DNA of 47,925 bases from Fibrobacter sp. (lineage in GTDB: Bacteria; Fibrobacterota; Fibrobacteria; Fibrobacterales; Fibrobacteraceae). Below are positions 1 to 47,925 of the stretch, in pieces. How positions within the stretch are numbered: the stretch's first letter is position 1; each line of letters starts with the position of its first letter. The stretch spans positions 1 to 47,925 of the forward strand of contig JAKSIF010000020.1 in the NCBI GenBank assembly GCA_024398965.1. The letters run 5' to 3'. The notes below the pieces were generated by a model. It was not told the DNA's origin and did not search any database. It saw only the letters and a program-made list of their open reading frames with translations. The translations under genes were made by a program, and so were the position numbers.

Positions 1-66
1 TATCACAATGAAATATATGGCAACGAAGAAACATTATTCGTGGCTCCTAAATATATTGTAGATTAA
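1..66 (+). CDS. 3' end of an unidentified gene (partial)
   Basis: An open frame enters from the left edge and stops at a TAA at 64-66, giving the last 21 residues (YHNEIYGNEETLFVAPKYIV followed by D). The reading frame is AT-rich like the acetyltransferase gene that follows 43 bases later, so the two may belong to the same acquired segment. The fragment is too short to assign to a family. Confidence 0.45.
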   Translation, partial: YHNEIYGNEETLFVAPKYIVD

Positions 67-109
67 CAGATAAATTCCGATTTTTTAGTGTTAGAAGGGA
101 AATTGTAAA

Positions 110-514
110 ATGAGTATAGAATATAAAGAAATTCACGAATTTGAAGCTGAACAATTGAAGGACTTATTTCTTTCTGTTGAATGGTCATCAGGTCATTATC
201 CAGATAAGTTAGTAGTAGCAATGAAAAATTTCCAGACTGTGTATTCTGCATGGGAAGGGGAAAAACTTGTAGGAATGATTTGTGCTATGGATGATGGAAT
301 TATGAATGCATATGTTCATTATTTGTTAGTAAATCCACAATATCATGGAAACACGATAGGAAGAACATTGGTAGCTATGATGAAAGAACATTATAAAGAT
401 TATCTGAGAGTAGCAGTTATTGCATATGATAACGAATTACATTTTTATGAACAATGTGGATTTGTAAAAAGTAATGATGCATCACCAATGTTTATTACAT
501 CATTATGGACATAA
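110..514 (+). CDS. GNAT-family N-acetyltransferase
   Basis: A 134-residue protein with the GNAT fold, expected to transfer an acetyl group from acetyl-CoA to an amine; the substrate cannot be told. The core reads VHYLLVNPQYHGNTIGRTLV (about residues 68-87), where the strand is followed by the acetyl-CoA pyrophosphate loop (Q/R-x-x-G-x-G/A) in the degenerate form QYHGNTIG. The C-terminal strand contains FYEQCGFV, typical of the family (Y-E-x-x-G-F). The ATG at 110 is preceded by an AGAAGGGA-like ribosome binding site. Base composition is markedly more AT-rich than the genes from 1000 onward, which suggests transfer. Length is near the low end for GNAT proteins but appears complete. Confidence 0.8.
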   Translation: MSIEYKEIHEFEAEQLKDLFLSVEWSSGHYPDKLVVAMKNFQTVYSAWEGEKLVGMICAMDDGIMNAYVHYLLVNPQYHGNTIGRTLVAMMKEHYKDYLRVAVIAYDNELHFYEQCGFVKSNDASPMFITSLWT

Positions 515-636
515 ATTCAGATTTTGCTGTTTTAATCTTATTGGCGCACTTTTTGAACCCGGGGAAAATATTTCCAAAATTTCCTATTGAATGATTCCAT
601 CCCTTTTATAAAAAAAACAACACACCTATTTCGTTC

Positions 637-657
637 GTAAAAAATTTTTACTATATT
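637..657 (+). promoter_or_regulatory. Candidate promoter and operator of the toxin-antitoxin pair
   Basis: A 15-base inverted repeat, GTAAAAAATTTTTAC (637-651), lies directly before a TATATT (652-657) that could be a -10 box, about 25 bases upstream of the toxin start. A dyad overlapping the promoter is where a HigA-type antitoxin would bind to repress its own operon. The -35 box is not clear. This is inferred from position and symmetry only. Confidence 0.35.
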
Positions 658-681
658 AGACAAACAAGGAACGTAGGAGGT

Positions 682-1002
682 TTGTTGAAAATTGAATTTA
701 TAGACAAGAATTTGGAGCGGTGCTCTTGGGACGAGGCTTTTGCCTTGCGGTTCATGGGCAAAAAGCGGGCCAATCTTTATAGAATAAGGATTCGTTCTAT
801 AGATGCCGCAGTCAACTTTGATGATTTAAAGAATTATCCTGGAAACTTCCACGAATTAGTAGGAAACAGGAAAGGAGAATGGGCATGCAGTTTAGACCAG
901 CCCTATCGCCTAATCATCAAAGGATCAGAGCCAGATAAGGTTGTCGTTTGGTCCGAGGTAACCGATGCGACAATTCTTGAAATTGTAGACTATCATAAGT
1001 AA
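682..1002 (+). CDS. higB: HigB-like toxin of a type II toxin-antitoxin system (RelE superfamily)
   Basis: A 106-residue protein with the HigB/plasmid-killer pattern: an N-terminal strand, two helices with a conserved Leu/Pro turn (LKNYPGNFHELVGNRKGEWA, about 50-69), and the strand LDQPYRLIIK (71-80) that corresponds to the R-I-x-F strand of RelE-type ribosome-dependent mRNA endonucleases. The start is TTG: an AGGAGG at 675-680 leaves 1 base to the TTG at 682 and 4 bases to the in-frame TTG at 685, so the second is at least as likely. The partner gene starts 9 bases after the stop, the usual toxin-first order of HigBA modules. Family assignment is by residue pattern; activity is not shown. Confidence 0.75.
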   Translation: MLKIEFIDKNLERCSWDEAFALRFMGKKRANLYRIRIRSIDAAVNFDDLKNYPGNFHELVGNRKGEWACSLDQPYRLIIKGSEPDKVVVWSEVTDATILEIVDYHK

Positions 1003-1011
1003 GAGGCATTT

Positions 1012-1992
1012 ATGGCAGAAGAAAAAGAAAGAGACTATTGGTGGGTGGTTGCTCCTGGTGAAATTCTCCAAGAAAAACTTGACGAAATGAATATGGATGT
1101 CAACGAATTTGCCTCCCGCATTGGTTATACGGCAAAAACTGTGAATGAAATTCTAAAAGGGAAATGCCGCATTACCACAGAAATGGCAATCAACCTAGAA
1201 TACGCCACGAATATTTCAAGTACTAGCTGGTTAAACCTTCAGTACAAATACGAACAGGACTTGATGCGTAAGCAAATCAAGGCTACACTAGGTGACAAGT
1301 CCATCTGGCGCAACAGCCTTCCGCTAAGCGAGTTAAAGCCCCGCCAATGGGTTGAAGACATCGACAACAAGGAAGACAACATTTCACCACTGTTGCGTTT
1401 CTTTGGAGTTTCCAGCCCCAAGGCATGGGAAAATTATTACTGTAAGGCAAGTCTCAAGGTAGCCTTTCGCATTTCGCTGGCAGAGGCTCAGGACCCTTAC
1501 GCCGCATCCGTCTGGCTTCGCCGTGGAGAAATTCTCGCCGACGCCATCAAGATGGAAAAACAGAACGACAAAAAGCAGCGAATCGTCATCAAGAAGGCGT
1601 TACCGCAATTTATTGAGCTTGCGTCTGCCTACGGTTCCAAGAGTACTATGGGCAAGCCGGGCGAAATCGACGAAGGCATGGTCAAATTGCAGGAATTGGG
1701 AGCAAGTCTCGGCATGAAGATTCTTTATGTTCAGAATTTCAAGTCGGCTCCCATTCACGGCATGGCCCGCTGGTATCGCGACATTCCCGTAATTCAGCTT
1801 CACGACCGTTTCAAGGACCACAAAGCATTCTGGTTTACCTTCTTCCATGAATTAGCCCACATCATTCTGCATGGTAAAAAGGACATTTTCATCAAGAACA
1901 TGTACCACGGCAACAAAAATCCCCTAAAGGACGAAGAAGCCAATATGTTTGCCCAGAAATGCATGGACGACGCTTTTAAAACTCAACCTTGA
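1012..1992 (+). CDS. higA: HigA-type antitoxin: HTH (XRE) plus ImmA/IrrE metallopeptidase
   Basis: A 326-residue two-domain protein. Residues about 14-60 form a HigA-like helix-turn-helix (PGEILQEKLDEMNMDVNEFA, followed by IGYTAKTVNEILKGK). The C-terminal region carries the zinc-peptidase signature HELAH (about residues 280-284), with a later acidic stretch (KDEEANMFAQ) supplying the likely third zinc ligand, as in ImmA/IrrE proteases. It follows the HigB-like gene by 9 bases and is presumably cotranscribed. Ordinary HigA antitoxins are about 100 residues; this longer form adds a peptidase that could control antitoxin or repressor turnover. DNA binding and toxin neutralisation are inferred from family and context. 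Confidence 0.78.
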   Translation: MAEEKERDYWWVVAPGEILQEKLDEMNMDVNEFASRIGYTAKTVNEILKGKCRITTEMAINLEYATNISSTSWLNLQYKYEQDLMRKQIKATLGDKSIWRNSLPLSELKPRQWVEDIDNKEDNISPLLRFFGVSSPKAWENYYCKASLKVAFRISLAEAQDPYAASVWLRRGEILADAIKMEKQNDKKQRIVIKKALPQFIELASAYGSKSTMGKPGEIDEGMVKLQELGASLGMKILYVQNFKSAPIHGMARWYRDIPVIQLHDRFKDHKAFWFTFFHELAHIILHGKKDIFIKNMYHGNKNPLKDEEANMFAQKCMDDAFKTQP

Positions 1993-2065
1993 TTTCAGTA
2001 ATTTTTCCCGATAATCCTCCCCCATTCCCTTGCCAATTTTTAGGGATATTCATAAATTTTGGCAC

Positions 2066-2125
2066 ATGAAGATGATTAACGTGCTTTGCGAAAACTTTGA
2101 CGGCCGATGGTGGCGCAGGCTCTAA
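2066..2125 (+). CDS. trpL: trp leader peptide with tandem Trp codons
   Basis: A 19-codon reading frame, MKMINVLCENFDGRWWRRL then TAA, lies upstream of trpB. Two adjacent TGG codons occupy 2108-2113, just before the 5' arm of the first attenuator hairpin, and the TAA (2123-2125) begins inside that arm. This is the geometry of a Trp-sensing leader: stalling at TGG covers segment 1 and frees segment 2, while termination at TAA covers segment 2. The start could also be ATG at 2072. No strong ribosome binding site is visible. A possible promoter is TTGCCA at 2030-2035 with TAAATT at 2053-2058. It is too short for ordinary gene callers. Confidence 0.82.
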   Translation: MKMINVLCENFDGRWWRRL

Positions 2126-2199
2126 CATAGAGTCTGGTTTTTGCAAGTATAGTTGATCAAGGCAAAAGGCTTCCAGACTCCCTGGAGGCTTTTATTTTT
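2116..2199 (+). terminator. trp attenuator (1:2, 2:3 and 3:4 hairpins)
   Basis: Three mutually exclusive structures can be drawn. Pause hairpin 1:2: CAGGCTCTA (2116-2124) with TAGAGTCTG (2128-2136), 9 pairs with one G-U. Antiterminator 2:3: GAGTCTGG (2130-2137) with CCAGACTC (2173-2180), 8 perfect pairs. Terminator 3:4: GCTTCCAG (2169-2176) with CTGGAGGC (2182-2189), 8 pairs, 5-base loop, followed by the T-rich run 2190-2199. With the Trp-Trp leader peptide this is a complete ribosome-mediated attenuator controlling trpBA. The pairings were found by hand. Confidence 0.85.
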
Positions 2200-2453
2200 C
2201 CCAAAGACATTTAGAGCCTCCAAGTAATCCAGGGCCTGCGCCTAAAAAAGCTATTTTTTAGACGTAAAAAATTCATTTTGAGCGCAGCGTGCCCGCGAGG
2301 TTGGTGATTCTAGATCCTTCGCTACGGCTTCGCCTCCACTCAGGATGACACTCTAAGGAAAGAACTTCAGCAGTTCCACTCAGGATGACACTCTGAGGAA
2401 TGAACTTCAACAGTTCCACTCAGGGTGACGAACAAGAGACAAAAGGACCACAT
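2200..2453 (+). repeat. Repeat-rich trpB upstream region with 40-bp tandem units
   Basis: Between the attenuator and trpB lies a perfect hairpin CTAAAAAA-GCTA-TTTTTTAG (2242-2261), then a copy of the dispersed Fibrobacter repeat (2309-2350), then a 40-bp unit in tandem (2338-2377 and 2378-2417, differing at a few positions, with a partial third copy from 2418). Each unit contains ACTCAGGATGACACTCT. No gene is seen here; an open frame that enters trpB from 2400 is only read-through of the repeat. Confidence 0.7.
2309..2350. repeat. Dispersed Fibrobacter-type repeat
   Basis: TCTAGATCCTTCGCTACGGC followed by TTCGCCTCCACTCAGGATGACA, within the untranslated region between the trp attenuator and trpB; it continues into the 40-bp tandem units. 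Confidence 0.8.
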
Positions 2454-3734
2454 ATGGCAAAATCTCTGGTAGAATCAGATAACGGCTTTTTCGACAAGTT
2501 CGGCGGCAAGTATGTAGCCGAAATCATCCGTCGCCCTCTGGACGATCTTGAAGAAGCCTTCAACAAGTACATCAAGGATCCGGAATTCCTGGAAGAATTG
2601 CGCATTATCCAGCGCGACTACATCGGCCGCGAAACTCCGCTGTACTATGCCCCTACCGCAACAGAACTTCTGGGCGGCGCACAGATCTACATCAAGCTGG
2701 AAGGTCTTGCAAACACAGGCGCCCACAAGATTAACAACGCCATCGGTCAGTGCCTCTTGGCAAAGAAGATGGGCAAAACCCGCATTATCGCAGAAACCGG
2801 CGCTGGTCAGCACGGTCTCGCCACGGCAGCGGCTTGCGCAAAACTTGGTCTTGAATGCATCGTTTACATGGGCGAAGTGGACGTTCGTCGTCAGCAGCCC
2901 AACGTTGCCACCATGGAACTTTACGGCGCCAAGGTGGTGCCTGTGACCAGCGGCAGCCGCACCTTGAAGGATGCGGTGAACGAAGCCATGCGCGACTGGG
3001 CAACCAACTTTGCCACCACCCACTACGTTCTGGGTTCCGCTCTCGGCCCCGCACCGTTCCCCGATATCGTCCGTACTTTCCAGAGCATCATCGGTGAAGA
3101 AGTAAAGCGCCAGGCTGCAGAACGCAACATCGACATTGCAGCCATCGTAGCTTGCGTAGGCGGCGGTTCCAACTCCATCGGCGTGTTCACTCCGTTTATC
3201 GAAAATCCGAACGTTCGTCTTATCGGCGCAGAAGCCGGTGGCGTAGGCCCGAAGCTGGGCGAAAACGCAGCCCGCATGGTGGGCAATGCCGCCAAGGTGG
3301 GCATCGTTCAGGGCTACAAGAGCAAGTTCCTGGTAGATGACGATGGTCAGTCCCAGCCCACCCGCTCCATTTCCGCAGGTCTCGACTACATGGGCATTGG
3401 CCCGCAGCTTGCAGCCCTCGGCGAATGTGGCCGCGTGGAATTCACCAGCATCCTGGACAAGGAAGCTTTGGAAGCCGTGAACTTCTTCGCCAAGAACGAA
3501 GGCATCCTCTTCGCTCTTGAAAGTTCCCACGCCGGTGCCGCCGCCATGAAGATAGCCAAGGAATTCCCCAAGGACAAGGCCATCATCATCAACATGAGTG
3601 GCCGCGGCGACAAGGACATCTTCATTACCAGTCCCGTGTTCCGCCCCGAAAAGTGGAAGGAATTCCTGGCCGCAGAACTGAAGCGTCTGAACAACAATGA
3701 AGACATCCACGACGCAGAGATTATGAATAAATAA
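2454..3734 (+). CDS. trpB: Tryptophan synthase beta chain
   Basis: Pyridoxal-phosphate enzyme that condenses indole with serine to give tryptophan, acting as an alpha2beta2 complex with TrpA. The N-terminal half has the signature LANTGAHKINNA with the PLP lysine at residue 92, followed by AETGAGQHG with the catalytic glutamate; the phosphate-binding loop CVGGGSNSIG and the terminal SGRGDKD are also present. The start is ATG 2454 (AAAGGA at 2442-2447); the frame is open further upstream but only through repeat DNA. At 426 residues it is slightly longer than the usual 395-410. trpA follows 34 bases later. No other trp genes are nearby, so the anthranilate branch must lie elsewhere. Confidence 0.97.
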   Translation: MAKSLVESDNGFFDKFGGKYVAEIIRRPLDDLEEAFNKYIKDPEFLEELRIIQRDYIGRETPLYYAPTATELLGGAQIYIKLEGLANTGAHKINNAIGQCLLAKKMGKTRIIAETGAGQHGLATAAACAKLGLECIVYMGEVDVRRQQPNVATMELYGAKVVPVTSGSRTLKDAVNEAMRDWATNFATTHYVLGSALGPAPFPDIVRTFQSIIGEEVKRQAAERNIDIAAIVACVGGGSNSIGVFTPFIENPNVRLIGAEAGGVGPKLGENAARMVGNAAKVGIVQGYKSKFLVDDDGQSQPTRSISAGLDYMGIGPQLAALGECGRVEFTSILDKEALEAVNFFAKNEGILFALESSHAGAAAMKIAKEFPKDKAIIINMSGRGDKDIFITSPVFRPEKWKEFLAAELKRLNNNEDIHDAEIMNK

Positions 3735-3768
3735 AAGCCGCGACGAGCTCTTTCAAAAAGGTTTTAAA

Positions 3769-4512
3769 ATGAACGCACCTATCCGTTTAATGTCCCATTT
3801 GATTGCCGGTTTCCCTGATGGCGAAACTTCCGTGGCAATTGCAGACGCTCTCGTAAAGGGCGGCGCATCCATTCTCGAAATCCAGTTGGCCTTCAGCGAC
3901 CCCAGCGCCGACGGTCCTGCAATCCAGACGGCTTCTACCGTCGCTTTGGAAAAGGGCTACTCCACCAAGCAGGGTCTTGAAATCGTGAAGAAGATTCACG
4001 ACATGCACCCGGATACCCCCATCTACATCATGACCTACGGCTCCCTGGCATTTACTCCGGGCGTAGAAAACTTCGTGAAGATGTGCAAGGACGCAGGCGT
4101 CAGCGCTTGCATTATTCCGGACCTCCCCTTCGATAACGACGAAGGCCTTACCGCCGCTTGCGCAAAGTACGGTCTCGAAAACATTCCGGTGGCAGCTCCC
4201 AGCATGACCCAGAAGCGTCTCGAAGAAATGGCCTCCAAGGGATTCAAGTACATCTACGCAGCTCTGCGCGCAGGTACTACCGGTTCCCAGACGGTCATCG
4301 ACCAGGCAACTCTCGACTTCCTGGACACCGTGGGCAAGGGCGGCGCCAAGGTTCTTGGCGGTTTCGGTATTCGTACCGGCGAACAGTCTAAGGTTCTCTG
4401 CAAGCATGTGCATGCAGTGGTGGCAGGTTCCGTATTCGTGAACATCATGCTGAAGGACCCGAAGGACACCGCAGGCGTGGAAGCCAAGGCCCGCGAACTT
4501 TCTGGCCTGTAA
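3769..4512 (+). CDS. trpA: Tryptophan synthase alpha chain
   Basis: TIM-barrel enzyme that cleaves indole-3-glycerol phosphate and passes indole to TrpB. The catalytic acids sit in LEIQLAFSDPSADGPAIQ: Glu37 and Asp48, equivalent to Glu49 and Asp60 of the Salmonella enzyme. The phosphate-binding motifs AALRAGTTGS and GGFGIRT are present, and the C-terminal AVVAGSVFV matches the family. At 247 residues it is about 20 shorter than usual, missing mainly the N-terminal extension. ATG 3769 has an AAAAAGG site upstream. It is the last gene of the attenuated trpBA unit. Confidence 0.96.
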   Translation: MNAPIRLMSHLIAGFPDGETSVAIADALVKGGASILEIQLAFSDPSADGPAIQTASTVALEKGYSTKQGLEIVKKIHDMHPDTPIYIMTYGSLAFTPGVENFVKMCKDAGVSACIIPDLPFDNDEGLTAACAKYGLENIPVAAPSMTQKRLEEMASKGFKYIYAALRAGTTGSQTVIDQATLDFLDTVGKGGAKVLGGFGIRTGEQSKVLCKHVHAVVAGSVFVNIMLKDPKDTAGVEAKARELSGL

Positions 4513-4544
4513 TTGAGCGGTCAATAATACAAATTTCAACAAAG

Positions 4545-4612
4545 GATCCTATCACCCCTTTGGGGTTCCAGGAAGACATCATTCTGGAGGGAGTGAAACG
4601 ACCGATAGAATC
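4545..4612 (+). ncRNA. Folded three-way-junction element in the trpA 3' UTR
   Basis: Thirty-two bases after trpA the RNA can form a three-way junction: P1 GATCCTATC (4545-4553) with GATAGAATC (4604-4612), 8 of 9 pairs; P2 ACCCC-TTT-GGGGT (4554-4566); P3 TCCAG (4567-4571) with CTGGA (4584-4588); and an unpaired GGGAGTGAAACGACC (4589-4603). It is followed at once by an intrinsic terminator and by no plus-strand gene, so a control role over a downstream gene is unlikely; a 3' UTR-derived small RNA or stability element is possible. I do not recognise it as a known riboswitch or ribozyme. Confidence 0.4.
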
Positions 4613-4618
4613 AAGAAG

Positions 4619-4646
4619 CCCAAGGTTTTCACCTTGGACTTTTTTG
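4619..4646 (+). terminator. Intrinsic terminator of trpBA
   Basis: CCAAGGT (4620-4626), loop TTTC, ACCTTGG (4631-4637), then a T-rich run ending in TTTTTT. On the opposite strand the T tract is poor, so it mainly serves the plus strand. Confidence 0.85.
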
Positions 4647-4678
4647 TATGGAGTGTTATGAAGATTTTCTAATAGATA

Positions 4679-4852
4679 TTACCACTGATTCTTTTCAGAT
4701 TCCTCGCAAGATGCGGGGCGAGCCTTTAAGGCAGCGTGACGAAACACCACAGAGTGGCCTGTAATCATGCGGGTGTTCATGGAGGATGTGGTTTCTACCG
4801 GATGGCCGGCTGTTTCGGAAATTCCAGAAAATAGTTTGTATGTTGCGTTCAT
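4679..4852 (-). CDS. Small ORF (57 aa) directly downstream of the acetolactate synthase
   Basis: Ten bases after the stop of the acetolactate synthase gene a GAGGA is followed, five bases later, by an ATG (4852) and a 57-codon frame ending in TAA at 4679. The product begins MNATYKLFSGISETAGHPVE and ends SCEESEKNQW; it has no membrane segment and no motif I recognise, with two Cys-free thirds and a basic centre. The tight spacing and good ribosome binding site suggest translational coupling to the synthase. It may be a real small protein or a chance frame; no homologue is claimed. Confidence 0.45.
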   Translation of the reverse strand: MNATYKLFSGISETAGHPVETTSSMNTRMITGHSVVFRHAALKARPASCEESEKNQW

Positions 4853-4862
4853 TTTTTCCTCA

Positions 4863-6503
4863 CTACACTTTTAAGTTTTTCAGTCGTTCAGACAGTTCCA
4901 TGTTGGCGGAGTAATCCACCGGGCACTCGATGATGCAGGGCACATCCTGCTCGAAAGCCTCTCGCAAAGTGGGCAGCAAATCTTCGGTACGTTCGATGCG
5001 GTAGCCCTTCAGGTGCATGGATTCTGCATACTTCACGAAATCCGGATTGGTAAAGCTGATGGCGTAGCTGTCGCCGTAGCGTTCTTCCTGCTTCCACTTG
5101 ATGAGACCGTAATTTCCATCGGTAAACACTAGCGTTACGAAAGGAATCTTTTCGCGGTAAGCTGTTTCCAGTTCCTGGCTATTCATCATAAAGCCGCCAT
5201 CACCGGTAACTGCAAGGACCTTCTTTTCGGGGTTCAGCAGTTTCGCCGCAATGGCTCCCGGCACCGCAATTCCCATAGTGGCAAAGCCGTTGGAAATAAT
5301 GCAGGTGTTAGGGTGGTAGCAGTGGTACTGTCGGGCGATCCACATCTTGTGCGCACCCACGTCCGAAAGGAGAATGTCGTCTTCGCCCATAACCAGGCGG
5401 ATATCGTGAAGCACCTTCTGGGGCTTGGGCGGGAAGCTCTTATCCAAGTCATAGCGGGCATGATCTGCGGCCATCTTCTCGCGGATGTACAGAGCCCATT
5501 CCGGATCCTTGGTGCTGGGGCAAAGCTTGCTCAACTTTTCCAGAGATGCGGAAATGTTTCCAATGACTTCTTCTTCGGGCTGGTAGAATTTATTGATGTG
5601 GTTGGGAGTTTCATCAATGTGAATAATTCTCTTTTCGCCCTTGGGGTTCCACTTGGCGGGAGCGTATTCCACAACGTCATACCCTACGGCAATAACAAGG
5701 TCCGCCTCGTCCATGATGTAGTTCTGGTAATCCTTCTGCGGAATACCGATGCACCACATGGAATAGCGATTGTCGCAGGGGATGACGCCCTTGGCCATCA
5801 TAGTGCTGACCACGGGAATCTTTGCGGAAGAAGCAAAAGACGTTAGAGCTTCCGACGCATTGTTACGTACGGCGGAATGACCCACCAAAATTACAGGGCG
5901 CTTGGCCTCGCGAATGGCGGCAGCGGCAGCCTCGATGGCGTCGTCACTGGCGTACACCACATTTTCGCGGTGATGCTTCAGCGGCGTCTGAGCCACTTCA
6001 CCAGAAACTTCCATGGCGGCAATATTGCAAGGCAAGTCGATGAGGCAGGCACCGGGCTTTTCCATCTCGGCGTACTTGAAAGCGATTCGGACAATTTCAT
6101 TCACCGTATCCGGGCGGACCACCTGCTTGCTGCGCTTGGTAATGGGCGTAAACATATTCACCAGATCCAGGTACTGATGGCTGGTCAAGTGCATGCGTTC
6201 GGTACCCACCTGGCCCGTAATGGCAATGAGGGGCGCACCGTCGGAATTGGCATCGGCCACACCGGTCACCAAGTTTGTTGCCCCGGGGCCCAGGGTAGAA
6301 AGGCAAACGCCCGCCTTACCTGTCAAACGGCCATAGACATCCGCCATAAAGGCAGCTCCCTGTTCGTGACGGACCGTAATAAAACGAATGGAGGAGCGCT
6401 TGATGGCCTCCATCAATTCCAGGGTTTCTTCGCCGGGAATTCCAAAAATATACTTGACGCCCTCGCTTTCCAGGGACTTGATCAAAACTTCTGCGGTATT
6501 CAT
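4863..6503 (-). CDS. Acetolactate synthase (AlsS-like, ThDP-dependent)
   Basis: ThDP enzyme that joins two pyruvates to 2-acetolactate. The catalytic glutamate is Glu47 in RHEQGAAFMADVYGRLTGK; the ThDP/Mg motif is GDGGFMMNSQELETAY near the C-terminus; the centre DLVIAVGYDVVEY and the tail PVDYSANMEL match catabolic AlsS-type synthases better than the IlvB/IlvN biosynthetic type. No regulatory subunit gene adjoins. ATG 6503 is preferred (546 residues); an upstream TTG at 6515 is in frame, and neither has a clear ribosome binding site. The gene is read from a sigma-54 promoter divergent from the urea operon, an unusual setting for this enzyme. A related pyruvate-using ThDP enzyme is not excluded. 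Confidence 0.85.
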   Translation of the reverse strand: MNTAEVLIKSLESEGVKYIFGIPGEETLELMEAIKRSSIRFITVRHEQGAAFMADVYGRLTGKAGVCLSTLGPGATNLVTGVADANSDGAPLIAITGQVGTERMHLTSHQYLDLVNMFTPITKRSKQVVRPDTVNEIVRIAFKYAEMEKPGACLIDLPCNIAAMEVSGEVAQTPLKHHRENVVYASDDAIEAAAAAIREAKRPVILVGHSAVRNNASEALTSFASSAKIPVVSTMMAKGVIPCDNRYSMWCIGIPQKDYQNYIMDEADLVIAVGYDVVEYAPAKWNPKGEKRIIHIDETPNHINKFYQPEEEVIGNISASLEKLSKLCPSTKDPEWALYIREKMAADHARYDLDKSFPPKPQKVLHDIRLVMGEDDILLSDVGAHKMWIARQYHCYHPNTCIISNGFATMGIAVPGAIAAKLLNPEKKVLAVTGDGGFMMNSQELETAYREKIPFVTLVFTDGNYGLIKWKQEERYGDSYAISFTNPDFVKYAESMHLKGYRIERTEDLLPTLREAFEQDVPCIIECPVDYSANMELSERLKNLKV

Positions 6504-6518
6504 AGGCTGCGCCAATTA

Positions 6519-6545
6519 CCAATTACGAATTATGAGTTACGAGAG
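6519..6545. repeat. Short AT-rich dispersed repeat
   Basis: The stretch AATTACGAATTATGAGTTACG resembles the strings at 21180-21270, 36701-36900 and 47908-47925 (AATTAACAATTAA, TGAGCTATGAGCTAA). It lies in the 5' untranslated region of the acetolactate synthase transcript. Confidence 0.5.
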
Positions 6546-6591
6546 ATTTTCGGAATTGAAAAATTCGCTCTTTGTTTTCTGTTGCGACAAT

Positions 6592-6607
6592 TGCAAAAAG
6601 CGTGCCA
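6592..6607 (-). promoter_or_regulatory. Sigma-54 promoter of the acetolactate synthase gene
   Basis: Read on the minus strand the sequence is TGGCACGCTTTTTGCA, a full match to the sigma-54 consensus TGGCACR-N4-TTGCW. Transcription would start near 6581, about 78 bases before ATG 6503. It differs from the urtA promoter at one position. Confidence 0.85.
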
Positions 6608-6720
6608 TGTTGGGTTAGCGGACGTTGTGTCCGTTCGACCCGCCTTTCTTTACGTAAACTGAAATAAAAACAAGATGCATCTCATTTTTGGAGAGTGGTG
6701 AATTGACCATTGAAGCCCAT

Positions 6721-6776
6721 TTTTACAGACAAATTTTGTAATATATTCAAAAATTGTATCTACATAAATCTTACAA
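6721..6776. promoter_or_regulatory. Shared upstream activating element, copy 1
   Basis: A 56-base block beginning TTTTACAGACAAATTTTGTA and ending ATCTTACAA. It matches 17587-17642 at 46 of 56 positions without gaps, including the 15-base identical run ATTGTATCTACATAA. It contains a TTTTACA...TTGTAA dyad and a second TTGTA...TACAA pair. It is centred about 168 bases from the predicted start of the minus-strand synthase transcript and about 155 from that of urtA, suitable distances for an enhancer-binding protein acting on both sigma-54 promoters. It does not resemble the enteric NtrC site. Confidence 0.7.
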
Positions 6777-6877
6777 GAACGTTATTCACAATCCTTTTTT
6801 CAAAACTCAAGACCAAAAATTCCCAAAATCAACAAATTCAATAAGTTAAAGGGAGCTCGCTTTCAAATAAAAAACTT

Positions 6878-6893
6878 TGGCACGGCTTTTGCA
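6878..6893 (+). promoter_or_regulatory. Sigma-54 promoter of the urt-ure operon
   Basis: TGGCACGGCTTTTGCA fits the sigma-54 consensus exactly, with GG at 6879-6880 and GC at 6891-6892. The start would be near 6904, 22 bases before the urtA ATG. The same 16 bases occur at 17766-17781. Confidence 0.9.
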
Positions 6894-6925
6894 CTTGATA
6901 GGGCGAAACCAACAAGGAGACCCCT

Positions 6926-8161
6926 ATGAATATCGCACGCAAGTTTCTATCCACCATTGCAGCTAGCACTGTAGTCCTGGGCGCATTTGGCCTCATGGGT
7001 TGCAACGAAGAAAAGGCTGCAGAATCCGCAACCGTAAAGGTGGGCTTGCTTCACTCTCTGACCGGCCCTATGGCCATCAGCGAAAAGTCCGTCCGTGACG
7101 CCGAAGTTTTGGCAATCGAACAAATCAACAAGGCCGGCGGCGTTCTCGGAAAGCAGATTGTTTTTGTTGAAGAAGACGGTGCTTCCGAACCATCTACTTT
7201 TGCAACCAAGGCAGAAAAGTTGATCGACATCGAAAAGGTCGCTACCGTTTTCGGCTGCTGGACCTCATCTTCTCGCAAGGCTGTAAAGCCCATCTTCGAA
7301 GAATACAAGTCCCTGCTCTGGTACCCGGTACAGTACGAAGGTATGGAAATGTCTCCGAACATTGTCTACACCGGTGCCGCTCCTAACCAGCAGATCGTTC
7401 CGGCTATTGAATACTTGATTTCCAAGGGATACAAGAAGTTGTTCCTGCTGGGTTCCGACTATGTGTTCCCCCGCACCGCCAACATGATCATCAACGCACA
7501 GGCTAAGGCTGCAGGCATTTCCGTGGTCGGCGAAGAATACGCAGACATGGATCAGACAGACTTCGCAGCAATCATCGCAAAGATCGAAGCCGCAAAGCCC
7601 GATGTTATCGTGAACACCTTGAACGGTACCGGCAACGTTTCCTTCTTCAAGCAGATGTCCGAAAAGAACTACTCCAGCAAGGAATACATGACCATGTCCT
7701 TCTCCATTGCTGAAGAAGAAGTGGCAACCATTGGCCCCGCCATCTTGAAGGGTCATCTGGTTTCCTGGAACTACTACCAGACCACCTCCACTCCTGAAAA
7801 CACTGCATTCGTCGCTGCTTACAAGGAAAAGTTTGGCGCTAACCGCGTAACATCCGACCCGGCAGAAGCCGCTTACGACGCAGTTTATCTGTGGGCAGAA
7901 GCTGTGAAGGCAGCAAAGAGCTTTGAAGTGGATGCAGTTCTTGCAGCAATCAAGTCCGGTTCCATTTCTTACAAGGCTCCGGAAGGCGTTGTGGCTATCG
8001 ACGGCAAGAGCCAGCACCTTGCAAAGCCTGTCCGCGTGGGTGAAGTTTCCGAAGATGGTCTCATCAAGGAAGTTTACGCCACCGCAGCTCCTGTTGCACC
8101 GGATCCCTACCTGACTACCTACGATTGGGCAGTGAAGGCAGGACTCCAGCCGCTGAACTAA
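6926..8161 (+). CDS. urtA: Urea ABC transporter substrate-binding lipoprotein
   Basis: A 411-residue periplasmic urea-binding protein delivering urea to UrtBC. The N-terminus is a lipoprotein signal peptide with the lipobox LMGC (cysteine at residue 26). The mature protein begins with the UrtA hallmark KVGLLHSLTGPMAISE, followed by VFGCWTSSSRKAVKPIFEEY and WYPVQYEGMEMSPNIVYTGA, which separate UrtA from branched-chain amino-acid binders. ATG 6926 follows CAAGGAGACCCCT. It is the first gene of a single-strand run that continues through the urease genes to 17565. Expression is expected to depend on sigma-54 and thus on nitrogen status (inference). Confidence 0.96.
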   Translation: MNIARKFLSTIAASTVVLGAFGLMGCNEEKAAESATVKVGLLHSLTGPMAISEKSVRDAEVLAIEQINKAGGVLGKQIVFVEEDGASEPSTFATKAEKLIDIEKVATVFGCWTSSSRKAVKPIFEEYKSLLWYPVQYEGMEMSPNIVYTGAAPNQQIVPAIEYLISKGYKKLFLLGSDYVFPRTANMIINAQAKAAGISVVGEEYADMDQTDFAAIIAKIEAAKPDVIVNTLNGTGNVSFFKQMSEKNYSSKEYMTMSFSIAEEEVATIGPAILKGHLVSWNYYQTTSTPENTAFVAAYKEKFGANRVTSDPAEAAYDAVYLWAEAVKAAKSFEVDAVLAAIKSGSISYKAPEGVVAIDGKSQHLAKPVRVGEVSEDGLIKEVYATAAPVAPDPYLTTYDWAVKAGLQPLN

Positions 8162-8218
8162 AATATACCCATCCTCACAAAAGACCGCAGGCATTTCGCT
8201 TGCATTCTATAAAGGGAA

Positions 8219-8248
8219 GCGGGTCTCTGGGCCCGCCACCTTTTATTT
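8219..8248 (+). terminator. Hairpin between urtA and urtB (likely partial terminator)
   Basis: GCGGGTC-TCTG-GGCCCGC (8219-8236; 7 pairs with one G-U) is followed by CACC and then TTTTATTT (8241-8248). Such a leaky terminator or 3' stabiliser after a binding-protein gene usually makes the binding protein more abundant than the permease. Confidence 0.6.
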
Positions 8249-8299
8249 CAACACTTCTTTTAACAATCAAAAAACAAACGCAAACGGACCGAGGACACC

Positions 8300-9202
8300 T
8301 TGGAACAGACCATCAACATCCTTTTTAACGGCTTAAGCCTCAGCTCCATTATCTTGCTGACATCGCTTGGCCTAGCCATTACCTTTGGCGTCATGCGCGT
8401 AATCAATATGGCCCATGGTGAATTCGTCATGATCGGCGCTTACATGACTTTTGTGGTCCAGCAGCTTTTCGCCAAGTTCCTGCCAGAATCTATTGGCGGG
8501 CTCTATTACTTCGTAGCCATCATCGCCGCATTTGGCGTCGCATTCGGGCTAGGAAGTCTTCTTGAAAAATTCGTGATTTCAAGGCTGTACGGTCGTGAAA
8601 TCGACAGCCTTTTAGCCACATGGGGCATCAGCTTGATTTTACAGCAAGGTGCACGCTCCATTTTCGGATCCCAGGGCGTGAACGTTACGGCACCTTCCTT
8701 TTTAAGTGGCGGTATCACTCTTGGAGAATGCACTTTCTCCTATAACAGAATTTTCATCATCTTGCTGGTAGCTCTTTGCATGGGCGCCGTTTGGCTTGTG
8801 ATGTACAAGTCCAATTTCGGTCGCCAGATGCGAGCCGTCATGCAGAACCGTCCCATGGCACAGTGCATGGGCATCAACTCCCGCAAGGTGGACAACTTGA
8901 CTTTCGCAATGGGCTCTGGATTTGCAGGTATCGCAGGATGCTCCGTAGCACTTCTCGGCTCCATTGACTCTACTGTCGGACAAAGCTATATCGTCAACTC
9001 CTTCATGGCAGTCGTACTTGGAGGCGTCGGAAACCTGATTGGAACAGTCATCGGCTCCGGCATCATCGGCATCAGCTCCATCTTTACCGAAAACTACACT
9101 TCCTCCACCATCGCCAAGGCCGTGGTATTGCTGATTGTCATCGTATTCCTGCAAAAGAGACCTCAGGGACTGTTCGTTATCAAGAGCAGAAATTTGGATT
9201 AA
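8300..9202 (+). CDS. urtB: Urea ABC transporter permease UrtB
   Basis: A 300-residue inner-membrane permease of the LivH/UrtB family with about eight hydrophobic segments. The N-terminal ILLTSLGLAITFGVMRVINM followed by AHGEFVMIGAYMT is the family signature, and GREIDSLLATWGISLILQQG and the MVMYKSNFGRQMRAVMQNRP-like loop (8800-8850) are characteristic of UrtB. The start is TTG 8300 with GAGGA at 8291-8295; the first ATG downstream would delete the first membrane segment. It pairs with UrtC to form the channel. Confidence 0.93.
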   Translation: MEQTINILFNGLSLSSIILLTSLGLAITFGVMRVINMAHGEFVMIGAYMTFVVQQLFAKFLPESIGGLYYFVAIIAAFGVAFGLGSLLEKFVISRLYGREIDSLLATWGISLILQQGARSIFGSQGVNVTAPSFLSGGITLGECTFSYNRIFIILLVALCMGAVWLVMYKSNFGRQMRAVMQNRPMAQCMGINSRKVDNLTFAMGSGFAGIAGCSVALLGSIDSTVGQSYIVNSFMAVVLGGVGNLIGTVIGSGIIGISSIFTENYTSSTIAKAVVLLIVIVFLQKRPQGLFVIKSRNLD

Positions 9203-9233
9203 GGTTTAACGAATAAGGACTTTTGGTACAAAT

Positions 9234-10307
9234 ATGAAAGCATTAAGACTTTTCGAAAGACACGGATCCAACATCACTTTTGGAATTATCGTTTTTATTC
9301 TCGCCATGATGCCCGTCCTTTTGATGATGGGCGTCGTTAGCGGCGGTTCCACTATTTTGTTCCTAGGCAAGTGCATTAGCTTTGCTATTGTGGCCATCGG
9401 CATCGACTTGATCTGGGGCTACACAGGAATCTTGAGCCTTGGACACGGATTGTATTTTGCCCTAGGCGGATACGCCATGGCCATGTACCTGAAAATGCAA
9501 GCAACAGGCGGTCATTTGACCGATTTCATGCACATCGGTGGCCTTACCGAGATGCCTCTGATTTGGGTTCCTTTTACACTTTCTCCGGGAAGTCTGCTAC
9601 TGGTGATTATCGCACCTGCCGTAGTTGCCTGGATTGTAGGGTACTTTATTTTCAAGAATCGCGTAAAGGGCGTGTACTTCTCCATTATTTCTCAGGCTCT
9701 TACTTGGGCAGCATGCTCCCTGTTCATCGCCATGTCTCCCTATACCAACGGAAACGTAGGCATTACAGAGATCAAGTCTATCTTTGGAAGCATCAAGGGC
9801 AGCGCCAATCAGGGAAACATGTTCCTTCTATTCTATGTGTCCCTCATCGCCTTGATCGCTGTTTACGCACTTTCCAAATTCCTTGTAGAACGTAAGTTCG
9901 GTAAAGTGTTGATAGCCATTCGCGATGGCGAAAATAGGACTTATTTCTCCGGATATCCTGTAAGCCGCTACAAGACTTTCATCTACGTTCTCTCCGCTAT
10001 TTTCGCAGGCATTGCAGGCGCAATCTTTGTCAATTTCAACGGTTGCATCACACCTTCCCAAATGACAATCACCTACTCCATCGGCATGGTGATCTGGGTG
10101 GCCATCGGTGGCCGCGGCACCATTATCGGCGCTGTCATCGGAGCCTTTTTCATTAACATCTGCGAATACAATTTGAGTTCCGGAAGCACTGTAGAAATTT
10201 GGCAGTACATCATCGGCGTCCTTTTCTGCGTTACCATCCTGTTCTTCAAGGGCGGCATCGTAGGCTTAGTTCGCGACAAGGTTCCTTCTCTGTTCAAAAA
10301 GGTCTAA
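9234..10307 (+). CDS. urtC: Urea ABC transporter permease UrtC
   Basis: A 357-residue LivM/UrtC-type permease, the second half of the urea channel. Recognisable elements are DLIWGYTGILSLGHGLYFAL (the LivM core), FKNRVKGVYFSIISQALTWA, and the cytoplasmic EAA-like loop IAIRDGENRTYFSGYPVSRYK, which differs from branched-chain permeases (RDSE-x-R) in the manner seen in UrtC. About nine hydrophobic segments are visible. It starts 31 bases after urtB and ends 9 bases before urtD. Confidence 0.93.
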   Translation: MKALRLFERHGSNITFGIIVFILAMMPVLLMMGVVSGGSTILFLGKCISFAIVAIGIDLIWGYTGILSLGHGLYFALGGYAMAMYLKMQATGGHLTDFMHIGGLTEMPLIWVPFTLSPGSLLLVIIAPAVVAWIVGYFIFKNRVKGVYFSIISQALTWAACSLFIAMSPYTNGNVGITEIKSIFGSIKGSANQGNMFLLFYVSLIALIAVYALSKFLVERKFGKVLIAIRDGENRTYFSGYPVSRYKTFIYVLSAIFAGIAGAIFVNFNGCITPSQMTITYSIGMVIWVAIGGRGTIIGAVIGAFFINICEYNLSSGSTVEIWQYIIGVLFCVTILFFKGGIVGLVRDKVPSLFKKV

Positions 10308-10316
10308 GGAGTTTTT

Positions 10317-11147
10317 ATGCAAACCGAAATCGTATCAAAAGAAGAACTTCTTGCCAAGAACCCCGCACCTATCAAAATCACACAGCTTTCAGAATCTGTA
10401 TTGGATATCAACCATGTTTCTGTTTGCTTTGATGGGTTTTATGCTCTAACCGATGTAAACACAAAAGTCAAGAGAAATACAATTCATTTTTTCATTGGCC
10501 CCAATGGAGCAGGGAAAACAACATTACTTGACATTATTTGCGCCAAAACAAAACCCACCCAAGGCAATGTGGTTTACCATCCTATGTACAAGGATCCTGT
10601 AACCTTGACAGGGATGAAGGAATACAAGATTGTCTGGCTTGGTATCGGTAGAAAATTTCAGGTTCCCTCGGTATTTGTAAACCTGACTGTGGAAGAAAAT
10701 ATGATTCTCTCCCTGAAAAAAGGGAAGAGAATTATGGACACCATTCTGCGTAAACCAAAAAAGGAAGAGCTGGAAAACATCGAAGCCACCCTGCAAAAAG
10801 TGGGCCTGGCCGACAAACGTCAATGGCGCGCAGGGGCCTTGGCTCACGGCGAAAAGCAATGGCTCGAAATCGCAATGCAGCTGGTGCAAAAGCCGGAAGT
10901 CATTATGCTGGATGAACCCGCCGCCGGCATGGGCAAGCCAGAAACATTTAAAACCGGAGAAATCCTGAAGGAAATCAAGAAGGATTGTACCGTCATCGTT
11001 ATTGAACACGATATGGATTTCGTGAAGCAGGTTGCCGACAAGGTGACAGTCCTTCATGAAGGAAAAATTCTGATGGAGGGCAGCGTAACGGAAGTTCTTG
11101 CCGATCCTACCGTGCAGAAAGTTTACCTGGGTCGTGGTGGAGAATAA
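10317..11147 (+). CDS. urtD: Urea ABC transporter ATP-binding protein UrtD
   Basis: A 276-residue ATPase that powers urea import with UrtE. The Walker A motif GPNGAGKTT is at residues 61-69. The signature is LAHGEKQWLEIAMQL, where the unusual HGEKQWLE in place of SGGQ marks UrtD. Walker B is VIMLDEPAAGM and the switch histidine lies in VIVIEHDMDFV. A 25-residue N-terminal extension precedes the ATPase core. AAGGAG at 10306-10311 serves ATG 10317. The gene ends 2 bases before urtE. Confidence 0.94.
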   Translation: MQTEIVSKEELLAKNPAPIKITQLSESVLDINHVSVCFDGFYALTDVNTKVKRNTIHFFIGPNGAGKTTLLDIICAKTKPTQGNVVYHPMYKDPVTLTGMKEYKIVWLGIGRKFQVPSVFVNLTVEENMILSLKKGKRIMDTILRKPKKEELENIEATLQKVGLADKRQWRAGALAHGEKQWLEIAMQLVQKPEVIMLDEPAAGMGKPETFKTGEILKEIKKDCTVIVIEHDMDFVKQVADKVTVLHEGKILMEGSVTEVLADPTVQKVYLGRGGE

Positions 11148-11149
11148 TT

Positions 11150-11863
11150 ATGCTTTATTTGAAAAACATGGATTCCTATTATGGCGAAAGCCGCGTCATT
11201 GAAGGTTTGAGCCTGGACATCCCCAAGGGAAAAATAGTAAGCCTCATCGGTCGAAACGGCGTTGGAAAAAGCACCACACTAAAGAGCATTATGGGACTAG
11301 TAAAGACGGGCCCAGAAACATCTCTTGTTTTTGACGGAAAGGAAATCGCAAAACTTCCCGCCTACGAACGCGTACGCTGCGGCATTGGCTACGTCCCGCA
11401 AGGTCGAGATATTTTCCCGCAGATGACCGTCCAGGAAAATCTGGAATTGGGCATACAGCCCATTCTTGGCCGTGGAGAAAAGGTGGGTAAGAACAAGATT
11501 CCCGAATATCTCTACGACCTGTTTCCTATCCTGCCCAAATTCGCCAAACGCCGCGGCGGCGATCTTTCCGGCGGTCAGCAGCAGCAACTTGCCATCGCAC
11601 GCGCCCTGGTACAGGACCCAAAGATTTTGATTCTTGACGAACCTACCGAAGGTATCCAGCCATCCATCATTAACGACATTGGTCGCGCCATCCGTAAGAT
11701 TAACGAATGGAAGGGCATTACCGTATTGCTGGTGGAACAGTATCTGGATTTCGTTATGGAAAACAGCCACTACATCAACATCATGGAAAAGGGAAACATC
11801 ATTTTCCACAGGGAAACATCCCTTTGTGACAAGGCTGAAGTCCAAAAATTGATGACGGATTAA
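11150..11863 (+). CDS. urtE: Urea ABC transporter ATP-binding protein UrtE
   Basis: A 237-residue ATPase of the LivF/UrtE type, partner of UrtD. Walker [10 protein letters not shown] at 34-42, Q-loop region [19 protein letters not shown], signature [15 protein letters not shown], Walker [16 protein letters not shown] and switch LLVEQYLDF. The phrase [12 protein letters not shown] is typical of UrtE. Two bases separate it from urtD and two from the urease gene, so transport and hydrolysis genes are physically one unit. Confidence 0.94.
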
Positions 11864-11865
11864 TT

Positions 11866-12546
11866 ATGCATTTAACTCCTAGAGAAACCGAAAAGTTGAT
11901 GCTGCACTATGCAGGCATTGTGGCAAGTGAAAGACTGCAACGCGGACTGAAACTGAATTATCCGGAAGCCATCGCCTACATTTCCAGCAAGTTATTGGAA
12001 TTGGCTCGAGATGGCAAGACCGTTGCAGAATTGATGTCCGAGGGTCGAAAGATGCTGACTGCCGAACAGGTGATGGACGGCGTCGCAGAAATGATTCACG
12101 AAGTCCAGCTGGAAGCCACATTCCCTGACGGAACAAAGCTGGTTACCGTACACGATCCAATTCCTGCTACCGGGAAATTGATTCCTGGCGAAGTTCTCGT
12201 AGAGGAAGGTTTCATCGAACTGAATGCGGGCAAGAGAACACTTACTCTAGATGTTACCAATACAGCAGACCGCCCAGTTCAAGTAGGTTCCCATTTTCAC
12301 TTCTTTGAAGTCAACAAAAAACTGGATTTCAATCGCATGGCAGCCTATGGCATGCGTCTTGATGTACCCGCGGGAACCGCAGTACGTTTTGAACCCGGCG
12401 AAACAAAGACCGTAAACCTGGTTGAAATCGGTGGTAGCCGCGAAGGTCATGGATTGAACGGTCTAGTAGAAGGCCCTATGGATGATGAATTCGTAAAAAC
12501 GGCTGCATTTGGCAGAGCATCAACCTCTGGTTTTACGGGAGCTTAA
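11866..12546 (+). CDS. ureAB: Urease gamma-beta fusion subunit
   Basis: A 226-residue fusion of the two small urease subunits. Residues 1-100 are UreA (gamma), starting [20 protein letters not shown]; residues about 106-226 are UreB (beta), with [29 protein letters not shown] and [18 protein letters not shown]. Fused gamma-beta chains are known from Helicobacter and some other bacteria; separate ureA and ureB genes are more common. The start is 2 bases after urtE. The next gene, ureC, begins 1 base after the TAA. Confidence 0.96.
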
Positions 12547-12547
12547 C

Positions 12548-14260
12548 ATGTACAAGATTTCCAGAAAAGATTACGCTCAAATGTACGGTCCCACCGTAGG
12601 CGACCGCATCCGTCTTGCAGATACCTCCCTTATTGTAGAAGTAGAAAAGGATTATTGTGTTTACGGTGACGAAGCCAAATTCGGTGGCGGAAAATCATTG
12701 CGAGATGGCATGGGCCAGGCAGCGCCCTTTAAGGATGACGAATGCCTAGACACTGTCATTACAAGCGCGCTTGTCATTGACGCCACTGGAATTTTCAAGG
12801 CCGACATAGGCATTAAGGACGGAAAAATTGCTGGCATCGGAAAAGCCGGCAACCCCCACATGATGGATGGCGTTACCCCAGGCATGATCATCGGCAGTTC
12901 CACCGAAGCCATTGCTGGCGAAGGCCTGATCTTGACTGCCGGCGGTATCGACACCCACATTCACTTTATCTCTCCCACACAAGTTCGCACAGCTCTTTAT
13001 AGCGGCGTCACCACCATGATTGGTGGCGGCACAGGCCCTGCTGACGGGACCAACGCTACCACTTGTACGCCCGGCGCATTCAACATTCACAAGATGCTGG
13101 AAGCAGCAGAAGATTTGCCTGTCAACTTAGCCTTCCTCGGCAAGGGAAATGGATCCTGTGCTGAAACCTTGAGAGAACAGGTGCGTGCAGGAGCTGCAGG
13201 CCTGAAACTTCACGAAGACTGGGGTTCCACTCCCAAGGCTATTGACACTTGCCTAGGCGTCGCGGATGAATTCGACGTCCAGGTTTCCATCCACACGGAT
13301 ACATTAAACGAAGGCGGCTTCGTAGAAGATACCATCTCAGCCTTTAAGGGACGCACCATCCACACCTACCATACGGAAGGTGCTGGCGGTGGACACGCTC
13401 CCGACATCATTCGCGCAGCCGCCTTCGAAAATGTCTTGCCTTCTTCAACAAATCCGACAATGCCCTTCACCAGAAATACCATTGACGAGCATCTGGACAT
13501 GTTGATGGTTTGCCACCATCTGGACAAGAACAATAAAGAAGATGTGGCTTTTGCGGATTCAAGAATTCGTCCGGAAACCATCGCCGCCGAAGACATTCTT
13601 CACGACATGGGAATTTTCTCCATGATGAGTTCTGATTCCCAGGCCATGGGGCGCGTGGGTGAAGTCATTACCCGCACTTGGCAAACCGCCGATAAGATGA
13701 AAAAACAGCGCGGCACTCTCGAAACAGACTGCGAACGCAACGACAACAACCGCATCAAGCGTTACATTGCCAAGTATACCATCAACCCGGCCATTACCCA
13801 CGGCATTTCAAAGTACGTTGGTTCCGTAGAGGTTGGCAAAATCGCAGACCTTGTCCTTTGGCGTCCCGACATGTTCGGAGCCAAGCCCGAAATGATCCTG
13901 AAGAATGGTTTTATTTGCGCATCCAAAATGGGCGATGCCAATGCCAGCATTCCCACCCCAGAGCCAGTTGTGTATACCGATATGTTCGGTGCCCACGGCA
14001 AGGCTTTAGCAAAAACCTGCATCACCTTCGTTTCGGAATACGCTTTCGCAAATGGCATCAAGGAAGAACTGGGCCTCGAAAGAACGGTCCTCCCCGTAAG
14101 CAACTGTCGAAACATCGGCAAGAAGGATATGGTTCACAACGACCGCATCGCAAAGCTGGAAGTAGATCCAGAAACCTACACTGTAAAGGTGGATGGTGAA
14201 CGAATCACTTGCGAAGCCGCCACAGAACTTTCTCTTGCAAGAAGGTACTTCCTTTTCTAA
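12548..14260 (+). CDS. ureC: Urease alpha subunit (catalytic)
   Basis: The 570-residue nickel enzyme that hydrolyses urea to ammonia and carbamate. Nickel ligands are visible: His137 and His139 in GGIDTHIHF, the carbamylated Lys220 in GLKLHEDWG with His222 beside it, and histidines in [10 protein letters not shown] and [15 protein letters not shown]. The flap Cys and catalytic His lie in LMVCHHLD. Length equals the family norm. ATG 12548 is chosen because it gives the standard [20 protein letters not shown]-terminus; an upstream in-frame ATG (12509) lies within ureAB. The window has no nickel importer, so nickel uptake is encoded elsewhere. Confidence 0.98.
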
Positions 14261-14284
14261 AAAGCAATCTGCAAGGAGTCAAAA

Positions 14285-14794
14285 ATGATTGCCGATAAAA
14301 TTCTCGGAAACATCCATCACGGAAACGAAGTTCCTTCCAAGACTGTGGTAGACATTCCATTCGAATGGTTTGAACTAGACAAGCATCGTATTTTTAAAGT
14401 TGCCGATGACGGAACCGAATTGGGAATTCAGATTGAGGAATCCCTTTCTGATGGCGATGTTCTCGCCGTCAGTCCCGATAAAATTTACGTTGTAAAGATC
14501 AACAAGGCAAAGTTGGTTCGCATTCCCGTCAAGACTATGGAAGATATGGGGCGCCTCGGATTTGAATTGGGCAACAGACATCTTTCCCTGCAAATTACAG
14601 AAAAGGATGTCACCATACCTTATGACGAGCCCACATTTGAATACCTAGCCCGTTTGGGATTTCTCCCTCAGATTGTAGAAGATGTTTTTTCTGACTACAT
14701 CGTCTGCAAGGCACACGGTGCAAGTAACGGTCACTCCCATAGCCACGACCATGACCATCATGAGCATGACCATCATCACGAGCACCATCATTAG
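14285..14794 (+). CDS. ureE: Urease accessory protein UreE (nickel donor)
   Basis: A 169-residue metallochaperone that delivers nickel to the UreDFG-apourease complex. The N-terminal half contains the peptide-binding domain (DDGTELGIQIEESLSDGDVL), the C-terminal half the metal-binding domain with LGNRHLSLQITE. The last 25 residues form a His-rich tail (positions about 145-169, about 13 histidines), which can store several nickel ions as in Klebsiella UreE. GCAAGGAG precedes ATG 14285. Confidence 0.94.
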   Translation: MIADKILGNIHHGNEVPSKTVVDIPFEWFELDKHRIFKVADDGTELGIQIEESLSDGDVLAVSPDKIYVVKINKAKLVRIPVKTMEDMGRLGFELGNRHLSLQITEKDVTIPYDEPTFEYLARLGFLPQIVEDVFSDYIVCKAHGASNGHSHSHDHDHHEHDHHHEHHH

Positions 14795-14802
14795 AACTGA
14801 AT

Positions 14803-15495
14803 ATGCTAGCCACTCTCCGGATGATTCAGGTTTGCGACAGCCTCTTTCCCATTGGAGCATTTACCCTCTCCAATGGTCTTGAGACTTTAATTGCTAACAA
14901 GACCATCACAAACGGAGACGCCCTCCAGGAATATGCTTCTAGTTTTTTAAGCGTGCTTCCCTACAACGATCTAGGCGTTATGATGCTCAGTTATGATCAT
15001 GCCGCCGATTTTGACTACATTCAAAATTTAGACAGTTTCTCTATGGCCTTAAAAGCACCGGAAGAAGTCCGCACCGGCTCAAAAAAACTTTGTAGCAGAT
15101 TCCTGAAAATTTATAGGGAATTCGAAGGTGCCAAAAACGATTGTTATCCGTCTTTAGACCAGTATCGAGACAATGTTTTACAAACAAAATCGTGCATCGG
15201 AAATCATTCCATTGCCGTGGGACTTTTTGCAAGCGATATCGGTTTAGACAAGGAAGAAGCCGCCTGTATTTATACCTACAGCCTACTTAATGCAATTGTC
15301 ACCAATGGCGTTAAAATGATTCCATTAAGCCAGATGGTGGGGCAAAATATTCTCAGCAAATTCCAGAAGAAAATTATCCAGTCTGTACAATGTGCCTCTG
15401 CCCTAGATATCGAAGATCTCGGTGTGGGAGGAACCTGCATGGATATTGCTGGCATGAAACACGAAGAACTTTATTCACGACTTTACATGAGCTAA
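14803..15495 (+). CDS. ureF: Urease accessory protein UreF
   Basis: A 230-residue helical accessory protein that couples UreG GTP hydrolysis to nickel insertion in the UreDFG complex. The N-terminus [20 protein letters not shown] followed by LETLI matches the UreF motif (D-S-x-x-P-x-G-x-F-x-x-S-x-G-L-E), and the rest is a run of helices without cofactor motifs. The ATG at 14803 lies 8 bases after ureE with only a weak ribosome binding site, so translation may be coupled. UreF is normally a variable protein; recognition rests on the N-terminal motif and position. Confidence 0.92.
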
Positions 15496-15505
15496 CGAGC
15501 AAAAT

Positions 15506-16114
15506 ATGAGTTATGTTAAAATTGGCGTAGGCGGTCCTGTTGGATCCGGAAAAACCGCATTGATTGAAAGACTTACCCGCAAGATGAGTAAGGAATACAG
15601 CATCTGCGTAGTAACCAACGATATTTACACCAAGGAAGATGCCGAATTTTTAATCAAGAATTCAGCCCTGCCTCCCGAAAGAATCGTCGGTGTAGAAACT
15701 GGAGGATGCCCCCATACCGCCATTCGTGAAGACTGTTCCATGAACCTGGAAGCCGTAGATGAAATGGCCCGCAAGTTTCCAGATGTCCAGATTATTTTTA
15801 TCGAAAGCGGCGGAGACAACCTGTCGGCCACCTTCAGCCCCGACCTGGCCGACGCAAGCATTTATGTTATCGACGTTGCCCAAGGCGAAAAGATTCCCCG
15901 TAAGGGTGGCCCCGGCGTTATGCGTTCCGATCTGCTGGTCATTAACAAGACAGACCTCGCTCCACTCGTAGGCGCAAGTTTAGAAGTTATGGCCCGCGAT
16001 TCCGAACGGATGCGCGAAGGCCGCAAATACTTATTCACAAACCTCATGAGTATGGACGGCGTAGATGAAGTCATTGCGTGGATCAAGAAAGCCGTACTTT
16101 TTGAAGGTATTTAG
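15506..16114 (+). CDS. ureG: Urease accessory GTPase UreG
   Basis: A 202-residue SIMIBI GTPase that supplies energy for nickel insertion. The P-loop GGPVGSGKT is at residues 9-17, the metal-binding Cys-Pro-His is in [18 protein letters not shown], the Walker B-like strand is [20 protein letters not shown], and the guanine-specificity motif NKTDLA is present. There is no N-terminal His-rich stretch, consistent with nickel storage in the UreE tail. It starts 10 bases after ureF. Confidence 0.97.
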
Positions 16115-16152
16115 CCCGTCGAAACATTTACCATTTTTTAAAGGAGTCACTT

Positions 16153-16518
16153 ATGGCATGTTTTGTTGTTCCTGCCGCAGAGGCGTTAATCACCACAGCC
16201 GTCACTTTGGTGGTTGAAAAAAAATTCCCCGAAAAGGCTCCGCTGCAGGCCCCTCGCCGTCTTTCCAAGCTGCTGTGGGGCGGTTCCGCCTTGTTAGCCT
16301 TTGAGCACCTATGGCATGGAGAAATCCAACCTTTCTATCCCTTCTTGACAGCAGCCCAGGATCCCGAATCCTCGCAAGTCATGATTCATGAAATGTCCAC
16401 TGTGGGCGTTGGGATGGCTTGCATGGTCACATTGGCGTGGGCGGCCTCCTTGATATTCCTAAAGGTTCGGAAACCATCAAGCAGCCACGCAACAGTCAAC
16501 CATTCCAAGGGGGCTTAA
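16153..16518 (+). CDS. Unknown small membrane protein in the urease operon (121 aa)
   Basis: A 121-residue protein starting MACFVVPAAEALITTAVTLV, with hydrophobic segments at about 1-22, 43-58 and 85-106 and a basic C-terminal tail (KVRKPSSSHATVNHSKGA). Conserved-looking polar residues near the membrane are E50, H51, H54 and E56 in AFEHLWHGEIQP and the later VMIHEMSTVG. It has a strong ribosome binding site (AAAGGAG before ATG 16153) and is followed after one base by a second small membrane protein, then by ureD. I do not recognise a characterised family. The position between ureG and ureD suggests a role in urea, ammonia or nickel handling, with the His/Glu cluster as a possible metal site; this is inference. 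Confidence 0.85.
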   Translation: MACFVVPAAEALITTAVTLVVEKKFPEKAPLQAPRRLSKLLWGGSALLAFEHLWHGEIQPFYPFLTAAQDPESSQVMIHEMSTVGVGMACMVTLAWAASLIFLKVRKPSSSHATVNHSKGA

Positions 16519-16519
16519 A

Positions 16520-16831
16520 ATGACTTTACTCATTACCGTTTTCGCAGCTATCATTGCAAGCCTTCTCTGGTTCAACCAGATAAAGACTCATGGCAAGGAC
16601 TCCATGAAGTATTCCACCCTCTGCTACATGTTCTGGGGCGCTTCCCTCATGTGGCTGGTAGACGCTATCGCTGAATACGCAGAACTTGGTGCAGAATACT
16701 TTACCCCTGCAGCAGCTGATATGCTGAACGACGCCTTCCTGGGAGTTTCTGTAGTGGCACTTGCACTCGTTATTTGGTTAGCACGTCTCCTCTGGTCCGC
16801 AAGAGACCTATGCAGAGCACACTCCGCATAA
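16520..16831 (+). CDS. Unknown small membrane protein in the urease operon (103 aa)
   Basis: A 103-residue protein with three hydrophobic segments (about 1-17, 32-49 and 72-93), acidic residues facing the second and third (WLVDAIAEYAELGAEYF) and a short basic tail. The motif YMFWGASLMWLVDAI is notable. It starts one base after the previous small membrane protein and overlaps the ureD start by 22 bases, so the two are probably a translationally coupled pair acting as a complex. No characterised family is recognised. AGGGGG upstream of ATG 16520 provides the ribosome binding site. Confidence 0.83.
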   Translation: MTLLITVFAAIIASLLWFNQIKTHGKDSMKYSTLCYMFWGASLMWLVDAIAEYAELGAEYFTPAAADMLNDAFLGVSVVALALVIWLARLLWSARDLCRAHSA

Positions 16832-17565
16832 AGACTTGTCTGCGAAATGGCATGACCGAGATCGAGGACGCATTCTACACGTCCCCTTACAAGGTCATGC
16901 ACCCGTTCCACAACGGAAAACATTCCGACATCATGATGATGGCGGCCTCTGCCGGGCTTCTCGGCGGAGACCATTTTTCGTTGCAGCTTGAATTCGGCGA
17001 GAGTAGCGACGCCACATTTCTTTCTCAAAGTTATGAGAAAGTTTTCAATACCGACGGAAAAATTGCATCCAAGGATATCGACATCAACGTCGGGGCCGAC
17101 GCCCGCGTCAATTACATGCCCTATCCGGCAATCCCTTTTGCCGGCAGCAATTATCAAAGCAATGTCCGAGTCCAGATTCATCCTTCCGCAACATTTTGTT
17201 ACACCGACATTTTCACTTGTGGACGTACAGGCATGGGCGAATTTTTCGCCATGGAAAAATTCCAAAGCAAGAGTCGCTTTTACGTAGGCGAACATTTAGC
17301 CTTTGCCGACCACACCCTGATTGACCCTAAAAAATTCGATTACACGAAAATCGGCTTTTGGGGCAATTACACCCATAACGGAATGTTTTTTGCGTACAGT
17401 CCCGAAAAAGAAATGCTTATCCAACTCAAAGAAAAAGTTCGAGAAATGGGCAAAAAAATTGATTGTGTTGTTGGAACATCTTTTGCAGAAAAAGGGTTAA
17501 TCGTCCGCGCGTTAGCCATGCGTGGCGAAACTATTTGGGATTTTTTCCAAAACATACAAGGTTAA
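16810..17565 (+). CDS. ureD: Urease accessory protein UreD (UreH)
   Basis: A 251-residue scaffold protein that binds apourease and, with UreF and UreG, channels nickel to the active site. Typical features are MMMAASAGLLGGDHFSLQLE (the family G-G-x-x-x-G-D strand), the beta-helix strands that follow, and FTCGRTGMGEFF, which corresponds to the G-R-x-x-x-G-E motif of UreD. ATG 16810 lies inside the end of the preceding gene; an upstream TTG at 16774 would give a 263-residue form and is less likely. Having ureD last, after two extra membrane-protein genes, is an unusual order. It ends the urt-ure operon; no strong intrinsic terminator follows before the next promoter. Confidence 0.93.
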   Translation: MQSTLRIKTCLRNGMTEIEDAFYTSPYKVMHPFHNGKHSDIMMMAASAGLLGGDHFSLQLEFGESSDATFLSQSYEKVFNTDGKIASKDIDINVGADARVNYMPYPAIPFAGSNYQSNVRVQIHPSATFCYTDIFTCGRTGMGEFFAMEKFQSKSRFYVGEHLAFADHTLIDPKKFDYTKIGFWGNYTHNGMFFAYSPEKEMLIQLKEKVREMGKKIDCVVGTSFAEKGLIVRALAMRGETIWDFFQNIQG

Positions 17566-17586
17566 AACAGATCTTTCTCGCTAGTC

Positions 17587-17642
17587 TTTTACAAACAAAA
17601 ATTGTAAAACAACAAAGAATTGTATCTACATAATTCTTACAA
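17587..17642. promoter_or_regulatory. Shared upstream activating element, copy 2
   Basis: Gapless match (46 of 56) to 6721-6776. This copy contains a perfect inverted repeat TTTTACAA-N7-TTGTAAAA (17587-17594 and 17602-17609) and a second TTGTA...TACAA pair. Its centre is about 177 bases upstream of the predicted transcript start, consistent with an enhancer for a sigma-54 activator. Confidence 0.7.
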
Positions 17643-17765
17643 CAAAATTACCGTTTCGTCAAAAACGCAAAATCTATTGGAAAATGTCCTAAAAACAAAT
17701 TGTTCAAGAAGTTGGTGGCTTTTAGGCTAGGCGTTTTTTCAATTTCATCGTAACATCACAGACTT

Positions 17766-17781
17766 TGGCACGGCTTTTGCA
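17766..17781 (+). promoter_or_regulatory. Sigma-54 promoter of the ATP-grasp/alpha-E operon
   Basis: TGGCACGGCTTTTGCA is identical to the urtA promoter at 6878-6893, and the identity extends to ACTTTGGCACGGCTTTTGCA. GG is at 17767-17768 and GC at 17779-17780; transcription should begin near 17791, about 64 bases before ATG 17855. An open frame that appears to begin with TTG at 17765 starts inside this promoter and cannot be the translation start. Confidence 0.9.
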
Positions 17782-17854
17782 TTTATATGGTCGGAAGGCC
17801 GAACTTTCAGGCGACTTTTGGTTGATTAGTCCGAAATCCGGCAAAACGAATGGA

Positions 17855-20299
17855 ATGAAAATGAGCTGTGTGGAAACAGAAATAACTAGCATGAGTTCGC
17901 AGGAGCTGGAGCACCGCTGCAAGCGGCTCCGAAACGTGCTGGAAGAAAATGACCTTTCGTCGACAGTGGGCGTCAATCACAAGGGAACCGACCCCTTGCC
18001 CCTTGTGATTCGCCCCGACGAATGGTCCATCATCGAGAAGGGTATCGCCCAGCGCGCCCGACTTTTCAACGCCCTGGCTGCCGACATTTACGGCGATCAA
18101 AAGCTTTGGAAAGAAGGCAAGTTGCCGGCGGCTTTGCTTTATGCAAACCCTGAATTTTTGCAAGTGGCCTGGAAGGTAAAACCTGCAGGCGACATCTATG
18201 TGCATCTTTCCGCATCAGACATCGTGCGCCTGGAAGACGGTTCCTACCGCGTGATGGCAGACCATCTGCAAGTCCCCGAAGGTTTGGGACGTGCGTTGGA
18301 AAACCGCATTGGCGTAAGCCGCGCCTTCCCGGAACTTTTCCGCAGCATGCGTACGGAGCGCCTGGCAGGGTTCTTCAAGAAGTTGCTGGACTGCTTGGAC
18401 GGATTGCAGGCAGAAATCGGCGGCAATTCCAAGGAAGGTCGCGTGGTGATGTTGGCTAGCGGCCCTGACAGTCCCCGCCGTGCAGAAGACGCACTGCTTG
18501 CCCGCTACCTGGGAATTCCTCTAGTAGAAAATGATGACCTTGCCGTCCGCAATTTGCAAGTGTACATGAAGACCCTCATGGGCCTCAAGAAAATCGGCAC
18601 CATTTTCCGCCGTGTAGAAGACCGCATGTGCGACCCGCTGGAACTGCGCATCGACAGTGGCGAAGGCGCCGTGGGCCTTATCAGTACTGTGCGTGCCGGC
18701 AATGTGGCCATTTCAAACTTTTTGGGTTCCGGCGTTCTGGAAACACCCATGTTCACGCCCTACCTGCCAGAAATTTGCCGCACCTTGCTTGGCGAAGAGC
18801 TGTTGATTCCCGATGTGGAAACGGTCTGGCTCGGCGACGAATCCCGCCGTGACGAGGTGATGCGGGAGCCGGAAAAATGGATTTTCAAGAAGGCCTTCCC
18901 GGAGAAGGTTGGCGCCAACGGAAACGAAGTCCGCAAGGAAGCGCCCAAGGCTTACGCCGCCATGACTTCTACAGCGCAGCTGGCCCTGTTGCAGACTCTG
19001 GAAGAAAATCCGGAAGCATGGATTGCAGAACGTTACGTAGAAGTTTCTACGGTGCCCGCCTACAAGGATGGAAAGTTTGTCACCGCAAAGGCTTCCATGC
19101 GAATCTTTGCAGTGAACACCATGCATGGAACTTCTGTAATGCCGGGTGGCCTTGGCATGTTCCAGCTGGTAGACGGAAGCCTTGCAACTTCCGCCGCAGA
19201 ACCTGCCGACAAGGAAGTCGGAGAAAAGGACATCTGGGTCCTTTCCGAAAGACCTGTGCCGAACTTCTCGTTGCTGGCCCCTGCGGATCAAGTAGTCATG
19301 CCGTCGAGAGCTGGAGGCGATCTGCCTAGCCGCGCAGCAGAGAACTTGTTCCGCTTGGGTCGCGACCTGTCCGCCTCCAACATGATGGCCCGAATCGCCC
19401 GAGGTATAGCCGTGCGCCTTTCCGACGAATCCTGGATGGAAATGCCGGAACTGCCTTGGATCTTGAAGGCGGGAATCTCCGACGACTCCCTGACGAAGCT
19501 TTCCCAGGATCCGGAAAACGCATTGCGCTACTTTATCCTGCGCAAGGACAACAAGTACGGCATGCAGTGTTCCCTCACGGAAATCCGCGACTTGGCAGTA
19601 CAGCTCCGCGATAGAATTTCCGAGGACTTGTGGCTTGCCTTGAACGGATTCGGCGTGGCGGAAATGCCTGCAGGAAACGGTGCGGCCGCCCTATTGCCTT
19701 ACCTGAAGTCTGTACTTTCCGACAGTACGGCGGTGGCGGGCCTTGCGGCAGACTCCATGACCCGCGGCCACGAATGGCGTTTTCTTGAAATGGGCCGCCA
19801 GATCGAAAGCGCCATCCGTACGCTGCAATTGATCAAGAGCCTCTTGAGCCGTTCTCCCGCCGACGAAATTACGGAACTGCGATTGCTGCAGGCCGTACTT
19901 GAAATCGGTGACGGTCTCATGACGTACCATCGCCGCTATGGCGGTCGCCTGCAGGTGATCCCGGTTCTGGACTTGCTCCTTTCCGACGAATCCAACCCGC
20001 GAAGCGTCGCCTACCAGATTGCCCGTCTCCGCGAAGAGACAGAACATCTGCCGGGAAACAACCAGGGCGAAGCCGCCTTCTCCCCGCTGGATCTGGAACT
20101 GATGAGATTGCAGGCCGACCTGCGCCTGGCCAACATCGAAAGCCTCGTACAGGTAAACGGCAACGAACGCGAAACTTTGACCAAACTGGTAGATGAAAAG
20201 ATTTCGGCCATCGAGCATGTGGCTGAACTGATCAGTAGACTCTACTTAAACCATGCACCAAGAACTGGCGTTGTTCACGCCATGGCAACAGAAGTGTAA
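17855..20299 (+). CDS. Circularly permuted ATP-grasp / alpha-E fusion protein
   Basis: An 814-residue protein. Residues 1 to about 475 are a circularly permuted type 2 ATP-grasp domain (COG2308-like), with PLPLVIRPDEWSIIEKGIAQ, VVMLASGPDSPRRAEDALLA and TVRAGNVAISNFLGSGVLET. From about 487 an alpha-E domain (COG2307-like) begins with LPSRAAENLFRLGRDLSAS, parallel to LSRVADSIYWLGRYIERAEN of the separate alpha-E gene at 22830. ATP-grasp enzymes form amide or peptide bonds with ATP; comparative-genomic work predicts that these families act with transglutaminase-like proteins in peptide formation or modification, but the product is unknown. ATG 17855 is chosen because earlier starts overlap the promoter; ATG 17861 or 17891 are alternatives, and none has a strong ribosome binding site. 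Confidence 0.88.
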   Translation: MKMSCVETEITSMSSQELEHRCKRLRNVLEENDLSSTVGVNHKGTDPLPLVIRPDEWSIIEKGIAQRARLFNALAADIYGDQKLWKEGKLPAALLYANPEFLQVAWKVKPAGDIYVHLSASDIVRLEDGSYRVMADHLQVPEGLGRALENRIGVSRAFPELFRSMRTERLAGFFKKLLDCLDGLQAEIGGNSKEGRVVMLASGPDSPRRAEDALLARYLGIPLVENDDLAVRNLQVYMKTLMGLKKIGTIFRRVEDRMCDPLELRIDSGEGAVGLISTVRAGNVAISNFLGSGVLETPMFTPYLPEICRTLLGEELLIPDVETVWLGDESRRDEVMREPEKWIFKKAFPEKVGANGNEVRKEAPKAYAAMTSTAQLALLQTLEENPEAWIAERYVEVSTVPAYKDGKFVTAKASMRIFAVNTMHGTSVMPGGLGMFQLVDGSLATSAAEPADKEVGEKDIWVLSERPVPNFSLLAPADQVVMPSRAGGDLPSRAAENLFRLGRDLSASNMMARIARGIAVRLSDESWMEMPELPWILKAGISDDSLTKLSQDPENALRYFILRKDNKYGMQCSLTEIRDLAVQLRDRISEDLWLALNGFGVAEMPAGNGAAALLPYLKSVLSDSTAVAGLAADSMTRGHEWRFLEMGRQIESAIRTLQLIKSLLSRSPADEITELRLLQAVLEIGDGLMTYHRRYGGRLQVIPVLDLLLSDESNPRSVAYQIARLREETEHLPGNNQGEAAFSPLDLELMRLQADLRLANIESLVQVNGNERETLTKLVDEKISAIEHVAELISRLYLNHAPRTGVVHAMATEV

Positions 20300-20309
20300 G
20301 GAGTTTAAG

Positions 20310-21179
20310 ATGCCTATTTATCAGATTGATCACGAAACCATCTACGACTATACACTGCCCGTATTGTATAGCAACCATTTGGCCTATATGCTGCCCCGAT
20401 CCGTGCCTCGCCAGAACTGGATTTCACATCGCATCGAAGTGGAACCCAATCCCACCGCAAAGCAGGAACGATTGGACATTTACGGGAACAGGGCATTGGC
20501 CTTCAGCATTGAACAGGAACACGAACATTTCAGATTCAAGACTACTGCTGTCGTGGAAGTTAAGGCTGAAGAATCTCCTGCCCAAAGCCCCGCCTGGGAA
20601 GAAGTGGCAAAACTTTTGAAGTGCCCCTCGGATAGCGACACTCTGGAAGCTTCCATGTATGCCTACTCTTCTCCCTTTGCAAATACCGACGACTCTGTTC
20701 GGAATTATGCATTGGAAAGTTTTCAGCCCGGCCGCCCTATCTTCGATAGCGCCAAGGAGCTGATGACCAGAATTTTTACGGACTGCGCTTACACACCGGG
20801 CGCAACCCGTATCGGAGCCCAGCCCCAGGAAATCTTGCGTGGACGTAAAGGCGTCTGCCAGGATTTCGCACACCTGATGATCGGATGCCTGCGTTCGCTG
20901 CACCTGCCCTGCCGCTACATCAGCGGCTACCTGCGAACCCATCCACCCAAAGGTCAGCCGAAGCTGATTGGCGCAGATGCCACTCACGCTTGGGTCGCCA
21001 CCTTCATTCCTGGCCATGGCTGGGTTGAGTTTGACCCCACCAATAATGTTCTCGGAGGTGACGAGCACATTATCTTGGCCTGGGGACGCGACTTCGGCGA
21101 TGTAAGCCCGTTGAAGGGAGTCATTACCGGAGGCGGAAACCCGATTCTCAAGGTCGGTGTAAACGTAGACGAAAAATGA
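20310..21179 (+). CDS. Transglutaminase-like cysteine protein
   Basis: A 289-residue protein with an N-terminal beta domain (bacterial transglutaminase-like N region, residues 1-90) and a transglutaminase/protease core. The catalytic triad is visible: Cys183 in RGRKGVCQDFAHLM, His226 in GADATHAWVATF and Asp242 in GWVEFDPTNN. These folds cleave or form amide bonds. AAGGAG (20298-20303) fixes the start at ATG 20310, 10 bases after the fusion gene; an upstream ATG at 20253 lies inside that gene. No signal peptide is visible, so action is probably cytoplasmic. It sits between the fused and the separate ATP-grasp/alpha-E sets. Confidence 0.9.
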   Translation: MPIYQIDHETIYDYTLPVLYSNHLAYMLPRSVPRQNWISHRIEVEPNPTAKQERLDIYGNRALAFSIEQEHEHFRFKTTAVVEVKAEESPAQSPAWEEVAKLLKCPSDSDTLEASMYAYSSPFANTDDSVRNYALESFQPGRPIFDSAKELMTRIFTDCAYTPGATRIGAQPQEILRGRKGVCQDFAHLMIGCLRSLHLPCRYISGYLRTHPPKGQPKLIGADATHAWVATFIPGHGWVEFDPTNNVLGGDEHIILAWGRDFGDVSPLKGVITGGGNPILKVGVNVDEK

Positions 21180-21284
21180 GTTTTGAGCCATGAGCTATGA
21201 GCTAAAGTAAGGCGGCGGAGCCGCGATTATAAAGCTCACAACTGAAAACTCAATACTCATAACTGAAAAACGCAAGGAAGCAAT
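21180..21284. repeat. Intergenic repeat with nested inverted repeats
   Basis: The 105-base gap contains GAGCCATGAGCTATGAGCTAA, the palindromic GGCGGCGGAGCCGC and ACTGAAAACTCA...CTCATAACTGAAAA, similar in style to other AT-rich dispersed repeats in this window. A GCAAGGAAG ribosome binding site for the next gene closes it. No gene is seen and no terminator, so the operon probably continues. Confidence 0.5.
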
Positions 21285-22781
21285 ATGAAGTTCGGTAACT
21301 ATAACACAGAAGGATTCTACGACGAATTGTGTCTGCCCGACGGAACGCCCCGCCCGGCAGCAGAACCGCTCATCACCCGCATCAATGAATTGCCGGAAGG
21401 TGAGTTGCAGCGTCGTCAGAAAGTTGCAGAGTCGGCATTCTTCGACAACGGCATTACCTTCGCAGTCTATGGCAACAAGGATGGAAAGGACAAGATCATT
21501 CCTTTCGACGTCATTCCCCGCATTGTCAGCGCCGGAGACTGGAAGCACCTAGATGCAGGCCTTCGCCAGCGTACCGAAGCTTTGAACTGCTTCCTTACGG
21601 ACATCTATAACGACCGCAAGATTCTCCGCGACAAGGTTGTGCCCGAAAGTCTCATCAACACCTGCACCGCTTACCGCCCACAGATGGAAGGCTTCGTGCC
21701 GCCCAAGGGAATCTGGGCACACATCACCGGTACCGACCTGGTTCGCGATACCGACGGCACCTTCTACGTGCTGGAAGACAACATGCGTTGCCCCAGTGGT
21801 GTTTCCTATGTACTGCAGAACCGTCAGATCCTCAAGCGCACTTTCCCCCAGGTGTTCACCCATTGCAGCATCCGCCCCGTAGACGAATACTGCACCCGCC
21901 TCCGCAAGGCCCTGGAATACCTAGCCGACGGCGTCGCAGAACCCAAGGTCGTCGTGCTGACCCCAGGTGTGTATAACTCCGCCTACTACGAACATTCCTA
22001 TCTGGCACAGCAGATGGGCGTGGACCTTGTGACCGGCAACGACTTGATTGTTCAGGACAAGAAAGTCTACGCCCGCACCACCCGCGGCCTGAAGCAGGTT
22101 CACGTGATCTACCGTCGTGTAGATGACGAGTTCCTGGATCCCCTGACCTTCCGTCCGGATTCTTGTCTGGGCGTGCCGGGACTGATCGACGCCTACAAGG
22201 CTGGAAACGTGGCTCTTGCCAACGCCCCTGGCTGCGGTGTCGCCGACGACAAGGCAATCTACACCTACGTTCCGCAGATCATCAAGTACTACCTTGGTGA
22301 AGAAGCCATTATTCCCAACGTTCCCACTTTCGTCTGCGAAAACCCGAAGCACATGCAGCATGTGATCGACCATATCGAGAATATGGTGGTGAAGGCTGCC
22401 AGCGAATCCGGTGGCTACGGCATGCTTGTTGGCCCCAAGTCAACCAAGGCCGAATGCGAAGCCTTCAAGGAAAAGATTAAGGCCAATCCCCGTAACTACA
22501 TTGCACAGCCCATGATTTCTCTCAGCCGCGTGCCCTGCATTGTTGACGGAAACTTCGAAGGCCGTCACGTGGATTTGCGCCCCTACATTGTACAGGGCAA
22601 GGAAACCTACATCCTGCCGGGTGGCCTCACCCGCGTGGCCCTGCGCAAGGGTTCCATCGTAGTGAACAGTTCTCAGGGCGGTGGCTGTAAGGATACCTGG
22701 GTCATTGCCGAAAACGAAAAGGCACCTGAACTTGGCCAGGCCAAGCAATGGATGGAACAACAACAGCAACAACAACAGTAA
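21285..22781 (+). CDS. Circularly permuted type 2 ATP-grasp protein
   Basis: A 498-residue stand-alone ATP-grasp enzyme (COG2308-like). Landmarks are GIWAHITGTDLVRDTDGTFY followed by VLEDNMRCPSGVSY (nucleotide-binding strand), LTPGVYNSAYYEHSYLAQQM, VIYRRVDDEFLDPL, IDAYKAGNVALANAPGCGVA and the C-terminal YILPGGLTRVALRKGSIVVN with SSQGGGCKDTWV. It parallels the N-terminal half of the fusion protein at 17855 but keeps the full set of family motifs, so it may be the catalytically active member. The last residues are a run of glutamines encoded by CAA/CAG. The alpha-E partner follows 48 bases later. Confidence 0.93.
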   Translation: MKFGNYNTEGFYDELCLPDGTPRPAAEPLITRINELPEGELQRRQKVAESAFFDNGITFAVYGNKDGKDKIIPFDVIPRIVSAGDWKHLDAGLRQRTEALNCFLTDIYNDRKILRDKVVPESLINTCTAYRPQMEGFVPPKGIWAHITGTDLVRDTDGTFYVLEDNMRCPSGVSYVLQNRQILKRTFPQVFTHCSIRPVDEYCTRLRKALEYLADGVAEPKVVVLTPGVYNSAYYEHSYLAQQMGVDLVTGNDLIVQDKKVYARTTRGLKQVHVIYRRVDDEFLDPLTFRPDSCLGVPGLIDAYKAGNVALANAPGCGVADDKAIYTYVPQIIKYYLGEEAIIPNVPTFVCENPKHMQHVIDHIENMVVKAASESGGYGMLVGPKSTKAECEAFKEKIKANPRNYIAQPMISLSRVPCIVDGNFEGRHVDLRPYIVQGKETYILPGGLTRVALRKGSIVVNSSQGGGCKDTWVIAENEKAPELGQAKQWMEQQQQQQQ

Positions 22782-22829
22782 CGCGCTCCGCGCAGTTTCA
22801 ACCACAAATTTTATAACGGAGTTTTTATA

Positions 22830-23759
22830 ATGTTAAGCAGAGTTGCAGATTCCATTTACTGGTTGGGCCGTTACATTGAACGCGCCGAAAACGTGGCACG
22901 CGCCATCGATGTCAATCTTCAGTTGCAGCTGGACTTGCCCGGCGAAGAACGCCCCTGGGAACCGGTGATCCAGACCGCCGGTAACGCCGACGCCTTTTTC
23001 AAGAGCTACGCCCACGTCTCTACCGAAAACGCCCTCACCTTCCTTACCTTCGATAAGGAAAATCCCAGCAGCATTATTTCCTGCGTGGCTGCCGCCCGCG
23101 AAAACGCCCGCTGCGTCCGTGAAAGAATTTCTTCGGAACTGTGGATCGCCATCAACCAGTTCTATCTTAAGTTGAACGATCCCGAAATGCCCAAGCAGGC
23201 GCTGGCCGCACCCCACGCCTTCTACAACAGCGTGAAGGAATTCAGCCAGCTGACCGTAGGTATCATTCAGGGAACTATGACCCATGACGTGGCCTGGAAC
23301 TTCGCACGCCTTGGCACCATGATCGAACGCGCCGACCAGACCTCCCGAATTCTGGATGTGAAGTACTACATCCTCCTTCCAGATGTAAGCATGGTGGGCA
23401 TGGCGCTGGATACCGTCCAGTGGAACGCGGTTCTCAAGAGCGTTGGCGCCTACGAAATGTTCCACCGCAAGAATTCCAATGTGACGCCCCAGAACGTCGC
23501 CGAATTCCTGCTATTGAGCGAAGACTTCCCCAGGTCCCTCCGCTACTGCCTGGAACAGGCCGAAATCAGTCTCAAGAATATTGCCTTCCCCGTAAAGAGC
23601 AACGCGGACTCTCTCCGTCTTCTCGGGAAGATGCGTTCCGATATGGCTTTCTCCACCATCGAGGAAATCATCAAGAGCGGTCTTCACGAGAAGATTGAAG
23701 AAATGCAGGTGAACCTTTGCGACTTAGGCACACAAATCTGGAAGGACTTCTTCTGCTAA
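22830..23759 (+). CDS. Alpha-E domain protein
   Basis: A 309-residue all-helical protein of the alpha-E family (COG2307-like). The N-terminal signature LSRVADSIYWLGRYIERAEN is followed by VARAIDVN, with a central RCVRERISSELWIAINQFYL and FARLGTMIERADQTSRILDV. The biochemical role is unknown; it is nearly always encoded next to circularly permuted ATP-grasp and transglutaminase-like genes, as here. An ACGGAG precedes ATG 22830. It is the last gene of the operon and is followed by an intrinsic terminator. Confidence 0.93.
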   Translation: MLSRVADSIYWLGRYIERAENVARAIDVNLQLQLDLPGEERPWEPVIQTAGNADAFFKSYAHVSTENALTFLTFDKENPSSIISCVAAARENARCVRERISSELWIAINQFYLKLNDPEMPKQALAAPHAFYNSVKEFSQLTVGIIQGTMTHDVAWNFARLGTMIERADQTSRILDVKYYILLPDVSMVGMALDTVQWNAVLKSVGAYEMFHRKNSNVTPQNVAEFLLLSEDFPRSLRYCLEQAEISLKNIAFPVKSNADSLRLLGKMRSDMAFSTIEEIIKSGLHEKIEEMQVNLCDLGTQIWKDFFC

Positions 23760-23869
23760 GCCCGCGCGGCACCAACCCGCGCAGTTCCTTCGCGAGAATC
23801 TGCGGTTCCTAAAAAATTTGCTGATCCACACAGCAACAAAAGGCGCACTCCATTCCAAAAAAAGCGCCG

Positions 23870-23909
23870 CGGCAGGGATTTGGTAATGCACTTCCCTGCC
23901 GTTTTTTTT
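23870..23909 (+). terminator. Intrinsic terminator of the ATP-grasp/alpha-E operon
   Basis: CGGCAGGGA (23870-23878) pairs with TCCCTGCCG (23893-23901), followed by eight T residues that run into the end of the convergent gene. The other strand lacks a comparable T run immediately after the stem. Confidence 0.88.
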
Positions 23910-25473
23910 ACTCTTCGTCCTTCAACAAACGGAAAGCCTTATTCATATAATAAAAGTCCTTCGCGTTCACATTTTGCAATGCATCCAGCTTTTTCAATTC
24001 AGGATGAGCCTTTTCCAGGTCCTGTTTGAAAGCATCCCAACGTTGCCAGGATTCCGCATTGGACAAGGATTCCACCACTTTTTCTTCAAGGAAGTTTTCT
24101 CTGGTAAAGAACGTTGTCCAAACTTCCAGACTTAACTTCTTGAAGATTTTCTTGATGCCTGCCACCGCTTCCTTTGAATAGCCATAAGTGTTACCCACGT
24201 AGCAAATCATCAACGTGTCGATCAGGAACATGGCCAGGGTTTCATTTTTAGCCAGTTCACCTAACTTCGATTCTTCATCTAGAATTTTTGTCAGGGAACG
24301 GACATGTTCCGGTTCCGTATAGAAATTATCAATTCGATAATGGGCAACAAACAACTGGTACACAGCTCGAAGCAGTTCATCCCTACGGCCCGGCTTTCGG
24401 CTGTTCCGCAAAGCCTTACGTTGGCGAGCCTTTTCCACAAACTTTGCCATAAAGGCAGCATCGCTTTCCGTATTCATGATCGTAGCATCGAACACACCAA
24501 TAGAAACGCCAGCCTTAGGGCCGGACATGTAGGTAAACTCGACCTGTCCTTCGTGGGACTGGAAGTAAATCGCCTTGTAAAGATTGTTGTTCTTATTTTT
24601 CAGCGTAGCGAAAGCAATATGGCGAGAGCCGCCTTCACTGGAATCATTCTGATCAATTTTCACGAAGCAATGGTAAGCACGAATATTTCCCTGGGTATCG
24701 ATAATAGTCATGCCATCAAAATCCATCATGGATAAAAGCATGCGGATTCCATCGTCCAGTTTTCTAGCAAAATCAGTTCCATCACCATAAGCAATTGAGA
24801 CCGGATTTTGAAGAGGTTCTCCACGACTGAAATTTTCGCAATCCTTTTCCCAGGACCATTCGGGAGAAACAACTAGACAGATTGTCCCATGAACTTCCTT
24901 CTTGGCGCGTCTAAAGATTCCAGACCACAATGCCACATCACGATTGTACTTCTTTGAAAAATCCGGAACAGGTAGATTTTCCGCGCTGGAAAAATCAAAA
25001 CTGAGAATCAAGTTTTCTGGTTTGCCGTCTGCGCCAAGGCCAATGACAATCACCTTTGTGCGACTTAGGCTTCCCATAATGACAAAGCCTTTCTGCAAAA
25101 AAGAAATTTCAGCAAGACCTGTCTGTTCAATATCAAAATAAACCACACCAAAGACAACGGAATCTTCAGTCTGGTTAATCAAAATATCTGCACCATTGCA
25201 ACAGAATTCCGTTAGGCTCTTAATAGCTTTCGTTACGGCAGGAACCGTCAAGTTTTCTAAAGGCAATGTCTTTAAAAAATGAGGGCGTCCCTTAATTGAA
25301 GGCAGTTCACCTGCTCCCAGGATAATCCGAAAGCTAAAAGTTTTTTCTTCTTCACGATAATTGGAAATCTGCGGAAGAAAGTTTGCTACAGAGGCAACCA
25401 CTGCATTATGCAAAGACAATGTGTGGCCATTGATAAATTTTTCGACAGTCTGTTTATTTAAGCTCTGATACAT
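23908..25473 (-). CDS. Hypothetical protein with possible DisA-like (DAC) nucleotidyl cyclase domain
   Basis: A 521-residue soluble protein without signal peptide. Residues about 240-320 resemble the DisA N-terminal (diadenylate cyclase) domain: the catalytic DGA motif appears as DGM (253-255) in FDGMTIIDTQGNIRAYHCFV, and the RHR motif as RHI in GGSRHIAFATLKN (281-293). Both are altered at the third position, so an inactive or different nucleotide-binding domain is possible. The N-terminal 230 residues could be a sensor-like domain of the type fused to divergent DAC proteins; the C-terminal 170 residues are helical and charged. It is divergent from the CLC-F gene with a 56-base gap. Domain assignment is by motif reading and moderately uncertain. 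Confidence 0.5.
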   Translation of the reverse strand: MYQSLNKQTVEKFINGHTLSLHNAVVASVANFLPQISNYREEEKTFSFRIILGAGELPSIKGRPHFLKTLPLENLTVPAVTKAIKSLTEFCCNGADILINQTEDSVVFGVVYFDIEQTGLAEISFLQKGFVIMGSLSRTKVIVIGLGADGKPENLILSFDFSSAENLPVPDFSKKYNRDVALWSGIFRRAKKEVHGTICLVVSPEWSWEKDCENFSRGEPLQNPVSIAYGDGTDFARKLDDGIRMLLSMMDFDGMTIIDTQGNIRAYHCFVKIDQNDSSEGGSRHIAFATLKNKNNNLYKAIYFQSHEGQVEFTYMSGPKAGVSIGVFDATIMNTESDAAFMAKFVEKARQRKALRNSRKPGRRDELLRAVYQLFVAHYRIDNFYTEPEHVRSLTKILDEESKLGELAKNETLAMFLIDTLMICYVGNTYGYSKEAVAGIKKIFKKLSLEVWTTFFTRENFLEEKVVESLSNAESWQRWDAFKQDLEKAHPELKKLDALQNVNAKDFYYMNKAFRLLKDEE

Positions 25474-25529
25474 TTGCGGATAAAGATAAATTTCTAAATT
25501 AGCCTTCGAAAAATAAAAGCGAGTTTTTT

Positions 25530-26918
25530 ATGAATTTCAACGACTTTGGAAAATACAATCAGTTCAAGGAACAGTTCGCCAATATGTCTCCCGAAATGAA
25601 GGAACAGATGATGAAAATGGCGAAGGAACAGATGAAGGCCCGTGTGGGTGGATTTTTCAAAAAATGGTTTTCATTGCCTGTACTCACCGTGATTGCAATC
25701 GCCTTGGGTGCCGCCATTGGTGCTTTAATGGCGTTCTTTGGACAGGTTCTGCTTGCCGTTGGCGGTTTACGTGACGCCCATCCTATCTACTTTATTCCGG
25801 GTCTCGCCTTGGCTGGTGCCGCCATTTTCCTTGCCTATAAGAAATGGGGCAAGGGTGCAGAGCGTGGCATGGGTGTGGTATTTGCGGTAGGTCAAGGCAA
25901 GGAGAACAACATTCCACTACGGTTGATTCCCATGGTTGCTGTAGGCACTTGGCTCACCCACCTGTTTGGCGGAAGCGCCGGCCGCGAAGGCGTGGCTGTA
26001 CAAATTGGCGCAGCCCTCGGCCATAACATTAGCAAGAAGCTTCCCTTTGAAAACGCCGGACACATCTTATTGGTGGCGGGCATGGCTGCAGGCTTTAGCG
26101 GTTTATTCCAGATTCCTCTGGCAGCAACAGCATTCGCCCTTGAAGTTCTAATCGTCGGCCATTTGGATTTGATGGCTCTGCTGCCCGCTGCTGCAGCCGC
26201 TTTTGCGGCATGCAAAGTTTCCAACATGCTGGGCCTTGAAAAATTCAGCGTAGACTTAAATGGTCTACTGGGATCCAACGGAGGCATTGATGTAGCAGGC
26301 CTGTTCATGCAGAATGGTTCCTTGGATGTCAATTTCATTGTGAAGCTAGCCCTGATAGGCATTCTCTTCGGCATTGTGGGCGGCGGTTTTGCAAAGTTGC
26401 TTTCCCTCGCCAAGGAATTCTTTGCCAAGAAATTTCCCGACGGTCTAAAGCGAATCGCCATCATGGGCGTAACGCTTTCCGCACTGTTCCTGTTGCTATG
26501 GCAGGGTCGTTATTCCGGCCTGGGAACAAATCTCATTGACATGTGTTTTGCAGGAACAGGAATCGCAGACGGAACAGGAATACAGAACTATGACTGGATT
26601 TTCAAGTTGGCCTTGACAATCCTGACTTTGGCAGCAGGGTTCCAAGGTGGCGAAGTCACTCCGCTGTTCAGCATTGGAGCAAGCCTTGGCGCAGTTTCTG
26701 CCGTAATGTTCGGCCTTCCCTTCCCCTTGGCTGCAGCCTTGGGTTATGCAGCCGTATTCGGAAGTGCAACGAACACCTTATGGGCACCGATCTTGATTGG
26801 ATGCGAAGTCTTTGGATTCGATACCTTGCCATTTTTCTTCGTGACCTGCGTTGCAGCCTATGTCTGTAACGGGAACCAGTCCATCTATAATCAAAAGAAA
26901 TTGAAACTGAAGTTCTAG
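25530..26918 (+). CDS. CLC-F type fluoride/proton antiporter
   Basis: A 462-residue membrane protein of the CLC superfamily with about ten hydrophobic segments after a 45-residue soluble Met/Lys-rich head. The selectivity motifs are GGSAGREGVAVQIGAALG (instead of GSGIP...GREGP) and GGEVTPLFSIGASLGA (instead of GxFxP), both characteristic of the fluoride-exporting CLC-F branch. The expected role is to expel toxic fluoride in exchange for protons. No fluoride riboswitch was found in the 56-base gap upstream. The stop codon overlaps the start of the next gene by one base (TAGTG). Confidence 0.85.
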   Translation: MNFNDFGKYNQFKEQFANMSPEMKEQMMKMAKEQMKARVGGFFKKWFSLPVLTVIAIALGAAIGALMAFFGQVLLAVGGLRDAHPIYFIPGLALAGAAIFLAYKKWGKGAERGMGVVFAVGQGKENNIPLRLIPMVAVGTWLTHLFGGSAGREGVAVQIGAALGHNISKKLPFENAGHILLVAGMAAGFSGLFQIPLAATAFALEVLIVGHLDLMALLPAAAAAFAACKVSNMLGLEKFSVDLNGLLGSNGGIDVAGLFMQNGSLDVNFIVKLALIGILFGIVGGGFAKLLSLAKEFFAKKFPDGLKRIAIMGVTLSALFLLLWQGRYSGLGTNLIDMCFAGTGIADGTGIQNYDWIFKLALTILTLAAGFQGGEVTPLFSIGASLGAVSAVMFGLPFPLAAALGYAAVFGSATNTLWAPILIGCEVFGFDTLPFFFVTCVAAYVCNGNQSIYNQKKLKLKF

Positions 26919-27856
26919 TGAACGGCGTTTACATCGAAATTACGGATGTGTGCAATTTGCATTGCAGCTTCTGCCCCTGCGGAAAGCGGGCCAGAGCTTT
27001 CGAGAATTCGCACGTTTGTTCCGCCCGCACGTTCATGCCCACAGAACTTTTTGAGCGATCCGTCACAGAAGCCGCCACAGTAGCCGACCAAGTGTACTTC
27101 CACGTACTGGGCGAACCCACATTGCATCCGGATTTCGAGCTGTTTCTCAAAAAACTGGAGTACGTTTCCGCGGCACGATCCGACGGAAAACCGTTGCAGC
27201 TTAATTTGACCACCAACGGCACAACCATCGCCCGCTGCGGTAAAGCAATCCTTACCTCCCCCGCAGTTCGCCAGGTGAATTTTTCCACTCACGCCTATGC
27301 GGAATTGCCTTTTGACGAAGCCGCGGAAAACCTGCAGAACGTTCTGGATTTTTGTCGCATGGCCGCAGCAGAACGCCCCGACTTGTACATCAATTTGCGA
27401 TTGTGGAACGTTGGGGATGAAAGTTCCAATGCATGGAATAACTACATGCTGGAGCAGGTGAACAAGGCCTTCGGTTGCGCTCCCATCACCTTAGAGCATT
27501 TCTGCAGCCGCCACAAAAGTTTCTTAGTGGAAGGTCGCATTTACATCCATCAGGATTCCCGCTTCGAGTGGCCTGGTTTAGCGGAAAGCAGAAAGGATAA
27601 AGTAGAAAGGGGGGTAAGATTTCCGCGGGGAACTTGTCGTGCATTAGACACCCACTGCGCCATTCTTCATGACGGCCGCGTGGTAGCCTGCTGCCTGGAT
27701 CATAGCGGTCAAATTACCTTGGGGCATATTCAAGAAAATCCCCTGGCAGAAATTCTTTCCTCCCCCATGGCCATTGACATTCGTGAAGGCTTTGCCAATC
27801 ACGAACTGCGCCACCCCTTCTGCCAAAGCTGCACTTTCTGCAAGCGATTTAAATAA
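26918..27856 (+). CDS. Radical SAM protein
   Basis: A 312-residue radical S-adenosylmethionine protein. The [4Fe-4S] ligands are in CNLHCSFC near the N-terminus (C-x3-C-x2-C, residues about 12-19), followed by the SAM-binding GEPTLHPDF and LTTNGT. The C-terminal part is cysteine-rich (CRALDTHCAILHDGRVVACC and CQSCTFC), as in SPASM/twitch auxiliary cluster domains. Translation begins at GTG 26918, overlapping the CLC-F stop codon, which implies coupling. The substrate is unknown; SPASM-like members modify peptides or proteins, or act in cofactor maturation. No candidate small peptide substrate is seen nearby. Confidence 0.88.
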   Translation: MNGVYIEITDVCNLHCSFCPCGKRARAFENSHVCSARTFMPTELFERSVTEAATVADQVYFHVLGEPTLHPDFELFLKKLEYVSAARSDGKPLQLNLTTNGTTIARCGKAILTSPAVRQVNFSTHAYAELPFDEAAENLQNVLDFCRMAAAERPDLYINLRLWNVGDESSNAWNNYMLEQVNKAFGCAPITLEHFCSRHKSFLVEGRIYIHQDSRFEWPGLAESRKDKVERGVRFPRGTCRALDTHCAILHDGRVVACCLDHSGQITLGHIQENPLAEILSSPMAIDIREGFANHELRHPFCQSCTFCKRFK

Positions 27857-27870
27857 GTTATAATTAGAGC

Positions 27871-28782
27871 ATGCAGTTCTATACAACCATCCAGGACTTT
27901 ACAGGCGTCTATAGCCAGCAGCCCTTTATGCAAGAGCTGCGAAGGATTGCCTCAAAGTCCGACGAGAAACAACCCGACAAGAAACAGCCCGACGAAGATT
28001 GCACTGACATTTATTGGATGGATTGTTCTAAAATCAATGGCACAGACTGTTACTGCGACGACGACGCACAAGCAGAACTTAACAAACTGATGAGCCAAGC
28101 TTTGGAAAATGTCGGGCACAGCACAAAGAACAATGCTAGGAACAGCGCAAAGATTGACGTCACTTTGCCAGGCATTCATTTTTTTGATAATGGCAATTAC
28201 CATTACAACAGTAAGCTTTGGACAGATTGCATTCAGGAGCCTTTTGACCTGGTAATTTTCGATCACCACCCGGACATGCAACCTCCCCGATTCGAGGGAA
28301 TTCTCAGTTGCGGCGGATGGGTCAAGGAAGTTCTGGACCACAATCCATTTATACGAAACGTTGTGCTAATCGGTGTGGCAGACCACCTTATTGATGAAAT
28401 CAAGAACGAGCCCTCTGCAGAATTCGAGAAGTACGCCACCCGCGTGACTTTCGTCCCGGAAAGTGCTTTGCGAGAAGACAGCGCCAACACAGCAATCGAA
28501 GCGTTAGCAACCCTGAAAACGCAAAGTATTTACATCTCCATCGACAAGGACGCCCTTTCCCTAACCGACGCAGTAACCAACTGGGACCAGGGTTCTTTGA
28601 CTTTTGCGCAATTAGAACAAACTTTGCGTTCCCTATTCGTCAGCCATAAAATCCTAGGTGTAGACATTTGCGGCGAACGTGCAAATAATCAGGACTACGC
28701 AGACGGAATGGACGAAGGCACTGCCGACGCAATGAACAACGAATTGAATAAAAAGTTGTTTAATTTCTTGAAGGCAATCTAG
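27871..28782 (+). CDS. Arginase/agmatinase-family protein
   Basis: A 303-residue protein of the ureohydrolase fold. Metal-ligand motifs are partly conserved: FDHHPDMQPP (family D-A-H-x-D) and IYISIDKDALSL (family S-x-D-x-D), with a terminal GVDICGE. The N-terminal 100 residues are longer and more acidic than in true arginases, with a local repeat of KQPD (DEKQPDKKQPDED). It could release urea or another amine, which would suit a cell with a urea operon, but this branch of the family is poorly characterised and may be a different hydrolase. It starts 14 bases after the radical SAM gene. Its TAG stop is formed by the TCTAGA edge of a dispersed repeat. Confidence 0.72.
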   Translation: MQFYTTIQDFTGVYSQQPFMQELRRIASKSDEKQPDKKQPDEDCTDIYWMDCSKINGTDCYCDDDAQAELNKLMSQALENVGHSTKNNARNSAKIDVTLPGIHFFDNGNYHYNSKLWTDCIQEPFDLVIFDHHPDMQPPRFEGILSCGGWVKEVLDHNPFIRNVVLIGVADHLIDEIKNEPSAEFEKYATRVTFVPESALREDSANTAIEALATLKTQSIYISIDKDALSLTDAVTNWDQGSLTFAQLEQTLRSLFVSHKILGVDICGERANNQDYADGMDEGTADAMNNELNKKLFNFLKAI

Positions 28783-28818
28783 AACCTTCGACTCGCTTCG
28801 CTCGCTCAGGATGACACG
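28778..28818. repeat. Dispersed Fibrobacter-type repeat
   Basis: TCTAGAACCTTCGACTCGCT followed by CGCTCGCTCAGGATGACACG. It supplies the stop codon of the arginase-family gene at its left edge and ends 9 bases before the pseudouridine synthase ATG. Related copies are at 2309-2350, 46624-46654, 46831-46862 and 47846-47887. Confidence 0.8.
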
Positions 28819-28826
28819 TAAAAAAA

Positions 28827-29717
28827 ATGAATTTTAAATCTCGCAACAACTTCAGCAAAAACAGCAGTTGGATGAATTCCAGCAACCGACCGCAACAGGC
28901 CACTAACAAGTTCGGCGGTGGAGCCCACGGCGTTGCCCGAGTCATTAGCAAGCGTGGCTACTGCAGCCGCAGCAAGGCAGAAATGCTGGTACGTGAAGGT
29001 CGAGTCACCTTGAATGGTCGCGTCATCAGAGACCCCGATACTCCAGCCCGGGAAAGTGACGAAATCATCATTAACGGAAAGCGCATCGAGGCCAACGCCA
29101 AGGTGTACTTCATGATGAACAAGCCCCGCGGCATCGTCACTACAGCAAGCGACGAAAAAGGCCGCAAGACTGTCATGGAAGTTTTCGCGGAACAGTACCG
29201 CAAGCTTTTCCCCGGCAAGGAACCGCCCCACATTGCACCTGTGGGCCGCCTGGACGCCGCCAGTGAAGGTTTACTGTTGTTCAGCAACGATACGGAATGG
29301 GCGAACAACATATTGGAACCGCGGTTAAGTTCCGTCCAGGCTAAAGTGGAAAGTTTAAAGGATAAAGGTCCGCAGAATTCCAGCACAACCTTCAACGAGC
29401 ACAAGAAAATCTACCACGTACAGACCAAGGGCAAGCCCACCGCAGACGACATGAAAAAGATGGAAGAAGGTTTCGTCGTACCGCCCCGCGTTTTCGGAGA
29501 GCCGGTCGAATTCATGCACGCCAAGCGCGCAGTCCTACACAGCGAAGGCGAAAAGAACTGCTGGCTGGAAATCACCTTGACCGAAGGCAAGAACCGCGAA
29601 ATCCGCCGCATGCTGGCTCACTTAGGTTACGAAGTTATGCGCCTTGTACGCATCCAGATCGACAGCTTTACCTTAGGCGACTTAAAGCCAGGCTGTATCA
29701 AGGAATTTAAAATCTAG
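28827..29717 (+). CDS. RNA pseudouridine synthase (RluB/RsuA family)
   Basis: A 296-residue enzyme that isomerises uridine in ribosomal RNA. An S4 RNA-binding domain (about 32-90: VARVISKRGYCSRSKAEMLV ... VTLNGRVI) precedes the catalytic domain, whose aspartate lies in PVGRLDAASEGLLLFSND; the C-terminal GKNREIRRMLAHLGYEVMRL is also typical. The N-terminus adds about 30 Asn/Ser-rich residues (NFKSRNNFSKNSSWMNSSNR), so ATG 28872 is a possible alternative start. No ribosome binding site is clear, because a repeat directly abuts the gene. The exact target, in 23S or 16S RNA, is not decided by sequence alone. It ends 7 bases before the convergent ftsE gene, with no terminator between. Confidence 0.92.
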   Translation: MNFKSRNNFSKNSSWMNSSNRPQQATNKFGGGAHGVARVISKRGYCSRSKAEMLVREGRVTLNGRVIRDPDTPARESDEIIINGKRIEANAKVYFMMNKPRGIVTTASDEKGRKTVMEVFAEQYRKLFPGKEPPHIAPVGRLDAASEGLLLFSNDTEWANNILEPRLSSVQAKVESLKDKGPQNSSTTFNEHKKIYHVQTKGKPTADDMKKMEEGFVVPPRVFGEPVEFMHAKRAVLHSEGEKNCWLEITLTEGKNREIRRMLAHLGYEVMRLVRIQIDSFTLGDLKPGCIKEFKI

Positions 29718-29724
29718 ACTGCCG

Positions 29725-30414
29725 CTAAATCAGATCTCGATTCAATAGTTCGCCGTGATCCAAGGTCAAACGGCGGAAGGGGCTGTTCAAGTAGAAATCG
29801 GGATTATGAGTAGCCATCAGCACGGTAGTGCCGCGGGCATTGATTTCCTTGAAAATCTTGAAAACTTCTTCGGCGTTTTTCGGGTCCAAGTTACCCGTAG
29901 GTTCGTCAGCCAGCAGCAGGTACGGATTATGCACCATGGCGCGGGCAATGGCAACGCGCTGCTGTTCACCGCCAGACAAGGTGTAAGGCATGGCAAAGCG
30001 TTTCTGGCTAATGCCAACAAGGGCCAATGCATCAAACACCGCAGCGTTAATCAGCTTGCTAGGCGTGCCCACAATACGTAAAGCCAAGGCCACATTTTCA
30101 AACACATTGCGGTCTGGCAAAAGCTTAAAGTCCTGGAAGATGATGCCCATCTTACGGCGCAAACCCTGAATCTGCTTTTCCGGGGTATTCTTGCTGTCGT
30201 AAAGACAATCGCCGGTGAACTTCACCATGACCTGGCCGCCACGTTCTTCGTCGGGGCGTTCATCCATATAGATCAACTTCAAGAGAGTAGACTTACCTGC
30301 GCCGGAATGACCCGTCAGGAAAACAAACTCACCCTTGTTGATACGGAACGTCACATTGGAAAGAGCCTTCCAATTTTCCTCGTAGGATTTCGTGACGTGG
30401 TTAAAGTGAATCAC
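29725..30414 (-). CDS. ftsE: Cell division ATP-binding protein FtsE
   Basis: A 229-residue ABC ATPase. Walker [15 protein letters not shown] (about 35-48), Q-loop [20 protein letters not shown] (the FtsE hallmark F-Q-D-F-K-L-L), signature [15 protein letters not shown], Walker [14 protein letters not shown] and switch ATHNPDF. FtsE works with the membrane protein FtsX to activate peptidoglycan hydrolases at the division site. No ftsX follows; the next gene is convergent. It starts 13 bases after the SurA-like gene and is probably cotranscribed with it. The Walker and FDFKLL motifs make the call firm, although FtsX must lie elsewhere. Confidence 0.9.
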
Positions 30415-30427
30415 AGCGCAGCCTCGA

Positions 30428-31714
30428 TTATTCGGTCATGCGAATTTCCACATGGACTTCTTCGCGCCACTTCTTGATAAGGGCGTTAAGTTTTTCGTTT
30501 TCCATGCGGGAAGCAGTCATCTGCTCGATCTTGCCGTAGTCTTCTTCAAGAGTCAGATCACGGGTCTGGCGGGAATCATCCAAACGGAACAGATGGTAAG
30601 CGCCATCAATCAGCACCGGTTCAGAGACTTCACCAACATTCAGGTTAGCCACAGGGTCCACATAAGCAGGCTCCATTTCGTTTCTCTGGAACCAGCCGAG
30701 ACGACCACCGGCAAAGTTGCTGGACTTGTCTTCACTATACTTGCGAGCGGCAGCAGCGAAATCTTCCGCGGTCTTGAGATTCTTGTGCAGGGAGTCAGCC
30801 AGGGCAATCACATCCGCAGTATCCTTAGCTGTAGGAATCGTGCGAAGCAGAATCTGCGCAGAACGGACACCGTCTTCCTTACGGCCCAGCACGCGGGCAA
30901 TGTGCCAGCCCAGGTTTGTCTTAACAGGATTGGCGGCATACTGACCATTCTTCAGCTGGTCCAAGGCTCGTTCAAAAGCAGGGTCCAACTGTCCACGCTT
31001 GTAATAACCCAGGTCACCGCCCTTTTCGGCAGAAGAATCCTGAGAGTGAGCCTTAGCCAAAAGTTCAAAGCTCATGCCCAGGTTCAAAGTATCGATCAAG
31101 GCTTCGGCTTCCTTGCGAACGGAGTCAATAATCATGGAATCCGGAGTGATGGGAATCTGGATATGGCTCAAAAGAACGCAATTGTACTGAGGCGGAATGG
31201 AATCCTTGAAATCCTTGTAGAAGGCATCAACTTCCTTCTTGGTGGGATTGATGGAACCAACATGACGTTGACGAACTCGCTGCAGTTCCATGTGTCCACG
31301 AATCTGCTTTGCCAGCTGGTCACGATACTGAGCCATGCTGATACCCAGCTGGGCACGGATCGCCTTTTCCAAGGTGGCCAAGGTAGTATTCTGGCTCGCT
31401 GCCAACTGGGCCAGGTGAGCATTCACTCGCTGGTCCACTTCGGAATTGCTGACAACGATTGAGTCTCGGTCAATGCGGCTAAGCAAAACCTTTTCTTCAA
31501 TCATCTGATCCAGCACATACTGCTTCTGCTGTTCTTCCGACATGGCAGAGCCTTCGGGAGTTTCCTGGTAGCGATACAGATTATTCAGGAACTCAGAACG
31601 CATGATAGGCTTTCCGTCAACCACGGCGGCAACACCTTCCATCAGCACCGGTTCAGCCAGTACCAAAGAAGACAGCACACAAAGGGCAGAAATAATCCGT
31701 TTATAGAGATTCAT
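30428..31714 (-). CDS. SurA-type periplasmic peptidyl-prolyl isomerase/chaperone
   Basis: A 428-residue exported protein: signal peptide with hydrophobic core (IISALCVLSSLVLAEP, cleavage near residue 20), a SurA N-terminal helical domain beginning VAAVVDGKPIMRSEFLNNLY, and two parvulin (PpiC) domains, at about 180-285 (SQDSSAEKGGDLGYYKRGQL) and about 290-390 (SEDKSSNFAGGRLGWFQRNE). It should help fold outer-membrane proteins in the periplasm. Its stop is followed by ftsE; upstream, it shares one base with a related lipoprotein gene (31714), so the two are translationally coupled. Confidence 0.92.
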   Translation of the reverse strand: MNLYKRIISALCVLSSLVLAEPVLMEGVAAVVDGKPIMRSEFLNNLYRYQETPEGSAMSEEQQKQYVLDQMIEEKVLLSRIDRDSIVVSNSEVDQRVNAHLAQLAASQNTTLATLEKAIRAQLGISMAQYRDQLAKQIRGHMELQRVRQRHVGSINPTKKEVDAFYKDFKDSIPPQYNCVLLSHIQIPITPDSMIIDSVRKEAEALIDTLNLGMSFELLAKAHSQDSSAEKGGDLGYYKRGQLDPAFERALDQLKNGQYAANPVKTNLGWHIARVLGRKEDGVRSAQILLRTIPTAKDTADVIALADSLHKNLKTAEDFAAAARKYSEDKSSNFAGGRLGWFQRNEMEPAYVDPVANLNVGEVSEPVLIDGAYHLFRLDDSRQTRDLTLEEDYGKIEQMTASRMENEKLNALIKKWREEVHVEIRMTE

Positions 31715-32538
31715 TATTTTTCCTTTTCACCAAACACGTTCATCTTGGAGAAAATGGGGCGAGAGTTCTTCCATTGTTTCTTCAAACGGTCCATCACGGT
31801 TTTCTGATGTTCAACCCACACACGGGAAGCCACATCGTCAACAACCTCTGCATAAGGCAAAACGTCAGCAGAATCAAGACGGGAAACAATCACAGACAAT
31901 TTCAAAGCTCCGCCGCAAGCCTTAATCATAGAAAGCTTACCGACTTCGGGTTCCTTAATGGAAGGAATCATGCACTTATCCGGAGACGTCGTCACAGAAT
32001 CAAAAGTGTCGATGGACTTGATGAGATAATGCACATTGGGCATAGCTTCATAGGTGATAGCCTTGTGACCCTTGTAATAAAGGTCGGCAGACTGCCAGTC
32101 TCTAAAGGTCAAAACAGCGCCAGAAACCATAGTACGGCCACGGAGGAAGAATTCCGGATGGTTCTTGTAGTAATCCAGGCGTTCCGCATCACCAACCATC
32201 ATGGTATCCATGTAGGCCTGCAAGAAGTGATCCACAGTCATCTTGCGGATGGTCTGTTCAATCTGGTTCTGAAGGGCTGTATCCTTCAAGGCACCATGGT
32301 CTACAGCTTCCTGGTAAATAGTTTCTTCATCAATCCAATGTTCCAGGAAAGTCAGCTTTTCGTGATCGTTCCAGGAATCCCATTCCGGGACCATGCGGCG
32401 AACGTCGGATTCATAAAGGCGGGTATCACCCACAGAAACAACAACAGTGTCGATTTTGCCAATGGGCAGGTCACAACTGGTGAGCATTGCAACGGAGGCA
32501 ACGCTAATAGCGAATAAAAAGGCGTATAAAGATTTCAT
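31714..32538 (-). CDS. SurA-N-like lipoprotein without PPIase domain
   Basis: A 274-residue lipoprotein with lipobox MLTSC (cysteine at residue 22). The region after the signal, VVVSVGDTRLYESDVRRMVP with a later DEETIYQEAVDHGALKDTAL, has the layout of the SurA/PpiC N-terminal chaperone domain, but no parvulin motif (Q-x-S-x-x-x-x-x-G-G-x-L-G) is present. It probably assists the SurA-like protein encoded next, whose start overlaps its stop. ATG 32538 is preferred; TTG 32547 and GTG 32541 lie just upstream in frame. No clear ribosome binding site was found. Confidence 0.78.
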   Translation of the reverse strand: MKSLYAFLFAISVASVAMLTSCDLPIGKIDTVVVSVGDTRLYESDVRRMVPEWDSWNDHEKLTFLEHWIDEETIYQEAVDHGALKDTALQNQIEQTIRKMTVDHFLQAYMDTMMVGDAERLDYYKNHPEFFLRGRTMVSGAVLTFRDWQSADLYYKGHKAITYEAMPNVHYLIKSIDTFDSVTTSPDKCMIPSIKEPEVGKLSMIKACGGALKLSVIVSRLDSADVLPYAEVVDDVASRVWVEHQKTVMDRLKKQWKNSRPIFSKMNVFGEKEK

Positions 32539-32586
32539 CACGTACAATTTAGAAAAATGACGTGACCAAGACCAATTCTAAAGGGT

Positions 32587-35500
32587 TTAGAGACGTCCAA
32601 AACGGCCTTTCAATTTTGCCAGGGAGTCCTCTTCCACCACATCCTCGGAGTCATCGGCCTTTCGTTTAAAGCGAAGGATTTCAAATCCTTCCAGCATGGC
32701 CTTAGCCTGAAGGAACAATTCCGGGAAATCGGGATCATCTGCGGAAAGGCGTTCAATCTTCGCAAGCAGTTCACGAGCATTTTTCAGTTCGTGATCCTTC
32801 ATGTAGCGGGCCTTAAGGAAGGGCCTGAAGAAGTCACGCAGTATTCGAAGGTTCAAGTCATCCAGGGACGACTTCTTTGCGGTTTCGGGCATGGGCACAT
32901 CAAACAGGGACGCCACACCTTTAATACGTTCAAAGAGCGTATTCTCACCTTGATACAAGGCAGTCAATTTTGCCACAAGCGAAGTTCTAGCGTCTCCGGC
33001 GTGATCCTTTCCCTGACGCATAGACACGGAGAATTCTCGAAGTACATCCCAGCTCTTGACAAAGGCTTCTGCACCAAGCAGGCCCGCTTCGTATGTTGCA
33101 CGGACCAAGGCAAGACGGACTTCTTCATCCTCAGAGCGAGTGGTTGACGCAAGATTCTTGAAATCCTTGATTTTCTTTCCACGAGAGAATTCAAGACCTG
33201 TAAAGCGGACACAACGATTAGCATCTAGTTTATCTGCAATAAGGGACTTTGCCACCCATATTTTAAGAGCGGTCTTGAAATCATCGGCGTAGACGCCGCC
33301 TGTCTCCAACATATTCAAGCGATCAGCAATCAAAGAGGCCAGTAATTCCTGACTAGAAACATCGTATTCCAAGCGCTTGCGGAAACCCTGCCAGAACTTT
33401 GATTCGCCATCTTCCATCAAGGCGGAATCTCCAAGACGCCATCCAAACCTGACATTTTCTAATGGGAAATCAATACCGTAGGTAACCACCACAGGGCGGA
33501 CCGCCAAAAACAGGCTGTAGCTACCCCACTCGGGAGAAAGTTCCACCGGGAACTTTTCTGCAACACCAGGCTTTTCCACATTCAGATGCAAGCGAAGGTG
33601 ATTTTCCCTTTCCGGAGTTACCGTCGGAATATCACACTCCAGATTCTTCATCTCGCCAAATACTTCGTAAAGACACAGCAGCGGAGCCTTGTGGGGTGCT
33701 AACTTCAGTTTATCGCAGAAGGCATCGTCTATCGCCACGCGTTTCGTTTCCATCTGTTTCTTGGAAGCCTTAGGCATCTCGCGTATGATGGATTCAACCA
33801 TCCATTCACGCCACTGATGAATACTCAACGCCAAGAGAGCAGGTGTCGTATGGGCAAGTAAATCAAAGGGGAACTTCAGGGTAATGCCGTCACAGCTCTT
33901 GGTTGCATCAAAAACCATTTCGCCGGAAACCATGCGCGCAACCGTTCCCGAGGCATTGCCCGCCGAATCCATTTCCATGATGCGGAAGGTTTCTACAGAA
34001 CCGCCGTTCTCTGCAACAGGCTTTGCATCACGGTTATTTCGGGAACCGTTGCGGCCACCGGCCAGCTTGTCGCTGGAACCGACAAAATCCATACGGTTAC
34101 TAAAGCCGTTGTCGGTGTAGCTTACGCCCGTTTCGCTCTGGTCCAGCCAGAATTTTTCATCAAACTTAAGCCACTGATCGCCCTTTTCCGCCAGGTAGTT
34201 TTTCAGAGTCCTGATGGAATTGACCTTGGGGGCGATTCGCACGTAGTAGTCCACCAGAGCATCTTCGCTGGGAGCAAGGCCGAACTGACGCTTGCGAGCT
34301 TCCAACGCATGAAGATTTTCCACCACCCGTTCGTTGTGGGTCATGAAGGGGAACGGCCTTGCGATATCGCTCATGACAACGGCATCACGCCAGAATATCT
34401 GCGCGCAATCGTCGGGATTCACACGGGCGTAATCTACCCGGTGGCCGCGACTGATGACAAGCCCCCTGAAAGAAACCTCTTCCACAGCCTCGACAAAGCC
34501 TCGTTCCTTGTTCCAAACAGGAGCGAACCAGCGGCGGGTACAGAAAGGTTCCGCCACCAGCATAATCCATTCCGGCTTTATCTCTGCACCCTTGGTCAAA
34601 AAGATTCGACTGGTTTCACGGACTTCAGCACTAAAGAGCCATTCCACGCTTTTTCCGTAAAGATCGCTACCCGGGAAAATATGGGTTTCACGACCGCTCA
34701 CCAGGCGATAGCAACCGTTTTCAATATCACGGCGGGCAATCCCACCCAAAAATCCGCTCAGTAGCGCAATATGCAAATTGTCTGCATGGAAGTTTTCCAG
34801 AGGGCAAACACGATTTTCAAACTTGGCTTCAAGAATTCGGCCAAACTGTTCATACAGATCGATCCATTCCCTACAGCGCAAGAAATGGAAGGAATTCTTG
34901 TCGCAGAACTTACGCAACTTGTTCCAGGACTTACCATCCCATTCTTCGCAGAAGGCGTTCCACATGCTGACATAAGTCAAGAAATCGCTCTTGTGTCCAG
35001 CGAACTTTCGATGCAGCTGACGGACACGTCCTCGTTCCGGTTCCTCGTTGGGAACCACTCGCGGGTCCTGAATGCTAAGAGCCGCACAAACAATCAAGGC
35101 CGGCTGCAAAACGCCTGTATCACGGGCACGTAAAAGCACCGCGGACAAGGCTACATCCATAGGCAGCTTTGTCATGTCGCGGCCAAGCTTTGTCACATGA
35201 CCGCTTGCGTTATCCGCCGTAAGGGCGCCAAGTTCAAACAAAGCCTTGTAGGCGCCACGGAAGGCAGAATGAGGCGGTGCCTGCAGGAAGGGGAACGTTT
35301 CCAACTCAAGACCAAGACTGCGAAGCTGCAGTACCACGTTGGCCAAGTTGCTACGGCGGATTTCCGGTTCCGTAAAGTCATCCCGCTTTTCAAAATCTTC
35401 GGGAGAGTAAAGCCTGATACAGACACCTGGCTTGACGCGGCCCGCACGGCCCGTTCTCTGGCGGGCGCTGGCCTTGGAAATCTCTTCTACCGGAAGCCCC

Positions 35501-36690
35501 TGGATACGGGCCTGGGCGTTATAGCGGGATATACGGGCCATACCCGTATCCACCACGTAGGCAATGCCCGGAATAGTCAAGGAAGTTTCCGCAATGTTTG
35601 TTGCAAGAACCACACGGGTCTTGCTTGTGCTCTTGAAAATACGGCGCTGTTCATCGGGACTCATGCGGCCATAGAGCGGCAAGATGTCGAAGGATGCTGC
35701 GTCCAAATCCGGCTTCAGTTCGTTGGCCAAGTCCTGGATGTCACGTTCCGTGGGCAAAAAACAAAGCAGGTGATCCCGATGGCGGCTTTCCAGATCCAGA
35801 ATAGCATCTCGGGCTTCTTCAATCAGGCCGGAGTCGCCCTTGCCAGAGGCGTCACGGCGATCGTCGTCTTCATCGTCCCAAGGGCCGCGGAAACCATCTC
35901 GCGTCTCGTGCTTGGAACCTCGAGCAGCATCCCTAAAATAGTACTCCACGTCCACAGGGAACGTGCGGCCTTCCGCTTCTAGCACGCAGCTGTTATCATA
36001 AAATTTTTCGAAGAGGGCTGCATCCAAGGTTGCAGACGCCACAATCAACTTAAACTCGGGACGTGCGGCAAGAACGGTCTTGAAAATCCCCAGCAGGATA
36101 TCGATATTCAGGGAACGCTCGTGGGCTTCGTCAATAACGATGGCGGAGTATTGCTTGAAAAGCCTGTCACGACGGAACTCCTGCAAAAGGATACCGTCGG
36201 TCATCACCTTGATGGGAGCGTCGTTCGTACCCTGTTCCCAGAATCGGATCTTGGTGCTGACCAGTTCATCGTCCTTCAGTTCCTCACGAAGTCGGTCAGC
36301 AATAGACATGGCAGCAAGACGGCGAGGTTCCGTAACGCCAATCTTGAATAGCGGCTTGCTAGATCCTGCGCCATTCTGAAGAACCTTCTCCTCGTCATTC
36401 TGAGGAACTTTCCCCTCGTCATTCTGAGACTGCGCAGCAGCCGAAGAATCCAGAGAACGTTTTTCACAGCCTTCTTGAGTCTCGAACCGCGAGCCTCGAA
36501 TCTCAGGCCTCGTGCCTCGCGCCTGAATAAAATACTCCAGCAGGAACTTGGGCAACTGCGTGGACTTACCAGAGCCAGTATCCGCCTTGACGATAACTAC
36601 CTGATGCTTTTCAAGCAGCTCAAAAAACTCCTGCCGTTTTTCTACAACAGGAAGTTCCGGATATTCAATCTTTAACGCGGTAAGATCCAT
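32587..36690 (-). CDS. hrpA: ATP-dependent RNA helicase HrpA (DEAH box) with an N-terminal insertion
   Basis: A 1367-residue DEAH helicase. Motif I is ADTGSGKSTQLPKF (38-51), motif Ia TEPRRLAAMSIADRL (about 120-134), motif II DEAHERS, motif III SATLDAALFE, motif VI QRTGRAGRVKPG; the long C-terminal part matches the DUF3418 and OB-fold regions of HrpA. Between motifs I and Ia about 55 extra residues (57-114; DNA 36352-36525) are encoded by repeat-like sequence, and another low-complexity insert follows near 35860-35930. The start is ATG 36690; the TTG just before it is in frame. HrpA rescues stalled ribosomes and remodels RNA in bacteria that have been studied. The gene may be cotranscribed with the lipoprotein gene 48 bases downstream. 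Confidence 0.95.
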   Translation of the reverse strand: MDLTALKIEYPELPVVEKRQEFFELLEKHQVVIVKADTGSGKSTQLPKFLLEYFIQARGTRPEIRGSRFETQEGCEKRSLDSSAAAQSQNDEGKVPQNDEEKVLQNGAGSSKPLFKIGVTEPRRLAAMSIADRLREELKDDELVSTKIRFWEQGTNDAPIKVMTDGILLQEFRRDRLFKQYSAIVIDEAHERSLNIDILLGIFKTVLAARPEFKLIVASATLDAALFEKFYDNSCVLEAEGRTFPVDVEYYFRDAARGSKHETRDGFRGPWDDEDDDRRDASGKGDSGLIEEARDAILDLESRHRDHLLCFLPTERDIQDLANELKPDLDAASFDILPLYGRMSPDEQRRIFKSTSKTRVVLATNIAETSLTIPGIAYVVDTGMARISRYNAQARIQGLPVEEISKASARQRTGRAGRVKPGVCIRLYSPEDFEKRDDFTEPEIRRSNLANVVLQLRSLGLELETFPFLQAPPHSAFRGAYKALFELGALTADNASGHVTKLGRDMTKLPMDVALSAVLLRARDTGVLQPALIVCAALSIQDPRVVPNEEPERGRVRQLHRKFAGHKSDFLTYVSMWNAFCEEWDGKSWNKLRKFCDKNSFHFLRCREWIDLYEQFGRILEAKFENRVCPLENFHADNLHIALLSGFLGGIARRDIENGCYRLVSGRETHIFPGSDLYGKSVEWLFSAEVRETSRIFLTKGAEIKPEWIMLVAEPFCTRRWFAPVWNKERGFVEAVEEVSFRGLVISRGHRVDYARVNPDDCAQIFWRDAVVMSDIARPFPFMTHNERVVENLHALEARKRQFGLAPSEDALVDYYVRIAPKVNSIRTLKNYLAEKGDQWLKFDEKFWLDQSETGVSYTDNGFSNRMDFVGSSDKLAGGRNGSRNNRDAKPVAENGGSVETFRIMEMDSAGNASGTVARMVSGEMVFDATKSCDGITLKFPFDLLAHTTPALLALSIHQWREWMVESIIREMPKASKKQMETKRVAIDDAFCDKLKLAPHKAPLLCLYEVFGEMKNLECDIPTVTPERENHLRLHLNVEKPGVAEKFPVELSPEWGSYSLFLAVRPVVVTYGIDFPLENVRFGWRLGDSALMEDGESKFWQGFRKRLEYDVSSQELLASLIADRLNMLETGGVYADDFKTALKIWVAKSLIADKLDANRCVRFTGLEFSRGKKIKDFKNLASTTRSEDEEVRLALVRATYEAGLLGAEAFVKSWDVLREFSVSMRQGKDHAGDARTSLVAKLTALYQGENTLFERIKGVASLFDVPMPETAKKSSLDDLNLRILRDFFRPFLKARYMKDHELKNARELLAKIERLSADDPDFPELFLQAKAMLEGFEILRFKRKADDSEDVVEEDSLAKLKGRFGRL
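36352..36525. repeat. Repeat-derived insertion inside hrpA
   Basis: On the plus strand this stretch contains CCTCGTCATTCTGAG twice in near-tandem (about 36391-36429), CATTCTGAAGAACCTTCTCC beside it, and GCCTCGAATCTCAGGCCTCGTGCCTCGCGCC (given here as the block 36491-36523), a cluster of short direct and inverted GCCTCG units. Both are intergenic-repeat-like strings, yet the hrpA reading frame passes through intact. Confidence 0.65.
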
Positions 36691-36693
36691 CAA

Positions 36694-36926
36694 GATTCAA
36701 TGAATAATGAAAAATGAATAATTAACAATGAAATTAATCGCGCCTTCGGCGCATTACTATAGAAGTGCGTAGCACCATTATAGCAATTGCTCATTGTTAA
36801 TTGTTAATTGATAACTCCATTAATATGTCGCTCGGTCATGTCAGCTCGAGCAAGCTCGGCTGCCGCGACTCTCGCTTGTTATTAATTGTTAATTCAAAGA
36901 TTAAAATCAAGGATTTTAATCTTTGA
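36694..36926. repeat. AT-rich dispersed repeats and a perfect 15-bp hairpin
   Basis: The gap before hrpA holds AATTAACAATGAAATTAATC, the hairpin GCGCCTTCGGCGC, several ATTGTTAATTGTTAATT strings and GAGCAAGCTCGGC. It ends with a perfect inverted repeat, TCAAAGATTAAAATC (36894-36908), AAG, GATTTTAATCTTTGA (36912-36926), whose right arm includes the stop codon of the zinc-ribbon gene. The hairpin may end or stabilise the rfbD-zinc-ribbon transcript. No other gene is seen. Confidence 0.7.
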
Positions 36927-37062
36927 TGTGTCCGCACTTGTCGCAAGTGAACTTGTAGCTATTATCGGGATCCACGACCATGACTCCGTCACAATCCGGA
37001 TTTTCACAAGGCAGTTCACCAGGCATCACTTCTCGGTAAGTCTTCTTTTCTTCTTCGTTCAT
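36916..37062 (-). CDS. Zinc-ribbon miniprotein (48 aa)
   Basis: A 48-residue frame that begins MNEEEKKTYREVMPGELPCE and contains two cysteine pairs: CENPDC (residues 19-24) and CDKCGH (40-45). This C-x4-C...C-x2-C arrangement is a rubredoxin-like or zinc-ribbon fold, with an acidic N-terminus. It starts 3 bases after the rfbD stop, and AAGG inside the end of rfbD can serve as ribosome binding site, so it is probably coupled to rfbD. Its stop codon is within the 15-bp inverted repeat. Function unknown. Confidence 0.72.
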   Translation of the reverse strand: MNEEEKKTYREVMPGELPCENPDCDGVMVVDPDNSYKFTCDKCGHIKD

Positions 37063-37065
37063 AAA

Positions 37066-37980
37066 TTAACCTTCGATTTCCTTGAGGTATCGAGCCAAGG
37101 CATCCTGCCAAGTAGGCAACGGCTTAAAACCAGCCTCTACCAGCTTGCTCTTGTCCAGTCGGCTATTGAAAGGACGAGCAGCCTTGCTGAGTCCGTATTC
37201 TGCAGTAGTCACAGGAACCACCTTGGTGGACATTCCTGCCTGGCGGTAGATTTCACAGGTAAAATCGTACCAGCTGATAAATCCGCCTTCATTCGTTGCA
37301 TGATAATAGCCGTACTTCTCGGTTTCATTCATATCGATTAGCAAGCGAGCCAGGTCATAGGTATAGGTCGGAGTGCCGATCTGGTCATTCACCACACGAA
37401 CCGTATCGTGGGTCTTACCCACATTCAGCATGGTTTTGATAAAGTTCTTTCCGTTAAGGCCAAAGACCCAGGCAATACGGACAATAAAGTACTTTTCCAG
37501 CGTATTGGAAACAGCCAGTTCACCTTCCAACTTTGTCTGGCCATAAACATTGAGAGGCTTGTAATCCTTGCAATCGGGCTTCCAGGGTTCTGTACCCTGG
37601 CCGTCAAAGACATAGTCCGTACTGATATAGGTCATCTTGCAGCCAAGATGATGGCATGCATCTGCAATATTCTGAGTACCGCCAGCATTAACTGCGCGAA
37701 CCTTGGCCACATTGGCGTCATCTTCCGCCATATCCACAGCAGTCCAGGCTGCACAATGGATAACGGCATCAGGCTTGATTTCGGCAAGGACCTTGTCCAC
37801 GGCGGCAGAGTCCGTAATATCCAGCTGGACATAAGGCATCTTTGTTACGGCACTGCCATCGGCGACGCCGCTGTATTCCGGAGCCATGTCTGTACCAACG
37901 CCTTCATGCCCACGTTTAGCTAGTTCATTCATTACATCATGACCAAGCTGGCCACCAACGCCCGTAACAAAAAATTTCAT
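37066..37980 (-). CDS. rfbD: dTDP-4-dehydrorhamnose reductase
   Basis: A 304-residue NAD(P)H-dependent short-chain reductase that makes dTDP-L-rhamnose for surface polysaccharides. The nucleotide-binding motif is VTGVGGQLGHDV at the N-terminus, followed by STDYVFDGQ and the catalytic YGQTKLEGE (Y-x-x-x-K). SRLDKSKLVEAGFKPLPTWQDAL at the C-terminus (about 23 residues, DNA near 37080-37160) is typical of RmlD. ATG 37980 is chosen because it gives the standard MKFFVTG start and has GAGGGA upstream; an earlier start (38031) would add 17 unsupported residues. No other rhamnose genes adjoin. Confidence 0.93.
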   Translation of the reverse strand: MKFFVTGVGGQLGHDVMNELAKRGHEGVGTDMAPEYSGVADGSAVTKMPYVQLDITDSAAVDKVLAEIKPDAVIHCAAWTAVDMAEDDANVAKVRAVNAGGTQNIADACHHLGCKMTYISTDYVFDGQGTEPWKPDCKDYKPLNVYGQTKLEGELAVSNTLEKYFIVRIAWVFGLNGKNFIKTMLNVGKTHDTVRVVNDQIGTPTYTYDLARLLIDMNETEKYGYYHATNEGGFISWYDFTCEIYRQAGMSTKVVPVTTAEYGLSKAARPFNSRLDKSKLVEAGFKPLPTWQDALARYLKEIEG

Positions 37981-38111
37981 GTCAAAATCCCTCAGCGGAG
38001 TTGTAATTCCGCATAATCCATACTCTTCCAAAGATAGAAACTATCGTTTTATTCAGTCTCCAAACCTCCCCCGTTTTTTTAGCTAAATTTGACTAAAACA
38101 GGAGCTATTCA

Positions 38112-39272
38112 ATGTCCGAAGCAAAATACACAAAATGGGTTGCCGCCTGGGGCAACGCAACATCCATTACCGACCGCACCGCCGCCGTCTATGCCAAGGA
38201 CATTACACTACGCTACCCCATCCGCATCTGTTTTTCCGGCAGCAAACTGCGCTTCAGGTTTTCCAATCTTACCGGAACGGAACCTGTAGAAATAACAAGC
38301 GCCTTTGTCGCCCGCACTTCCGTAGATTCCAGCACTGAATACTCGCCAGTGCAAATTTCCTTCAACAGTCATCCTACCGCGATTATCGAGCCCGGCAAGG
38401 AAATCGAAAGCGACGAAATTTTATTTGACGTAACTGCAGGCGAAACCCTTGACGTAAGCATGTATTTCGCAGGTTACACACAAATGAATGCGGGCACGCT
38501 CATAACAGGGCCATTGTCCAGCGGCAAATACAGCTATGGCAATTTCGCAGCAAGCAAGGATCTGCCTGCAGATTTAACCCGAAAGACAAACTGGTTCTAC
38601 TTCCTGAATACAATTGATGTTCTGACAGAAGAAAAGAATCACGCACTGGTCTGCTACGGAGATTCCATCACCGCCCAGGATTGGCCTGATTATCTGTCCC
38701 AAAGAGCATGGGAAAATGGATTCCGTAACGTATCCATCATCCGTCGCGCAGTCAGCGGCACACGAATCCTTAGGGAATATAGCTGCATTACCTATGCCGC
38801 TTATGGTTTAAAGGGCGCCACCCGATTCCCCATCGAACTGAACGTCGCCGGCGCAAGTGCGGTCATTATCCAGCATGGCATCAATGACATAATCCATCCG
38901 GTAGGCGTAGAAGTCAACCCGTTCCGCCCCTGGAGCGACATGCCCACTACAGACGACCTTATCCAAGGCGTTCGTCACCTGTATATTCAACACGCCAAAA
39001 GCCTAGGACTAAAAGTCTACAGCGGGACATTGCTCCCGATTTTCGGATGGCGTACATACAACGAAAATCGCGATGTAATCCGCAACGAATTCAACAGCTG
39101 GCTACGTTCCTCCAACGAATTTGACGGTTGCGTCGACTTCGACAAAGCCGTGCGAGACACTCAAGATTCACGTAAATTCGCCCAAGGTTTTGACTCCGGA
39201 GACCACCTGCATCCAAGTGCTGCCGCCTACAAGGCCATGGCCGAAGCAATTCCCACCGAACTTCTTGAGTAA
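38112..39272 (+). CDS. SGNH/GDSL hydrolase with N-terminal beta domain
   Basis: A 386-residue esterase-like protein. The C-terminal half carries the SGNH blocks: GDSITAQDW (catalytic Ser), the Gly block near VSGTRIL, QHGINDI (block III, Asn) and DSGDHLHPS (Asp and His). The N-terminal ~165 residues look like a beta-sandwich (FSGSKLRFRFSNLTGTEPVE) as in many bacterial sugar-ester hydrolases. No signal peptide is evident, so it may act in the cytoplasm or leave by another route. Possible roles are deacetylation of sugars or lipids; the neighbouring xylanase makes xylan-ester cleavage tempting but unproven. CAGGAG precedes ATG 38112. Confidence 0.82.
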   Translation: MSEAKYTKWVAAWGNATSITDRTAAVYAKDITLRYPIRICFSGSKLRFRFSNLTGTEPVEITSAFVARTSVDSSTEYSPVQISFNSHPTAIIEPGKEIESDEILFDVTAGETLDVSMYFAGYTQMNAGTLITGPLSSGKYSYGNFAASKDLPADLTRKTNWFYFLNTIDVLTEEKNHALVCYGDSITAQDWPDYLSQRAWENGFRNVSIIRRAVSGTRILREYSCITYAAYGLKGATRFPIELNVAGASAVIIQHGINDIIHPVGVEVNPFRPWSDMPTTDDLIQGVRHLYIQHAKSLGLKVYSGTLLPIFGWRTYNENRDVIRNEFNSWLRSSNEFDGCVDFDKAVRDTQDSRKFAQGFDSGDHLHPSAAAYKAMAEAIPTELLE

Positions 39273-39353
39273 TCCGTCGCAAGCGATGTGCAAATCAGGT
39301 TCAGCTTGACTTTGCATGTTTGAATCTTCCATTTTGTACACAAAACATAAAAA

Positions 39354-39380
39354 CGCCCCGCTTTCGCGAGGCGTTCTTCA
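39354..39380. terminator. Bidirectional terminator between SGNH hydrolase and xylanase
   Basis: ACGCCCCGC (39354-39362), loop TTTC, GCGAGGCGT (39367-39375) with one mismatch. TTCTTC follows on the plus strand; on the minus strand the stem is followed by TTTTATG. The flanking genes converge. Confidence 0.75.
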
Positions 39381-39428
39381 CTATTCATTTAAGGATGTTT
39401 CTTAGTGAAATTCGTCTTTTGCTAAATC

Positions 39429-41195
39429 CTAGCGAGTCACAGAGACCTTCTGAATACGGTTGCCAGACTTCAGCATGTATACGCCGGACTTCTGGAACTT
39501 GGCCATCAGAGCATCGCTAATGGAAGATCCGCTTGCCACATCTACGCGGCCCATGAACTTACCCTGCATATCGAATACCTGATAGGTCTTGCCAGAAATT
39601 GCCATGTGCATATCAGCAAGGATTGCTTCAGGAACGTCAACATCACCTTCGCTAGAAGAGGATCCCGGTTCAGTACCACCCTGAGAATCAGTTTCGGAAC
39701 CCGGTTCAGCAGTGGTGAAGACCAGCTTGACGTCACTAATCTTGACTGCACCTGTAGCTTGTCCCAAATTGAAGGCAAACTGAGCGGCATCATCAGAATC
39801 TTCTTCCATAGCAAAGATAAAAGCGTATTCCTTTTCCGTGGTGGTGATGTCAAACACCTTAGTGGCGTATGCACCCCAGGGGTCTACGGATTGCTGGAAA
39901 GAAACTTCAATCTCGCGAGCTACGTCAGCGCTAGCCTTAAAGGACAACTTGTACTTCATGCCCTTATCAAGAGCCACATTGTACTGAACAAGCTGCGGCT
40001 GGTAAGTTTCTTTACCAATAGTGGTAACGTCAACCGTAGCCGTGCCGCCAGCAACAGAAGTCTTTGCAGCAGAGCCACCCCAGTTTGTACCCTGACCCAG
40101 GAACCAAGAAGATGCACCGTTGCTTGTAGAAATCACGCTGCTGCTAGAGAAGTCACCATCCTTAAGAAGGTTCACTGTGGTTTCGCCTACCAATTCAAAC
40201 TTGGCGACCACAGACTTTTCCTTGTCCATGGTTACGGAAATGGTTTCGGTAGAACCAGTAGCGCCACCTTCCCAACCCACAAACTTCCAGCCATCGTTGG
40301 CTTTGGCGGTGAGCTGTACAGTTGATTTTGGAGCATAATAGTTAGAGTTTGGGCTCTTTGTCACAGTACCTGCAGCAGCCGGAGATGCAGTTACATTGAG
40401 GGCAAATTCATCGGCACTGCCACCGATTTTCAGCAGGTTCTTCTTAACTTTAGCATAACCCTTTGCAGTACCCGTATTTCCAGTGTAGGATTCAATTTTC
40501 ATGGAAGCAACTTCATACAGCTTACCCATCTTCATACCAGCTTTAGCCCATTCGCTGAAGTGCTTGGAAATAGAAATGGTACCCTTGGTACGATGCTGGC
40601 TCGTATTCGACGGGATGGACCAATACTGCTTAAAGGTGCTGGTACCCGAAAGAGAAGGTTGCTGAATACGGTCGGTAGTATAGAAATCGTAGCTAATACC
40701 ATCGATAACGGCAGAACCCCACTTTTTACCGCCCGAGGTAGGATTGTAGCTTCCGCGATCCTGGACAATGTAGTATTCAATTTCATTGCTGAAACCATTG
40801 GGAATGTCCTGCTGGTCGTAATAGCCCCAGCCATAGACACTAACATACTTCACGTTGTCGGTGGAGCTCCATTCCACATCAAATTCGGAGGTAATATTAC
40901 CCACATTCTGTACGGTAACATTGGAGTTAGACCCCCAACGCTTTCCGGTACGGGCTAACATGTTGATAGTACCCTGCCATTCAACTTCGAAAGCACCACC
41001 ATTTTCGGCGCTTACGTTAAGCTTCATAGTTGCGGAACCGGCACCATTCTGGCTCCAGAGTTCGTAATCATAGCCACCGGCGCTACCCATTTTCTGGGAT
41101 GTGCCATTGGAGCAGGTAACGGTCTGTCCCCAGGAAATGGAAGACGAAATGGCGGCCATGGCAAAGGCTGTTGTTAAAACTTTTTTGATACTCAT
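39429..41195 (-). CDS. Secreted GH11 endo-1,4-beta-xylanase, multidomain
   Basis: A 588-residue secreted xylan hydrolase. Signal peptide 1 to about 24 (FAMAAISSSISWGQT). GH11 catalytic domain about 25-255 with the nucleophile Glu140 in NEIEYYIVQD and the acid/base Glu235 in SMKIESYTGNTGTAKGY, plus YGWGYYD. Residues about 261-335 form an InlB-type repeat domain (GWKFVGWEGG, VVAKFEL). Residues about 339-500 resemble a CBM4/9 carbohydrate-binding module (NLLKDGDFSSS ... VKISDVKLVF). A Ser/Glu linker leads to a C-terminal 55-residue domain ending GVYMLKSGNRIQKVSVTR, like type IX secretion sorting domains. Transcribed alone; not linked here to other xylan genes. Confidence 0.93.
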   Translation of the reverse strand: MSIKKVLTTAFAMAAISSSISWGQTVTCSNGTSQKMGSAGGYDYELWSQNGAGSATMKLNVSAENGGAFEVEWQGTINMLARTGKRWGSNSNVTVQNVGNITSEFDVEWSSTDNVKYVSVYGWGYYDQQDIPNGFSNEIEYYIVQDRGSYNPTSGGKKWGSAVIDGISYDFYTTDRIQQPSLSGTSTFKQYWSIPSNTSQHRTKGTISISKHFSEWAKAGMKMGKLYEVASMKIESYTGNTGTAKGYAKVKKNLLKIGGSADEFALNVTASPAAAGTVTKSPNSNYYAPKSTVQLTAKANDGWKFVGWEGGATGSTETISVTMDKEKSVVAKFELVGETTVNLLKDGDFSSSSVISTSNGASSWFLGQGTNWGGSAAKTSVAGGTATVDVTTIGKETYQPQLVQYNVALDKGMKYKLSFKASADVAREIEVSFQQSVDPWGAYATKVFDITTTEKEYAFIFAMEEDSDDAAQFAFNLGQATGAVKISDVKLVFTTAEPGSETDSQGGTEPGSSSSEGDVDVPEAILADMHMAISGKTYQVFDMQGKFMGRVDVASGSSISDALMAKFQKSGVYMLKSGNRIQKVSVTR

Positions 41196-41377
41196 ATTTT
41201 TCCTCTCAGGGAGTTATTTGTACACTCTTCTAATTTATACTATTCTACATGAGTTGTTAAGCACTACTGGACCAATTCCGTTGTTGGGTTTTACAACATT
41301 CAAAAACTTTAGTTTACACTAAATAAGAACCCCATTCAAAAAAAAAACGCGTTTTTTGCTTAAATATCGCAAATACA

Positions 41378-41412
41378 AAAAGCCCCCGCTTCAAAAAGCA
41401 GGGACTTTTTTG
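41378..41412. terminator. Terminator downstream of gyrA
   Basis: AAAAAGCCCCCGCTT and AAGCAGGGACTTTTTT pair with two mismatches around a short A-rich loop; T runs occur on both strands. It lies 18 bases after the gyrA stop and also insulates the xylanase promoter. A second palindrome, AAAAAACGCGTTTTTT, lies at about 41343-41358. Confidence 0.75.
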
Positions 41413-41429
41413 CAACTTTTATTTAAAAG

Positions 41430-44135
41430 TTATTCTTCGGAACCATCCGTCGGAACGCCGATCTGCTGTTCCGGCTTATCATCCTTTACAACAGAGTCGT
41501 CATCCACTTCAACGCCTTCGACATGGTCGAAGGTTTCCTTGGCTTCTGCGGAATCCTGTTCGATGTCTTCGACGCTGGGCAGTGCGGTTGCATCCTGGAC
41601 GGTGTCGCCATCGTTTAGACGGATGCACTTCACGCCGATTGCGCTACGGTTGGTCAAGCGGATAGTTTCAGCTTCGATACGGATGACCTGGCCTTCCTTA
41701 CTGGTAATGATCAAGTCGTAGTCGTCGGCAACGCTTTCCACGAATACTGCCGGACCCGTCTTTTCCATACCATCAGCGCTGAGGTTGCGAACACCCTTGC
41801 TGCCACGCTTAGTCACGCGATAAGAAGACGGCTGAGAACGCTTACCAAAGCCCTTCTCGGTAATGGTCACGATCTTGTTGCCTTCCTTGAGCCAGATGAG
41901 AGAAATGACTTCGTCACCTTCGGCCAGGGTAATGCCCTTCACGCCGTGAGTACCGCGGCCCATGCTACGCATGCAGCTAATGGGGAACGTTACAGCCTGG
42001 CCCATCTTGGTGGCAATCATCAAGAGGTCCTTGGCGATGGGCTGTGCAGCAGTTTCGTCGGCATCTTCGGATTCGTTAGCGACCTGAGCTTCTGCAGCAG
42101 CCTGGGCTTCTGCGGTTTCGTCGTTGTCGTCACCGGCCTGAGATGCGTTGAATTCTTCGGCGCTCATGCCCACCAGCTGAACCTTCACCAATTCGTCATC
42201 TTCGTCAAGGCTAATGGCGTTGACGCCAGCCTTACGGGGACGGCTGAAGAGGGTGAGATCCATCTTGTTGACAATACCCTTCTTGGTAGCGAACACCAGG
42301 CAGAAGTAGCCACCGAACTTACGGACCGGTACAATGGCCTGAACCTTTTCGCCTTCGGTGAGACCGATAAAGTTGATAATGGGGCGACCCTTGCTGCTGC
42401 GGTTGCCTTCGGGCAGGCGATAAACCTTGGTCCAGTAGGCACGGCCCTTGTTGGTGAACACCAGCAGGTAGCTATGGGTGCTTGCGGTAAAGATCTGGTC
42501 AACGTCATCGTCGTCCTTGAGACCGGTACCTACGACACCCTTGCCACCGCGGCTCTGGGCCTTGAAGGTATCGATAGGCAAGCGCTTGATGTAACCTTCC
42601 TTACTCAAGGTAATGACCTGTTCTTCTTCGGCGATCAGGTCTTCGTAGTCATAGTCGTCAACAGCATCTTCAATGCTGGTACGGCGTTCGTCACCAATCT
42701 TAGCGACAATTGCATCCAAACGTTCAAGCAGAATAGCAATACGACGTTCGCGCTTTTCCAGGATATCCTTCAAGTCAGCAACGGTAGCCAACAGTTCGTT
42801 GTATTCCGCTTCCAACTTTTCCAAGTTCAAGCCGGTAAGCTGGGCAAGACGCATATCCACGATAGCCTGGGACTGGATTTCGTCCAAGGAGAAGCGTTCC
42901 TGCAAAGCCTGCTTTGCCGCTTCCGTGGTCTTGCTGCTCTTGATAATCTGGACCACTTCATCGATGTTCTGGGTAGCAATACGCAGGCCTTCGATAATGT
43001 GAAGACGAGCCGCAGCCTTGTTCAAGTCGAACTGAGTGGAGCGTGTAATTACATCAAGGCGATGGTCAATGTAAATCTGGATAAGGTCCTTGAGAGTCAA
43101 GACCTTAGGCAGGTTGTTCACCAAAGCCAGATTGTAGATGCTGAAGGTGGTCTGCAGCTGGGTATTCTTGAACAGGTTGTTCAGAACCACTTCTGCAACA
43201 GCATCCTTACGGAGTTCAATGACAATACGGATACCTTCGCGGTTCGTTTCGTCACGGATGTCGGTAATACCGTCTACACGCTTGTCCTTTACAAGTTCAG
43301 CAATCTTCTTGCAGAGCTCAGACTTGTTCACCATGTAGGGAATTTCAGACACGATGATGCGGGGCTTGCCGCGGCTATCCACATCGATTTCGGTACGTGC
43401 ACGGAGGCGAACCTTGCCATGACCAGTGAGGTAGGCGTCACGGATGCCGGCGCGACCGCAAATAATACCGCCAGTGGGGAAATCCGGACCGCTGACGTAA
43501 CCCAGCAATTCTTCGCCGGTAATGTCCGGATTCAAGGCCTGGGCGTGAATTGCATTGGAAATTTCACGAAGGTTATGGGGAGCCATGGAGGTTGCCATAC
43601 CCACAGCAATACCGGTAGTACCGTTCACCAGCATGTTGGGAAGTGCAGAGGGCAAGACCTTCGGTTCTTCCAAGGATTCGTCGAAGTTGGGACCCATGTC
43701 CACGGTATCTTTTTCAAGATCTTCCAGCATCAGGGAGCCGCAGGCATTCATCTTGGCTTCGGTATAACGCATAGCAGCAGCGCCATCACCGTCGATAGAA
43801 CCGAAGTTACCCTGACCGAAAACCAGAGGATAGCGGAGGGAGAAATCCTGAGCCATACGTACCAAGGTTTCGTATACAGCAGAGTCACCATGGGGGTGGT
43901 ACTTACCGATGACGTCACCCACAATACGGGCAGACTTCACGGTGGGCTTGTTGGGAACCACGCCCAGCTTATGCATACTGTACATCACGCGACGATGCAC
44001 CGGCTTAAAGCCGTCACGGGCGTCGGGCAGAGCACGGGCCACAATCACGCTCATGGAATAGCGCAGATAGCTTTCCTGCATGTCCTTTTCGATCAAGGAC
44101 TTGAACTGTGTTCCTGGTACCAATTCTTCTGACAT
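41430..44135 (-). CDS. gyrA: DNA gyrase subunit A
   Basis: A 901-residue type IIA topoisomerase subunit that introduces negative supercoils with GyrB. The DNA-cleaving tyrosine is Tyr124 in AAMRYTEAKM. The quinolone-resistance region reads KYHPHGDSAVYETLVRMAQD; Ser85 and Glu89 correspond to Ser83 and Asp87 of E. coli. The C-terminal beta-pinwheel carries the GyrA box as QSRGGKGVVG, which separates it from ParC. Within the pinwheel about 40 acidic Ala/Glu residues are inserted (near 42040-42160) and the tail is acidic. An AAGGA precedes ATG 44135. It lies 25 bases downstream of surE. Confidence 0.97.
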   Translation of the reverse strand: MSEELVPGTQFKSLIEKDMQESYLRYSMSVIVARALPDARDGFKPVHRRVMYSMHKLGVVPNKPTVKSARIVGDVIGKYHPHGDSAVYETLVRMAQDFSLRYPLVFGQGNFGSIDGDGAAAMRYTEAKMNACGSLMLEDLEKDTVDMGPNFDESLEEPKVLPSALPNMLVNGTTGIAVGMATSMAPHNLREISNAIHAQALNPDITGEELLGYVSGPDFPTGGIICGRAGIRDAYLTGHGKVRLRARTEIDVDSRGKPRIIVSEIPYMVNKSELCKKIAELVKDKRVDGITDIRDETNREGIRIVIELRKDAVAEVVLNNLFKNTQLQTTFSIYNLALVNNLPKVLTLKDLIQIYIDHRLDVITRSTQFDLNKAAARLHIIEGLRIATQNIDEVVQIIKSSKTTEAAKQALQERFSLDEIQSQAIVDMRLAQLTGLNLEKLEAEYNELLATVADLKDILEKRERRIAILLERLDAIVAKIGDERRTSIEDAVDDYDYEDLIAEEEQVITLSKEGYIKRLPIDTFKAQSRGGKGVVGTGLKDDDDVDQIFTASTHSYLLVFTNKGRAYWTKVYRLPEGNRSSKGRPIINFIGLTEGEKVQAIVPVRKFGGYFCLVFATKKGIVNKMDLTLFSRPRKAGVNAISLDEDDELVKVQLVGMSAEEFNASQAGDDNDETAEAQAAAEAQVANESEDADETAAQPIAKDLLMIATKMGQAVTFPISCMRSMGRGTHGVKGITLAEGDEVISLIWLKEGNKIVTITEKGFGKRSQPSSYRVTKRGSKGVRNLSADGMEKTGPAVFVESVADDYDLIITSKEGQVIRIEAETIRLTNRSAIGVKCIRLNDGDTVQDATALPSVEDIEQDSAEAKETFDHVEGVEVDDDSVVKDDKPEQQIGVPTDGSEE

Positions 44136-44160
44136 TACTTATCCTTCTTTGGGTCGGGGT

Positions 44161-45033
44161 TTAGCCCAGCCCATTTATCGTTTTATTTAATCTATCTAAA
44201 CTTTCATAGTCGGTCTGGTCTATGCGGTGCGGGGTGATGGTGGCGTAACCCTGGTTCAACAGATAGTCATCACTATCCACAGGGGATTCGTTCCATAATT
44301 TGTCGCCATCAAGCAACCACAGCTTGTCGCCAGAGCCATCGTCGGCATCCACCAGGCTGTAGTGGTCCGTAAACATTTCGTGGGCCATCTTCGTGGACTT
44401 GTAGCCCTTGAAGTCTGCAGGTTTTACCTTGGGGAAGTTCACGTTCCAGAAGGTTCCGGGCGCGATACTTTCAAAAAGGCGTTCCTTGACCACGCGTACT
44501 GCAAATTCCACGGCAGTTTCCAGCAGGTCTCCCCCACAACCGCGGAGGGAAAGCGCAACGCCGGGAACACCCCACAGGGCGGCTTCGCGGGCACCGGCAA
44601 CCGTACCGGAATACAAGGACGAGACGCCGGAATTTTCGCCAACGTTCACGCCGGAGAAACAGACGTCGAATTCACCTGCGGCAGAGCTTACTCCATTGCA
44701 GCCTTCGGGTTCCAAAGAAAGCCCGAATTTTGCGAAATGACCTAAGGCAAACTTGGCGCAATCTGCAGGTGTGCCAGACACGGAATAGAATTCATAAGGC
44801 CAGGCTTTTGTACCGTCGGCTGCCACGGGAGTGGTTTCATCCACGGGCACCTGTTTGACGCGCAAACCTCTGCGCACGGTAAAGGCCTGACTGACCCCGC
44901 TCTGCTCCGTTTCGGGGGCAAAAACGAACACATCAGCCACCTTGGACAAGGCAGCCGCAAGAGCGCGCAGATTGCCGCTCTTAAACCCATCGTCGTTTAC
45001 GATGAGAACACGTGTTCTAGGGGTATTTTGCAT
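44161..45033 (-). CDS. surE: 5'/3'-nucleotidase SurE
   Basis: A 290-residue metal-dependent phosphatase of nucleoside monophosphates. The N-terminal metal site is LIVNDDGFKSGNL, followed by FAPETEQSGVSQAFTV and the second metal site FSGVNVGENSGVSSLYSGTV, with GAREAALWGVPGVALSL after it. Compared with typical SurE (about 250 residues) it has an insertion near residues 75-95 and around 110-120. It starts after an intrinsic terminator and is followed after 25 bases by gyrA, so the two could share a transcript. Confidence 0.93.
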   Translation of the reverse strand: MQNTPRTRVLIVNDDGFKSGNLRALAAALSKVADVFVFAPETEQSGVSQAFTVRRGLRVKQVPVDETTPVAADGTKAWPYEFYSVSGTPADCAKFALGHFAKFGLSLEPEGCNGVSSAAGEFDVCFSGVNVGENSGVSSLYSGTVAGAREAALWGVPGVALSLRGCGGDLLETAVEFAVRVVKERLFESIAPGTFWNVNFPKVKPADFKGYKSTKMAHEMFTDHYSLVDADDGSGDKLWLLDGDKLWNESPVDSDDYLLNQGYATITPHRIDQTDYESLDRLNKTINGLG

Positions 45034-45081
45034 GCTCTTACAAAGATAGAAAAAAGCGGTTCTGCCACTTCAAAAATTGGT

Positions 45082-45113
45082 AAAAAAACGCCCCTTTTGA
45101 GGGCGTTTTTTGG
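45082..45113. terminator. Intrinsic terminator between the Rpn remnant and surE
   Basis: AAAAAACGCCC (about 45083-45093), loop of CTTTTGA, GGGCGTTTTTT. A long A tract on one side and T tract on the other make it effective on both strands. Confidence 0.85.
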
Positions 45114-45134
45114 GTGGAAAACATCAACAAATTT

Positions 45135-45434
45135 CTATAAGCAGTGTTTCTGGATTTCTGCGATAGAAAGTCCAGTTCCCTTGGAAACCTGTTCCACAGA
45201 AAGGCCCATGGCAAGGAAGTTCTTGGCGGATTGCACAAGCTTTACAAAGCCCTTCGCAAGGCCGCGAGCTTCGCCAATTTCTTCACCTTCGGCACGGATT
45301 ACATCGGCTACAGACACAAAGCCGTTGCGCTTGCGTTCTGCCATGATTTCTGGACGGTCCATGATTGCCTCCCTGTATTCCGAAGATGATTCCTCACCTA
45401 AGTATAGCAAAACTTCTTGGATAAAAGCGTGCAA
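45135..45434 (-). pseudogene. C-terminal remnant of an Rpn-type recombination-promoting nuclease
   Basis: A 99-codon frame with the C-terminal layout of Rpn/YhgA-like PD-(D/E)XK nucleases: a charged linker (RAEGEEIGEARGLAKGFVKL) and the terminal helix pair NFLAMGLSVEQVSKGTGLSIAEIQ. Full members are about 280-320 residues with the nuclease domain at the N-terminus, which is missing here. A possible N-terminal scrap (ATG 45529, MNTKDHDGIDAFGVRGYGSI) lies upstream in another frame and stops after about 43 codons. This reads as a deleted and frameshifted gene, although an intact short protein cannot be ruled out. Confidence 0.6.
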
Positions 45435-45740
45435 GGTGAAATTGCAAAAATAAACTTGTTTATTTTTATAATGGAACCGTAGCCGCGGACGCCAAAGGCG
45501 TCAATGCCATCGTGGTCTTTTGTATTCATAGATTTTCCTTTCCTTGCAAACAAGCAGAAATTGCAAGGCATGTTGAGTTAAGTGTGCGCGAAGGGTTTGC
45601 ACGAGATGTAATTTAGAAACAGTTAAATGACAAAAGATGACATTTGAAGAGAATCGTGTAAAAAAATCGGGCCGCCTTGCCTTGCGGCTTGGCAGCCTGG
45701 ATTGGCGTTGCCTATGCTCTGGTTCGGTTATAAGTTTGCT
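45435..45740. other. Intergenic region with remnant N-terminus and a terminator
   Basis: From 45529 down to about 45440 the minus strand has AAGGAAAGG, an ATG and about 28 plausible codons of the broken nuclease gene. The rest (45530-45656) is AT-rich with no gene. The FISUMP gene terminator occupies 45660-45687. A TTGCAAGG string recurs at about 45543 and 45571. Confidence 0.5.
45660..45687 (-). terminator. Terminator of the FISUMP lipoprotein gene
   Basis: Read on the minus strand: GCCGC, an 8-base loop, GCGGC, then CCGATTTTTTT. It lies 54 bases past the stop codon. Confidence 0.7.
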
Positions 45741-47033
45741 TTAGTCCTTGAGGCAACGCAAACTTCGACCGCTGTTCTTGTAGCTGCCGCCCTGGCTCGC
45801 GTAGTCGCTATTGTAGTAGAAGTACTGGCTCCACGCGTTGTAGCTATCGTACTCAGTGGCAGACCACAAGTAGGCGCTGCTACCCTCATTGTAGAAATTG
45901 CCACCGTCGTACCTGCCACCGGCGGGGAGCACCGAGAAACCATACTTGTCAGTCCCGTTACCGCTCTTGCCGTTATAATCATTCCAGCCGCTGGTGGATT
46001 TCAACAACGAACCAGCGGTGCTGGAACCACCGATGTAGGTGTACAGAGTGCTGTACTCCTCGTTCGTGGGCACATGCCAGCCTTCTGGGCAAATGCCGCG
46101 GTGGGGGCTATTGGGGGTACAGGTCTTGCCATAGCCACACTTGGTTCCCGCATTTACATTGAACTGGGCAGCACTATCCATCACTGCACTCCAGGTATAA
46201 AGGCGACCGTACTTGTCGCAGTTGGAAGCCTTGTTTTCGTAGCACCAACTGGTGGAATCGGAAGTGTAACTGATGTATTTGTACTTCACGCCAATGTATG
46301 CGTAGTTCAGGTTCTCAGCCATCCAGGTCTGGGTGCCAATGGTGATGGTCTTGTAAACTTGACCGTCGCGTTCATCCGCGAATTCGCCGTAGTCGATGTC
46401 AGGATTAAGGTATGCCCAAGCAGCTTTGACACTGCTACTAGAATTCTCGATCGTGGTCGAAGATGACGAAGATGAACTACTAGCAACCGATGATGAAGAC
46501 TTCGCGGAGCTGGATGACGCAACAGAGCTGCTGCTGAGATCCTCAATCGGAGTCGAAGATGACGAGGAAGAACTTACAACCGACGAAGAAGACTTCGCGG
46601 AGCTGGATGACGCAACAGAGCTGCTAGATCCCTCGACTTCGCTCGGGATGACACTGGAGGAAGGAGGTAGTTCTACGCTAGAAGATGATTCCACAGAACT
46701 AGAGGAAACCGCAGAGCTGGAACTACTAGCAATAGAAGAGGAACTCTTCACGCTAGAGGAGCTAACAACCGACGAAGACGACTCCACGGAACTAGAGGAA
46801 GTTACTGAGCTGGAACTTGCAATAGAACTGCTAGATCCTTCGCTATCGCTCAGGATGACACTGGAGGAGGAACTCAGGATGACTCTAGAGGAGGAACTCG
46901 GGGTGACACTGGAGGAGGATTCTTCAGCGGGATTTTCATCCCCGGACGAACCATTCGCAGAAGTACTGTCATCGCAGGCAGCAAGGCCCAAAGCCAGCGC
47001 AAACGCAACACTTGTCAAGAAATTCTTTTTCAT
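45741..47033 (-). CDS. FISUMP-domain lipoprotein with long Ser-rich linker
   Basis: A 430-residue surface lipoprotein. Lipobox LAAC (cysteine about residue 20). Residues about 38-205 are a Ser-rich linker (strings of SSSS, SSSSVASSSSAKSSSSVVSS). The C-terminal domain (about 222-430) is the Fibrobacter succinogenes major paralogous domain: TIGTQTWMAENLNY, YGRLYTWSAVMD, GICPEGWHVPTNEEYSTLY, FSVLPAGGRYDGG, LWSATEYDSYNAWSQYF and a terminal GRSLRCLKD. The function of this family is unknown; it is expanded in Fibrobacter. The linker contains VILSDSEGSSSS and VIPSEVEGSSSS, which are in-frame translations of the dispersed intergenic repeat. Confidence 0.93.
   Translation of the reverse strand: MKKNFLTSVAFALALGLAACDDSTSANGSSGDENPAEESSSSVTPSSSSRVILSSSSSVILSDSEGSSSSIASSSSVTSSSSVESSSSVVSSSSVKSSSSIASSSSSAVSSSSVESSSSVELPPSSSVIPSEVEGSSSSVASSSSAKSSSSVVSSSSSSSTPIEDLSSSSVASSSSAKSSSSVASSSSSSSSTTIENSSSSVKAAWAYLNPDIDYGEFADERDGQVYKTITIGTQTWMAENLNYAYIGVKYKYISYTSDSTSWCYENKASNCDKYGRLYTWSAVMDSAAQFNVNAGTKCGYGKTCTPNSPHRGICPEGWHVPTNEEYSTLYTYIGGSSTAGSLLKSTSGWNDYNGKSGNGTDKYGFSVLPAGGRYDGGNFYNEGSSAYLWSATEYDSYNAWSQYFYYNSDYASQGGSYKNSGRSLRCLKD
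46624..46654. repeat. Dispersed repeat inside the FISUMP gene, copy 1
   Basis: CTAGATCCCTCGACTTCGCT followed by CGGGATGACAC. Read on the gene strand it encodes VIPSEVEGSS. Confidence 0.8.
46831..46862. repeat. Dispersed repeat inside the FISUMP gene, copy 2
   Basis: CTAGATCCTTCGCTATCGCT followed by CAGGATGACACT. Read on the gene strand it encodes VILSDSEGSS. Two degenerate pieces (CTCAGGATGAC and CTCGGGGTGAC) follow within 46 bases, encoding RVILSS and SVTPSS. Confidence 0.8.
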
Positions 47034-47086
47034 TTTCCATTTCCTTGCAAAAAATTTCAGAGAGCTTCAAGAACAACCTTCTGTTA

Positions 47087-47842
47087 TTATTCAGAATAGC
47101 TCGAGCGGATCTTAAACGCCATGATGGCGAATGCTCCAGCCACATTCATGCTGGCCTTACGACCCGCCATGGGAATGGTCACCTTCATGGTGGTGGCGGC
47201 CATGATTTCGGGAGCGATTCCCAGTTCTTCGTTACCCAGGATAATCAGGCCCTTTTCCGGCCATGTTACTTTGTTTATATCGGGAATATCTTCGCCAGTT
47301 TCAAGGGCAATAATCTCGTAGCCGTTTTCCTTGTGCCAGTTGATGCAGTCAAAAGGATCTTCCCAGCGTTTGATGGGAATCCATTCCTGGCAACCGCGGG
47401 CGGCACTTTTCACGGTCACATGATCGGGACTGCAGCTATATCCGCTAAGGTGTACGCCTTCCAGTCCGAAACAGTCGGTACTACGAATGATGGAGCCTAC
47501 GTTAAAGGCACTGCGAAGGTTGTGAACCAGCACTGCAAACTGAATCGGCTTTTCTGCGGCTTCCTGACGGTCGCCCGGTTCCTGCTCCAGATAAACGTCA
47601 CGTTCAAAGCCAAGGCCTGCGCGGGTGCGGAAAGTCTTGTACAGGTCAATCATCTGGGCCTGATTCTTGCCTACCAAAGTTTCTTCTGCAGGAAGTTTCA
47701 TCCAACCGGCGTAGGTCTCAAATTCACGACGAGCGCGGGGAACGTCATCGCCCAACTGCAAAATGATGACACGCAGAAGTTCCGCCAAGCGCTTATACTT
47801 GGAGGTTTCCTTTGTAGCGAGGAACTTTTTTTCAGAAAACAT
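47087..47842 (-). CDS. SpoU/TrmH-family RNA 2'-O-methyltransferase
   Basis: A 251-residue SPOUT methyltransferase that methylates ribose 2'-OH in tRNA or rRNA using S-adenosylmethionine. Motif 1 is NLRSAFNVGSIIRSTDCFG, motif 2 LIILGNEELGI, motif 3 VTIPMAGRKASMNVAGAFAI, which form the trefoil knot. An N-terminal ~95-residue extension (FLATKETSKYKRLAELLRVI) precedes the domain and may bind RNA. The exact target is undetermined. A dispersed repeat starts 4 bases upstream of the ATG, leaving no visible ribosome binding site. Confidence 0.9.
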   Translation of the reverse strand: MFSEKKFLATKETSKYKRLAELLRVIILQLGDDVPRARREFETYAGWMKLPAEETLVGKNQAQMIDLYKTFRTRAGLGFERDVYLEQEPGDRQEAAEKPIQFAVLVHNLRSAFNVGSIIRSTDCFGLEGVHLSGYSCSPDHVTVKSAARGCQEWIPIKRWEDPFDCINWHKENGYEIIALETGEDIPDINKVTWPEKGLIILGNEELGIAPEIMAATTMKVTIPMAGRKASMNVAGAFAIMAFKIRSSYSE

Positions 47843-47845
47843 CGT

Positions 47846-47887
47846 TCTAGATCCTTCGTCTCCACTTCGTTCCGCTCAGGATGACAC
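47846..47887. repeat. Dispersed Fibrobacter-type repeat
   Basis: TCTAGATCCTTCGTCTCCAC followed by TTCGTTCCGCTCAGGATGACAC, directly upstream of the methyltransferase start. AATTAACAATTAA of the second, AT-rich repeat type ends the window. Confidence 0.8.
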
Positions 47888-47925
47888 GCGGGAGGAGAAC
47901 ATAGGCTTGAGCAATTAACAATTAA

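Follow-up and report, generated by a model that had tools for sequence, protein, structure and literature searches.

Sequence analysis of a 47,925-nucleotide stretch of Fibrobacter sp. DNA (hereafter, the window) indicates that its trpBA genes would be controlled by a ribosome-mediated transcription attenuator, a reading to which we assign a probability of about 0.93. Transcription of this element is predicted to begin on, or immediately beside, the start codon of its leader ORF, and an additional helix, 0:2', would make termination the default outcome when the leader is not translated. The mechanism itself is classical ribosome-mediated attenuation. The first-pass annotation had recognized a leader peptide with two adjacent Trp codons (TGG TGG, 2108-2113), a stop codon (TAA, 2123-2125) lying inside segment 1 (2116-2124) and three alternative hairpins, 1:2, 2:3 and 3:4; all of these are found where it had placed them (Table 1).

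Table 1. Elements of the trpBA attenuator and the genes downstream of it, in window coordinates
Feature	Position	Strand	Basis or role
Promoter	-35 TTGCCA 2030-2035, 17-nt spacer, -10 TAAATT 2053-2058	+	Consensus scan; near-invariance in relatives
Leader ORF MKMINVLCENFDGRWWRRL	2066-2125 (stop TAA 2123-2125)	+	Sequence reading; WW/WWW retained at 50 loci
Segment 0 (5' part of leader ORF)	2073-2096	+	Pairs with 2' in untranslated RNA
Control codons TGG TGG	2108-2113	+	TGG codons invariant among relatives
Segment 1	2116-2124	+	Pairs with 2128-2136 (1:2, 9 pairs)
Segment 2	2128-2137	+	Pairing in 1:2 and 2:3
Segment 2'	2137-2159	+	Partner of segment 0 in untranslated RNA; its first bases, 2138-2144, join 2162-2168 in the antiterminator
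Antiterminator, 3' side	2162-2180	+	Partners: 2138-2144 for 2162-2168, and 2130-2137 for segment 3 proper (2173-2180, CCAGACTC)
Intrinsic terminator 3:4 and U tract	2165-2199	+	2165-2176/2182-2193, 12 pairs
trpB, tryptophan synthase beta subunit	2454-3734	+	TIGR00263, 545 bits; ATG 2454, AAAGGA upstream
trpA, tryptophan synthase alpha subunit	3769-4512	+	TIGR00262, 182 bits

The promoter and the leader ORF

A consensus scan returned 2030-2058 as the only sigma-70-like promoter of the region, and the terminator was found independently. When 44 distinct trpB leader sequences were aligned on the leader ATG, two near-invariant blocks, CCTTGCCA and TTCCTAAATT, became apparent in the promoter region, and the variable positions -7 to -2 contained no Shine-Dalgarno motif. 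In these leaders the -10 element ends 7 nt before the ATG at a fixed spacing, which is also observed in a genus related to Fibrobacter (g4) and upstream of trpE in several other genera. Because of this short and fixed distance, the trpBA leader mRNA is probably leaderless and starts at the leader ATG, with the transcription start predicted at or beside 2066 in the window; we infer both the start site and the translation of the leader ORF from the sequence. A search for the combined promoter and ATG pattern gave 7 matches in the genome of the window and 0 in a reversed control, the matches including trpB, trpE, a thiD-like gene and leuA.

The attenuator, trpB and trpA lie on the same strand, with the attenuator upstream, and the identity of both genes was established with NCBIfam equivalog models. 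Several other features of the neighborhood were recorded. A HigBA-like toxin-antitoxin pair is located directly upstream of the attenuator (682-1992), and its antitoxin gene (TIGR02607) carries a peptidase-like C-terminal extension with a HELAH motif. The stretch between the attenuator and trpB is highly different among species; in the window it contains three tandem 40-nt repeats (TCCACTCAGGATGACACTCT...) that reach the trpB start (2335-2454). Further away, on the minus strand, 12698-12992 strongly matches the Rfam model 5_ureB_sRNA, with 127.7 bits, perhaps only because this model overlaps the ureB coding sequence.

Conservation of the trpB leaders

In Fibrobacter and its near relatives, 50 trpB loci were found to have a leader with WW or WWW. 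The Fibrobacter trpB leaders comprise 44 distinct sequences, each of which retains WW or WWW together with the three helices, and the helices show compensatory changes. Leaders of the F. succinogenes type encode MKMNSAIRFNRWWWGSTK or a close variant, with three Trp codons, and those of the window's clade encode MKMINVLCENFDGRWWRRL or a close variant. Across 22 distinct 18-aa ORFs the three TGG codons are constant and most other codons are variable. The related genus g4 carries a MKNVKNNNRWWRRA or MQNVKSINRWWWRT leader in 6/6 cases. Among the Fibrobacter trpB genes with sufficient upstream sequence a single one is devoid of a leader, that of G017, where trpF runs straight into trpB.

This conservation decides against the hairpin being a mere terminator of the upstream higBA-like genes, next to a WW ORF that arose by chance. 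Such an arrangement would fit the fact that the annotated same-strand ORF ends at 1992, some 170 nt upstream of the terminator; however, that gene is separated from the terminator by a conserved promoter, the WW/WWW codons, the ORF and the three helices are kept at trpB despite differing upstream neighbors, and an equivalent unit of ORF, helices and terminator also precedes trpE. As a full explanation the plain terminator is refuted by conservation, and we consider it highly improbable. The same low credence is given to the sensing of tryptophan at the leader by a TRAP protein or a T-box. Both are established regulators of trp genes by attenuation in Firmicutes, but a TRAP family gene was detected in 0/21 Fibrobacter genomes with a search that was positive for the Bacillus subtilis control, no T-box matched the window at gathering or relaxed thresholds, and neither system explains the conserved TGG codons; the two readings were rejected on these grounds.

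Outside this group, no WW or WxW leader was present in the 700 nt upstream of about 27 Treponema trpB genes, whose proteins are 75-80% identical, and searches beyond Fibrobacter and Treponema gave only isolated chance ORFs. As a separate observation, TrpB is 75-80% identical to its rumen Treponema counterparts versus about 50-58% to those of other Fibrobacterota classes, so a transfer of trpB between the Fibrobacter and rumen Treponema groups is probable.

Pairing, covariation and folding of the leader RNA

The three helices had been described as having 8 or 9 base pairs each, which is correct for 1:2 (2116-2124/2128-2136, 9 pairs, -11.6 kcal/mol) and 2:3 (2130-2137/2173-2180, 8 pairs, -11.3 kcal/mol) and not for 3:4, where 12 pairs are formed (2165-2176/2182-2193, -16.8 kcal/mol) and followed by ATTTTTC. 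The covariation across relatives that the first-pass annotation had asked for was analyzed in a segment-wise alignment of 23 distinct trpB and trpE leaders. This was used in place of RNAalifold on mixed trpB/trpE leaders, which gave a poor 1:2 because MAFFT had misaligned segment 1. The paired cells amounted to 94.0% for 1:2, 92.9% for 2:3 and 94.6% for 3:4, and sliding the partner by 1-3 columns reduced these values to 6-69%. Compensatory changes exist in every helix: cells changed on both sides numbered 7 (1:2), 6 (2:3) and 23 (3:4), more than in any of 500 shuffles, although the independent events behind these counts are few and some segment registers were picked by pairing. The most telling position is a G in segment 3 whose partners in segments 2 and 4 are both C; in the window's clade the three positions have jointly become A, U and U.

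The leader RNA (2066-2161) folds at -36.5 kcal/mol, 5.6 standard deviations under dinucleotide shuffles, with 0/200 shuffles as good. In the growing chain of the window, 2:3 is the best fold once segment 3 has emerged (position 2181, -16.6), and the terminator becomes the better fold only from 2190. At equilibrium 3:4 is favored over 2:3 by 3.9 kcal/mol; therefore, the antiterminated state must be kinetic, as it is in the textbook model of attenuation. Folding was also carried out with a ribosome whose downstream edge was placed 12 nt past the first base of the A-site codon. With the ribosome on the last Trp codon and the RNA made up to segment 3, helix 2:3 was obtained in 44/44 trpB and 18/18 trpE leaders; with the ribosome on the stop codon or absent, 3:4 was obtained in all 44 and all 18, respectively. 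From the first base of the last TGG it is 15-17 nt to the start of segment 2, and from that of the stop codon 0-5 nt.

Conservation, covariation and ribosome-position folding together strongly support the proposal that stalling at the Trp codons would lead to antitermination and release at the stop codon to termination. Transcription would begin on, or immediately beside, the A of the leader ATG, so that hardly any 5' UTR would precede the codon at which the ribosome initiates. When Trp-tRNA is ample, the ribosome would reach the stop codon and cover segment 2, blocking 2:3 and allowing 3:4 to form, upon which RNA polymerase would terminate near 2199. When Trp-tRNA is scarce, the ribosome would stall at TGG TGG and cover segment 1, and 2:3, extended by 2138-2144/2162-2168, would form before segment 4 is made, with read-through into trpBA. 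We infer this response to tryptophan from the sequence.

In the stretch 2176-2242 of the window, beyond the terminator, 2215-2229 is complementary to segment 4, and 2211-2219 and 2231-2242 to segment 1; CCTCC(A/G)GG occurs at the equivalent place after other trpB leaders of the window's clade and after trpE leaders. These stretches could restructure the read-through mRNA.

An extra helix at the start of the leader ORF

In addition to the three canonical helices, segment 0, in the 5' portion of the leader ORF, can pair with 2', a segment located right after segment 2, and the resulting helix encloses the Trp codons and 1:2. In a swap test with 20 trpB and trpE leaders from Fibrobacter, six other genera (g2-g6 and g10) and a sister family (f2), the leaders' own pairs had a mean of -12.9 kcal/mol versus -8.6 for swapped ones, and 0/5000 permutations were as low. 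Within this set two leaders (L087 and L241) gave no signal and many single leaders were not significant. On this comparison of sequences, 0:2' is conserved via pairing and not via sequence. Segment 2' has an alternative partner in the bases immediately preceding segment 3, a pairing that extends the antiterminator. In our reading, 0:2' would ensure termination of a leader that no ribosome translates: without translation, 0:2' and 1:2 would build one long hairpin, leaving 3:4 free to form and to end transcription by default.

A different reason for the maintenance of 0:2' would be a second role besides the one in cis, with the roughly 130-nt product of termination persisting as a stable small RNA that has targets in trans. 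This possibility, which we regard as unlikely, finds a precedent in rnTrpL and peTrpL of S. meliloti (PMC7298713) and would be in line with the long stable fold (z -5.6) and with a related element that many F. succinogenes-type genomes carry between trpCF and trpBA, complete with promoter and terminator; against it, a covariance model of the leaders found no third copy in the window's own genome.

That related element is structured, has no Trp codons (L286-L292, L297 and L298; for example, G008:C9:36966-37073, minus strand) and has a TTGACA/TATATT promoter. It is placed after trpCF, and its distance to the downstream trpBA ranges from 80 nt to 3 kb; one genome (G006) has two copies. An Rfam scan of the element returned nothing significant, and the attenuator may have given rise to it as a small-RNA gene.

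The trpE attenuator and the origin of the two copies

The initial suggestion that attenuation precedes trpBA alone, and not trpE, has to be abandoned. Although trpE lies outside the window, it has its own paralogous attenuator in the same genome (G000:C18:1601-1793, minus strand), with the leader MKMIYALTVAFDGRWWRGL and a similar promoter and terminator, and a trpE leader is present in 19/20 other Fibrobacter genomes, G032 being the one without it. Across 25 Fibrobacter genomes, the covariance model recovered leaders at trpB and at trpE. In G032 and G045, trpE is directly downstream of trpA and no trpE leader is found. In three genera (g2, g5 and g6), trpE and trpB share a strand and trpE is the upstream gene, at a distance of about 4.4 kb, with a WWW leader at trpE and none at trpB. 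Leaders at trpE also occur in g3, g4, g8, g9, g10 and the sister family f2, and none was found in four g7 genomes; candidate WW leaders were noted in G061 and G063, which are more distant. The simplest reading would be that the ancestral attenuator was located at trpE and that the second one was acquired when trpBA became a separate unit in the common ancestor of Fibrobacter and g4.

The trpE leader of one genome (L255, G053:C1:224400-225500) encodes MKMINVLCKNFDGRWWRRL, which resembles the trpB leader of the window's clade and not the trpE leader of the window's genome, so gene conversion between its two attenuators is possible.

Other amino acid biosynthesis genes were inspected as well. Upstream of leuA, a 2-isopropylmalate synthase-like gene (L147/L154, G000:C7:44726-46264; L155-L168), there is a Leu-rich leader, MKKILDLRLLLCIALCDTEARF in the window's genome, with the promoter spacing of the trp leaders and a conserved terminator, and similar leaders precede leuA in the other Fibrobacter genomes examined for this gene. 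The motif GAAGCG/GGAGCG within the leuA leader ORF matches the 5' arm of the terminator, and both change together between species. No HH or FF leaders were found upstream of hisG or pheA (PDT) in 9 genomes each.

Relation to known attenuators

The Fibrobacter element shares with the E. coli trp attenuator (Rfam RF00513, Trp_leader) the short ORF with adjacent Trp codons, the mutually exclusive 1:2, 2:3 and 3:4 pairings, the intrinsic terminator and the trp genes downstream. It differs in that it controls trpBA and, via a second copy, the trpE unit, and in its probably leaderless start, the extra 0:2' helix, the leader sequence and the phylum. RF00513 gave no match in the window at the gathering score or at a relaxed E-value, and no Rfam leader family reached threshold. 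Leaders with more than four segments exist in the enteric his operon, where the stems of untranslated RNA include the leader ORF and are arranged in series (A:B, C:D, E:F); in Fibrobacter, 0:2' instead encloses the control codons and 1:2. In S. meliloti, trp genes are also distributed among several transcription units, and the 5' end of the attenuator RNA, rnTrpL, is the ATG of trpL, a start that is known there and predicted here (PMC7298713). There, the attenuator is found ahead of trpE(G) and reaches trpDC in trans through its RNA, whereas in Fibrobacter each of two units has its own attenuator (PMC7298713). Leader-peptide attenuators of Actinobacteria (PMC1262725), a different phylum, likewise combine amino acid leader peptides and alternative hairpins outside Proteobacteria. 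According to a survey from 2010, such systems were unknown beyond Proteobacteria and Actinobacteria, with the exception of a his case in Firmicutes (PMC2965389). No paper on a Fibrobacter attenuator was found in the open-access literature, and another survey from 2010, by Lopatovskaya et al. (cited in PMC4833913), may list further phyla.

What separates this attenuator from known ones is its phylum, the lack of an Rfam match, the probable leaderless start, the 0:2' stem and the presence of one attenuator per trp transcription unit. A wider proposal is that Fibrobacterota possess a class of attenuator of their own, leaderless and with five segments, where pairing of the ORF start with the region after segment 2 makes untranslated RNA terminate by default; that the RNA so terminated persists as a stable small RNA; and that in F. 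succinogenes-type species a copy of it has turned into an independent RNA gene located between trpCF and trpBA. We put it forward as tentative, with odds well short of even. For this group, a major rumen fiber degrader, the attenuator tracks the splitting and fusion of operons, the inner leader being missing where trpB follows trpF or trpE follows trpA, and it probably depends on leaderless translation and bears an extra alternative helix.
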